Program-made: the position numbers and the translations under genes
The notes under the pieces: model-generated
Seen by the model: only the letters and a program-made list of their open reading frames with translations
Databases searched by the model: none
What the model was told of the DNA's origin: nothing
Origin: Nanobdellota archaeon
GTDB lineage: Archaea > Nanobdellota > Nanobdellia > Pacearchaeales > GW2011-AR1
Direction of reading: 5' to 3'
Length of the DNA: 46,180 nt
Assembly: GCA_027858295.1 (NCBI GenBank)
Contig: JAQICZ010000010.1
Location: forward strand, 1-46,180
Part shown: positions 1 to 46,180 of the stretch, in pieces
Numbering within the stretch: position 1 is the first letter of the stretch
Layout of the letters: each line of letters opens with the position of its first letter

Positions 1-7
1 CCCAGCG

Positions 8-1634
8 CAGGCTGTGTCACAATTATTGTACTTTCATTCAGCGTATATAAAACACAAGACTTATATAATTTGTCGTCTATAAAGTATTAATTAAAATGAG
101 GTGATTAATATGGTATACATAAAATCAAATCCTGAGCAAACATTTCTTCTTCCAACTGATTTACGCGCAAAAATTGCTAAGGATCACATCTGCTTCTTAA
201 TTGAAGAAGTTGTAAATCAGCTGGACTTTACGAAATTTAATGAGGCTGTTGTTGGTGCTGGGAACCCAACCTATCATCCAAGGATTAATATGAAGATAAT
301 TCTTAATGGTATTTGTGACAGAATAACTTCAACAAGACATCTAGAAAGACAAACACAAGAAAACATAGTTTTCATGTATTTGTCAGAAAATTTGAAACCA
401 AATTTTCATACAATTGCTATGTTTAGGAAAAACAATAGCGAATTAATTAAACAATGTTTCTTGCAAACAATTGAAGTTGCCAAGCAACTAGATATGGTAA
501 ACTTCAGCAAACTATATCTCGATGGGATAAAAGTTAAGGCAAACGCATCTAAAAATAAGAACTTTAACGAAGAAGAGATAAAGTTTTTATTTCAATTTGT
601 TGACAAGCATCTTGAAAAGATGGATGAAGTGGAAAAAGAAGAATTAAATGAAGATTCTGTAAAAATTCCAGAACATCTAACGAATAAGCGTAAGCTCAAG
701 GATAAAATAAAAGAGGTTATGGGAAATATGGATAAAGCTAAAGTGCAATTAGAAAAAGCGAAAGAGAAAATAAAAACAGAGGGGGCAAAGAGAGTAAATT
801 TAACAGATATGGATTCAAAGTTAATGAAGATGAAAAGAGGAATCCATTATGAACAAGGATACAATTGTCAATTATTAGTTGAAGACAAATCAGAAATTAT
901 TGTGGGAAATTATTTGTCTGATTCTCCAGTTGATATAACAGAAACAAAGCCAACGATGGAGAAGTTTAAGGAGGAGCAAAAAATTGATTTGAAGGGGGTT
1001 GAGATGTTTCAGGATAATGGGTATTCTAGAAGTAAGACTGCGGAATATTATAAGGGGGAAGGGGTGATTGCATATATTCCAGACCAAGTGACGACGAAAG
1101 AATTTCATGGGAAAGCAGGTAATGTTTCGGAGTTTGATAATGACAGGTTTGAGCTTGATTTTGAAAAAAATCAAGTGATATGTCCTGCGGGACATAGAAT
1201 GGATTTTGTTAAGAGGATTGTAAGTGCTAGGAATAAAGAGAATTGGACAAATGTCTACCAGACAAGAGAGTGCAATGATTGTTCATTGCAAGAAAAGTGT
1301 GCAAAGGGGAGGAGTGGATATCCTTATCGTGAGGCAAGGATTAATCCATTAATGAGAAAAATTAGGCTTCGCCTAAAAACAAAAGAAGGAATCGAAAAAT
1401 ACAATAAAAGATTCCATAAGGGCGAAGTAGCCCAGGCGCACATCGAACATAACTTGGGTTACAGGGAGTTTAAATGCAGAAGTCAGGCATCCTGTGAGAA
1501 TGAGGTGAATTTGTTTTCAATAGCGTATAATTTAAAGAAAATTCAGATTTATATAAGAAAAAACAAGAATATAGAAGAGGAGTATGAAATTATTATAAAC
1601 TTCCTGATTCCTCAATTTATTGTGACACAGCCTG
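8..1634 (+). mobile_element. Complete IS1182-type insertion sequence
   Basis: The element is bounded by perfect 16-bp inverted repeats: CAGGCTGTGTCACAAT at 8-23 and its complement at 1619-1634. The flanking tetranucleotide AGCG occurs at 4-7 and again at 1635-1638, a plausible 4-bp target duplication. Inside is a single intact transposase gene. Joining the flanks across the element gives CCCAGCGGAGTGGATAAT, which closely matches the intergenic repeat near 12448 (CCCAGCGGAGCGGATAAT). The element therefore seems to have landed inside an older repeat. Intact ends and an open frame suggest recent insertion. Confidence 0.88.
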
Positions 1635-1648
1635 AGCGGAGTGGATAA
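110..1648 (+). CDS. IS1182-family DDE transposase
   Basis: A 512-residue transposase that would catalyse cut-and-paste movement of the surrounding element. The N-terminal half resembles the DUF772-type domain of IS1182/IS5 transposases. A first catalytic Asp lies in LYLDGIKVKANAS (about residue 138), a second in FQDNGYSRSK, and the Glu in HIEHNLGYREFK. Between the last two is a Cys-rich insert (CPAGH, then CNDCSLQEKC) typical of IS1182 proteins. The ATG at 110 is preferred over the in-frame GTG at 101 because a GAGGTGA ribosome-binding site sits just upstream. The reading frame runs through the right inverted repeat and stops in flanking DNA, so the last four residues come from the target site. 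Confidence 0.9.
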   Translation: MVYIKSNPEQTFLLPTDLRAKIAKDHICFLIEEVVNQLDFTKFNEAVVGAGNPTYHPRINMKIILNGICDRITSTRHLERQTQENIVFMYLSENLKPNFHTIAMFRKNNSELIKQCFLQTIEVAKQLDMVNFSKLYLDGIKVKANASKNKNFNEEEIKFLFQFVDKHLEKMDEVEKEELNEDSVKIPEHLTNKRKLKDKIKEVMGNMDKAKVQLEKAKEKIKTEGAKRVNLTDMDSKLMKMKRGIHYEQGYNCQLLVEDKSEIIVGNYLSDSPVDITETKPTMEKFKEEQKIDLKGVEMFQDNGYSRSKTAEYYKGEGVIAYIPDQVTTKEFHGKAGNVSEFDNDRFELDFEKNQVICPAGHRMDFVKRIVSARNKENWTNVYQTRECNDCSLQEKCAKGRSGYPYREARINPLMRKIRLRLKTKEGIEKYNKRFHKGEVAQAHIEHNLGYREFKCRSQASCENEVNLFSIAYNLKKIQIYIRKNKNIEEEYEIIINFLIPQFIVTQPERSG

Positions 1649-2248
1649 TCCAACTTACCTTAAGCTAATTAAATATATCAATCTGTCTTTCATCTTTAGT
1701 CTACTGAAAGAATAAAATGACGAAGTATTTTAGGTTAGAGGATATACTTATAAGATAGTCATTCAAGCCTTTTTATAAAATTATCCGAAGAACTATTAAT
1801 TTTGAATTTATTAAAATTTATTTTTATCAAGGATACGGTCCCAATTTGAAAATACCTTCGCAAGACTCAGTAATAAACGCATAATATTATTCACTGCGTT
1901 GCGGACAGAAGTGGTTCTTTCAGTTGACTCAATTTTTCTAAATAATATACCTTCAGTTGTTTTATCCATGAACCTTAATTATTCATCAGCCAATAGTTTA
2001 ACCCAAAATCGCGAAGCGATGTCATTTTAACTCAACTGCCCCAGCAGAGAAAACTCTTCCTTAAATATTTCTGAAAGAAATTTTTTTCGCAAGAATTTCC
2101 ATAGAAATTTTAAGGACCGGAATGAAGTCTAAAGATTCATGGAGTTTTATTGCGGAAGAAGTGCAGCGGGTGTGGAATAAACTAACAACTAACAACTAAC
2201 AACTAACAATTGCCCCCCCCTCTCGCACCATACCACTCCATCTCCCTA
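1649..2248. other. Non-coding repeat-rich region
   Basis: No gene is seen. The region holds an R1 repeat fragment (1881-1910, ATAATATTATTCACTGCGTT followed by GCGGACAGAA) and a probable F2 repeat at about 2025-2180. That F2 copy opens with CAACTGCCCCAGCAGAG and closes with GCAGCGGGTGTGGAATAA. Between these ends is extra sequence sharing CCGGAATGAA with the module at 20251-20320. Four CTAACAA heptamers follow at 2182-2209, then a C-run. Confidence 0.6.
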
Positions 2249-2258
2249 ACTTTTATAA
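2249..2258 (+). promoter_or_regulatory. TATA box of the surface-gene block
   Basis: CTTTTATAAG lies 23-32 nt before the ATG at 2281, the distance expected for an archaeal TATA box driving a leaderless transcript. No Shine-Dalgarno sequence is seen before the start codon, which supports this. Confidence 0.6.
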
Positions 2259-2280
2259 GCACTTTTATCTTCTATATAAC

Positions 2281-3036
2281 ATGAGTAAAAAGGGGCAAGT
2301 TACTATTTTTGTAATCATAGGTATGATTATCGTAGTTGGTGGTCTAGCCATCTATATGTTGATAGGTTCTCCTACATCTTCTACTCTAGAAGTCGACGAG
2401 AATCCAAGATCTTTTATACAAAACTGTGTCGAAGATGATTTTTGGGAATTAATTGATAATGTCTCTTTAAATGGAGGAAGTAGAAGCCCAGAATTTTATC
2501 ATCCGTATTACGGGAACAATGTAGAGTTCTTATGTTATACAGATGAGTTTTATAAATCGTGTTCTCCTCGTCAGTTGTTTCTTCGTAGTCATATTGAAGA
2601 AGAACTACTTTTGGGAATAGATGATAAAGTTGAAAGTTGCCTAGATAATTTGGAATCAAGTTTAAGGGAAAAGGGGTATGTTGTTTCATCTGAAAGAAAT
2701 TCTCGTGCCGTAACAATTATACCAGAGAGAATGACTCTTAAAACAAATTATTCAATTTCTTTAAAGAAAGAAGAGGGCAAAACTTTTGACATTGATGAAA
2801 TCGTATTCTCCAGCAATATCTATACTCTAATATCAATCGCAAAACAATTAGTATATTGGGAGAGAATAGGATCTGAAATGGATACAATGCTTTTTATGCA
2901 GGCAAACTATCCAGTAACGGTCCATAAATATAGAGATTCAGATGACGTAAAAGTATATATATTGAAAGATGAAATTACTAGTGAAAAATTCCAATTTGCA
3001 ATAAGAAGTATGGCATATCCTGGAGGAGGAGCATAA
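2281..3036 (+). CDS. Pilin-like membrane-anchored surface protein (251 aa)
   Basis: The protein begins MSKKGQVTIFVIIGMIIVVG: a short basic leader, a KGQ site and a hydrophobic helix to about residue 28. This is the layout of archaeal class III (type IV pilin-like) signal peptides, which are cut by a prepilin peptidase before the Q. The rest is a soluble domain with six scattered Cys, suited to the cell exterior. It is the first gene of a block containing four more proteins with this type of N-terminus. The next gene starts 4 nt after the stop, so the two are probably cotranscribed. The family of the exterior domain is not recognised. Pilin class is inferred from the N-terminus only; a plain signal anchor is the alternative. 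Confidence 0.7.
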   Translation: MSKKGQVTIFVIIGMIIVVGGLAIYMLIGSPTSSTLEVDENPRSFIQNCVEDDFWELIDNVSLNGGSRSPEFYHPYYGNNVEFLCYTDEFYKSCSPRQLFLRSHIEEELLLGIDDKVESCLDNLESSLREKGYVVSSERNSRAVTIIPERMTLKTNYSISLKKEEGKTFDIDEIVFSSNIYTLISIAKQLVYWERIGSEMDTMLFMQANYPVTVHKYRDSDDVKVYILKDEITSEKFQFAIRSMAYPGGGA

Positions 3037-3040
3037 TAAA

Positions 3041-5416
3041 ATGAAAAAGATATTTCTTATATTTGCCTTATTAATTATACTTGTAGTCCCTGTACTTGCT
3101 CAAGAAGATTTCGTTTGTTGTAAAGAGGTGGGAGGTGATTGGTGTAGAAATGTTGAACAATCACAATGTTTAAGCACTCTTTCCAGTTATACTTCTTGTA
3201 GTTCTGTCCCAGAATGTAATATGGGAACGTGTATCTTATCAAACGGAGGAGAATGCCAAGCAGGTATCTCTCAAGTAGAATGTACTTCTAAAGATGGTTA
3301 TTGGGATCCTTCGCCAATGAAAGGTATTGAAGCCTGTCAACCTACTTGCTGTGTTATAGGGAATTTTGCAGACCTCCTTCTAAAGATAGAGTGTTCAAGA
3401 ATAGGTAAAGAAATGAACCTTAAACCAAAGTTCCTAAGCGGTTTTTCAACAAAAAAACAATGCCAGGAAGAATCTTTCCTAAAGTCAAGAGGGGCCTGTG
3501 TTGACCTTAGTGGTTCAGAAGGCATTGATTGTTTCCATACAACAAAAGAAGAATGTGATTCTTCAGGGAATAAATTCTATAGAGATTCACTTTGTACTGC
3601 TCCAGGGATTTCCGATTGTGCAATTCCATCAAAGCCTGAGACAATATGTGGTGGTCCAGGAGAAGAGGATATTTACTTTTTAGATACTTGTGGTAATGTT
3701 GCTAATAAAATGGCGACTTCTAGAGAGCAAAATGATGATTATTGGACAACCATGAAGGACGACTATAGTGATGGAGATTATTCAGGAGATTGTGATTTTA
3801 TGAGGAAAGGGACAAGGTGTAAGCCAGAGGGAAGTTCTCATAAATGTGTAGAAAGTGCAAGTTGTAAAAATGTTGATGATGGGTATGGAAATAAAATAGA
3901 TTACAATCACGGTGACAGATGGTGCTATAATGAGGGTGCTTTAACTGAAGATGTTCAATTGAATATTGATTTGAATGAAGATGAATTTATGTTAGAAAGG
4001 ACAAGGGTGGATTTAGAAAATGGTTATAGAGAATTAAACTTACCAGGAAGTCGTTATTACGTTATGCAATGTTATAATGGTGAAGTTATTCCTGTTCCTT
4101 GCGCTGACTTTAGAAATCAAGTATGTAAAGAAGGATTGTTAGAGGATGAAGTTACAGAAGATATCGCTCCCTACGCTGTCTGTGCAACAAACAGATATGC
4201 TGGTTGTATATATTCAGAAAACAAAACAGACTGTGAATCAAATGATAAGGATTGTAAATGGTTAGGATGGGGATATCGGTTTGACGGACAAACAATCCCC
4301 TATTATGGAATTTCTGAGAATCCAGATGGCAAAAAAGAAAGAGCGCAAAGAGACGAAGAGCAAGGATCCTGCGTTCCATTATATGCTCCAGGGATGGACT
4401 TCTGGAATTCATCAGAAGAAAATATGGCAGCCGATTCTGCATATTGTGGTTTAGCCTCTTATGTTGAAGATGCGGTTTTTGAGAGAAGTCTCGATTTAGT
4501 TGTAAATGATGGAATGACTTCAGAAGAATTATTCAGAGGGGAAATAAAAGAAATTACAAAGAGATGCTTTGAAGGAGCCTGCTTTGCAATTCCAGATTAT
4601 GGGCTTGCAGATAAAAATTTAGCACCGTACAGATACTTGGGCTCACCAAAGAATATAGAAGAAGTTCACGAAGGAATAGAAGAAATTAATTTAGAAACAA
4701 GTTATTTATCAGAAAGAAAAGGATATTATTGCCATAAAAAAAGGGATGAAAATGATACAAGAACAGGAAAGATTCGGACTAGTAATGTTAAATGTGCAGA
4801 AAATATTAAAAAGAGAAATCAAATACCAGTTTTCACAAATCACGGAGTTTGGGTTGATTTCTTGCAAGAAAGAGCAAGGTCTATGGGAGACTGTGGTTAC
4901 AAACAACCAGCATGGACATTAAAGTCAGGAGAAGACATATTTGGAAATCCAATGGTGGAAGTGTTGTCTGCAGATTATCAAAAACTAGATCAGGATATGC
5001 AAGTAACACAAGACCATAAAACAAAAAATATTTATGTCGCAGATACAAGATATGTCGAAGATTATAGATCAAGTGAAGTCTTTGAAAAAGAAGATGGCTC
5101 GGCCTATTATTGGAGAGATTATTCTTGGTGGAAAGCACTGCATAAAGATAAAGACACTGGAATTGAAGAAATACCAGATTTAGGAAATAAAAATACAGAA
5201 GACGACTTGTCTGAACAAGAAACCCAGAGAGGCTCTCAAAGAGGTACTTCGGATGGCCAAGATGATATTCCAGACTTTGGAGATTCTTCAGGAAGAAGAG
5301 ATACTGAAAGAGATGCTGCTACAGATGATGTAGTTAGGTTTGATGGTGAAAATCCTATAAGTAGCACATATTGTCAAGATTATGTTGGCCTTGTTAAGCC
5401 AGCGGGGTGCGAGTAG
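3041..5416 (+). CDS. Large Cys-rich secreted protein (791 aa)
   Basis: A Sec-type signal peptide (MKKIFLIFALLIILVVPVLA) precedes a long extracellular protein with roughly 50 Cys, many in CC or CxxxC contexts, implying heavy disulfide bonding. Repeated motifs of the kind C-x3-GG-x-C and ECxSxxG suggest several small cystine-rich modules in the first 300 residues. The last 100 residues are acidic, polar and low-complexity (runs rich in D, E, R, S, G), probably a flexible linker, and end in a short Cys-containing tail. There is no C-terminal membrane helix. The next gene begins 1 nt after its stop. No family is recognised. An adhesive or structural role with the neighbouring pilin-like proteins is inference. 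Confidence 0.75.
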   Translation: MKKIFLIFALLIILVVPVLAQEDFVCCKEVGGDWCRNVEQSQCLSTLSSYTSCSSVPECNMGTCILSNGGECQAGISQVECTSKDGYWDPSPMKGIEACQPTCCVIGNFADLLLKIECSRIGKEMNLKPKFLSGFSTKKQCQEESFLKSRGACVDLSGSEGIDCFHTTKEECDSSGNKFYRDSLCTAPGISDCAIPSKPETICGGPGEEDIYFLDTCGNVANKMATSREQNDDYWTTMKDDYSDGDYSGDCDFMRKGTRCKPEGSSHKCVESASCKNVDDGYGNKIDYNHGDRWCYNEGALTEDVQLNIDLNEDEFMLERTRVDLENGYRELNLPGSRYYVMQCYNGEVIPVPCADFRNQVCKEGLLEDEVTEDIAPYAVCATNRYAGCIYSENKTDCESNDKDCKWLGWGYRFDGQTIPYYGISENPDGKKERAQRDEEQGSCVPLYAPGMDFWNSSEENMAADSAYCGLASYVEDAVFERSLDLVVNDGMTSEELFRGEIKEITKRCFEGACFAIPDYGLADKNLAPYRYLGSPKNIEEVHEGIEEINLETSYLSERKGYYCHKKRDENDTRTGKIRTSNVKCAENIKKRNQIPVFTNHGVWVDFLQERARSMGDCGYKQPAWTLKSGEDIFGNPMVEVLSADYQKLDQDMQVTQDHKTKNIYVADTRYVEDYRSSEVFEKEDGSAYYWRDYSWWKALHKDKDTGIEEIPDLGNKNTEDDLSEQETQRGSQRGTSDGQDDIPDFGDSSGRRDTERDAATDDVVRFDGENPISSTYCQDYVGLVKPAGCE

Positions 5417-5417
5417 T

Positions 5418-7484
5418 ATGAATTCAAAAAATAAAACAATATTTCATGTAGTAAGTTTAGTCCTAAGCATATTTGCAATTGCATTTATGATAGGCGGAGA
5501 GATTGAAACGGTTGATGCTTTCGAGCCAGCTGTTTATAGTGTACAAAAAGTTGTAGAGAATATTGGTTTCTTCGAAAAATTGGTAAATCTAGGTGACGCT
5601 GGGAAAACTTCTAGGGCAGCAGCTAAGATTGCAAGGCAGGCTGCAAGGGCGGACTCTACTGGAGGATTCTTCTGGCAAGCTGTCGGTGACTTTATTCTTG
5701 GCCCAGTTTTAGGTGCCGCAGCAGGTGTCGCTCTAGGTATGGGGATTTATGCTTTTGCTTTTGGTGCTTCTAATAGAAATATCCAATCAGCCTGGGTGAC
5801 GGCAGCAATAGCTGGAGGATCTGGTGTTGTTGCAGGTTCGATTGCACTTTATGGGGGGGCTTTTTTAGCAATGGGGCCATTCGCGGCAGCCGCAGTAGTT
5901 GCATTAGTTATTTTTGGGGCAGTTCAATTATTTGTTCATAAAAATTATTCCAAAGAAACTTACAAATATCAAGTAGGTGTTTGGCAACCATCAACAGATG
6001 GAAGCTATTGTGAAAGATGTAATGATTTGAAATACGGTTGTTCAGAATATCAGTGTAAGTCATATGGTTTAACTTGCGAATTAATCAATGAAGCTTCTGA
6101 TGATCAGAGATGTATCCGAACAGACCCAACAGGATTTAATCCAACAGTTATAGAAATTAATGAATCAGATATAAATAATGATTACATCTTTGAATATGGT
6201 GAAAACGGAGTAACAATAACAAAGCCAAATGGTGATTGCCTCGATCCATTCAAGGGATTAGAGTTTTCAGTAAATACAAATATGCCATCACAATGTAGAT
6301 GGGGAGTAGAAAAGAAGCCAGGTTTTTCAGAATATCCCTATTTCGCAAATGGAGGAGCATCACATTTTGTAGAAAAACATAAGATTGTTCTTCTAGGTTC
6401 AGCTTATCCATCAGCTTATCAATTACAATCAAATGATTATGTTATTAAAGATGGGACTTTCGAAAATAACATATATCTCTCGTGTATGTCCTACTACGGT
6501 GAAGAATCTCCATTTGACTTTAGTGTTCAATTCTGTATTGACGACGGACCTGATACCTCTTCTCCAGTAATCGAATCAGTAAATCCACTAAATGGAGCAT
6601 TTTTAAGATCAGGAACAACGCAAATTCCAGTAACAATAACCACAGATGAAGATGCAAATTGTAAATGGGATTATTTAGATAAAAATTATAAAGAAATGAA
6701 AAACAGCTTTTCTCACTGCACAGTTTCAGAAAATGCAGACCCTGTTTTAGCCTGTCATAAGGCAATCTTAGATAGTCTAGAAAAAGGCAAGAATAAATTT
6801 TACTTCAGATGTGCAGATAAGCCATTCTTCAATAAAGAAGCAACACCTCAAGAAAGAGTAATGGAGAATGCCCAATCTTACATTTATACCTTAGAAGTTT
6901 CGGATAATTTAAGGATAGATGAAATTTTGATAAATAACAATGGTTCAGGTTCAACTTTCAAGTCAAACGCTCCAATCGATGTAACTTTCGACGTTAGTAC
7001 AAGTATCGGGGCAGATGGGTCTGGACAAGCCATTTGTTATTCAAAGAAAACTGGCAGTTCCGCACCATATATTCAATTCTTGAAGGATGATATGTCGGAA
7101 TATTCTAGCATTAATTCCGGAACTGTTTCTGGCCAAGGTAGAGGCGTTCATAAATACGATATTATGTGCTGTGATAAAGCCCATAACTGCATATCAGAAA
7201 ATATAAACTTCACAGTAGAAATAGATGATACGCCTCCGATGATTGCAAGAATCTATAATGAAGGCGGAGAAATGAAAGTGATTACAACAGAAAGTTCAGA
7301 ATGTGTATATTCCTTAAGTGAACGCATGTTTACATTTGAAGACGGAATCCCTTTTTCAACTTACGACGGCTTGGAGCACACAACAGGTTGGGACCCAGAC
7401 TCAGAATTATTCATACTTTGTAAAGATGAATATGATAACGTCCCAACAGAATGTCAAATAATCGCAAGAGCTTCAGATATGTAA
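5418..7484 (+). CDS. Large membrane surface protein with Cys-rich and Ig-like exterior (688 aa)
   Basis: Residues 8-28 form an N-terminal hydrophobic segment. Two or three Gly/Ala-rich membrane helices follow at about residues 90-180 (GAAAGVALGMGIYAFAFG and the stretch ending VVALVIFGAVQLFV). The remainder is exterior: a Cys-rich part (CERCNDLKYGCSEYQC), then repeated beta-type domains. The segment near TSSPVIESVNPLNGAFL and the segment near DDTPPMIARIYNEGG read like Ig-like or cadherin-like folds with paired Cys. The ATG at 5418 sits 1 nt after the preceding stop codon; an upstream in-frame ATG at 5382 would overlap the previous gene by 35 nt and is less likely. It probably works with the preceding Cys-rich protein as a membrane-bound partner. 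Confidence 0.7.
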   Translation: MNSKNKTIFHVVSLVLSIFAIAFMIGGEIETVDAFEPAVYSVQKVVENIGFFEKLVNLGDAGKTSRAAAKIARQAARADSTGGFFWQAVGDFILGPVLGAAAGVALGMGIYAFAFGASNRNIQSAWVTAAIAGGSGVVAGSIALYGGAFLAMGPFAAAAVVALVIFGAVQLFVHKNYSKETYKYQVGVWQPSTDGSYCERCNDLKYGCSEYQCKSYGLTCELINEASDDQRCIRTDPTGFNPTVIEINESDINNDYIFEYGENGVTITKPNGDCLDPFKGLEFSVNTNMPSQCRWGVEKKPGFSEYPYFANGGASHFVEKHKIVLLGSAYPSAYQLQSNDYVIKDGTFENNIYLSCMSYYGEESPFDFSVQFCIDDGPDTSSPVIESVNPLNGAFLRSGTTQIPVTITTDEDANCKWDYLDKNYKEMKNSFSHCTVSENADPVLACHKAILDSLEKGKNKFYFRCADKPFFNKEATPQERVMENAQSYIYTLEVSDNLRIDEILINNNGSGSTFKSNAPIDVTFDVSTSIGADGSGQAICYSKKTGSSAPYIQFLKDDMSEYSSINSGTVSGQGRGVHKYDIMCCDKAHNCISENINFTVEIDDTPPMIARIYNEGGEMKVITTESSECVYSLSERMFTFEDGIPFSTYDGLEHTTGWDPDSELFILCKDEYDNVPTECQIIARASDM

Positions 7485-7493
7485 GTGTTTCGC

Positions 7494-7535
7494 AGACCGT
7501 TGACCGTTGACTGTAGACTGTTAACCGTAAACCGC
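7494..7535. repeat. Heptamer minisatellite (6 units)
   Basis: Six consecutive heptamers of the type AGACCGT, TGACCGT, TGACTGT, AGACTGT, TAACCGT, AAACCGC begin 9 bp after the stop codon of the preceding gene. The same degenerate consensus occurs in at least eight other places in the window. Confidence 0.8.
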
Positions 7536-8158
7536 AAGGAAAATATTTGAATGTCTTAAAACTACTCTGTTAAAAACACGCAATTCCCGAAGCCGAAGGC
7601 TAACATTAATTTAGTTTTTCTTAATATCAATCTGTTTTCAAAACCACCTTCACAAGCTCAATAATGAAGGCAATTATATTATCCACTGCGTTGGCAATCA
7701 TAAACTGTTCTCTCCTAATCGCTCAATTGCTGTTATCCTCAAACCAGCTATGCTTCACATTAATTTAATTGGCCTTTATACCAATCTGCCTTCTGCCTCT
7801 CTAAAAAAACACCTTCGCAAGCTCAGTAATAAAATCATAATATTATTCGCGGAGTTGCGGGCATAAATTACTCTACTCAAATAAAACAATTCTAGTACCA
7901 TCAAAATCCTCCAACAGTCCAGGCCCCCAGCGGGACGCGACTAACTCAACTTGCCTTAAGTAAATTAAATATATTAATCTGCTTTCTCAAAAAGCATCAA
8001 TTCATTAAATCCCAAAAATCCTCAAACCATCTATGCCCTCACACTAATCCAATCTGCCTTCTGCCTAATCCCTGCCCCAATCCCTGCCTTAATCCGTGAG
8101 CTAAAATTGCCCCTGCTTTCTGCCCTCAGCCCCCAACCCCCAGCTAGATTTGCGTAGC
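7536..8158. other. Non-coding region with repeat fragments
   Basis: No gene is seen. Two R1 copies lie at about 7671-7710 (TTATCCACTGCGTTGG) and 7831-7870 (TTATTCGCGGAGTTGCGGGC). A copy of the CCCAGCGG...CAACTTGCCTTAAG repeat, related to the IS target, is at about 7926-7980. A pyrimidine-rich stretch with the recurring TAATCCGTGAGCTAAAATTG phrase is at 8090-8120. This gap separates the first three surface genes from the remaining five. Confidence 0.55.
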
Positions 8159-8161
8159 AAA

Positions 8162-8170
8162 TCTTATAAG
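8162..8170 (+). promoter_or_regulatory. TATA box of the second surface-gene operon
   Basis: TCTTATAAG lies 22-30 nt before the ATG at 8192. This fixes the start at MEKRGQMK rather than at the upstream in-frame ATG at 8150, which would lie before the promoter. Confidence 0.6.
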
Positions 8171-8191
8171 CAAAATCCCCCTCTTTCTTTC

Positions 8192-8626
8192 ATGGAAAAG
8201 AGAGGTCAGATGAAAATGTCATTTGGTATGATTATGTCAATTATTCTAGTAATTATGTTCTTGGTTTTCGCTTTCTTCGCAATAAAAAAATTCCTAGGCT
8301 TCCAAGAAACAGTAAAGACAAAACAATTCTTAGATAACCTTCAAGGTGAAGTTGATAAAATGTATAAAAGTACTTATGGCTCTAAGCAGGTCTCTTATTC
8401 TGCTCCTTCAAACATGGAAAAATTATGTTTTTTCGATATGGATAAAAATGTTCTTCTAGAACTAAAAGGCGGTCCTTATCAAAAGAACATAGACCACCTA
8501 AATATGGAAGCAATCCTAAATGGAAAAGATCAATTGTGTGCAACGGTTGAAAATGGCAAAGTGGCGCTCATTCTAGAAAAAAAATATGGTGAAAATTTAG
8601 TCACTATCAGATTTCCAAATGAATAA
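8192..8626 (+). CDS. Small pilin-like protein (144 aa)
   Basis: It begins MEKRGQMKMSFGMIMSIILV, with a basic leader, RGQ cleavage-site pattern and a hydrophobic helix to about residue 31. The remaining 110 residues are soluble, Lys-rich and contain only two Cys. Length and layout fit a minor pilin or pseudopilin. Its stop overlaps the start of the AlbA-domain regulator by 8 nt, so translation of the two is probably coupled. The exterior domain is not recognised. Confidence 0.7.
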   Translation: MEKRGQMKMSFGMIMSIILVIMFLVFAFFAIKKFLGFQETVKTKQFLDNLQGEVDKMYKSTYGSKQVSYSAPSNMEKLCFFDMDKNVLLELKGGPYQKNIDHLNMEAILNGKDQLCATVENGKVALILEKKYGENLVTIRFPNE

Positions 8627-9935
8627 AGAAGAATATCAGTTGATATCTTCACAAGGTGAGGGACAATATATTGAATTTAAAGAGAATTTTAATCCATCAA
8701 TAATTAAAGAAATTGTCGCATTCGCAAATTCAGGCGGAGGGAAAATATTTTTAGGTATAGATGATAATGGTCGGAGAAAAGGATTTAAGATAACAAATAA
8801 ATTAAAATCTGAGATTCAAGATATAGCAAGAAACTGTGATCCTCCAGTGAACTTGAGTCTGGAAAGTAGTAGTGATATTTTAATTATTAATGTAAATAAT
8901 GGGGAAAATAAACCCCATTCTTGTAAATATGGATTTTATTTTAGAAATGGTGCAAATTCTCAAAAAATGAATAGAGACGAAATTATTGACCTTATTTCAA
9001 AAGAGGGAAAAATAAATTTTGATGAAAGAGTCTGTTCTGATTTTCAATGGGAAGACTTTGATAGCGAGAAATTTGATAATTATTTGAATTTGTCAAAAAT
9101 TTCAAAATCCTTAGATGTAAAAGACACACTAAGAAATTTAAATGTATTAAAAAGCAGTGGTCTTACTAATGCTGGAGTTCTATTCTTTTCAAAAACGCCC
9201 TCGAAATATATAGGGACTTCAAAAGTAAGATGCATCCATTTTAAGGGCAATGAAAGAGTCGATATTTTAGATAAAAAAGAATTAGACAAGGGAATTGTCT
9301 CAAATATAGAATTTGCAATAAATTATTTAGAAGAAAGGATTGCTATAGAATTTAAAATAGAAAACGGCATAAGGCAAGAGTTCCCAGAATATCAAAAAAA
9401 TGCATACAGGGAACTGATAGTTAATGCAATAGCTCATAGAGATTATCTAAAATCGGCAGAAGTAGCAATAGAAAAATTGAAAGATTCAATAAATATAACT
9501 AATCCAGGTAGCCTATTATTTAATGAGAAAAATTTTGGAAAAGTTAGTATCTATAGAAATAGATTGATTGCAGACCTTCTTTCAAGAACAACTCATATGG
9601 AAAAAGCAGGTACTGGAATAAGTAGAGTAAAAAGTTATTGCAAAGACAATGATAATGAAGTAATATTTGAATTTAATGACTTCTTCTTTTCAAAAATTTA
9701 TAGTAATAAATTAAAGGAGAAAAGTTCGGAGAAAAGTTCGGAGAAAAGTTCGGAGAAAAGTTCGGAGAAAATAATAAATTTAATAAAAAACAATCCAAAG
9801 ATTACAATATTAGAGATTTCAAAAAGAATAGGCTTAACAACAAGGGCTGTTGAAAAAAATCTTTCAAAATTAAAAGAAAAGAATTTAATAATAAGAATTG
9901 GTTCGGATAGAGAAGGAGAATGGAAAATATTATGA
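8619..9935 (+). CDS. AlbA-domain (Schlafen/RecG-like) ATP-binding regulator with winged helix
   Basis: The N-terminus (residues 10-120) has the AlbA_2/Schlafen AAA_4 pattern: YIEFKENF, then IVAFANSGGGKIFLGIDD. The middle carries the HATPase-type C-terminal domain of this family, with NAIAHRDYLKSAEVAIE and AGTGISRVKSYC. A short linker of four EKSS repeats joins it to a C-terminal helix-turn-helix (ILEISKRIGLTTRAVEKNLSKL). Such COG2865-type proteins are putative DNA-binding regulators. The gene overlaps the upstream pilin-like gene by 8 nt and the downstream one by 4 nt (ATGA), so it is embedded in the operon. A regulatory role for the pilin block is inference; the cytosolic DNA-binding role follows from the domains. 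Confidence 0.82.
   Translation: MNKEEYQLISSQGEGQYIEFKENFNPSIIKEIVAFANSGGGKIFLGIDDNGRRKGFKITNKLKSEIQDIARNCDPPVNLSLESSSDILIINVNNGENKPHSCKYGFYFRNGANSQKMNRDEIIDLISKEGKINFDERVCSDFQWEDFDSEKFDNYLNLSKISKSLDVKDTLRNLNVLKSSGLTNAGVLFFSKTPSKYIGTSKVRCIHFKGNERVDILDKKELDKGIVSNIEFAINYLEERIAIEFKIENGIRQEFPEYQKNAYRELIVNAIAHRDYLKSAEVAIEKLKDSINITNPGSLLFNEKNFGKVSIYRNRLIADLLSRTTHMEKAGTGISRVKSYCKDNDNEVIFEFNDFFFSKIYSNKLKEKSSEKSSEKSSEKSSEKIINLIKNNPKITILEISKRIGLTTRAVEKNLSKLKEKNLIIRIGSDREGEWKIL
9717..9771 (+). repeat. 12-bp in-frame tandem repeat in the regulator linker
   Basis: GAGAAAAGTTCG is repeated four times exactly (9717-9764), followed by a 7-bp partial copy. It encodes EKSS units. The identical copies suggest slippage, and copy-number changes would keep the frame because the unit is a multiple of three. 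Confidence 0.9.
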
Positions 9936-10852
9936 AGAACAAAAAAGGTTTTATGGACATGTCCTTTTCCTGGATTTTCGCATTAATAGTAGGCGCGATT
10001 ATTCTTTTTGGGGCAGTCTATGGGGTTAGTAAATTTACAAGCATTGCAGAGAAGAAGCAGAGTGCAACAAGTGCTGCAGAACTTGGAACAATTTTGGATG
10101 CCCTAGAATCCGGGCAAGAATCAGCAAAAACAGTAGCTTTATTCTTCCCCGTAGGAACAAGAATCTCAAACAAATGTAATTCCTTCGGCACCTTTGGTAC
10201 ACAAGGAGTCTCTGTAGAAGAATACGTCAATGGTGATTGGTCGACCTCTGACTTGACAGTATCTTGGGAAAATAAATATATTTTTTCAGGAAATATTCAG
10301 GGTAAAACTTTCTACGCTTTTACAAAACCTTTTGATTTTCCCTTCAAAGTTGCAAATTTAATGTATCTAACATCTGCTGATGATAAATACTGTTTCAAAG
10401 ACGCCCCACGAAATGTAAGAAAAGAATTAAAGGATTTAGGTCAAGCAAATCTTCTAATCAGCGATTGTGATGAAGCTACAATTAACGTATGCTTCACTAG
10501 TTCTTCAGATTGTGATGTTGTAGTTTATTATAATGACAATTATTTGCAAAAAAAAGGAGTAATTTATCCTTTTGAAGGAGACGCTCTAATGTATGCCGCA
10601 ATCTTCTCAAATGAAGACGCTTATGAATGTGGACTCTTAAGATTAACAAAAAGAACAGCTATGTTGGCAAGACTTTATTCAGAGAAGTCAGTTTTTTTGA
10701 TAAATACTTGTGATTCAAATTTAATACCTGATTTAGAAAAATTCAATTCAGAATTATCAAATTATGAAGATTCTTCAGATTTATCATCCTTAGCTTATAC
10801 AAAAACAACACTGGACTCCCTAAATAAATTCTCGAGGTGTAAGCAATGGTAA
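9932..10852 (+). CDS. Pilin-like surface protein (306 aa)
   Basis: It begins MKNKKGFMDMSFSWIFALIV, with a basic leader, a KKG site and a helix to about residue 32; the MDMSF phrase parallels MKMSF in the 144-aa neighbour. The exterior part of about 270 residues has several Cys (CDEATINVCF, DAYECGL, LINTCDS) that could form disulfides. The ATG at 9932 overlaps the upstream stop (ATGA); the in-frame ATG at 9920 lies inside that gene. The last codons overlap the next start by 7 nt. The exterior family is not recognised. Confidence 0.7.
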   Translation: MKNKKGFMDMSFSWIFALIVGAIILFGAVYGVSKFTSIAEKKQSATSAAELGTILDALESGQESAKTVALFFPVGTRISNKCNSFGTFGTQGVSVEEYVNGDWSTSDLTVSWENKYIFSGNIQGKTFYAFTKPFDFPFKVANLMYLTSADDKYCFKDAPRNVRKELKDLGQANLLISDCDEATINVCFTSSSDCDVVVYYNDNYLQKKGVIYPFEGDALMYAAIFSNEDAYECGLLRLTKRTAMLARLYSEKSVFLINTCDSNLIPDLEKFNSELSNYEDSSDLSSLAYTKTTLDSLNKFSRCKQW

Positions 10853-11400
10853 ATAAGTCAGGTCAAATGAAGATTCAGCAAACAGCTTTTCTAATAATAG
10901 CTTTAACTTTATTCTTTGTTCTGGTTGGTCTTTTTGTTCTAAGTATGACCTTTTCCGGAATACAGCAAGATAAAGCAAAAGTAGAAGAAAAAGAAGCCCT
11001 TCTCTTAGTTTCAAGGCTGGCAAACTCTGCAGAATTTACTTGTGGAGAGTCTTCTGGTAGGGCGAAATCGGACTGTGTGGATTTTGATAAAGTGATGGTG
11101 TTAAAAGACAATATTGAAAACTATTCAAAACTCTGGGGAGTTAAAGGTATATCAATTATAAAAACTCATCCTGTTGCAGAAGGAATCTGCGAAGAATTAA
11201 ATAGCTCCAGCTGTAGATGTACAAGAGAAAATTATCCAGATTGTGGATTTCTAGAAATCTACCCAAATAATGGCCTAGGGAATGATGCTTCAACCTTCAT
11301 TCTATTATGTAGAAAACAAAATGACGATGGCTATGCTTACGACAAATGTGAAGTGGCAAGATTAGTAGTAAAGTTTTCAGAAGGAGAGACTCAAAAATGA
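10846..11400 (+). CDS. Pilin-like surface protein (184 aa)
   Basis: It begins MVNKSGQMKIQQTAFLIIAL, with an SGQ cleavage-type site and a hydrophobic helix to about residue 34. The exterior domain carries eight Cys, including CRCTRENYPDCGF, and probably folds around disulfides. The gene overlaps both neighbours (7 nt upstream, 4-nt ATGA downstream), so it is part of a translationally coupled chain. The family is not recognised. Confidence 0.7.
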   Translation: MVNKSGQMKIQQTAFLIIALTLFFVLVGLFVLSMTFSGIQQDKAKVEEKEALLLVSRLANSAEFTCGESSGRAKSDCVDFDKVMVLKDNIENYSKLWGVKGISIIKTHPVAEGICEELNSSSCRCTRENYPDCGFLEIYPNNGLGNDASTFILLCRKQNDDGYAYDKCEVARLVVKFSEGETQK

Positions 11401-12032
11401 AACCCATAAGCCGTCTACTGTCAACCATCAACCGTAAACTGTCAACCGTAAACTGTCAACCGTCTACTGTCCACCGTTCACCGTCAACGGTCCACTGTCA
11501 ACCGTCTACCGCCAACCGTCAACGGTCCACCGTACCTCGCTCAAAGCGAGCCCAGTCAGAAATGATAGGCTTCGCCCTAATTATTATAATCGTTGCAGTC
11601 TTAATAGTAGTCTTCATATCATTATCTATGAACGAAAACGAAGACGAGTCTCTAAATAGCTTCGAGCTCGAAAGTTTTGTCCAGGCCACCTTGGAATATA
11701 CAACAAATTGTACAGCAAGAGGAGACTATATACCACTGAGAAAAGTAATCTTCAGATGTATAGAAAACCAAACTTGCTCTAGTGGTGAGGACCCCTGTAT
11801 CATATTAGAAAATGATATTCAGGCTATAGTAGAAAACTCCTGGCAAGCTTGTCCCGAATGTCGAATCCGTGGTTACGAATTTAATATTACCCAAGCAAAA
11901 GAAGGTTCCCCAATACCAGATGATATTTACCATTTAGCAGCTGGAAACGTGACAATCTTCAGTAAAACAGCAGTTCAAAACTTCGACTCTGGGGTAGATG
12001 TTCACTTTAAAGCTTATTATGCAAGTCAATAA
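11397..12032 (+). CDS. Pilin-like protein with a repeat-encoded N-terminal extension (211 aa)
   Basis: The pilin-type core is KRAQSEMIGFALIIIIVAVL, with a RAQ site before a hydrophobic helix as in many archaeal pilins. It is followed by an acidic exterior domain with a C-x2-C pair (CPECR) and other Cys. In this gene the core is preceded by about 50 residues made from an in-frame heptamer array. They read as seven-residue units such as PSTVHRS, PSTVHCQ and PSTANRQ. The ATG overlaps the previous stop (ATGA), as at other junctions in the operon, so the array seems to have expanded between the native start codon and the leader. Whether such a long leader is still processed is unknown. Confidence 0.65.
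   Translation: MKPISRLLSTINRKLSTVNCQPSTVHRSPSTVHCQPSTANRQRSTVPRSKRAQSEMIGFALIIIIVAVLIVVFISLSMNENEDESLNSFELESFVQATLEYTTNCTARGDYIPLRKVIFRCIENQTCSSGEDPCIILENDIQAIVENSWQACPECRIRGYEFNITQAKEGSPIPDDIYHLAAGNVTIFSKTAVQNFDSGVDVHFKAYYASQ
11411..11536 (+). repeat. Coding heptamer minisatellite (18 units)
   Basis: Eighteen consecutive heptamers (for example CCGTCTA, CTGTCAA, CCATCAA, CCGTAAA, CGGTCCA) occupy exactly 126 bp. Three heptamers give seven codons, so the translation repeats every seven residues and the frame is kept. The units match the non-coding arrays at 7494, 13587, 14102 and 20433. Confidence 0.9.
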
Positions 12033-12538
12033 TGTAGATGTAGGTTGTTGATTGATTCGTTAAAATATTTGAGTACATTCATAAAACCCACAATCAGTTT
12101 ATGGTCCCATATATCTGGGGGAGTTATCGATCTAAATATTAAATTGTTGCTTGCTTCACTTATTTTTTGGCGTCAAGGCAGATTGATAAATTATGTTAGC
12201 TTAGGGCAAGTTGAATTATCGCTGCTGGCGCGGACATGGGCTGTTCGGGGTTTTTGGTAATTTTTATGTTTTAAATTAGATTTGGGATTCTTAAAATTAG
12301 CTTATTCTCTAGGGGTGCAGGTGTTTAGTTCGTTATAACTTATTGCCTAGAGCAATTAAATCATTCGTTCGCGCTGCGTGTAATAGGTGTGTTCGATACG
12401 GGTTATTGTTCGATTTGCACTCTATTAGGGAATCTCAAGACTGGTTCCCAGCGGAGCGGATAATATTATGTCTTAATATCTGAGTAAAGCGAGGCAATTT
12501 GTCTTTTATTTAACCGATAACTACTCGAGTTGTAGAAA
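12033..12538. other. Non-coding region with R1-related and IS-target-type repeats
   Basis: No gene is seen. The 3-prime half of an R1 unit lies at about 12102-12150 (CCCATATATCTGGGGGAGTT). A TTGAATTATCGCTGCTGGCG repeat is at about 12210-12235; related copies lie near 13312, 17951, 31072, 34044 and 34193. A CCCAGCGGAGCGGATAAT copy like the IS target is at about 12448. Open frames crossing this stretch are repeat-derived. Confidence 0.5.
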
Positions 12539-12539
12539 A

Positions 12540-12550
12540 GCTTAAATAAT
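12540..12550 (+). promoter_or_regulatory. TATA box of vapBC
   Basis: GCTTAAATAAT lies 20-30 nt before the ATG at 12570. The distance favours that start over the ATG at 12561. Confidence 0.5.
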
Positions 12551-12569
12551 TAACATAATTATGTTTATT

Positions 12570-12779
12570 ATGGTTAGCGTAACATTATCAGTGCCTGAAG
12601 ATATTAGAAAAACAATGAAAGATTTTCCAGAAATAAACTGGTCTCATATAGTTCGTGAAGCAATTGTAAAAAAAGCAGAATCTCTCCAAATAAAAAAGGA
12701 ATTATTGAAAGAGGTTCAGGAAGAGAAAGAATTTAGTTCTTGGGCTACTGCAGTGGTTCGTGAAGGTCGTTCTAAATGA
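12570..12779 (+). CDS. vapB: VapB-type antitoxin
   Basis: A 69-residue antitoxin with an N-terminal ribbon-helix-helix-like segment (MVSVTLSVPEDIRKTMKDF, then WSHIVREAIVKKA) and a charged C-terminal tail. Such proteins bind and neutralise the paired PIN toxin and repress their own promoter. The stop overlaps the toxin start by 4 nt. The ATG at 12570 is chosen from TATA spacing; an ATG three codons upstream is possible. Confidence 0.82.
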   Translation: MVSVTLSVPEDIRKTMKDFPEINWSHIVREAIVKKAESLQIKKELLKEVQEEKEFSSWATAVVREGRSK

Positions 12780-13180
12780 GGTTTGTAGTCGATACAAATA
12801 TTTTATTTAGTTATTTTAAGGATGATAGTTTTGGGCGAAAGATGATATTTCACCCATCATTTGAACTATTTTCTCCTAAATTCGCATTGTCTGAAATCCA
12901 GAAAGACTCAGATTTGATAATGAAAAAGTGTAAATTATCTAGAAATGAATTCGATCTTTTGATTGACTCTCTGAGCGAAGTTGTGAAGTTTATTCCAAAA
13001 AAAGTTTATTCTGCTTCATTAGATGATGCTGAACATTTATGTCCAGATATCGACGATGTAGACTTCTTCGCACTCTGTCTGAATATGAATGCTCCTTTAT
13101 GGAGTAACGATAAATTATTGAAATCTCAGGAAAAAATAAAAGTTCTGTCTACAAAAGATATTATCGAGTGTTTCTTCTAG
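12776..13180 (+). CDS. vapC: VapC PIN-domain ribonuclease toxin
   Basis: A 134-residue PIN domain. The acidic metal-binding residues are visible: Asp6 in VVDTNILFSYF, Glu40 in ALSEIQKD, Asp96 in DDVDFFALCL and Asp112 in WSNDKLL. VapC toxins cut RNA (often tRNA or rRNA) in a Mg-dependent way when released from VapB. The ATGA overlap with the antitoxin is the usual arrangement. The catalytic set looks complete, so the pair is probably functional. Confidence 0.88.
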   Translation: MRFVVDTNILFSYFKDDSFGRKMIFHPSFELFSPKFALSEIQKDSDLIMKKCKLSRNEFDLLIDSLSEVVKFIPKKVYSASLDDAEHLCPDIDDVDFFALCLNMNAPLWSNDKLLKSQEKIKVLSTKDIIECFF

Positions 13181-13586
13181 TCTTTGAGTCTGGGGCTTCC
13201 TTTCCCGAGGACTCCAATTTATTGGTTTACTTCAAAAAACTAAATTACCTCTATGGGTTTATCTTTAGGTCGTCTAATTACTTCACTTCGTTCAGCTATT
13301 AGGGCAAATTAAATTATCGCTGCTGGCGCGGGCATAAACTGTTGGAGGCTGGTGGTGGTTTTCAATCAGTGCATGCGGTGGCTTTCATTGATTTTGAAAG
13401 TTGTGTAAAGGGAGCGTAGAATATAATGTCTTTAGGCTACATTGTGATTAAAACTTGCAATAATATCCTTCAAACGACTTCGGCCCTCGAACACCTAACT
13501 AAACTCCCCAACGGAGGTTGATTTAGCCCTGCTGAAAGCGGGCAAAATCAATCGTGAGTGCAATATCAAATCATTAGAATTATTTA
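13181..13586. other. Non-coding region with an F2 structured repeat
   Basis: No gene is seen. A TCGCTGCTGGCGCGGGCATA repeat is at about 13317-13340. An F2 copy occupies about 13470-13575: CAAACGACTTCGGCCC, then a hairpin. In the hairpin, TTGATTT (13518-13524) pairs with AAATCAA (13545-13551), GCCC (13526-13529) with GGGC (13540-13543), T13530 is unpaired, and GCT pairs with AGC around a GAA loop. Confidence 0.6.
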
Positions 13587-13727
13587 ACAGTCAACGCTCA
13601 ACAATCAACGGTTTACGGTCTACAGTTTACGGTCATCGTTTCACAGTCAACGCTCAACGCTCAACGGTCCACAGTCAACGGTTTACGGTCAACAGTAAAA
13701 CGGTTCATGGTCCACAGTCAACAGTTC
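13587..13727. repeat. Heptamer minisatellite (20 units) abutting a stop codon
   Basis: About twenty heptamers of the type ACAGTCA, ACGCTCA, ACGGTTT, ACGGTCA and one octamer fill this interval. The array ends at the base before the stop codon of the minus-strand winged-helix gene. Confidence 0.88.
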
Positions 13728-14084
13728 TTAAATCTTAAGATGTATAATCAAATGATCAATTATAATAACCGGTCGATGTCTGGTCCGATTCTCCGACTTC
13801 TCAGCAATTAGTTCAATAATCCCAAATCTAGTAAGTAGCTTAATGTCATCACTCACAGCCTTAAACGGCCGACCCAGAACCTTAGCCAATTCGTAAATTG
13901 ACCTAGGTTTCTTGTATTTGATAGTATCCATCATCCGAGCCTTCTCCTTAGACAACAACTTCCTAAAAGAGTCAAGTCCATCAAAATCATAAGCATCCTT
14001 GTCAATCTTCTTCTCATTTCCAAATAAATTAAACGAACCACCTTCTTCCCTAATCGTAACCTCACGAGTTTTTGTTCTTACCAT
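13728..14084 (-). CDS. Winged-helix DNA-binding protein (HVO_A0114-like)
   Basis: A 118-residue protein. Residues 40-100 read as a winged helix: FRKLLSKEKARMMDTIKY, then PRSIYELAKVLGRPFKAVSD and LTRFGIIELI. The pattern resembles HVO_A0114-type predicted regulators, some of which pair with toxins. The ATG at 14084 is chosen because the frame upstream of it is made of heptamer repeats; a start at 14132 would add 16 repeat-derived residues. The gene is flanked on both sides by heptamer arrays. It lies opposite to the downstream S-layer gene and could regulate it, but this is inference. Confidence 0.7.
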   Translation of the reverse strand: MVRTKTREVTIREEGGSFNLFGNEKKIDKDAYDFDGLDSFRKLLSKEKARMMDTIKYKKPRSIYELAKVLGRPFKAVSDDIKLLTRFGIIELIAEKSENRTRHRPVIIIDHLIIHLKI

Positions 14085-14101
14085 GTTTCTTATCTTTTTG
14101 T

Positions 14102-14206
14102 AAACCGTCAACCGTTTACCGTAAACTGTCAACCATCAACTGTCTACCGTTTTCCGTTTACTGTCAACTGATAACTGATAACTGATAACTGACAACTGAC
14201 AACTGT
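14102..14206. repeat. Heptamer minisatellite (15 units)
   Basis: Fifteen heptamers run from AAACCGT and CAACCGT types into exact TAACTGA and CAACTGA units. The array ends about 360 bp before the first S-layer start codon; a similar array ends about 375 bp before the second S-layer gene. Confidence 0.88.
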
Positions 14207-14312
14207 GTAAGCCCTCAGGTTTACACCATATCTATCATTTACGAATATATATACCTTCCCCCGAACCCATTCAAATTTTTCAAGCTGTCATTTCCCAAAA
14301 ATTACACCAAAA

Positions 14313-14566
14313 GCTTTTTAAAAGAAACCCTGTATACAGCACCAAATCGCATAGAAACCAAAAGGCAGCCACGTAAGCTTTTTAAACTGAAATCTCATAA
14401 TGATACTATCTTAATGGGGGATTAAAATGTACATTTGCCACAAACGAATGTAATTTCAAATTAACCTTAAGATATCAACCGATTAGTTCCCCTATAACTA
14501 TTTGGTTACCCGGTGTCTATCAAGACATCAATGCATAGAAGCATAAAGGGGGATAAAAAATAAAAA
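14313..14566 (+). promoter_or_regulatory. S-layer gene 1 promoter and long conserved leader
   Basis: Two TATA-like boxes, CTTTTTAAAAG (14313-14323) and GCTTTTTAAACTG (about 14377-14389), imply a 5-prime leader of about 150-230 nt. Near the gene the leader carries TAGTTCCCCTATAACTATTT followed by GGTTA, then a hairpin (GGTGTC pairing with GACATC), then GGGGGATAAAAAATAAAAA ahead of the ATG. The same blocks precede the second S-layer gene, with a different stem sequence in the hairpin. GGGGGAT is a plausible ribosome-binding site. Confidence 0.6.
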
Positions 14567-16930
14567 ATGAAATTCAAAAAAATCACAGCAATCGCAGGTA
14601 GTCTGCTAATGACTGGATTAACTGTTGCAGCTGCTAGTGCTGCGGCTTTCCCTGCCCCATTCGTTAAGAGTGGTACAGCAGACGTGGCTATTGTTTACGG
14701 AGCTAATGCTGATTTAGTAGCATCAAACAACGTACACACAGCTTTAGGAAAGTTCGTAACTTCTACTGGTGCTGTAACTGTTGAAGGTGGTGAAGCTTTT
14801 ACTTTAGAGAAATCCTCTGACAAGTTTAACTTCGGTGACGCGTTAGATACAATTTACCCATCATTAGATGATGGTGACTTGGAATCTGCTCTAGCTGATG
14901 GAACTTATGATGATGGATCTATTGATGAAGACTTCTCACAAGAAATTACTTTAAGCACTAGCACCCACACTCTGGAACTTTTCCATGATGAGGATGTTAA
15001 CGGTGATGCTCCTACAATTGGTTTCAAAATCGATAAAGATGATGTAGTTTTGAAGTACACAATGGACTTTGATGGTAGCGATGTGAATGTTTCTGAAATG
15101 GCTGAGACTGATATGCCTCTCTTAGGTTCTAATTACTATGTACTTAGTGCTGATGAGGATACTATCGAGTTATTAGATACTGCTGAAAAAACTGCTTTAA
15201 ATCGTGGTGAAACTGCTACTGTTGCAGGTAAAGCTATTACTGTTGAGTACATTGGTACTAATAGTGTTAAATTTACTGTTGATGGTGAATCTACAGATTC
15301 TCTTGAAGAAAACGAACAATATGAGTTAGATGATGGTTCATACATTATCCCAACTGATATTATGACTTCTGCAAAAGATTCTGTAACTGACTCAGTAGAA
15401 TTTTCAATCGGTTCAGGAAAAATCGTTATTTCTCAAACTGAAGATAACGTTCAAGTTAACGATGAAGATGTTGATGGATTAGAAGCTAATTATGTAATTG
15501 ATTCTGATATTATCGATTCTGATATTATCGATTCTTTAACTTTAACTTGGGTAGCTGACGATGATATGTTCTTATATGAAGGTGAAACTTTAGTTATGCC
15601 TTTATTCGAGAATGTTAAAGTATTCTACGGAGGTCTAGACTTCCCAACTGATTCAGAAACTATCTCAATGAACAATGCAGACACTTTCACTATTGAAATG
15701 GATAACTATGATTTCCCAGTAATGTGGACTGATGGTGAAACCTCACCGACAATTAAGTCAGGTGAAGAATATTACGAATTAGTATTAGCATTAGAAAATA
15801 TTACTTATGCTGCTAAAGGTTATGACATTTCAGATGTGGCAAATGCAACATCTGGGTGGTCAAACATTACTTTAAGTAACGGTACTGTTGTAGATATTAA
15901 TGACCAGAATGAAACTGCAGCTCTTGCAGAAACTTATCTGGCTAATGTTCTTCCTGTACAAGACGGTGAAAGATTCATAGCTACAAAAATTACAGATGAT
16001 TTATCAGATGTAGAAACTATGTACTATGAAATTGACACTATTGACGCAGGAGATGCAGATTTGGTTCTTAAGTTAGAAGATTTAATCGAAGACAATGATT
16101 TGGACTTCGGTGATGTTGCTGACGATAATGACCGAGGAGATATCAATGTAGTTTTAGAAGAGTTTAGTGTAGATGAAGATACAGCGTATCTAAGTTTTAC
16201 AGACGCTACTGACTTCAACAAATTAGTTTCAGAAACTGGTATGGTAATTACATTACCTACAGTTACTGCAATTGAAGACTTGGATGGAAATACAGTAGAA
16301 TTTAACTTCCACGAAGCTAATGAAGATGGTGACCTAGTTACAACTGGAACTGACTTCACTGTAGAAGCTTCTTTGAACGGAGATAAGGATGTTATCTACG
16401 TTACAGACGCAGGTACTACAGACATGGACGACGACGATGACCTATACGTAGGTTACGTTGCTTCAGAATTAGCCTCTAAGACAACTTTGGACAAATCAGG
16501 AGATGAAAACGACTTCGAAGTAGAATACTACGGAGAAGAAGTTACTGCTGACGTTCAAGTTATCATGGGTGGTGAAGTATCAACTGCTGCCGCTGCTGAT
16601 TTCTTACCAGTTAAAGCTAGTGAAATTGACAATGTTAAGTCTAAGAACTTAGTAATTGTTGGTGGATCATGTGTTAACGCTGCTGCCGAAACTCTATTAG
16701 GTGGTGCATTATGTGGAGAAGACTTCACAGCTGCAACAGGAGTAGGTGCAGGTCAATTTGTAATTCAAGAATTCGTAGACGGATTTGCCCCTGGTAAAAC
16801 TGCTCTATTAGTTGCTGGTTACGAACAAGCTGACACTGTAAATGCTGTAACTTATTTAACAAAGACAGCTGATGTTGATACATCAGAAAAAATTGTTAAA
16901 GGTATGGAATCTGTAATCGATTTAGCATAA
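14567..16930 (+). CDS. S-layer protein, copy 1 (787 aa)
   Basis: A Sec signal peptide (MKFKKITAIAGSLLMTGLTV, cut after the ASA near residue 26) precedes an acidic, Cys-poor surface protein. The N-terminal segment FPAPFVKSGTADVAIVYGAN and the C-terminal SKNLVIVGGSCVN and LLVAGYEQADTVNAVTYL are typical of archaeal S-layer proteins (PF05123/PF05124 type). High Asp, Glu and Thr content and regular beta patterns fit a lattice protein. The first 200 nt are almost identical to the copy at 20938 and the last 350 nt are closely similar, while the centre differs. A strong leader, a proper terminator and optimised codons suggest high expression. Confidence 0.88.
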   Translation: MKFKKITAIAGSLLMTGLTVAAASAAAFPAPFVKSGTADVAIVYGANADLVASNNVHTALGKFVTSTGAVTVEGGEAFTLEKSSDKFNFGDALDTIYPSLDDGDLESALADGTYDDGSIDEDFSQEITLSTSTHTLELFHDEDVNGDAPTIGFKIDKDDVVLKYTMDFDGSDVNVSEMAETDMPLLGSNYYVLSADEDTIELLDTAEKTALNRGETATVAGKAITVEYIGTNSVKFTVDGESTDSLEENEQYELDDGSYIIPTDIMTSAKDSVTDSVEFSIGSGKIVISQTEDNVQVNDEDVDGLEANYVIDSDIIDSDIIDSLTLTWVADDDMFLYEGETLVMPLFENVKVFYGGLDFPTDSETISMNNADTFTIEMDNYDFPVMWTDGETSPTIKSGEEYYELVLALENITYAAKGYDISDVANATSGWSNITLSNGTVVDINDQNETAALAETYLANVLPVQDGERFIATKITDDLSDVETMYYEIDTIDAGDADLVLKLEDLIEDNDLDFGDVADDNDRGDINVVLEEFSVDEDTAYLSFTDATDFNKLVSETGMVITLPTVTAIEDLDGNTVEFNFHEANEDGDLVTTGTDFTVEASLNGDKDVIYVTDAGTTDMDDDDDLYVGYVASELASKTTLDKSGDENDFEVEYYGEEVTADVQVIMGGEVSTAAAADFLPVKASEIDNVKSKNLVIVGGSCVNAAAETLLGGALCGEDFTAATGVGAGQFVIQEFVDGFAPGKTALLVAGYEQADTVNAVTYLTKTADVDTSEKIVKGMESVIDLA

Positions 16931-17005
16931 CTTCCGGGAAAGTCTAAAAATTTATTTTTTTTATTTTTTTTGTTTTTTCTCCCCAATTTATTGGGGGAGA
17001 TAAGG
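16931..17005 (+). terminator. S-layer gene 1 terminator region
   Basis: Right after the stop codon is ACTTCCGGGAAAGT, also present after the second S-layer gene. A T-rich tract follows, then a strong hairpin CTCCCCAA-TTTA-TTGGGGGAG. T-tracts terminate archaeal transcription; the hairpin may protect the 3-prime end. Confidence 0.7.
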
Positions 17006-17249
17006 CGCGCAAACGCCTTACGTTAGAAAAAGTACTTGCGAGCGCCTCGAACCTTGCAAGGAATAGGCGAAGCGTGTTTTTCTTTTCTTCTAACAAGAAG
17101 AAAAGAACTGGCCAATTGGGCAAATTGTTCTAACGAACAATTAATTTTTTATTATTGGACGTAAGTCTTTTATTATTATTCTAATTATTTTGATAAGTTT
17201 AAATCATTGGAACAAAACAATTCCTTCACTCCGTTCAGTGATTCCCATA

Positions 17250-17299
17250 CAAAATTTCGTCAAAACTTTACCAAGGGTTTTGACCTGTCTGAAATTTTG
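17250..17299 (+). repeat. Palindromic element P1 with TTTACCAAGG loop
   Basis: CAAAATTTC (17250-17258) pairs perfectly with GAAATTTTG (17291-17299), and GTCAAAAC (17259-17266) with GTTTTGAC (17277-17284). The loop is TTTACCAAGG, with a CTGTCT bulge on the 3-prime side only (17285-17290). Two further copies, near 19499 and 23378, have the same layout, each with another copy nested inside. Confidence 0.8.
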
Positions 17300-17854
17300 G
17301 CACCCATATTCCCAAGCGAATGGTACCCAGAAATTTATCTCAGTTTTTTGTTGCTTTAGTGTTTAGCACTGATATAAAATCCCACAAAATGAAGTTCCGA
17401 ATCAATTACATTGGAACTTTGTTTCCCGAAGGGCGACCGTTTCCTCAAATAGAGGGAGTGGATGATTTTTGTGGCTATTACAAAAATTTGACCCATAAAT
17501 CATAATATTATCCACTGCGTTGCAGACATAAACTGTTCTTCTCTAATCGCTCAAATGTTCCCTTCTGTGCCCCCTGCCTAATCCATGCCTTAATCCGTGA
17601 AATCCGTGTGCTAAAATTGCCTTCTGTTTTTGCCTAATACCTCTCCTCCCATTACTCCCCCTGTCTAATCTGTGTGCACGATAGCATCCGTGAAACCCTT
17701 GGTAAAAAATGCCATGATGCATTCAATAAGATTTAAAAAACAAGCTTTCCATAATATTATATCCCAAATGCTGGGTAGTACGCTAAAACAAATTGCGGGC
17801 AAACCAGGTACATCGGTCTAAGACCCTTTGGGCTTTTCTTTCTTTAATAATTTT

Positions 17855-18059
17855 GCTTCTTCTCCCAACTTTTACCAAAAACACAATTATTTCTAAATCT
17901 CAACATAACTTACATAACCTGGAAAAATTGTTCGCTCCACTCATATAAATTTGAATTATCGCCGCTGGCAGAAGCAAATAGTGTAAATTATTTTTTTAAA
18001 TTTGATGGTATTTTCTGTTTGAAATATAATATTTGTCCCTGACGGAGTCGATAATTAAA
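17855..18059. repeat. 200-bp dispersed repeat, copy 1
   Basis: From TTCTTCTCCCAACTTTTACC to GTCGATAATTAAA this region is nearly identical to 34097-34338. The second copy carries 37 extra bases near its end. Substitutions are few and include the small TCGCCGCTGGCAGAAGC segment. Confidence 0.85.
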
Positions 18060-18246
18060 GTGTCTTTAATGAGCTAATGTTGCTAAATATCAATGAATTA
18101 AATTTTTGAGTTAGTCAAAATTTGGAGAAGAGCCATAATTTTTTATTGAAATCATTCATGCTTATATTTTTGATACACGATAAATAGTTGTACTTGTCGA
18201 TTTTAGTTAATCCTGCATATCTATGAGCGTCAGAATCTTTTGGTAA

Positions 18247-18618
18247 TCAACCACATTCAATTTCCACGATTGTTTTATCTTTATGTTTCTTCATCTCTTG
18301 TATTAAAAAATTTTCTGTCTGCTTCTCATAACTCGGAAAGTCTCTGCAAAAGTGAATCGATATTTCTTTGCTCTCTTCTTCCTCAAGTAAGTTCCCAAGA
18401 AGAATCTGAACAACAATTGAATACAATTTAAACTTAAATCTTGCAGGCTTTGCATAAGAAGGAATCGTATATTCCCTATTCTTCCAATGGCTTTTAATTT
18501 TGTCTATAACCTCCTCTTTAAACCTAAAACTTTTAACACATCCTCTCTTATCAACAACACAAATACTATAATCCTTATGAAATAAATCCTGTCCACTAAC
18601 ATCAATTTCTATTCTCAT
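18247..18618 (-). CDS. Hypothetical protein (123 aa)
   Basis: A soluble 123-residue protein with alternating beta and helix character: MRIEIDVSGQDLFHKDYSIC, then a basic middle (AKPARFKFKLYSIVVQILLG) and a C-terminal FLIQEMKKHKDKTIVEIECG. The first strand with Asp followed by a second strand is reminiscent of RNase H-like folds, but no family is recognised. A TATA-like ATTAAACT sits about 28 nt upstream of the ATG. It is the only apparently intact gene in about 4 kb of repeats between the two S-layer genes. Confidence 0.55.
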   Translation of the reverse strand: MRIEIDVSGQDLFHKDYSICVVDKRGCVKSFRFKEEVIDKIKSHWKNREYTIPSYAKPARFKFKLYSIVVQILLGNLLEEEESKEISIHFCRDFPSYEKQTENFLIQEMKKHKDKTIVEIECG

Positions 18619-19233
18619 CCCGTATTCAAAAAGAGCATAGTTTAATTGTTTATTTTGATTGCTGGATAATGTCTATGGCTATTACAAAAATCCCACCCAT
18701 AAATCATAATATTATCCACTGCGTTGCGGACATAAATTGCTCTTCTCTAATCGCTCAAATGTTGTAGCAGTTGCACAAAGTATTGTCCCATATATCTGGG
18801 GGAGTTAGAGACCTAAAGATTAGATTGTTCTCCCGCCCATAAATCATAATATTATCCGCTACGCTGTGGACATAAACTGCTCAATTCGAAAGTTCAATTG
18901 ATGTTAACATAAATTCTTCTTACATTTTTTGACTAATCTTGTTCTAATCCGTTCAATCCGTTTCATCCGTGAGCCAAACTTGCCCTCTGTCTTTACCTGA
19001 TACTTAATACCTAATACTCCCCCTGTCTAATCTGTGTGCACGATAGCATCCTAATGCATTCTATAAGATTTAAAAAAAGCTTTTATCTTTATCCAATAAC
19101 ATAAATCAAATCTAAAAAGAAGTATATATTTCATCAGGATAAATGAAAACAATAAGTTATATAAGCCAGAGAATGCAATTAAATTTAATTAAGTCCATAG
19201 GATCTTCACGGATCCTATGCTTCTTCTTCTGAT
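18619..19233. other. Non-coding region with R1 repeats
   Basis: No gene is seen. R1 copies lie at 18691-18760 and 18831-18890; between them is the TATATCTGGGGGAGTTAGAG half-unit (about 18790-18820). A CCCTGTCTAATCTGTGTGCA phrase at 19022-19041 repeats that at 17660, but without the 27-bp insertion found there. Confidence 0.55.
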
Positions 19234-19362
19234 ATGAAAAGAATTTGTGTTTATTTGGATGGTAGTAACTTTTATTTTTCCATAAAGAGAAAATTTGGTT
19301 GTAAAATAGATATTGGAAAGTTCTGTGGAAAGCTTTCAGATGGTTGTGATATGTCTTCTTAT

Positions 19363-19664
19363 TGAAACCACACCCCTTTAGGGTGTGGATGCCTTTTTTC
19401 GATATTATGGCACCTGAAAGGCGACCGTTTCCGCAAATAGAGGGAGTGGATGATTTTGCGTTAAGAAAGTCCCGCGGTTAAGCCACATGCTTTAAACGAA
19501 ATCTCGTGAAAAACTTTCCCCCGACGGCTTTACATTGAAAACTTTACCAAGGGTTTTCAACTGCCTGTAAAGTTGTCCACAAGGGTTTTTTACTGCCTGA
19601 GATTTTGTTCCATTAGCGTGTGGTTAGCGAGACTTTTAGCAAAATTTGACTTAATATTAATAAA
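19363..19664. mobile_element. Non-coding insertion splitting the NYN gene
   Basis: The insertion begins at TTAT/TGAAACC. A perfect 8-bp hairpin follows at once: CCACACCC (19368-19375) with GGGTGTGG (19381-19388), loop CTTTA, then a T-run. Such subterminal hairpins beside a TTAT or TTAC target recall IS200/IS605 ends, but no tnpA or tnpB is present. The interior carries GGCGACCGTTTCCGCAAATA, shared with 17430, and nested palindrome P2 (19499-19605). The exact right boundary is uncertain by a few bases. Confidence 0.6.
19499..19605 (+). repeat. Nested palindromic element P2
   Basis: Outer arms: AAATCTC (19499-19505) with GAGATTT (19599-19605), and GTGAAAAAC (19506-19514) with GTTTTTTAC (19585-19593, one G-T pair). 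Inner arms: CTTTAC (19528-19533) with GTAAAG (19567-19572), and TTGAAAAC (19535-19542) with GTTTTCAA (19553-19560). The inner loop is TTTACCAAGG and the inner bulge CTGCCT; the outer copy has its loop opened by the inner one. Confidence 0.8.
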
Positions 19665-20186
19665 ATATTATATAGCTCCAATAGAACAATCAGGTGCCCC
19701 TGAAATGTATGCAAAACAACAAAGCTTTTTTGATAAATTAAGAGAGGATAAGAAAATAAGAGTTATCTTTGGTAGGCTAGAAAAAAGAAAACGTAACGGC
19801 AAAGTATACTTCATTGAAAAAGCAACAGATGTTAATTTAGCGCTTGATTTAGTTCTTGATGCTCAGAGCGGTTTTTATGATAAGGCATTTTTAATTTCAA
19901 ATGATGGGGATTTTTCAGGGGCAGTTAAAGCAGTAATAAATAAATTTAACAAGCAGATAGTATATGTCGCAATAGGAAGTAACAACTCAATCTCTCATCA
20001 CTTGAAATCAGTATCAAGTCAAACAATAGTTGTTAGTAGAAAGTTTATTGAGGACACTATAATTTCTTAACATCTATCTAAATCGAATTCACATGTCTTA
20101 TAAAAAATGAAATTTTTCAATCTTTCAAGCTTCCTAAAAAAATCCAGTAGCGTATGATCAGCGAGGATTGTGGTGAAATTTGACTA

Positions 20187-20226
20187 ACAAAGAATTAGAA
20201 AGAAGCAATGTGCATTTTTCACACAG
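20187..20226 (+). pseudogene. Relic of a RhuM-family gene
   Basis: One frame reads KELERSNVHFSHRR, matching DEELDEKSNVHFLHIA of the intact RhuM gene at 24550. The nucleotide run AGCAATGTGCATTTTT is shared exactly. No further homology is visible on either side; an R1 repeat follows directly. Confidence 0.5.
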
Positions 20227-20250
20227 AAGACATAATATTATTCACTGCGT

Positions 20251-20320
20251 ACCTAAGGGGCATACCAATGGCACGAGAACCTTTTTTCAAAAGGCGAGAA
20301 CCGGAATGAAACTTCTCAGG
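20251..20320 (-). repeat. 70-bp CCTGAG module inserted in an R1 repeat
   Basis: The R1 sequence CACTGCGT-TGCGGACATAAACT is split by 70 bp that start ACCTAAGG and end CTTCTCAGG. With the next T, the ends form short inverted repeats (ACCTAAG and CTCAGGT). On the minus strand it reads CCTGAGAAGTTTCATTCCGG and then TTCTCGCC, resembling the modules at 23647-23688 and 34287-34323. Confidence 0.7.
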
Positions 20321-20432
20321 TTGCAGACATAAACTATTCTATTAAAAACGCTTAATTACTTTCTTTTTTTTGCCCCTTGCCTAATCCATGCCTTAATCCC
20401 TGTCCCATCCGTGAGCCAACTTGCCCTCTGCT

Positions 20433-20563
20433 TTCCGTCCACCGTCCCCGTCAATCGTAGACCGTAGACCGTTTGGCGCAAACCGTTAACTGTCGACTGT
20501 AAACCGATAACTGACAACCGATAACTGACAACCGTAAACCGTCCCCTGACAACTGACTACTGC
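20433..20563. repeat. Heptamer minisatellite (about 19 units)
   Basis: Units of the types ACCGTAG, ACTGTCG, ACCGATA, ACTGACA and ACCGTAA follow one another with period 7. The array lies at nearly the same distance before the second S-layer gene as the 14102-14206 array does before the first. Confidence 0.85.
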
Positions 20564-20653
20564 AACCTTCGGTTGCATGTCTATTCAAAAAAAACCACTA
20601 CCCATTTTTTCCCTTTCTTCAACTCCGTAGTTTCTAAAGAATAGTACCGAAAA

Positions 20654-20937
20654 CTTTTTAATGATAACCTCCTTATAGCCCATCAAATCAGCGATACAAC
20701 ACTTTTGGGATAAATTATAGTTTTTCTTAGCAAAACTCCCCGATAAGGATTAAGACTAACTTTTCTCTAATTATAGTATCGTTTGTGGTGAGTGAACGGC
20801 TCTTGCATTTTGTGGACAAAAAATGAAGAGTTGTTAATTCCCTTAAACCGAGTAGTTCCCCTATAACTATTTGGTTAAATGGTCGTCTTACGTCGACCTT
20901 GAAGCAAAGAGGAAAAAAGGAGGATAAAAAATAAAAA
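20654..20937 (+). promoter_or_regulatory. S-layer gene 2 promoter and conserved leader
   Basis: CTTTTTAATG (20654-20663) is a TATA candidate, implying a leader of about 250 nt. The leader shares TAGTTCCCCTATAACTATTT and GGTTA with gene 1. A hairpin follows in the same place but with different arms (GGTCG with CGACC), then AGGAGGATAAAAAATAAAAA before the ATG. AGGAGG is a strong ribosome-binding site. Confidence 0.6.
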
Positions 20938-23199
20938 ATGAAATTTAAAAAAATCACAGCAATCGCAGGTAGTCTGCTGATGACTGGATTGACAATTGCA
21001 GCTGCTAGTGCTGCGGCTTTCCCTGCCCCATTCGTTAAGAGTGGTACAGCAGACGTAGCTGTTGTATACGGAGCTAATGCTGATTTAGTAGCATCAAACA
21101 ACGTACACACAGCTTTAGGAAAGTTCGTAACATCTACAGGCGCAATGTCAGTAACAGGTGGTGAGAGTTTTAAGTTAGAGAAATCTTCGGACAAGTTTAA
21201 TTTCCAAGATGGATTAGACGCGGTATACACAAGTCTAGATAAAGATGAAATGTCTTTTTTGGCTGACGGAACTTACGACGACGGAGACGTTGACGAGGAT
21301 TACGAGCAATCAATCACTTTGGGATCTCAAACTTTAGAATTATTTACTGATAACGATTACAACAATGATGCACCAACAGTTGGTTTTCATTGGACTAATG
21401 CAGACCCAGTATTAAATTATACACTGGACCTAGATAATGAAGTACTTTTTTCAGATATGGTTGAGACTGATATGCCTTTGCTTGGAGCAAGTTATTATGT
21501 ACTTGCTGCATCTGCAACTCAGATTGATATCCTAGATTCTGCTGAGTCACAGATGTTAGCTCAGGGTGAAACTGTAACTGTTACATTGGATGGAGAGGCT
21601 TATACTCTTTCAGTTGATGTATATAGTGATTTTACAGCAAAATTCACAGTTAATGGAGAATTTTCAGAAAAGTTATCTGAAGGAGGATATGACGAAGTAT
21701 CAACAGATGTTTACGTTGTAGCCAAAGAAATTAATTATGCTGCAAAAGAAACTGGAATTAGTGATGTTCAATTTGCCCTTGGAAAAGGAAAGATTGAGTT
21801 AATCGATGGAAATGAAGCTGAGTTAAATGGTGATAAGATTGATGGTCTAGAAGTTGCTCTTACAGAAGGTAATAATGCAAGTTACTTTGAAACAGCAACT
21901 TTAATGTGGAAGTCAGATAGAGACACTTTCTTAACAGAAGATGATTCTCTAATGATGCCTGGTTTTGAAAAAATCAGTTTATCATTTGGAGGTTTAAATA
22001 TGCCTTCAGATTCAGAGATAATATCTGTTGACAACGGAGAAACTATGACTTTAAGTATGGATAACTATGATTTACCTTTTGTTTGGTACAACGGTACTGC
22101 AGCAATATTAGGTGAAGAAGATGCTGTCTTAGTGACTAATACATCAACCTTAGATAACAATACTTGGACTTCTCCTGCTAGAACAGAAAACAGTACAGGT
22201 GGTTTAGCTTTAGTAGAAGGTAATAGATTTATTGTAACTAATCTTGGTACAGACTTAACTGATGTTGAAACTATGTATTATGAAGTTACTACTGTTGAAA
22301 ATGATACTGATATCCTAGTTGAATTAGAAGACCTAATAGGTACCAATGATTTAACTTTTGATAAATTAGAAGCAAATGATAGAGGAGTAGTTACTGCTAC
22401 ATTGGATGCTATAAATGGAACCGTAGCAGGTGCTACTGCTTACATAACTTTTTCAACTACTAGTAATACTATCTATCATAACAAAGTAGTTTCAGATAAA
22501 GGGATGGTAATTACTTTACCAGCCTTGACTGATGGAGTTATCTCTGACATTGATGCAGGATTCCCTCTGAATTTTTCAGAAGCAGATAAAGATGACGACC
22601 TAACACAAGGTCGTGAGTTTTTTGCTACTATTAGTAATACAACTAATGAGAGATTACATGTATCTACACATAACTTAACAGCTTATGATGAAGAAGAATC
22701 TACCGATAATTTTATCGGCTATGTTCCTTCAAATTTAGCTTCTAAGCTTACATTTGATACTTCCGCCGATGAAAATGATTTCTCAATCGAATATTTCGGA
22801 GAAGAAGTCATGGCTGATGTGTATGTTGTTGTAGGAGACGCTACAATGACTACTGCTACTGCTGATGAATTCTTACCAGTTAAAGCAAGTGAAATTGATA
22901 ATGTTAAGAGTAAAAACTTAGTAATTGTTGGTGGATCATGTGTTAATACTGCTGCTGCTACTTTATTAGGTGGTTCGTTATGTGGAGAAGACTTCACAGC
23001 CGCTACAGGAGTAGGTAATGGCCAGTTTGTAATTGAGGAATATATGGACGTTTTTGCTACAGGCAAAACTGCTCTATTAGTTGCTGGTTACGAACAAGCT
23101 GACACTGTAAATGCTGTAACTTATTTGACTCAAATGGAAGATGTTGATACATCAGAAAAAATGGTCATGGGGTTAGAATCAGTAATAGGATTAGGATAA
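20938..23199 (+). CDS. S-layer protein, copy 2 (753 aa)
   Basis: Same architecture as the gene at 14567: signal peptide MKFKKITAIAGSLLMTGLTI, then FPAPFVKSGTADVAVVYGAN and a C-terminal lattice domain with SKNLVIVGGSCVN and LLVAGYEQADTVNAVTYL. The central 500-550 residues are related but strongly divergent in sequence and indels. They contain more Asn-x-Ser/Thr sites (for example NNTW, NGT, NTT), so glycosylation may differ. Conserved leader and terminator indicate both copies are expressed genes rather than a gene and a silent relic. Alternating or simultaneous use of two lattices is possible but not shown by sequence. Confidence 0.88.
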   Translation: MKFKKITAIAGSLLMTGLTIAAASAAAFPAPFVKSGTADVAVVYGANADLVASNNVHTALGKFVTSTGAMSVTGGESFKLEKSSDKFNFQDGLDAVYTSLDKDEMSFLADGTYDDGDVDEDYEQSITLGSQTLELFTDNDYNNDAPTVGFHWTNADPVLNYTLDLDNEVLFSDMVETDMPLLGASYYVLAASATQIDILDSAESQMLAQGETVTVTLDGEAYTLSVDVYSDFTAKFTVNGEFSEKLSEGGYDEVSTDVYVVAKEINYAAKETGISDVQFALGKGKIELIDGNEAELNGDKIDGLEVALTEGNNASYFETATLMWKSDRDTFLTEDDSLMMPGFEKISLSFGGLNMPSDSEIISVDNGETMTLSMDNYDLPFVWYNGTAAILGEEDAVLVTNTSTLDNNTWTSPARTENSTGGLALVEGNRFIVTNLGTDLTDVETMYYEVTTVENDTDILVELEDLIGTNDLTFDKLEANDRGVVTATLDAINGTVAGATAYITFSTTSNTIYHNKVVSDKGMVITLPALTDGVISDIDAGFPLNFSEADKDDDLTQGREFFATISNTTNERLHVSTHNLTAYDEEESTDNFIGYVPSNLASKLTFDTSADENDFSIEYFGEEVMADVYVVVGDATMTTATADEFLPVKASEIDNVKSKNLVIVGGSCVNTAAATLLGGSLCGEDFTAATGVGNGQFVIEEYMDVFATGKTALLVAGYEQADTVNAVTYLTQMEDVDTSEKMVMGLESVIGLG

Positions 23200-23277
23200 C
23201 TTCCGGGAAAGTATAATTTATTTATTTATTTTTTTTTATTTTTTTTCTTCCCCTCTCAAGAAGAGGGAAAGAAAAAA
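23200..23277 (+). terminator. S-layer gene 2 terminator region
   Basis: ACTTCCGGGAAAGT follows the stop codon, then a long A/T tract and a hairpin (CCCTCT with AGAGGG) followed by a T-run. The order of parts matches the terminator of copy 1. Confidence 0.7.
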
Positions 23278-23377
23278 GTTTTTTTTGATTAGTTGACGAG
23301 AGTCAATTATATTCTTATCTAGATTTAATTTTAACATAAAAATTCTCAAAAGCTTTACAGCTTTTGTTATTACCATA

Positions 23378-23472
23378 CAAAATTTCGTCAAAACTTTGCC
23401 CAGACGACTTTACATTGAAAACTTTTCCAAGGGTTTTCAATCGCCCGTAAATTTGTCCACAAGGGTTTTGAC
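23378..23472 (+). repeat. Nested palindromic element P3
   Basis: The outer arm GTCAAAAC (23387-23394) pairs with GTTTTGAC (23465-23472); CAAAATTTC (23378-23386) is present but its partner is degraded. The loop of this outer copy is opened by an inner copy: CTTTAC (23408-23413) with GTAAAT (23447-23452, one mismatch) and TTGAAAAC (23415-23422) with GTTTTCAA (23433-23440), loop TTTTCCAAGG. Confidence 0.8.
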
Positions 23473-23520
23473 CTGTCCAATTGGGAGAATGGATGATTTT
23501 TGTGATAGTACAAAAATTCG

Positions 23521-24350
23521 ACCCATAAATCATAATATTATCCACTGCGTTGCGGGCAGAACTGTTCTTCTCTAGTTGCTCAATTGATGTTGATATGGAA
23601 CAATTGGGACTTAGTTGTTCCAGGTATTGTCCCAACATATCTGGGGCCTGAGAAAATTACCTCAGGTTCTCGCGCCCTCCTTGTGGTGGAGTTAGAGACC
23701 TAAATATCTAATTGTGGTTCCCATCCACCCATATAAATCATAATATTATCCACTGCGTTGCGGGCATAAATTGCTCGGTTATAATCGCCCAATTGATGTT
23801 GACATATGGAGCAATTGGGATTAGTTGAGCCAAGTATTGTTCCCTATAATCTGGGGGAGTTAGAGACCTAAATATCTAATGTGTTTTTTACTAATCATAA
23901 ACAATTCTCAAAAACTCTTTGGAGTTTTTGCTATTCCCACCCAGAAGCGAGTTGAAATCAAAGATTGAAATCTCGCAACCCACCCATAAATCATAATATT
24001 ATCCACTGCGTTGCGGGCAGAACTGTTCTATTAAAATCGCTCAATTGAGGTATTAAATATCATAATTCCGTGCCCACCCATGGGGGAGTTATCTACTCTT
24101 TCACCTGATTGGTTCTTTGTCTAACCCCTACCCATAAGACAATAATATTATCCACTGCGTTGCTGGCATAAATTGCTCTACCCTAATCGCTCAATTGATG
24201 TTGATATATAGAGCAATTGGGACTTAGTTGCTCCAAGTATTGTCCCCCTACAATCTGGGGAAATTATCGACTATTTCATCTAATTGGTTTGTAACAGGAA
24301 GTCAGATTAATATGTTGAATTATCCACTGCGTTGCGGGCATAAACTGTTC
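23521..24350. repeat. Array of five R1 structured repeats
   Basis: Units start at about 23521, 23729, 23983, 24131 and 24308. Each opens with CATAATATTATCCACTGCGT or a close variant, then TGCGGGCATAAA(CT), and most continue with CTCAATTGATGTTGATAT. Three contain a GGAACAA or GAGCAA arm that can pair upstream or downstream, plus TTGGGAC with GTCCCAA. Full units end in TCTGGGGGAGTTAGAGACC and CTAAATATCTAAT. Spacing varies from 150 to 250 bp, so this is not a CRISPR. The rest of 23473-24549 is non-coding, ending in a TAATCCGTGAACCAAATTGC phrase near 24418. Confidence 0.75.
23647..23688 (+). repeat. 42-bp CCTGAG module inside an R1 unit
   Basis: The R1 phrase ATCTGGGG-GAGTTAGAGACC is interrupted by CCTGAGAAAATTACCTCAGG, then TTCTCGCGCCCTCCTTGTGG and TG. 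CCTGAG and CTCAGG form a hairpin. Other R1 units (18796, 23850) show the uninterrupted phrase. Confidence 0.7.
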
Positions 24351-24549
24351 TATTTGAAACACTCAATCTATTAATGTTAACAGAAATCCCTCTTGCTCCC
24401 TGCCTAATCCCTGCCCTAATCCGTGAACCAAATTGCCTTTACCTAATACCCCTCCCCTGCCTTCCCACCTCAAACTTCCAGCCTCTAGCCCACAGCTGCG
24501 AAGTTGTTTTCTGTAATAAGTTTAAAAAATATGAATTCTTAAAAGAAAT

Positions 24550-25551
24550 ATGAAAAAAGAACAATTTCTACTCTATGAATCCGATGATGGAAAAGCGTCG
24601 CTTGAAGTTCTCTTTAAAGATGAAAATATATGGGCATCTCAAAAGGCAATATCTGAATTATTTGGAGTGGATAGAAGTGTGATTACTAAACATTTAAAGA
24701 ACATTTTTATTGATGAGGAATTAGACGAAAAAAGCAATGTGCATTTTTTACACATTGCTAATTCAGACAAGCCAGTGAAGTTTTATTCACTTGATTCAAT
24801 CATCTCAGTAGGCTATAGAGTAAATTCAAAAAAAGCAACAAGATTTAGAGTTTGGGCTACAAAAAAAATTAAAGAATTTGTTATTAAGGGATTTTCTATA
24901 GATTCTGAAAGATTAAAAAATGGAGAGAAGTTTGGAAAGGATTATTTTAAAGAATTATTAGAAATTGTTAGATCAATTAGATCAAGTGAGAGAAGAATCT
25001 ATCAGCAATTAACAGATCTATTTAGAGAATGTAGCATTGATTATAGCAAGGACTCAGAAATAACAAAAGATTTCTACGCAAATGTTCAAAATAAATTTCA
25101 TTATGCCATTACTAATATGACCGCGGCAGAGATAATATTTGCTAATGCAAACTCAAAAACAAAGAATATGGGATTATCTACTTGGAAGAAGTCTCCAGAG
25201 GGTCGAATACTGAAAAGTGATGCCATTATTGCAAAAAACTATTTAACAGCTGAAGAAATTAAGCGACTTGAAAGAACAGTTTCCTCATTTTTTGACTACA
25301 TAGAAAACATAATTGAAAAAAGAAAATTATTGAGCATGTTAGATTTGGCGAATAGTGTAGACAAATTTTTGAATTTCAACGAATTCAGATTGCTAGTTGG
25401 ATTGGGTTCTATCTCTAAAAGCGATGCAGAAGAAAAAGCGTTTTCTGAATACAAAAAGTTCAATAAAAGTCAGTCTATCTATTCAGATTTTGATTTAGAA
25501 ACAGATAAAATGCTAAAACTATTCGAAAAGAATTATTCATATATTCAATAA
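24550..25551 (+). CDS. rhuM: RhuM-family protein
   Basis: A 333-residue protein matching the virulence RhuM family: WASQKAISELFGVDRSVITK (a Fic/KilA-N-like DNA-binding helix-turn-helix), then PVKFYSLDSIISVGYRVNSK and ATRFRVWATKKIKEFVIKGF, and a helical C-terminal half with MTAAEIIFANANSKTKNMGL. The role is unknown; relatives are often found in mobile or defence-related loci and are thought to bind DNA. The gene is isolated among repeats, and a relic of a second copy lies at 20187. No partner gene is evident. Confidence 0.85.
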   Translation: MKKEQFLLYESDDGKASLEVLFKDENIWASQKAISELFGVDRSVITKHLKNIFIDEELDEKSNVHFLHIANSDKPVKFYSLDSIISVGYRVNSKKATRFRVWATKKIKEFVIKGFSIDSERLKNGEKFGKDYFKELLEIVRSIRSSERRIYQQLTDLFRECSIDYSKDSEITKDFYANVQNKFHYAITNMTAAEIIFANANSKTKNMGLSTWKKSPEGRILKSDAIIAKNYLTAEEIKRLERTVSSFFDYIENIIEKRKLLSMLDLANSVDKFLNFNEFRLLVGLGSISKSDAEEKAFSEYKKFNKSQSIYSDFDLETDKMLKLFEKNYSYIQ

Positions 25552-25844
25552 AATTTTAAAAACAAATTGCCCACCCATAAATCATAATATTATTCACTAC
25601 ACTGTGGGCATAAACTGTTCTTCTCTAATCTCTAAATTGATATCTATAGAAATCCTACTTGTCCCTTTCCGAATCCCTGCCCTAATCCGTGAACCAAATT
25701 GCTTTCTGCCTTTACTTAATATCTAATGCCCCTCCCCTCTTCTCCCCCCTGTCTTAACCAACAACTAATAACTAACAACTAAAAACTGCAAAGTTGCAAA
25801 GCAACTTTGCTAACCTTTTTATATCCAAAATTCCTACCCCTTGT
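25552..25844. other. Non-coding region: R1 copy, TAATCCGTGA phrase, TATA box
   Basis: An R1 copy at 25571-25640 reads TTATTCACTACACTGTGGGC, whose CAC and GTG arms differ from other copies but still pair. Heptamer-like units (ACAACTA, ATAACTA) lie at 25750-25790. A TATA box TTTTTATATCC (25816-25826) precedes the next gene. Confidence 0.55.
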
Positions 25845-26432
25845 ATGAGAAAATTAATGTCAAAAAAAGACGAGGCTAAAAAACAAAAAAGAAACCAATA
25901 CATTCTCGGAATTATCCTAGTAGTAGTAATGTTCGGTTCAGTCTTCGGAGTAATTGCCGGTTCGTTTAATTCAGATAACAAGACAACTCAAGAGAAAATA
26001 ACCTACAAAGGCCTAGCTTTCGACCAACAAGGTTCCTTTTACACTCTAAGCATTGGCGAGAGAATATTCTACTTTTCAGAAGACCCTAGAGAATTAGATT
26101 CATTAAACTACGACTTCAACATGACTTCAATTATAACTAAATTAGTAGGGCAGCCACTTTACCTAGACTCAGAAGATTATTATGTATCACAAGAAATAGC
26201 TCAAAACGTTCAAGCCTATCCTTCAAGAATGCAGTCAGCTTGTATTAACGAAGACGATTGTTATGATGAACTACTTCCAATAAAAGACTGCTCAAACAAT
26301 ATGATTATCGTAAAAGAATCTTCAGAAAACAAAATCTACGAAGAAGACAATTGTATCTTTATCGAAGGTAAAAGTGAAGACCTTATGAAGCTAGCAGACA
26401 TAGTAATTTTACAATTATTAGGATTAAATTAA
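25845..26432 (+). CDS. Membrane-anchored protein (195 aa)
   Basis: A basic start, MRKLMSKKDEAKKQKRNQYI, is followed by one membrane helix (ILGIILVVVMFGSVFGVIAG) and an exterior domain of about 150 residues with four Cys (CINEDDC, KDCSNN, EEDNCIF). The start at 25845 lies about 20-29 nt after the TATA box, favouring a leaderless ATG; ATG 25857 is the alternative. The exterior part has a weak resemblance to the next gene product (YKGLAFDQQGSFYTL against YDGIEFTTVQEGTLTFY), so the two may be paralogues. The family and function are not recognised. Confidence 0.65.
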   Translation: MRKLMSKKDEAKKQKRNQYILGIILVVVMFGSVFGVIAGSFNSDNKTTQEKITYKGLAFDQQGSFYTLSIGERIFYFSEDPRELDSLNYDFNMTSIITKLVGQPLYLDSEDYYVSQEIAQNVQAYPSRMQSACINEDDCYDELLPIKDCSNNMIIVKESSENKIYEEDNCIFIEGKSEDLMKLADIVILQLLGLN

Positions 26433-26490
26433 TAAACAAAACTCTCTAATTATTTGAGTACTGATGACTCATAACTGAGAACTTATTAAA

Positions 26491-27171
26491 ATGGCAAAAA
26501 AAGATATCCCAAAGAAAAAAGAAGACGTAAAAGAAATTTTTGAAGTCGGAGATAAAGAAATAGTCTCAGGAGGCGTTTCAGAAACTCCCGTGATTGCTAA
26601 GGGGCAAGAAGGTCACCAATCAAAAGTTCTAAGAAACATATTAATAATTGTAGGTTTAATCCTCGCAATTACATTCGGAGGCTACCTTTACATAAACTCT
26701 TTACAATCACCAAGCTACGACGGCATTGAGTTTACAACAGTTCAAGAAGGGACTCTTACATTCTATAAGACAACAGTTCCGGCTCTTCCAGACCCTAGGG
26801 CAACTAATTTTTATTTCAGGACAAATCCTTCAAAGTTAAAGAAAATACCATTCAATAGAGAAAATTTTACACTTATGAGATTTGCCGCATTAAATGGGAC
26901 AGACTTATTTGATTGCAATGAGGGAGATGAGGCGATAGCAGAAGTAACTCTATTGAAGGTTCATGAAGTATTGGGTATTGGTATAGAGAAAGTAAGCTCT
27001 GGATGTGAAAGTCAAGGGCTCTATAATTACTTTAATTTTATACCCTCAGAAAAAACTGAAATTATTGAAGTCGGAAAAAATTGTTATGATATTCATGTTT
27101 CAGATTGTGAGATTATTCCAGCAGTAGAAAAAATATTAGCTGAAATAATAGTCAACTACAATCAAAAATGA
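26491..27171 (+). CDS. Membrane-anchored protein (226 aa)
   Basis: A cytosolic Lys/Glu-rich segment of about 50 residues precedes one membrane helix (NILIIVGLILAITFGGYLYI) and an exterior domain with YDGIEFTTVQEGTLTFYKTT and three or four Cys. The layout parallels the upstream gene product. The stop overlaps the following exporter-like gene by 4 nt (ATGA), so cotranslation is likely. The function is not recognised; a paired receptor or structural role is possible. Confidence 0.65.
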   Translation: MAKKDIPKKKEDVKEIFEVGDKEIVSGGVSETPVIAKGQEGHQSKVLRNILIIVGLILAITFGGYLYINSLQSPSYDGIEFTTVQEGTLTFYKTTVPALPDPRATNFYFRTNPSKLKKIPFNRENFTLMRFAALNGTDLFDCNEGDEAIAEVTLLKVHEVLGIGIEKVSSGCESQGLYNYFNFIPSEKTEIIEVGKNCYDIHVSDCEIIPAVEKILAEIIVNYNQK

Positions 27172-27641
27172 ACAACCTAATCTTAGGAATAATTTTAACA
27201 CTACTTCCTCTAACAGAATTACGTCTAGGACTTCCAGTAGCCCTACTCTATGCAAAAGAACTAGCTCTCCCAACAATACCAATTTTAATATTAATCCTAG
27301 TCTTAAACATCCTCCTAATCTTCATCCTCTTCTTCTTCTTAGACTTCATCCATCACAGACTGATGAACTGGGGTTTTTATAACAGAACCTTCGCAAAAAT
27401 TCTACAAACCTTCCAAAAAAAGACTCATAAATTCGAACATAGTCATAAATCCTTAGGTTTCTTCGCCTTGATTCTCCTAGTTGGAATCCCACTTCCATTA
27501 ACAGGCGCTTACTCCGGAGTTCTCCTTTCTTGGTTGTTAGACTTAGAGAGAAAAAAGAGCATCTTAGCAATCTCCGCAGGAGTCATAATCGCAGGCCTAA
27601 TAATCTACTTCACAACACTAGGCGCCTTTACATTATTCTAA
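27168..27641 (+). CDS. Small multidrug-export family membrane protein (COG2426)
   Basis: A 157-residue hydrophobic protein with about four membrane helices. The start LLPLTELRLGLPVALLYAKE is the signature of the putative small multidrug export family (Sm_multidrug_ex). A basic cytosolic loop (FQKKTHKFEHSHKSLG) and the second motif GIPLPLTGAYSGVLLSWLL follow. Substrate and transport direction are unknown for this family. The ATGA overlap links it to the upstream membrane-anchored protein. Confidence 0.8.
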   Translation: MNNLILGIILTLLPLTELRLGLPVALLYAKELALPTIPILILILVLNILLIFILFFFLDFIHHRLMNWGFYNRTFAKILQTFQKKTHKFEHSHKSLGFFALILLVGIPLPLTGAYSGVLLSWLLDLERKKSILAISAGVIIAGLIIYFTTLGAFTLF

Positions 27642-27992
27642 GCTCGATTATTTGATTCGTCGGTAAGCGATTGTTCGATAATTCAGACATCATATTTATT
27701 TCAATCTGCCTTCTAGCCGTCTCCTCTATTGGTAGTATTTGTAAAAAAATTAAGATTAACCAGAAGCTGTAAAAGCAACTGGCAGTAACCTTCAACAAAC
27801 GACTTCGTCCCTCGCAACACTAATTCAACATCTCCAACGAAGATGATTTTAGCCCTGTCGAAGACGGGCAAAAATCATCGTGAGTGTAATAATAATAATT
27901 TCCCAATTTTATCAGAATTAATTGAATTCTCCAATCCTACAGAATCAAATAAACCTCCTTGCATAATCCCTTAAATCCCAAAAATCCGTATA
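27642..27992. other. Non-coding region with an F2 structured repeat
   Basis: The F2 copy at about 27790-27890 starts CAACAAACGACTTCGTCCCT and forms a hairpin. GATGATTTT (27842-27850) pairs with AAAATCATC (27871-27879), GCCC (27852-27855) with GGGC (27866-27869), T27856 is unpaired, and GTC pairs with GAC around GAA. It ends CGTGAGTGTAATAATAATAA. No gene is seen. Confidence 0.65.
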
Positions 27993-28613
27993 CTAAATTG
28001 CCTTCTTCTTCTTCTTCTTCCCAGCTTCAGGCTTCAGGTTCCTAGCCTTCTGTTCTCTTTTAAATTTCTTCTTCCCACCCATAATAGAACTCTGATACAT
28101 ATGCTTCAAATCAGTATAGAAAGGAATCTCTTCAACCTTAAATATAAAAACCCCAGCAAACCAAATCAAGACAACAAACAAAGTACTTCCAAGATACCAG
28201 AACAACTTATGTGTAATATCAAACATTGCCGAGCCTTCTAAGTACATAATACTCAATATATAGATTCTAATTACATTGATAATAAAGAAAGTCCCAAAGG
28301 TAAATAGTAATAACTTCAATCTCTTTACAAGCCCAATACCTGATGTTGCCAGATTTAATATCAGTAATAGGAAATAGGCACTTCCTGCCACACAAGCCCC
28401 AATAATCTCAATAGCCCGATTACCAATAAAGATGGTGTTTGCAAGTAAAATCGGGTCGTAGAGTGGCTGCAAAGCCCAAAATGCAGGGTATTTAGTCAAA
28501 GGCAAGAATATAAAATAAAACAAATCCAATCCAGGAACGGCTATAAGCATAAGAAGAACATACCTAAAAATAATATCTAAAAATCTTTTTCTTTCACCTT
28601 TTGTTTCTCTCAT
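27993..28613 (-). CDS. Archaeosortase/exosortase-family membrane transpeptidase
   Basis: A 206-residue protein with about five membrane helices. The family catalytic set is visible: Cys74 in EIIGACVAGSAYFL, Arg116 in FIINVIRIYILS and His135 in FDITHKLFWYLG. Archaeosortases cut C-terminal sorting signals of surface proteins and can join them to lipid. The C-terminal tail is very Lys-rich (GKKKKKKAI), probably cytosolic. It lies just downstream of a surface protein with a C-terminal anchor helix on the same strand, a typical enzyme-substrate neighbourhood. It is probably the pacearchaeosortase type; that subtype is inferred from gene context. Confidence 0.82.
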   Translation of the reverse strand: MRETKGERKRFLDIIFRYVLLMLIAVPGLDLFYFIFLPLTKYPAFWALQPLYDPILLANTIFIGNRAIEIIGACVAGSAYFLLLILNLATSGIGLVKRLKLLLFTFGTFFIINVIRIYILSIMYLEGSAMFDITHKLFWYLGSTLFVVLIWFAGVFIFKVEEIPFYTDLKHMYQSSIMGGKKKFKREQKARNLKPEAGKKKKKKAI

Positions 28614-28687
28614 TGAATAAACAAATAAAACTGATTTAAATAATTTAACTAATCTAAAAACTAATGACTAAGAACTAATAACTCGTA

Positions 28688-30310
28688 TTACTTTTTTCTA
28701 AGAATTTTTCTAGCTACAAGAATAATTGCAATCAATAAGATAAGGTTTAATAAAACAATACCCGCGATTTGTAAATTTTCTTTACTTGCTAAATCTTTAA
28801 CATTGAAAGTACCAGCTGCTACTTCAACAACTACAGGTTGAGTTGCTACAACTTTTCCATCATAGTTAGTGTAAATATTAAATTCTCTTGAACCTTCAGC
28901 TTCATCATTTAAGTTGAAAGTAAATTCTACTTCTTTAGTCTCTCCTGCTGGAACAGAAACAACTTCAGGTTTAACAGACATTAAGCTTGCCCAAGCCTCA
29001 AATCCATCTGATGTAAGAGTATAAACTGCTGCATCATCACCAGCATTTGTAACAGTAGCCTTAACAGTCATAGTTTCTCCTGCTTTAACGACTTCTTCTA
29101 CTAAAGTAGCAGCAATTGTTGGAGCAATAAACTTACAGTCCCCTGCAACTTTGAAATTAACATAACTGATGGACTTATCATCTTCATCATTCTCAAAAAC
29201 ATCATTATCTTCGTCAAAAACTTCAAATTGAAGTCTATAGCTCTTTTCATCTAATTCTTGAGGAATAGTTAAAGTATAAGTAAATTCTTCGTAGTCAAAA
29301 TAGTCAACTGTTGTGAATTCAATTTTCTTATAAGCTTCTAATAAACTGGAGTAAACTTCTACATAAACATCATCTTCATCTCTGTCACCAATATTCCAAA
29401 CTCTTCCAGTAAAAGTTAACTCTGATCCACAAGCTACAACTTCCTCATAAAATTCATCTTCAAATGGCATTCCATTAATCTTAAGATCGTCAACAATCAC
29501 AAAATGTTCGTCAGTTCTAACTTCAATATTAGAAGATTTATCGTATGCACAAGTATTATCTCCGTCATGTGCTGAATTTCTATCATCAATTTCACCAGTA
29601 ACTCTTACATAGAATACAGCATCTGCTCCATCAAAGTCATCAATATTCTCATCTAATTTAAACGTAACAGTAATAGTCTTATCATCATTTTCATCTAAAT
29701 CAAAATCTGCTTCACTGTCATCCATAATACTTAATCCCTCTTCAGTATATAATTCCCATTCAAGTTCAACATTTTGAATATCCCAAGAACCTTCATTCTC
29801 AACAGTAAATTCAACTTCAACTTCATCTCTTAAGTACCAATAGTCATCATCATCTCCGTATCCAGTAATAACCTTAAAGTCTTCAATAACAACATCTAAT
29901 CTTCCTTCATTAGCTACATCTTCACAAAAGTTAGTCTCTTCAAAAGTAACAGTCTTTGTTACGTTATCAGAAGTATTTCCTTCAATTGTTAATGTGGTAG
30001 AATAAGTTTGTCCTAGTACGAATTCAAAGTCATTAGTATTATAAGTAATTGTAATATCTTGTGCTGTTCCGTTAGTCACAGAAGCAGCCTGATCGTTAAA
30101 AGTAATAGTCTGTCCATCAATAATAGATGCAGTTGTAATAGTTAAAGATTCAGTTTCGTTAGAAGTAACTTGGAATGTAAAATTTGTTCCATCCTGAGTT
30201 AATTGTGTAAGGGAGGCATTAACAGTAATCGCTGCACTAGCTAAACTCATAAAAAGAACAGTTGCCAAAATGCTAATCGCGAATGCGAATGTTTTTGTCT
30301 TCATTACCAT
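28688..30310 (-). CDS. Surface protein with C-terminal anchor helix; candidate archaeosortase substrate
   Basis: A 540-residue exported protein: signal peptide (MKTKTFAFAISILATVLFMS, ending ASA), several beta-sandwich domains of CARDB/DUF11-like character (for example VEFTVENEGSWDIQNVELEW, then VTVTFKL-type strands) and very acidic loops. The C-terminus is a membrane helix followed by a basic tail (GIVLLNLILLIAIILVARKI, then LRKK), the tripartite pattern of sorting signals. The ATG at 30310 is about 25 nt after the TATA box, so the transcript is probably leaderless. The more distant ATG at 30343 overlaps that promoter. It may be a second type of cell-wall protein beside the S-layer pair. Confidence 0.75.
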   Translation of the reverse strand: MVMKTKTFAFAISILATVLFMSLASAAITVNASLTQLTQDGTNFTFQVTSNETESLTITTASIIDGQTITFNDQAASVTNGTAQDITITYNTNDFEFVLGQTYSTTLTIEGNTSDNVTKTVTFEETNFCEDVANEGRLDVVIEDFKVITGYGDDDDYWYLRDEVEVEFTVENEGSWDIQNVELEWELYTEEGLSIMDDSEADFDLDENDDKTITVTFKLDENIDDFDGADAVFYVRVTGEIDDRNSAHDGDNTCAYDKSSNIEVRTDEHFVIVDDLKINGMPFEDEFYEEVVACGSELTFTGRVWNIGDRDEDDVYVEVYSSLLEAYKKIEFTTVDYFDYEEFTYTLTIPQELDEKSYRLQFEVFDEDNDVFENDEDDKSISYVNFKVAGDCKFIAPTIAATLVEEVVKAGETMTVKATVTNAGDDAAVYTLTSDGFEAWASLMSVKPEVVSVPAGETKEVEFTFNLNDEAEGSREFNIYTNYDGKVVATQPVVVEVAAGTFNVKDLASKENLQIAGIVLLNLILLIAIILVARKILRKK

Positions 30311-30327
30311 TTCAGAGTTACAATAGT

Positions 30328-30340
30328 TTATAAAGTTTTC
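30328..30340 (-). promoter_or_regulatory. TATA box of the anchored surface protein
   Basis: On the minus strand, AACTTTATAAAC lies about 25 nt before the ATG at 30310. Confidence 0.6.
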
Positions 30341-30556
30341 CATATATCAGGATCTAAGTTTCTACACATAGGGCAGATTATCAAGATGTCTTTTTACCGT
30401 CGCTATAATAATCTATCACCCTTTAGTTTAATCTCTCAATAGTCGAAAGATTATTGGCTGAATCACCTAGTGATTCATTTCTCCCAAACTCACAACAGAC
30501 AACTGAATCCTGATAACTTCTTCGTTTATTTTTAACAAAGGGCCTTCCCAACAAGG

Positions 30557-30569
30557 TTTATATATATTA
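30557..30569 (+). promoter_or_regulatory. TATA box of the 130-aa membrane protein gene
   Basis: TTTATATATATTA lies about 20-30 nt before the ATG at 30588; no ribosome-binding site is present, so a leaderless transcript is likely. Confidence 0.6.
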
Positions 30570-30587
30570 TAACTATCCTATAATAAG

Positions 30588-30980
30588 ATGGTACTAAAAT
30601 CAAAAGAAAATTCAGTGGGTGCATGGTCATTCTTAGTAGGTGTTATCCTAGCAATAATAATCGGTATAACAACAACTTCATTCTTACCAATTACAACAAT
30701 CTCAAGATTTAGCTCAGAAATTTACGCAATATTAGTTTTATTAGGTGTAATCGTAGGATTTACTATTAATATAGAAGGAAAGGAATCTCAAACCTTCTTA
30801 ATCGCTGGGGCTGTACTAGTAATAGTAAGTAAATTCGGAATGGAAAGCGTTTCAGGATCTTTAATCGGAATCGGAATTGGTGATACAGTAGTTTCAACCT
30901 TCTCAGCATTATTAGCATTATTCGTACCAGCAACAATCATCGTAGCTGTAAAAACAGTATTTGGTATAGCACGGGTATAG
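30588..30980 (+). CDS. Small four-helix membrane protein (130 aa)
   Basis: The protein contains about four hydrophobic helices: SFLVGVILAIIIGITTTSFL, AILVLLGVIVGFTI, TFLIAGAVLVIVSKF, and LALFVPATIIVAVKTVFGIA. It has no Cys and few charges apart from the N-terminus. The strong TATA box and even codon use indicate a real, well-expressed gene. No family or function is recognised; similar short helical proteins occur in DPANN genomes. Confidence 0.65.
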   Translation: MVLKSKENSVGAWSFLVGVILAIIIGITTTSFLPITTISRFSSEIYAILVLLGVIVGFTINIEGKESQTFLIAGAVLVIVSKFGMESVSGSLIGIGIGDTVVSTFSALLALFVPATIIVAVKTVFGIARV

Positions 30981-31353
30981 AAAAGTTTTTAGTCTTTAGT
31001 CGTTAGATAGTATTTCTAAAATGTCAGCAAAAATTTGACTCACTTCATTCGTATATTGATATAGGGACAAGTTGAATTATCGCCTCTGGCAGGGGCATAG
31101 ATTGTGTTTGATCAATATTTTTAATTATCAGATTCAGAATTTATTCCAGAATTTATATGGCAAGCAAGCGGTTAACCTCAAACCAAGTATGCCCTTAGAT
31201 TAATTCAAGGCCTTCTAATATTATGAGCGGTAGCGAATCTATCCCCTTGATTTTTGTCCTATCCTGTCCATCCTCTTAATCCGCGAGCCACATTGTTCCT
31301 ATTAATTATGAATGGTAGCAAATCAATCTCTTTGCCTTAGCAGTAAACATTCC
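30981..31353. other. Non-coding region with repeat fragments
   Basis: It contains a TTGAATTATCGCCTCTGGCA repeat (about 31071-31095), a variant of the TTGAATTATCGCTGCTGGCG family, and the phrase ATGAGCGGTAGCGAATCTAT, echoed by ATGAATGGTAGCAAATCAAT about 80 bp later. No gene is seen. Confidence 0.5.
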
Positions 31354-31983
31354 TCACTTAATCAAATCCTTCGGTATCTTATTCAAATTAATCAAACCGC
31401 CTTCAGTCAAGTCCATTCTAGGACAAGCAGTGTTCACCCAATAATCAATTCCAAAATTCTCAAACTGAGTAATATCCATATGATTATCAATAAACAGATA
31501 TCCCTTCTTATCGTTTAGTGCCCTCTTATATTCAAGTGCTCTCTGGAGTCTCATCTGCCCAGGTTTTGTCGTAACAAGGATACCAATCTTATCACTCATC
31601 AAATATTTCAGAAGTGCTCCCCTTTCTTTCTTTACCATCTTGTCAATCTCTTCCTCAGGAACTCTCCAAATTTTGTTCTCTTCCAAGACATAAGTCGGCA
31701 ACTTAGATTCATATGCAATAGAAACAGTGTGAAATTTACCCTGCCCAATAATTAATATAGCTTCAACCTCTTTTGGGAACTTTGGATTAGAACAACCAAG
31801 CACTTGCATCTTTACAATAACATCTTTGTCAATTTTCTCAGCTATTTTGTTCGCAACATGCAAAAATTGATTAGAATACAAAAGAGCAATCTTCTTCTCC
31901 CTGATATCAGAAACCAGCTCTTTAATTTTCTCATAGTCAGGCTCTCTCTTAGAAAGTGCTCCAATAAATACAGTCTTTACCAT
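31354..31983 (-). CDS. Short Dph2-like diphthamide synthesis protein
   Basis: A 209-residue protein matching the second and third domains of Dph2: VLGCSN (Cys64), AILIIGQGKFHTVSIAYESK, GILVTTKPGQMRL, and DYWVNTACPRMDLTEGG (Cys187). Full Dph2 has three domains and a Cys in each that together bind the 4Fe-4S cluster used to start diphthamide formation on elongation factor 2. Domain 1 and its Cys are absent here. The protein may need a partner for the third ligand or have another role. A TATA-like TTTAAAAT lies about 30 nt upstream, so this start looks genuine. Confidence 0.78.
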   Translation of the reverse strand: MVKTVFIGALSKREPDYEKIKELVSDIREKKIALLYSNQFLHVANKIAEKIDKDVIVKMQVLGCSNPKFPKEVEAILIIGQGKFHTVSIAYESKLPTYVLEENKIWRVPEEEIDKMVKKERGALLKYLMSDKIGILVTTKPGQMRLQRALEYKRALNDKKGYLFIDNHMDITQFENFGIDYWVNTACPRMDLTEGGLINLNKIPKDLIK

Positions 31984-32015
31984 AAGTAATAATAATATAA
32001 TTAGATTTTAAATCT

Positions 32016-33407
32016 TTAGAAGTGCTGTTCTTTATAGTCTTCTGGCTCAATGAATACTTTTTGAGTAGGTAAGCTGTTTCTTAAATTGTAGATTTTTATC
32101 ATAAGACTTTCGTTCTCAGAGAAATCAGTGTCAATTTGTTGATTAAATAGGTCGTAAATATTATTTGAGATTATAGTCCCATTATCTCGTGCACCTTGAG
32201 TTGAAATTATTTGAATTCCTGATGGAAATTCTGAATCTTCCATTCTTCTATCTGCAAAGCGAGGATTGGCCTTTCTCCATTCTTCGAATAGGGTATGGTT
32301 ATACTCCTGAAATCTTGCAAATATAGGTTTTCCTTTGTCATTTCCTAAAAATAAATTCGACCCACCACTTACTCGAGTAATTTTAGGGGTTTTGTCCTTG
32401 TCCATAAATAGATATTCAACCTTCCCATCAAAATTTAATGCACCAAATATTTTTCTATCGAGAGGATCAATAATTAATGGATTTTGTCTAGTAATTTTAT
32501 TTATACTCTGGTTCCCGTAATCTTTTTTTGTCACAATATCTCCATCTTCATTGAATGTAAAAGAAAAATCTCGACTTTTCCATGGTGCTTCGTTATTTGT
32601 AATCATTAGTCCATATCTAGTTAGGGGGATATCACTTCCAGGTATCGTCCTGGTAAAAGTTATCGGATATACATGGTGATATGGAACAAGGTTTTTAACA
32701 TCTTTAATTATAGCAAGTGTCCCATCCAGGCCTATGCCATAATCGTCAGAGAGTAAAAATGGCAAACTATATTCTTCGTCACAGAGATTCTCTTGAATAT
32801 TAAATGAGCCTCTTTCTAAAGGTGAAGTATACTCTTTTTCCTCAAGAAGTGATTCAATATTTCTTCTCTGTACTTTAGTTGGAGGGAATTTCTTTTTATT
32901 ATTAATAATCTGTTTTTCACCTTGTATTTTTCTCATTTCTTTTGAGAATAAATCCCCCTCTTCTTCTCCTGCCTTTAAGTAGTGATAAAATTTATTTGTC
33001 AAGGCCCTGCTTCTCTTAACCTCTCCCTGATAAGTAATCCAGTCTTTATCAAAAGAAATATTCTCTAATTCATCTTTTTTATGGATTTTCGAAAAGTACT
33101 CTCCTTGACGAATATCATATTCTGCCTTGTTCTCATCTTTTAGAAATCTTGAAAAACAATTTGTCAATGCTCTTAAATTCTCAATTGAAAGTTGGGTATT
33201 GTGCTTGTCAGAATCATGTGGGTTATATTTAATATCTGGAAAAAGTAACTTCCCATCTTTTTTTTCAGTATGAAAGAGAAGCCCGGTAGGGATCTTCATG
33301 TAAATTTGAAATAAATTACTTGGCACTATTTCGTTTAAGAAAAAGTTTCTTGCATTCACTTCATATGCCTTTTCTTGAGATACGGTAGTAGATTGTTCTA
33401 TCTCCAT
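32016..33407 (-). CDS. Hypothetical soluble protein (463 aa)
   Basis: No family is recognised. The protein is charged and soluble with no signal peptide or membrane helix. The first 180 residues are mostly helical and Lys/Glu-rich. The second half is beta-rich, with LLSDDYGIGLDGTLAIIKDV, PITFTRTIPGSDIPLTRYGL and a sequence resembling a propeller or jelly roll (GALNFDGKVEYLFMDKDKTP). A TATA-like ATTATTAAATAG precedes the ATG. It lies in the same direction as sepF upstream and the Dph2-like gene downstream, with gaps of 65 and 32 bp. Confidence 0.7.
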   Translation of the reverse strand: MEIEQSTTVSQEKAYEVNARNFFLNEIVPSNLFQIYMKIPTGLLFHTEKKDGKLLFPDIKYNPHDSDKHNTQLSIENLRALTNCFSRFLKDENKAEYDIRQGEYFSKIHKKDELENISFDKDWITYQGEVKRSRALTNKFYHYLKAGEEEGDLFSKEMRKIQGEKQIINNKKKFPPTKVQRRNIESLLEEKEYTSPLERGSFNIQENLCDEEYSLPFLLSDDYGIGLDGTLAIIKDVKNLVPYHHVYPITFTRTIPGSDIPLTRYGLMITNNEAPWKSRDFSFTFNEDGDIVTKKDYGNQSINKITRQNPLIIDPLDRKIFGALNFDGKVEYLFMDKDKTPKITRVSGGSNLFLGNDKGKPIFARFQEYNHTLFEEWRKANPRFADRRMEDSEFPSGIQIISTQGARDNGTIISNNIYDLFNQQIDTDFSENESLMIKIYNLRNSLPTQKVFIEPEDYKEQHF

Positions 33408-33472
33408 AGAAAAAAAGGCTAAAAGCTATTTAATAATATTTATGTGGTTAAATTTAGCAAAAAAGAAAAAAA

Positions 33473-33871
33473 TTAGAAGTCTTCAAATCTTCGCTTCTCT
33501 TCAGGCTTAGGCCTAGAAATTTCTTTGTCAATACTTGCAAAAGCAGGTGTTACAATAACAGTAGTATCTCCAAATCCAGCAATTGAACCTTCAAGAGCAT
33601 CAGCAGTTTTCTTAATCTTAGAAATCGCTCTCTTTAACTCGATAGGATCTTTCTTCTTTAAACCTTTAATATCAATAACTGCAATAGTATAACCTTCTCT
33701 TATTGCGTTAAGAATCAAATTTGAATCTTCGTAAGTATTTAGAACGAATAACTTAACCATAACTTTGTTATTTTTTTTCTCTTGTTCTAAATCAATCTCT
33801 AAATATTCATCTTCCAGAGATTCGTCATTTGAAGAACCTGAAAACATATTCTTAATCTTTTCGAATGCCAT
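33473..33871 (-). CDS. sepF: Cell division protein SepF
   Basis: A 132-residue archaeal SepF. It has an N-terminal amphipathic membrane-targeting segment (MAFEKIKNMFSGSS), an acidic linker, and the SepF core KVMVKLFVLNTYEDSNLILN, YTIAVIDIKGLKKK, and LEGSIAGFGDTTVIVTPAFA. Archaeal SepF anchors the FtsZ ring to the membrane; ftsZ is at 39044. The ATG at 33871 is chosen because MAFEKIKNMF is the expected membrane anchor and a TATA box (CTTTATAAAG) lies about 30 nt upstream. The frame stays open to 33940, but that part would overlap the promoter. Confidence 0.88.
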   Translation of the reverse strand: MAFEKIKNMFSGSSNDESLEDEYLEIDLEQEKKNNKVMVKLFVLNTYEDSNLILNAIREGYTIAVIDIKGLKKKDPIELKRAISKIKKTADALEGSIAGFGDTTVIVTPAFASIDKEISRPKPEEKRRFEDF

Positions 33872-34569
33872 ATTATCTATACTCCTGATTTCTTTATAAA
33901 GATTTCGCAGTTTTGGTATACAGTTTACATAATCATCCACGAATACGGCAGCTGTTAGAGAATTAGTATATCTGATATCTATTGGGATTCACTTCCGAAT
34001 CCCGCAATAGCCTCATTCTATTTATGTATATTTATTAAGACAAGTTAAATTATCGCTACTGGCGTGGGCATAAATTATTCGGAGTAAATATAAGCGTTTC
34101 TTCTCCCAACTTTTACCAAAAACACAATTATTTCTAAATCTCAACATAACTTACATAACCTGAAAAAATTGTTCGCTCCGCTCATATAAATTTGAATTAT
34201 CGCCGTCGACAGAAGCAAAAAGTGTAAATTATTCTTTTTAAAATTGACGGTATTTTCTGTTTGAAATATAATATTTGCCCTTGACGCCCTGAGTATTAGG
34301 TTCTAGCACAAGGGTTTACCCGTGAGTCGATAATTAAACTGAGGCCCAGCTTCTAATGTTGGGTCATGTCATTGGTAGCTTAGCAGAGCAAGCTCGGCAT
34401 GTCGAAGACTGGCGAAATGCAGCGGGTGCGTAATAATAAATAATCTCTGAATCAATCCGTAAAATCCGTTTAATTCGCGAGCAATATCAAAAATCATCAA
34501 GAATTTAAATCATAATAAAATATAATATTGTTTTTTTTCGGAAAGCAGTTTGCGGTTGGCAATGTCTTT
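33872..34569. other. Non-coding region with repeats
   Basis: It contains the sepF promoter, a TTAAATTATCGCTACTGGCG repeat (about 34047-34070), the second copy of the 200-bp repeat (34097-34338), and an F2 copy (about 34375-34432). In F2 the hairpin has T34400 as the unpaired base, with GTC and GAC around GAA. Phrases of the AATCCGTAAAATCCGTTTAA kind follow. No gene is seen. Confidence 0.55.
34097..34338. repeat. 200-bp dispersed repeat, copy 2
   Basis: Nearly identical to 17855-18059. At 34287-34323 it carries 37 bp (CCCTGAGTATTAGGTTCTAG, then CACAAGGGTTTACCCGT) absent from copy 1, where GACG is followed directly by GAGTCGATAATTAAA. The insert shares CCTGAG, ATTA and AGGTTCT with the modules at 23647 and 20251. 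Confidence 0.8.
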
Positions 34570-34887
34570 TTACTTTTTCTGAGAATTAATCAATTCATCC
34601 CTAAGAACCTTCAACTCTTTAGCAAAACTCGCTTCTTGCTTATTCATAGCTGCAAGTCTTGTCTCAATAAGCTTCTTCTTATTATTCAAGTCATCGATTG
34701 TTTTTTCTTTATCAGACCTAATCATAAGTTGTCCAATAATTTTGTAAACAGGCTCAGTAGTCTTTTCAACTTCTTCAAGTGCTGCAATAGTTTCAGAAGC
34801 TTCCATTTGAAAACCTTGCTTTTGCATATAAATTGATTGTAAGTTCTGTTCTAATAATTGCATTTGTTGTAACTTTGCTTGATCCAT
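34570..34887 (-). CDS. pfdB: Prefoldin subunit beta
   Basis: A 105-residue coiled-coil protein: MDQAKLQQMQLLEQNLQSIY, then ALEEVEKTTEPVYKIIGQLM as the beta-hairpin centre, and a second coil (LNNKKKLIETRLAAMNKQEA). Prefoldin beta with alpha forms a hexameric chaperone that hands unfolded proteins to the thermosome. It is the last gene of an L37Ae-RpoP-PfdB run on the minus strand, a common archaeal order. Confidence 0.93.
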   Translation of the reverse strand: MDQAKLQQMQLLEQNLQSIYMQKQGFQMEASETIAALEEVEKTTEPVYKIIGQLMIRSDKEKTIDDLNNKKKLIETRLAAMNKQEASFAKELKVLRDELINSQKK

Positions 34888-34927
34888 TTTTTTTCTGTCA
34901 ATTGTAAATTGTTCACCGAGGACTTAT

Positions 34928-35065
34928 TTAGTCCGTACTAACTACTTTAACCTGAGTTCTTGGTTTGTAGAAAACTTTAGATCCACAGTTAGGACATACG
35001 AATCTCTTCTTTAAATTCGCTTCCGAGATATTCTCTTTACACTTGAAACATTTATATTCTGCCAT
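34928..35065 (-). CDS. rpoP: RNA polymerase subunit P
   Basis: A 45-residue zinc-ribbon protein starting MAEYKCFKCKENISEANLKK, with Cys pairs at 6/9 and 24/27 and the tail TQVKVVSTD. The length and motifs match archaeal RpoP (Rpb12-like), a small subunit of RNA polymerase. It sits between eL43/L37Ae and prefoldin beta as in many archaea. Confidence 0.92.
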   Translation of the reverse strand: MAEYKCFKCKENISEANLKKRFVCPNCGSKVFYKPRTQVKVVSTD

Positions 35066-35135
35066 TTGTATGATTTGTTGTTTTTATTTATTCGCACAAT
35101 AAATTGTGCAAGATAGCCGTCTTTGACGGCTGTCT

Positions 35136-35354
35136 TTAATCTAAGTAGTACGTGTTTGACGCAAATTTCTTATTACACTTTGAGCATTCCCAAATACCGT
35201 TTGATAATCTTTTAGCACCATCTCTTTCACAGAAAGGACACTTTTGTTTAACTCTTTGTTTGATCTCAATTTTTACAAGCCTATCTCTAATTCTTTTACC
35301 ATACCTCGCACCGAATCTTCCGGCCGATTTTGATTTTTTTGATTTTGTTGCCAT
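35136..35354 (-). CDS. rpl37ae: 50S ribosomal protein L37Ae
   Basis: A 72-residue protein with the L37Ae start ATKSKKSKSAGRFGARYGKR and a zinc ribbon (Cys39/42 and Cys57/60: CPFC, then CSKC). It binds the large subunit rRNA. First gene of the small run with rpoP and pfdB. Confidence 0.93.
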   Translation of the reverse strand: MATKSKKSKSAGRFGARYGKRIRDRLVKIEIKQRVKQKCPFCERDGAKRLSNGIWECSKCNKKFASNTYYLD

Positions 35355-35381
35355 TTTGTTTATTTTTGTTTTTTAATTCAA

Positions 35382-35454
35382 TGGGGCTGCCCAGATTTGA
35401 ACTGGGGTCATGAAGTCCCAAACCTCATAGGCTACCAGGCTACCCCACAGCCCC
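35382..35454 (-). tRNA. tRNA-Pro (anticodon UGG)
   Basis: On the minus strand the 73-nt sequence begins GGGGCTGTGGGGTAGCC and ends GGGCAGCCCCA. The 7-bp acceptor stem GGGGCTG pairs with CAGCCCC. The anticodon stem TGAGG/CTTCA holds the loop TTTGGGA, whose middle bases read TGG. The T-arm has GTTCAAATC. The terminal CCA is not encoded beyond the discriminator A. No intron is seen. Confidence 0.93.
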
Positions 35455-35499
35455 TCATTGACTATGATGTTAATTGGTTTGAATTTATAAGATTATGTC

Positions 35500-36090
35500 T
35501 TACTTCTTCTTCTTACCGTCATCATCTTTTGGTGCATTAGCTTTAACTTGTGCGTCATTAAGAGGTCCGAAGTAGCTTTGTAGCTCTTCAAGTTTCTCAG
35601 TTGATGGTTCAGTAACAATATTATTAATTTGTGTATCATAAACACCATTGTTAATCTCTTCTTGAATTTCAGTATGTGATTTGCTTTCAATTAACATTCC
35701 GAGTGCCCCAGCACTACCAACAGCAATTTTTACTGCAGCTTTCAAATCTTTACATAATAAGTTTGGTAGTTTGTTATTTGCAACTTTGATAATTTGTTCA
35801 ATAGATAAATTTGCAGAATTAACTTTCTTTTGTATTCCAGAACCTTTTGTTATTCCAGCTTCTTTCTTTAACATTCCAGAAATTGGAGGTGATAAAACTT
35901 CGATATCAAAAGTTTTATTTTTAGTATCAACAGTAATTGTTACAGGTACTTGCATTCCCGAGAATCCTTTTGTTGCTTCATTAACTTTAGCAATAACATC
36001 GTTTACATTTATTCCAGCTGGCCCTAAGCTTTGGCTTACTGCTGGTCCTGGCTTCATTGCCCCACCATCAACTAATAATTTTACTTGCAT
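35500..36090 (-). CDS. rpl11: 50S ribosomal protein L11
   Basis: A 196-residue L11 with the diagnostic start MQVKLLVDGGAMKPGPAVSQ and SLGPAGINVNDVIAKVNEAT. The C-terminal RNA-binding domain contains AAVKIAVGSAGALGMLIESK. An archaeal acidic/basic tail (PKDDDGKKKK) extends it past bacterial length. The start is one base after the Spt5 stop, so the two are cotranslated. Confidence 0.95.
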   Translation of the reverse strand: MQVKLLVDGGAMKPGPAVSQSLGPAGINVNDVIAKVNEATKGFSGMQVPVTITVDTKNKTFDIEVLSPPISGMLKKEAGITKGSGIQKKVNSANLSIEQIIKVANNKLPNLLCKDLKAAVKIAVGSAGALGMLIESKSHTEIQEEINNGVYDTQINNIVTEPSTEKLEELQSYFGPLNDAQVKANAPKDDDGKKKK

Positions 36091-36091
36091 T

Positions 36092-36541
36092 TTATTCTTC
36101 GTCTCCGTCTCTTCTAATAACTTTTACATTATCCAGTTTAATAGTTACAGGGAGTGGAATAACTGCCCCAAGTAAACTTACTGTTACTTCTTCTTTCTGT
36201 TTATCTATTCTTAAAACTTTCGCTTTCTCACCCTTCAAAGTTGACCCAATAATCTCAATAATGTCTCCGTCCTTAATTGAGATAGTTGCAGCAGTAACTT
36301 CAACCATTCCTTGGATTTCACTATAGTCGATAGTTCGGCCAATAATACCTTTGATGTATGGTAAATTATAAACAGCTTCTTCAGCAGAATCTCTTCCTTC
36401 AGCTTCTAAAAAAATGTAACCTTTAACTCCATTTGCTCTTGCAACAGAATAAATAGCAATCTTTTTTTTCTTAGCTCTTTCAGAAATCAAATCAACAGCG
36501 TTTTCTTCCTTGTTTGTTTGTACTTTAATAATGTAAATCAT
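36092..36541 (-). CDS. spt5: Transcription elongation factor Spt5
   Basis: A 149-residue archaeal Spt5 (NusG-like): NGN domain with MIYIIKVQTNKEENAVDLIS and KGYIFLEAEGRDSAEEAVYN, then a KOW domain (IKDGDIIEIIGSTLKGEKAK). It clamps RNA polymerase with Spt4 for processivity. The ATG at 36541 is preferred; a TTG four codons upstream is also in frame. A TATA-like ATTTATATC lies upstream, so the secE-distant half of the cluster has its own promoter. Confidence 0.93.
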   Translation of the reverse strand: MIYIIKVQTNKEENAVDLISERAKKKKIAIYSVARANGVKGYIFLEAEGRDSAEEAVYNLPYIKGIIGRTIDYSEIQGMVEVTAATISIKDGDIIEIIGSTLKGEKAKVLRIDKQKEEVTVSLLGAVIPLPVTIKLDNVKVIRRDGDEE

Positions 36542-36636
36542 TTTATGTTTCAACTACAACTTAGAATCTAAGAAGTAGATATAAATATGTGAGAGATTTG
36601 ATTTATAAAGTTTACTATGGCTGTCCTTATATTTGT

Positions 36637-38334
36637 TCATTGTTCAGAATACCCTTTGACTCTCATCATAGCTTCCCCATTTACCCCTCCTGGCATTGTA
36701 ATTACATACATATCTCCATCAATACCCCAATGATTTCTATAAGATTGTCCAGAATTATCAGAATCAATCCCAATTCCCCACCCATGAATATTTTTATTTT
36801 GAGTAGGGTTAGTTGTATATATAGCATCTATCATTTGAAAATAAACCTTATCACCTTTCATCTCAATAGGGTTCTCCAACTCAAAAGATTTCCATCCCGG
36901 AGACTCAAACGTGTTCGTAGAAATCGAGCGAAGATATTTACTACTAACTTCCCCAGGGTTGCCATCATAAAGACGAACTTCTAAAGGAGAAGAAATCGTA
37001 GAAGTGTCTGTGACGTAAATCTGAAATTCATTTATCATAAAAGGATTTTTCTCAATATCAACATAAGTTATCAAAGAGTAAATCTCAGCCATAGGAAACA
37101 CATTAGGACGAATACCATAAAAGATTTCCTCTGATTCACAACTTCCATCGTTGTTGGAGTACTCAGCTTTAATAGTAGGTTTTCCCCCATCTGCTTGTGT
37201 AATAACTTCATCATGTTCGACAAATCGTTTCTCATAATCTTTAATCGCAAAACTGAGTAGTCCCATATCAATTCCTCCATCTATATTGTATCCTCCATGA
37301 AGTTCCCACCAAGGAGCAGCACGAGTCTTTACATCAAGTTTAAGGTATCCTTCTGCACTCGCAAATGGGCCAAGGATTTCATTAACAATTAATTCAAGTT
37401 TAGGTGTGACATAAACTTTAGCCTCTGCATTAACTTCCGCATCAACAGAATCGACCTCAAATTTTTTGTAAAAGTCTTTTTCTATTTTCCAAGATGACCC
37501 ATCATAAACCAATTTCATAGAAGTAGTCATCTCATTTCCAGCTTCCGCATATGCATTTCCCTCAATTTCACCAACAGCACCGGCATGAATCTCTAATCTT
37601 GGTCTAAGAACCAAAGGGACTCCCGCAGCAGGAATAATTATAGGTGCAAAGTTATTTTTCATTAGCAGAATATCCTTTTCAAATTCTTTTTCAATATTTC
37701 CAGTAATCTCCAAAGAAGAACTCTGTTTGATACTCGTTCCAAATTCTGCATAACTAAGTCCTTTATCAAATTCGGCACCAAAATCATAATCAATACCAAA
37801 TTGAATTTCACCTTCAATGGAAATTTGATCATTTGTAGTTGAATTATCGCCATCCATGTCATATATAACCTGCTTCTCAATTGGATATTCAAAATCATAC
37901 AATGTCCCACTTTTAATTGCTGATTTTTCTTCCAAATTCTCATGTGAGAGTTTCCCCCTACTTCTAATCGAGCCATTAATAATAACCTCTTCAAGCGATG
38001 CTGGAGAAGTTAAAACTTTTTTATTATCAGAAAAAGCACTGTCCACTTTTCGAAGAATTCCTCCAGGTGTTTCATTGCTAATTCCACCAATGATAATATC
38101 GCCCTTGTTTAAATCCATAGCTTCTTGAAAAGTAATATATCCATCTTCTACATTAGAAATATTATCTAACTCCTGACCAGATAGCACCTTTGTTGCTTCA
38201 GAAAGGTCTCCGGGCGTATCAACAATAACTCGTGGTTCCAATTCTTCATTATGTACAATAGAGTCCTTCTCGCACCCAATCATCAACAACTGACTCGTTC
38301 CTGCAATCAAAAGAGTTTTCTCTAACCAATTCAT
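36637..38334 (-). CDS. Exported lipoprotein-like beta-rich protein (565 aa)
   Basis: The N-terminus (MNWLEKTLLIAGTSQLLMIG followed by Cys21) has the form of a lipobox signal peptide. The mature part has an acidic linker, then a large beta domain with GISNETPGGILRKV, VLRPRLEIHAGAVGEIEGNA, LGPFASAEGYLKLDVKTRAA, and PWWELHGGYNIDGGIDMGLL. The C-terminal 170 residues look like a jelly roll. The middle resembles secreted lipoproteins better known from bacteria, so acquisition by transfer is possible. It lies between secE and spt5, genes that are usually adjacent. The function is not known; surface location is inferred. Confidence 0.65.
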   Translation of the reverse strand: MNWLEKTLLIAGTSQLLMIGCEKDSIVHNEELEPRVIVDTPGDLSEATKVLSGQELDNISNVEDGYITFQEAMDLNKGDIIIGGISNETPGGILRKVDSAFSDNKKVLTSPASLEEVIINGSIRSRGKLSHENLEEKSAIKSGTLYDFEYPIEKQVIYDMDGDNSTTNDQISIEGEIQFGIDYDFGAEFDKGLSYAEFGTSIKQSSSLEITGNIEKEFEKDILLMKNNFAPIIIPAAGVPLVLRPRLEIHAGAVGEIEGNAYAEAGNEMTTSMKLVYDGSSWKIEKDFYKKFEVDSVDAEVNAEAKVYVTPKLELIVNEILGPFASAEGYLKLDVKTRAAPWWELHGGYNIDGGIDMGLLSFAIKDYEKRFVEHDEVITQADGGKPTIKAEYSNNDGSCESEEIFYGIRPNVFPMAEIYSLITYVDIEKNPFMINEFQIYVTDTSTISSPLEVRLYDGNPGEVSSKYLRSISTNTFESPGWKSFELENPIEMKGDKVYFQMIDAIYTTNPTQNKNIHGWGIGIDSDNSGQSYRNHWGIDGDMYVITMPGGVNGEAMMRVKGYSEQ

Positions 38335-38440
38335 GGAACTCGTTAAAAAAAATCGATTAAGTTTATTTTTTAAAATTTAAGATAAAAATCTAAAAATAAT
38401 ATCCAGTTTTAGAGCATAAAAATAAGAAGATTAAATAACT

Positions 38441-38608
38441 CTATTTGAAGACTTCCATAAATAGAGAAATTAAAAAACCAATAACACCAAGAATTGCAAT
38501 TCCAATAGCAGAAACTTTCGCAGTCATTTCAAACTCTTTTTTTGAAGGTTTCTTAAGAGCAATCCATACCCTCTTACATTTTTTAATAAATTGTTTAGCT
38601 TGGCCCAT
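38441..38608 (-). CDS. secE: Protein translocase subunit SecE (Sec61 gamma)
   Basis: A 55-residue protein: an amphipathic segment (FIKKCKRVWIALKKPSKKEF) then one membrane helix (KVSAIGIAILGVIGFLISLF) near the C-terminus. This matches archaeal SecE length and layout, and its position between ftsZ and spt5 supports the call. It would clamp SecY in the membrane. Confidence 0.9.
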   Translation of the reverse strand: MGQAKQFIKKCKRVWIALKKPSKKEFEMTAKVSAIGIAILGVIGFLISLFMEVFK

Positions 38609-39043
38609 ATTCTAAATACCACATTTGACTTTTTAAAACTAACCACTTAATGTAGCAGACCGCAAGTTGAGTATTAATATACCTTCAAACTTCTTTTGTT
38701 AATTGCCCTCAAACTCTGTCTGTCTTGCCTTCTCTCCACAAATTTTTTTGGGAGTAAATCAATCTAAACGATTTACGTTAGAAGAGGTACTTGTGAAACG
38801 CCAACAAACGACCTCGGCCCATGCAATAATAATTTAACTGCCTTAGCAGAGCAAGCGTGGACTGCGCTTGCGCGTCCAAAACGTAGCAGGTGCGTAAATA
38901 TGTTAATTATAAGAATTCATAATTGAAGAAAAAACTAATTAATAAATTCGATGTCAAACTCATCTTCTTATTGAGTTAAATTTCGAACGAAAGAACCGCA
39001 GGCGAGCTTCCTCTATTCGCCGAGGACTTCGAGGAGTTTGGCA
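38609..39043. other. Non-coding region downstream of ftsZ with an F2 repeat
   Basis: An F2 copy lies at about 38800-38895: CCAACAAACGACCTCGGCCC, TTAGCAGAGCAAG, and a hairpin. TGGAC (38857-38861) pairs with GTCCA (38873-38877), T38862 is unpaired, and GCGC pairs with GCGC. It ends GTAGCAGGTGCGTAAATA. A 29-bp copy of the end of ftsZ lies at 38939-38967. No further gene is seen. Confidence 0.55.
38939..38967. repeat. Direct duplicate of the ftsZ 3-prime end
   Basis: The 29 bases are identical to 39048-39076, which encode the last nine or ten residues of FtsZ. The copies are 109 bp apart. The DNA between them (CGAACGAAAGAACCGCAGGC and onward) is not seen elsewhere in the window. Confidence 0.85.
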
Positions 39044-40144
39044 TCAGTTAATAAATTCGATGTCAAACTCATCTTCCATTTCTTGGTGTCTAAGTTCATC
39101 TAAAGAAATACCACCACCAATAATTTGAGAACTCTTAACTCCAGTCACAATTAATAATACCCTAATTGATTTGTCCATATCAGGAGAAATCTTTGCACCC
39201 CAAATCATCTTCGCCTGAGGGCTTAACTTGTCTCCAATAGCTGAAATGATTTGCTTACACTCATCAAGACTCATATCAGGGCCACCAATAACATTAACAA
39301 GAGCTCCTCTAGCCCCAGAAATATCAACATCCAACAAAGGATTCTCAAGTGCTTTTTGAACAGAATCTGTTGCCCTATCTGCTGTGTCAGATTCTCCCAT
39401 ACCAATAAGTGAAACCCCTCCATTAACCATAACAGCTCTAATATCAGCAAAATCAAGATTAACAAGACCTGTAGTTGTTACAAGCTCAGTAATTCCTTTT
39501 ACAGCATTAGTTAAAATCTCGTCAGAAATTTTGAAAGCAGTATGTAAAGGTAATTCTGGAGCAAGCTCTAATAATTTATCATTTGGAATAACAATAAGTG
39601 TGTCCGTCATGGCTTCCATTTTTTCAAGCCCCATAACAGCATTCTCAATTCTTTTTTGTCCTTCAATTGTAAAAGGCATTGTTACAACACCAATTGTCAA
39701 CGCACCCTGTTTTTTTGCCAAAGCAGCAACAACTGGAGCAGCACCCGTACCAGTTCCACCACCAAGACCACATGTAATAAATACCATATCAGAATTGGCA
39801 ATTTTTTTCTTAATTTCAGACTCAGATTCTCTTGCCGCTTCTTCCCCAATTTTAGGATTACTTCCAGCTCCAAGTCCTTGAGTCGATTCCTTTCCAAGTA
39901 AAATTTTTTGGTCCGCATTAGTATATAGCAGGTCTTGAGCATCAGTATTCATAGCAATTAATTCTCCACCTCTAATTCCAATTTCTCCCATACGGTTCAA
40001 AGAATTATTACCACCACCACCAATACCAATAACCTTAATTTTAGCAGCTTGTTTCTTAATCAGCTCAGCAAGCTCACGATCAATTTCCTTAATCTCACCA
40101 GGGGCATTTCTCGCAAGATTATCGTTAGAATATATTTCATCCAT
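39044..40144 (-). CDS. ftsZ: Cell division GTPase FtsZ
   Basis: A 366-residue FtsZ with VIGIGGGGNNSLNRM, the tubulin signature GGGTGTG at residues 128-134, and the T7-loop NLDFADIRAVM. The start MDEIYSNDNL is chosen from a TATA box (TTTTTATAAAC) about 30 nt upstream; the frame extends further, but over the promoter. It polymerises into the division ring; SepF at 33473 is the likely anchor. The C-terminal tail (EMEDEFDIEFIN) is short. ftsZ heads the classical ftsZ-secE-spt5-L11 order. Confidence 0.95.
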   Translation of the reverse strand: MDEIYSNDNLARNAPGEIKEIDRELAELIKKQAAKIKVIGIGGGGNNSLNRMGEIGIRGGELIAMNTDAQDLLYTNADQKILLGKESTQGLGAGSNPKIGEEAARESESEIKKKIANSDMVFITCGLGGGTGTGAAPVVAALAKKQGALTIGVVTMPFTIEGQKRIENAVMGLEKMEAMTDTLIVIPNDKLLELAPELPLHTAFKISDEILTNAVKGITELVTTTGLVNLDFADIRAVMVNGGVSLIGMGESDTADRATDSVQKALENPLLDVDISGARGALVNVIGGPDMSLDECKQIISAIGDKLSPQAKMIWGAKISPDMDKSIRVLLIVTGVKSSQIIGGGISLDELRHQEMEDEFDIEFIN

Positions 40145-40304
40145 GATTAAAATAGCGCGATTTTGTTTATAAAAATTGTTGTGCCGAAATCTTGGGTTTG
40201 TTTTAATATTTCGTGAGTTTGACTTATTTAGACTCACTTGTAAGAAGAATTATTTTAGATATAATATTTTTGCTTTAGCAGTTAACTGTAGGCTGTTAGC
40301 ATTT

Positions 40305-40952
40305 CTACTCTTTCTTTGGTTCAGCAGCTTCCATCTCTTCTGTTTTCAAATTCAAGCCAAGAATCTCTTTGTATTTATCAGCAAACATATCAACAAATTG
40401 CTTCATTCCTTTTTGAACTTTAATTATTAAATCTTTACCCTGAGCTTCAAATTCAAAGTTTTTTCTGAAAAAGAAATCATTCATTGCTTTAATCTGTTCG
40501 TTCTTATCCTCAACTTTTCGATTTACAACAATCTTGTATGTTACATCTTTCCCAGCAATAGGATTATTGAAGTCAGCCATAACCCTTCCGCCTGAAACAG
40601 TCAATATTTTAGCAATACGACCATCAAAGTTGAACATTGATCCTGGAATAGGATTAATTTTGTTTAGAGCAAAAGTTTGAATTGGAATCATCTGAATAGC
40701 TTTAGGATCTCTCTTTCCAAAAGCATCTTCTGGTTTCAAGTCAATATTATATTCTCCAATATCTTTTCCAATCAAAAATTCATCAGCACCTTTCACAAAC
40801 ATCTTCTCCCCAACTGCAAAAACAAATGGTTTAGTCTCTCCCTTAATCTTAGACGTCTCTAAATCTTCTTTTATATTTGAGTCAAAAATAGCACCATCCT
40901 TAATTCTTCCTGTAAAATTAATCTCAATAAAATCTCCTTTTGTAAGTACCAT
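40305..40952 (-). CDS. FKBP-type peptidyl-prolyl isomerase (SlyD-like)
   Basis: A 215-residue archaeal long FKBP: MVLTKGDFIEINFTGRIKDG, GAIFDSNIKED, then KPFVFAVGEKMFVKGADEFL, the IF-type insertion, and VNRKVEDKNEQIK. The C-terminal 70 residues are an extra domain found in archaeal versions. It helps folding by proline isomerisation. The start at 40952 (MVLTKG) fits the family better than an in-frame ATG five codons earlier. Confidence 0.9.
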   Translation of the reverse strand: MVLTKGDFIEINFTGRIKDGAIFDSNIKEDLETSKIKGETKPFVFAVGEKMFVKGADEFLIGKDIGEYNIDLKPEDAFGKRDPKAIQMIPIQTFALNKINPIPGSMFNFDGRIAKILTVSGGRVMADFNNPIAGKDVTYKIVVNRKVEDKNEQIKAMNDFFFRKNFEFEAQGKDLIIKVQKGMKQFVDMFADKYKEILGLNLKTEEMEAAEPKKE

Positions 40953-41213
40953 GATAAGGGAATTCAAGAATGCTTTATAAAATTAATTATATTATTGACT
41001 CTGTTGAAAATCTCCGATTTTAATTTCGCAGCTAGAAGCTTGACGCTTGAGTTTTTTTTATACAGAGTTCAAGTACTCGTATGGCTAACAAGGCAACTTA
41101 GAGTGTCCTTAAGTCTCATGCTTCAAGCCTCAGGCCTCCAGCTGCTTTGTTGGTTCGCTCAACAAAGCCTATGATTACAAAAACTTTATAAACGGAATAA
41201 AATTTTACCTATC

Positions 41214-41603
41214 ATGGTAGCAAAAATCATCGGTGCGACAGAAGCAAGAGTAGGAACAAATATTATTCATGAAGGTCTCTTCTATACAGTTAAAAAAATG
41301 GATGTTTCAAAGACTGGCAAACACGGTCACGCTAAATGTAGAATTGAAGCAGCAAACATGTTCACAGAAAATAAGAAGATTTTTCTAATTCCAGGGCATG
41401 ATAAACTTGAAGTACCTTCAGTAAACAAAAACAAAGCCCAAGTTCTTTCTCTTCACGGTGATAAAGCAAGTGTAATGGATTTGGAATCTTTTGAGACAAT
41501 AGATGTTGATATTCCATTAGATTTTGAATCAGAATTAGTAGAAAACGATAACGTTGAATACTGGGACATTGAAGGTTCATTAATATTAAAAAGAAAATTA
41601 TAA
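41214..41603 (+). CDS. eif5a: Translation factor aIF5A
   Basis: A 129-residue protein with the hypusine loop SKTGKHGHAK; Lys36 would be modified. The C-terminal OB fold reads VLSLHGDKASVMDLESFETI. It relieves ribosome stalling at polyproline. A TATA-like CTTTATAAAC lies upstream, and eL40 follows 1 nt after the stop. Confidence 0.95.
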   Translation: MVAKIIGATEARVGTNIIHEGLFYTVKKMDVSKTGKHGHAKCRIEAANMFTENKKIFLIPGHDKLEVPSVNKNKAQVLSLHGDKASVMDLESFETIDVDIPLDFESELVENDNVEYWDIEGSLILKRKL

Positions 41604-41604
41604 A

Positions 41605-41769
41605 ATGGCAACAAAAATACCCGAAGCACAAAATAGATTATTTAAGAATGTTTTTATCTGTTCAAAATGTTCATCTAAAATGAAAGCAGACCCCCAAAAA
41701 ATTCTAAAGGGTAAGATTAAGTGTAGAAAATGCCAAAAGTCTCAATTCAGAGTATCAAAGAAGAAGTAA
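41605..41769 (+). CDS. rpl40e: 50S ribosomal protein L40e
   Basis: A 54-residue zinc-ribbon protein: MATKIPEAQNRLFKNVFICS, Cys at 19/22 and 40/43 (CSKC, CRKC), basic tail FRVSKKK. Length and motif match archaeal eL40. It begins 1 nt after the aIF5A stop, so the two form an operon. Confidence 0.93.
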   Translation: MATKIPEAQNRLFKNVFICSKCSSKMKADPQKILKGKIKCRKCQKSQFRVSKKK

Positions 41770-41947
41770 TCTTTCTTAATCTAATCTTATAATTTATTAC
41801 AATCTAGATTTGACATTATCTTTTTTTGCATTTCGTCCTAAGCTTCTAGCTTCCGGCTTCCATCGGCAAATCTTCGATTTGCTAACTTATTTATTTGCCA
41901 ACTTATTTAAATGAAGTTTATTTCATATATGAGAATAAGGTGACACT

Positions 41948-43348
41948 ATGGACAAATTAATGATTTTCGATTTAAGTTTATTAGCAGCATTTGTTATTTT
42001 TGTAGGACTTTTCTTATATAATAATAGAACTAAGTTAACAAAGGAAGGCTGGCTATGGTTATACCATACAAGCTGGGGGCTTAAGATAATAAAAAAAATT
42101 GGCAAGAAATATGAGAAATGTTTGAAGGTCTCAAGCTATGTTTCAGTAACTCTTGGATATTTCTTAATGGCAGTAATGATTTGGCTATTCGGAAAAATCG
42201 TTTGGATTTATGCATTCCATGGAGATCTAGTAAAATCAATCAAGTTGCCTCCGATTATGCCGTTGATTCCATACCTGCCACAAATATTCAAATTAGATTT
42301 TCTGCCACCATTCTACTTTTCATATTGGATTATTATCCTGGCGGTAATTGCAATTACCCACGAATTGTTCCACGGAATCTACGCAGCAGTTTACAAAGTA
42401 GACACAAAAACAACAGGTTTCGGGTTTTTCCCATTCTTTTTCCCAATCTTCTTAGCAGCTTTCGTGAACTTAAACGAAAAAATAATGGCAAAGAAATCTA
42501 GCTTCAAACAAAGAGCCGTCCTTTCCGCCGGGACTTTCGCAAACGTATTAACAGCAATAGTAGGATTAATACTGATGTGGGGCTTCTTCTCTTTAACATT
42601 CTCTCCTGTAGGAGTAGTGTTTGATGATTATGCTTATAATGATGTAAATGTGTCAAGTATAGAGTCAATAAATGGCTTGCAATTAGAATTTAATGGAATG
42701 TCTCCCGTCTTCGGATCAAATGACGGAAAGATGGTTGCAAATGGGACCACATACTTTGCCCTAAAAGCAACAAATGCAGAGAATAGCATAGCTAGACTTT
42801 ATTATGATGCTCCGGCAATAGCTGCAAACTTAACAGGCCCAATCATGAAAATAAATGGAGAAACAATCTCCTCATTAGAAAAATTAACAGAAGAACTCTC
42901 AAAATATTCTCCAGGTGAAACAATATCCATAACGACTTATGAAGGAGAAGAACAAACAAAACAAATTACTTTAGCAGAAAATCCTTTAGATAGTGAAAAG
43001 GCCTGGTTAGGAATTTCCTTCCTAGATAAAACTCCAAGTGGATTAATCGGCAAAGTTTCAGCCTTCACAGTTTCCTACAAAAAACCAAGCGTTTACTACA
43101 TGCCTTCCTCAGACGCAGCAAAATTCATTTACGACTTGTTATGGTGGTTAGTATTAATCTCCTTCAGTGTTGCTCTTGTAAACATGCTCCCAATGGGAAT
43201 CTTCGATGGTGGTAGATTTTTCTATCTAACAATTTTGACATTTACAAAATCAGAAAAAGCTGCAGAAAAAGGCTTTAAATGGATGACACAACTTCTGCTA
43301 TTCGCACTTCTGGTAGTGATGTTCTTCTGGGCTAAAAATTTATTTTAA
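41948..43348 (+). CDS. Site-2 protease family membrane metalloprotease
   Basis: A 466-residue M50 protein with about six membrane helices. The zinc motif HELFH is at residues 138-142 (AITHELFHGIYAAVYK), and the third-ligand motif reads NMLPMGIFDGGRFFYL near residue 410. Between them is a PDZ-like domain (PIMKINGETISSLEKLTEEL). Such enzymes cut membrane helices of regulators or clear signal peptides. The substrate here is unknown; the many signal-anchor proteins in the window are candidates only by association. Confidence 0.9.
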   Translation: MDKLMIFDLSLLAAFVIFVGLFLYNNRTKLTKEGWLWLYHTSWGLKIIKKIGKKYEKCLKVSSYVSVTLGYFLMAVMIWLFGKIVWIYAFHGDLVKSIKLPPIMPLIPYLPQIFKLDFLPPFYFSYWIIILAVIAITHELFHGIYAAVYKVDTKTTGFGFFPFFFPIFLAAFVNLNEKIMAKKSSFKQRAVLSAGTFANVLTAIVGLILMWGFFSLTFSPVGVVFDDYAYNDVNVSSIESINGLQLEFNGMSPVFGSNDGKMVANGTTYFALKATNAENSIARLYYDAPAIAANLTGPIMKINGETISSLEKLTEELSKYSPGETISITTYEGEEQTKQITLAENPLDSEKAWLGISFLDKTPSGLIGKVSAFTVSYKKPSVYYMPSSDAAKFIYDLLWWLVLISFSVALVNMLPMGIFDGGRFFYLTILTFTKSEKAAEKGFKWMTQLLLFALLVVMFFWAKNLF

Positions 43349-43984
43349 AAAATAAATTTTTTCCACAGGATTTCCACAGAAATCCGAGGACTTAAATATT
43401 TTCAAGTGTTGAAAATGTTTTGCGCAAGACTTTAGTCTGAGCCCCTAATTCAAAATGGGGAATTTTATCTCTGAAGATATAAAATTTAGCAGAAAATTTT
43501 GAACCGAATTTGTTCTAATATTAATTTAGTATTTTAAGATTGCAATATTTAAAATCAAAGATTTTTTATTCCCTCCCAGGGCAGTTTCTCTCAGCTTTCT
43601 TTTTTTTAATGGCACTGATAGAAAGGCCCACCCATTAAGTTATCTCGCCAGGAGCTTGGCGGTTAGGAATTGTGTGTTTGTTTTTGGTATTATAAAAATA
43701 AATCTTGCAAATGCTCTAAATCTGGCACAAAACACCAATAAGCGACATCTGATCCCGCAACATTAATTCAATTTGTCTTAGCAGAGCAAGTGCACCCTGC
43801 CGAAAGGCGGGTGAAGCGCCGCGGGTGCGTAAGTCATCTTCTAATTCATAACCTTTGACCCACAACTGCTCCTCCAAGCTTTTAACTCCTATATCTTTTA
43901 TCATAATTTATGCCAAGAAAAAGAATGAGAAAAACACCTAGCTCATGAGTTTTATTTAAGAGAAATAAAACCCAATACAATTAT
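43349..43984. other. Non-coding region with an F2 repeat
   Basis: The F2 copy at about 43730-43832 contains GCAACATTAATTCAATTTGT, CTTAGCAGAGCAAG and a hairpin. CACCC (43793-43797) pairs with GGGTG (43809-43813), T43798 is unpaired, and GCC pairs with GGC around GAAA. GCGGGTGCGTAAG closes it. The remainder is AT-rich with no gene seen. Confidence 0.6.
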
Positions 43985-44542
43985 TCACTTAAACTTCCGA
44001 ATAAATCCAAGTGGCCTGTACGGACTTTTACCAATAATATTATGATCAGCAGCGAATCTAAGATCTTCAATCGTATAAAATGCTTTAGAATTTATTCCCT
44101 TGACAGCAAGGACTAACTTATTTAGTTCTTTTTTATTTATGATACATAAAATCATCTTTATTTTTCCATTGTAGCCTTGCCCATTAATAACAGTCATTGA
44201 ATAATTCAATTCTTTTAATTTCTCTATGATTTTAGCACTCTCCTTTTGTACAGAAATTCTAACCAAAACCTTTCCAATAGAAAGCTTGTCCTCAATTAAC
44301 ATTCCAATATATGTTCCAGCTGCAAATCCAGCAGCATATGCTACATAAAGCACAGAAGAATTTACATTACTCATAAGTTTAGAAACAACTATTATCCAAA
44401 TCAAAACTTCAAAGAATCCTAATATGGGAGCAAGATATTTCAATCCCTTAGAGATAAAAATCATCCTAATTGTACCAAGACTAACATCCAAGATTCTTGC
44501 AATAAAGATTAATATCGGCAGTAATATAAGATTCATTTCCAT
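43985..44542 (-). CDS. UPF0316/DUF2179 membrane protein
   Basis: A 185-residue protein with three N-terminal membrane helices (PILIFIARILDVSLGTIRMI, LGFFEVLIWIIVVSKLM, YAAGFAAGTYIGMLIEDKLS) and a C-terminal DUF2179 domain with IEKLKELNYSMTVINGQGYN. This is the UPF0316 layout. Related DUF2179 domains bind nucleotides in regulatory membrane proteins, but no role is established here. Bacterial homologues are common. Confidence 0.85.
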   Translation of the reverse strand: MEMNLILLPILIFIARILDVSLGTIRMIFISKGLKYLAPILGFFEVLIWIIVVSKLMSNVNSSVLYVAYAAGFAAGTYIGMLIEDKLSIGKVLVRISVQKESAKIIEKLKELNYSMTVINGQGYNGKIKMILCIINKKELNKLVLAVKGINSKAFYTIEDLRFAADHNIIGKSPYRPLGFIRKFK

Positions 44543-44630
44543 TCCAGACTCTAGCCATTATGGTTTTTAAACTCTCCTAGATTTTTTCCTTCTTCCAAAC
44601 TCTTTTAAACATATGAATTTTTTTTCAATT

Positions 44631-45641
44631 ATGTCAAGAGCAAGAAAAAGAGTCAGAAAAGAAACCTATGAACCAGTCGGAGCACATTCCGCAGTACAAT
44701 TATGCAACTGGACAAAAAAATCCCTGAAAGGGGAAGGTGACTGCTTCAAAAACAAATTCTACGGAATTGAATCACACAGATGTTGTCAAATGACACCCTC
44801 AATCTTCTGTAACAATCGGTGCATCCATTGTTGGAGAGATATCACTAATGCAAAAGACGAAATAGTAAAAAGTCCAGACAGTCCAGACAGCATAATTGAA
44901 GGAGCAATTAAAGCCCAACAAAAATTATTAACAGGTTTCAAAATAGATCCAAATTCAGAAAAGATTCAACTCTCAAAAGCAGACCAAAAAAAATTAGAAG
45001 AAGCCCAACAGCCAAATCAATTCGCATTGTCCTTAACAGGCGAGCCAACACTCTATCCAAAAATAGGAGAACTAATCCAAAAGATTAGAGAACACGGCTC
45101 AACATCTTTCCTAGTGACAAACGGCCTGCAACCAGAAGTAATTCAAGAATTAATAGATAATAATCAACTCCCAACAAGACTCTACGTCTCAGTAAATACC
45201 TCAAACAAAGAAGCTTTCGATAAATTCCACAGAAGCCTAAAAGAAAACGCCTGGGAAAAACTAAACGAAACACTACAACTCTTCAAAAAAATAACGCAGA
45301 ATAATAAGACAGTCTTTAGAATGAACCTAGTTCGTGACCTAAACATGGAAGATAAATTCATACCAGAATTTGCAAGCATGATAAAGAATTGTCAACCAGA
45401 CTTTATAGAAATCAAAGGCTACATGTCAGTAGGCTTCGCCCGTGAAAGAATGGGCTACGACAAAATGCCAACACATCAAGAGATGCTTACTTTTATTAAA
45501 AAACTGGAGCAAGCACTGCAGTCAACAGTTGACGTTCAACAGTCTACGGATTACAAACTTCAAGACGAGCACGAAGCATCAAGGGCGTATGTCTTATGTA
45601 AAGATAAGAACAATTTGAAGATTAAGAAAGAGGATTATTAA
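44631..45641 (+). CDS. taw1: 4-demethylwyosine synthase TYW1
   Basis: A 336-residue radical-SAM enzyme that adds two carbons of pyruvate to N1-methylguanosine-37 of tRNA-Phe, making the tricyclic wyosine base. The radical-SAM Cys are 60, 64 and 67 (FCNNRCIHCWRD). The second cluster fits Cys25, Cys38 and Cys51. LSLTGEPTLYPKIGELIQKI and EIKGYMSVGFARERMGYD are family motifs; DYKLQDEHEASRAYVLCKDK is the usual end. A heptamer array adds QSTVDVQQST just before that end. The ATG at 44631 is about 25 nt after a TATA box (CTTTTAAACA). Confidence 0.93.
   Translation: MSRARKRVRKETYEPVGAHSAVQLCNWTKKSLKGEGDCFKNKFYGIESHRCCQMTPSIFCNNRCIHCWRDITNAKDEIVKSPDSPDSIIEGAIKAQQKLLTGFKIDPNSEKIQLSKADQKKLEEAQQPNQFALSLTGEPTLYPKIGELIQKIREHGSTSFLVTNGLQPEVIQELIDNNQLPTRLYVSVNTSNKEAFDKFHRSLKENAWEKLNETLQLFKKITQNNKTVFRMNLVRDLNMEDKFIPEFASMIKNCQPDFIEIKGYMSVGFARERMGYDKMPTHQEMLTFIKKLEQALQSTVDVQQSTDYKLQDEHEASRAYVLCKDKNNLKIKKEDY
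45514..45548 (+). repeat. Heptamer array inside the taw1 gene
   Basis: CACTGCA, GTCAACA, GTTGACG, TTCAACA, GTCTACG make five heptamers of the type seen in the non-coding arrays. They encode ALQSTVDVQQST in a loop before the last conserved strand of TYW1. The frame is intact. Confidence 0.65.
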
Positions 45642-45671
45642 ATATATTCAAAAGTTCCCAACAGTTGTATA

Positions 45672-45971
45672 TTACTTAGGATTTTTATAGAAGAAATAAC
45701 GTTCCTTATCTTGAGTCGTTTCTCTTCTTACTGTTAGATAAATTGATGTGTCTTCAATCTTACAACCCTGGATATTACCTTTTATTATATATTTTGCAGG
45801 TGATTCTCCTATAGGAAATATGTTTGCACCAAATATACCAAAATGTGCATCAAGTAAGTCATTTTCAGATTCAACTTCTATTGGAAGGGACTTCACAAAA
45901 TCAAGTCTCTTCTTTAGTCCTGAGATTGACAAATTTTTTTCATGAAAGTGAATTGTTAAATCTTTCTCCAT
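45672..45971 (-). CDS. Hypothetical protein (99 aa)
   Basis: A 99-residue soluble protein: MEKDLTIHFHEKNLSISGLK, LLDAHFGIFGANIFPIGESP, and a C-terminal TTQDKERYFFYKNPK. No family is recognised. A TATA-like ATTAAAAAG lies about 27 nt before the ATG and the codons look genuine. It converges with taw1, 30 bp away. Confidence 0.6.
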   Translation of the reverse strand: MEKDLTIHFHEKNLSISGLKKRLDFVKSLPIEVESENDLLDAHFGIFGANIFPIGESPAKYIIKGNIQGCKIEDTSIYLTVRRETTQDKERYFFYKNPK

Positions 45972-46180
45972 ATATGATTAAGCAATATATGCTTTTTAAT
46001 AATTTATATCCTGAGTAGCTCCCTTCATGCACGCAGCGCGAACGGATAATTCAACTTCCCTCATATCTGATTTTACGAAGCGATTTGCACTCTCCCTAAA
46101 CTCTTCCTTCAAGTCCATTTCCTTTAAAAGAATTATTAGCAATTTCATACCACAACTTCATTTGATTATAATCTTCTCTT
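45972..46180. other. Non-coding end of the window
   Basis: The stretch has a GCGCGAACGGATAATTCAAC repeat like the IS target family, then a pyrimidine-rich sequence. No gene is seen up to the edge. Confidence 0.5.

Follow-up and report, generated by a model that had tools for sequence, protein, structure and literature searches.

A conserved cluster of pilin-like and cysteine-rich surface protein genes in Candidatus Pacearchaeota

Related systems and the gene cluster

Bacterial type IVa pili carry a tip complex of four minor pilins that is capped by PilC/PilY1, and among these minor pilins only the capping subunit is without Glu5 (PMC10191384). For archaea, Makarova et al. (2016) surveyed type IV pilus systems, several of which combine pilins with large Cys-rich, S-layer or adhesin proteins; their census also contained a nanoarchaeal ATPase for which no cognate pilins could be identified (PMC4858521). 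Pilin-rich islands of DPANN archaea were noted by Makarova et al. (2019), as was a DPANN-specific secreted family, cls.004306 / NEQ255, which is encoded beside S-layer-like genes and found in 43 of 67 genomes (PMC6393860). Hamm et al. (2024) described two DPANN pilus loci with a CpaF ATPase, TadC and coiled-coil proteins, for which a function in host contact was proposed (PMC11291902). For the question of how DPANN archaea grip their hosts, the cluster reported here, with genes designated A to G, provides a defined and testable candidate. No description of it was found in the open-access papers searched, and it is a hitherto unnamed, strongly conserved gene set of these tiny, probably host-dependent archaea.

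The cluster is located on contig 32 of a 64-contig genome of 1.35 Mb that is about 88% complete; the whole contig, 46,180 bases long, was analysed and is called the window below. Gene calling followed a simple longest-ORF rule, and start positions are uncertain. The ORF listing gave seven genes on the forward strand within positions 2281-12032, as had a preliminary description of this DNA, and the assignment to a DPANN archaeon made there also held, the cluster belonging to Candidatus Pacearchaeota. The genes of the cluster and its context are as follows.

Gene A, 2281..3036, + strand: 251 aa; class III leader, predicted membrane-tethered globular protein; partner of B/C and duplicated with them
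Gene B, 3041..5416, + strand: 791 aa; secreted, Cys-rich, Sec-type signal; candidate displayed adhesin
Gene C, 5418..7484 (ATG at 5418; the ORF opens at 5382), + strand: 688 aa; signal peptide, Cys-rich motif, Ig-like domains
Gene D, 8192..8626, + strand: 144 aa; pilin-like, K-R-G/Q leader, N-terminal half paralogous to E
Schlafen/AlbA_2 gene, 8619..9935, + strand: 438 aa; Schlafen/AlbA_2, HATPase_c_4 and winged-helix parts (PF04326, E 9e-21); not part of the system
Gene E, 9920..10852 (second start at 9932), + strand: 306-310 aa; pilin-like, the most widespread of the set
Gene F, 10846..11400, + strand: 184 aa; pilin-like, G/QMKIQQ leader
Gene G, 11397..12032, + strand: 211 aa; pilin-like, K-R-A/QSEMIGF leader
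Regulator gene, 13728..14084, - strand: HVO_A0114-type winged-helix regulator (PF25212, E 1.8e-15); context gene
S-layer gene, 14567..16930, + strand: S-layer protein (PF05124, E 6.2e-7, above the curated cut-off); context gene

Profile scans of all seven proteins A to G yielded no significant match in Pfam, NCBIfam or the PDB. Overlaps in the window amount to 8 nt between D and the Schlafen/AlbA_2 gene, 7 nt between E and F and 4 nt between F and G, while the Schlafen/AlbA_2 gene and E overlap by 16 nt if E starts at 9920 or by 4 nt if it starts at 9932. The range of 4-8 nt given earlier for the last five genes is corrected accordingly. The conclusion drawn from it, that these genes are made together, agrees with an operon-like overlap that recurs in relatives, where E and F overlap in 55 of 69 adjacent pairs and F and G in 52 of 69; the Schlafen/AlbA_2 gene had, however, gone unmentioned. 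This gene stands between D and E in the present genome only, and since it is missing from the D-E junction of relatives it was rejected as a component of the system. Within its coding sequence, at 9716-9771, 4.7 copies of a perfect 12-bp repeat, GGAGAAAAGTTC, give rise to SSEK repeats.

Several further features of the contig were observed. Minisatellites of 7 bp (AACCGTC/AACTGAC type) are dispersed at 7495-7528, 11411-11533, 13583-13726, 14099-14205 and 20481-20567, mostly in intergenic positions; the one at 11411-11533 inflates the leader of G, which is about 50 residues long and contains Ser-Thr-Val repeats. A protein encoded on contig 55 (L087:7649-8197) begins with a repeat-like leader resembling that of G. 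The S-layer gene at 14567-16930 has a closely similar second copy (also PF05124) 4 kb away, at 20938-23199, and with this pair the coat protein may be switched. A DDE transposase (PF13751) at 101-1648 occupies the end of the contig; in relatives this position, upstream of A, is that of PCNA.

Leaders, predicted structures and pilus machinery

The leaders, with the predicted cleavage site marked by a slash, read KKG/QVTIF in A, KRG/QMKMSF in D, KKG/FMDMSF in E, KSG/QMKIQQ in F and KRA/QSEMIGF in G. A home-made rule for class III-like leaders (a basic residue, then Gly, Ala or Ser, then an uncharged helix) was applied to 81 loci, that is, the window and 80 named loci, and was satisfied by 91% of the A, 86% of the D, 91% of the E, 92% of the F and 93% of the G members. 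The same rule selected only 35 of 595 unlabelled neighbouring genes (6%), so that the five basic leaders preceding a hydrophobic helix, originally recognised in a single genome, are more than a chance feature. Among members in which the site could be located, glutamine occupies position +1 in 45 of 45 A, 62 of 62 F, 60 of 60 G and 47 of 53 D proteins. As judged from these sequences, class III processing of the leaders of A, D, E, F and G is plausible, as had been suggested, with Gln+1 almost invariant in A, D, F and G. Both Gln+1 and Glu+5 are conserved in the pilins of M. maripaludis (PMC3875500), and in the present genome a pilin-like gene adjoining the contig 48 ATPase likewise has both residues (KKGQVWIET). 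In contrast, no glutamate at +5 was found in any A, D, E, F or G member of the family loci (for E by inspection of the alignment); the usual residue at this position is Phe in A, Ser in D, Gln in F and Val in G. In many distant F proteins a glutamate is visible at +6. A pilin gene next to the contig 48 ATPase matches Pilin_N, whereas A to G match no pilin family of Pfam or NCBIfam.

A long uninterrupted N-terminal helix is a hallmark of pilins. The AlphaFold2 model of E, built on 79 sequences (pLDDT 92, pTM 0.85), has a single continuous helix of 49 residues (16-64), followed by a mixed ectodomain with conserved cysteines. In a Foldseek search of the PDB, none of the 50 matches listed for E had a probability >0.10, and the ectodomain matched no pilin or pseudopilin, although a kinship limited to the ectodomain could be hidden here because a long helix can lower whole-chain scores; a search against viral models gave no confident match either. 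The model of A (52 sequences, pLDDT 90) has a helix at residues 3-28, a flexible linker at 29-38 (pLDDT <50) and then a globular alpha/beta domain, for which Foldseek returned no confident fold match in the PDB and no pilin. With its short membrane helix, linker and globular domain, A is by the shape of its model not a pilin, but a tethered globular protein. Of the five leader proteins that had been called pilin-like, four, D to G, thus remain candidates. An hhalign comparison (97.7%) shows homology between D and E across some 87 columns, and the best PDB profile match of D is a type IV pilin helix, which at E 0.11 is not significant; sequence profile searches with F and G gave no significant PDB match. 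The pilin identity of D to G is only partly supported. Prediction bears out the pilin-like helix that had been expected in E but not in A, and the earlier remark that the exterior domains resemble no known pilin agrees with the E ectodomain, for which no solved fold matches.

Within the window no ATPase, TadC or prepilin peptidase gene was detected, which accords with the ATPase and peptidase genes having previously been reported as lacking nearby. The proposed search of the remaining genome located this machinery on other contigs: the one detected prepilin peptidase (PilD) on contig 55, secretion ATPases on contigs 48 and 55, and two TadC-like platform proteins, both on contig 48. Lack of any prepilin peptidase in the genome, which the preliminary description had named as a refuting observation, is thereby not what was found. 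A motor for the cluster would consequently have to act in trans, as it likewise does for bacterial minor-pilin operons. Several more class III-like proteins are encoded on contig 55 as well, and beside its ATPase, the second of the genome, lie genes for two large secreted proteins that contain mucin-2 WxxW domains (L087:11465-16860). Across the phylum, a prepilin peptidase is present in 353 of 371 genomes; set against E, which is detected in 272 of the 371, its presence is not discriminating and the co-occurrence is uninformative. In one family of small, near-complete genomes (f56: G236, G261, G366, G408) the prepilin peptidase match is absent or weak and no E match is listed, and peptidase and E may have been lost jointly there.

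The two large proteins are rich in cysteine, as first described, with 42 Cys in B and 21 in C. Beyond its Sec-type signal B has no membrane span, and its alignment contains about 40 invariant positions, mostly cysteines. C consists of a signal helix, a Gly/Ala-rich hydrophobic segment, a Cys-rich motif and Ig-like domains, and 22 of 48 C members contain a Big_13 Ig-like domain. Profile searches gave no PDB match and no credible Pfam match for B and no significant PDB match for C, and otherwise only weak chance matches for members of the B/C families. A PilC/PilY1 domain was absent from all B and C members examined with Pfam and PDB profiles, and no SLT domain was found in them by Pfam scan. 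A reading of B and C as multihaem conductors was rejected, since B has no CXXCH motif and C almost none.

Distribution and gene order in relatives

In the family to which the window belongs, B was detected in 125 of 138 genomes (81 of 87 genera) and E in 124 of 138 (79 of 87 genera). The 272 genomes with E across the phylum were identified with a 23-row profile, the sensitive profile searches being confined to genomes of this phylum; outside the order, match strength is weak to moderate (E 1e-22 to 1e-3), and many of the matches span just part of the profile. The seven-gene set is present in nearly every sampled genome of one Pacearchaeota family, with a four-gene core spread across the phylum. 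The named loci belong to Candidatus Pacearchaeota or Nanoarchaeota MAGs, apart from a few records with other titles; they share genomes with the unnamed loci, and the two sets are not independent samples. A scan of all bacterial and archaeal species with patterns suited to close relatives returned DPANN-like records only, with the exception of one titled Patescibacteria, which contains the full DPANN gene order.

The preliminary description had proposed gene order in relatives as a check, and it proved to be strongly conserved. Across 30 regions and 80 named loci, contigs of sufficient length show the order A-B-C-D-E-F-G again, apart from some insertions and losses of genes. A convergent winged-helix gene lies 3' of G in 65 of 82 loci scanned, and an S-layer gene follows the cluster in 60 of 82. 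Upstream, PCNA was identified by Pfam in one region, and a gene for 241-242 aa occupies the same place in many others. Of 20 distant loci, chosen mostly among the stronger E-profile matches, 16 have the complete D-E-F-G series in its usual order, and 12 have the four genes directly adjacent; these distant sets are preceded by relatives of A and B/C or by giant secreted proteins of another kind, 450-2200 aa in length. The order of A to G is therefore conserved in Pacearchaeota, while D-E-F-G in company with giant secreted proteins persists class-wide.

One distant class member (L193) encodes, at 13291-16935, a secreted SLT lytic transglycosylase protein of 1214 aa after D-E-F-G and an A-like protein of 651 aa. 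Its target is presumably bacterial, the archaeon itself being without peptidoglycan. In the window's family, SLT-domain proteins are encoded on other contigs or well away from the cluster on its contig, and the genome studied here encodes an SLT domain (contig 53, 19849-20277) in an open frame of 1732 aa, likewise away from it. A peptidoglycan-directed function was not adopted, since the family SLT proteins lie apart from the cluster and the L193 arrangement is found at one distant locus only.

The large proteins vary more than the rest of the cluster. Median pairwise identity, computed over the 28 loci in which each gene occurs exactly once, is 38% for B and 34% for C, compared with 40-48% for A, D, E, F and G, and length variation is greatest in B and C among the seven. 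D, E, F and G never occur twice in the 80 named loci, whereas A is doubled in 4 and C in 15. Relatives encode 13 fusions of B and C (1,100-1,435 aa) behind a second A, and in the genome studied here contig 58 carries another A-B-C set. A-B-C thus behaves as a module separate from D-G, in which B and C diverge faster and are exchanged. Judged by their sequences, the fast divergence and length spread of B and C form the pattern expected of variable proteins displayed on a constant platform.

Interpretation and comparison with known systems

The explanation we prefer, to which we give slightly less than an even chance, is that D to G form a minor-pilin-like priming or tip complex displaying B and C as exchangeable adhesins, and that it works like the bacterial module of minor pilins and PilY1. 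D, E, F and G would be inserted into the membrane with their class III leaders, clipped by the single prepilin peptidase detected in the genome and joined in one fixed four-protein complex. This complex would prime or cap a type 4 filament or a short pseudopilus driven by the ATPase/TadC motor encoded elsewhere. The tethered A and the large, disulfide-rich, Ig-bearing, Sec-exported B and C would make up a separate, duplicable and fast-changing module, which the complex may display through the S-layer for contact with a host or neighbour cell. If this is right, host specificity would be readable from the B/C place of each genome. The leaders, the 49-residue helix of E, the D-E paralogy, the constant D-G order, the single-copy state of D-G as opposed to the duplicated A and C, the faster change of B and C, the Ig-like domains of C and the machinery found in the genome all point this way; the lack of Glu5, of a pilin fold in E, of a PilC/PilY1 match and of a motor gene in the cluster argues against it. 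Host attachment, raised in the preliminary description, is something we infer, and the S-layer neighbourhood equally allows a role in the envelope; the constancy of this neighbour suggests such a role at least as strongly as it does a pilus.

The main rival is an S-layer-anchored envelope scaffold, in which D to G, derived from pilins, would cross the pseudoperiplasm as anchors and hold both B/C and the S-layer on the membrane in the manner of ArlF/ArlG. It is somewhat unlikely in our estimate. Most Pacearchaeota loci, and several of the distant loci, have an S-layer gene behind the cluster, the missing Glu5 and the missing ATPase of the locus mean that polymerisation need not be assumed, A with its short membrane helix and flexible linker is itself anchor-like, and ArlF/ArlG are an example of pilin-derived proteins that bridge membrane and S-layer (PMC8667602). 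Yet four distinct conserved pilin-like subunits, one with a helix as long as that of E, exceed the needs of an anchor, several distant loci (such as L192 and L195-L200) have no S-layer-sized gene directly after the cluster, and E does not match the archaellin beta-sandwich of ArlF/G.

A pseudopilus for secretion or DNA uptake, of T2SS or Com type, would turn D to G into a short piston for the export or retraction of cargo, B and C being the exported effectors. T2SS and Com likewise have four minor pilins plus a major one (PMC10191384), and a secreted lytic transglycosylase is encoded right behind D-G in L193. This is nevertheless improbable, given that B and C have Sec-type signals of their own and need no dedicated export route, that the cluster genes include no recognisable DNA-uptake or secretin family, and that the SLT-domain proteins of the window's family are located away from the cluster. 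Still further down the scale, and very improbable, is the assumption of no common apparatus at all, under which unrelated class III surface proteins would share an operon through the conserved neighbourhood from PCNA to the S-layer gene. The conservation of the PCNA, HTH and S-layer neighbours speaks for it; D-E-F-G, however, remain together in other neighbourhoods, with overlaps that are typically 4-7 nt, and their order survives the insertion of unrelated genes among them.

The preferred tip-complex reading can be extended: D-E-F-G may be a DPANN counterpart of the bacterial minor-pilin/PilY1 complex that is class-wide, lacks Glu5 and acquired its shape independently. The swappable giant B/C proteins, including the Gly/Ala-rich hydrophobic segment of C, would then recognise the host and possibly contact membranes, determining the cell on which a lineage lives. 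In this extended form the proposal is rather unlikely.

Among described systems, the two loci of Hamm et al. (PMC11291902) come from the same archaea and also combine class III proteins with large surface proteins, but the A-G cluster has no CpaF or TadC and lies on a contig other than those carrying the ATPase/TadC loci of its genome. It differs from the type IV pilus systems of Makarova et al. (2016) in that none of A to G matches a pilin family. The cls.004306 / NEQ255 family was compared by description only and may or may not be one of the seven. The giant lytic-transglycosylase proteins of fam00969 (Castelle et al. 2021, PMC8204110) are similar in being giant extracellular proteins of Pacearchaeota and Woesearchaeota, and an SLT protein follows D-G in L193; in the window's family, however, the SLT proteins are elsewhere in the genomes and the B/C members have no SLT domain. 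The stator proteins ArlF/ArlG (PMC8667602) are pilin-derived and tied to the S-layer, as D to G may be, but they are two proteins within the archaellum operon, with a beta-sandwich not found in E. From the minor pilins HIJK with PilC/PilY1 of T4aP and T2SS, A to G are set apart by the lack of sequence homology, by the absence of Glu5 from all four of D to G, by an E ectodomain unlike that of pilins and by B and C having no PilC/PilY1 domain. As the likeness is one of organisation, and does not extend to Glu5, pilin fold or PilY1 homology, the cluster is said to work like this module and is not assigned to it formally. In gene organisation the two agree: four small proteins with class III leaders are encoded together with large exported non-pilins, apart from the motor.
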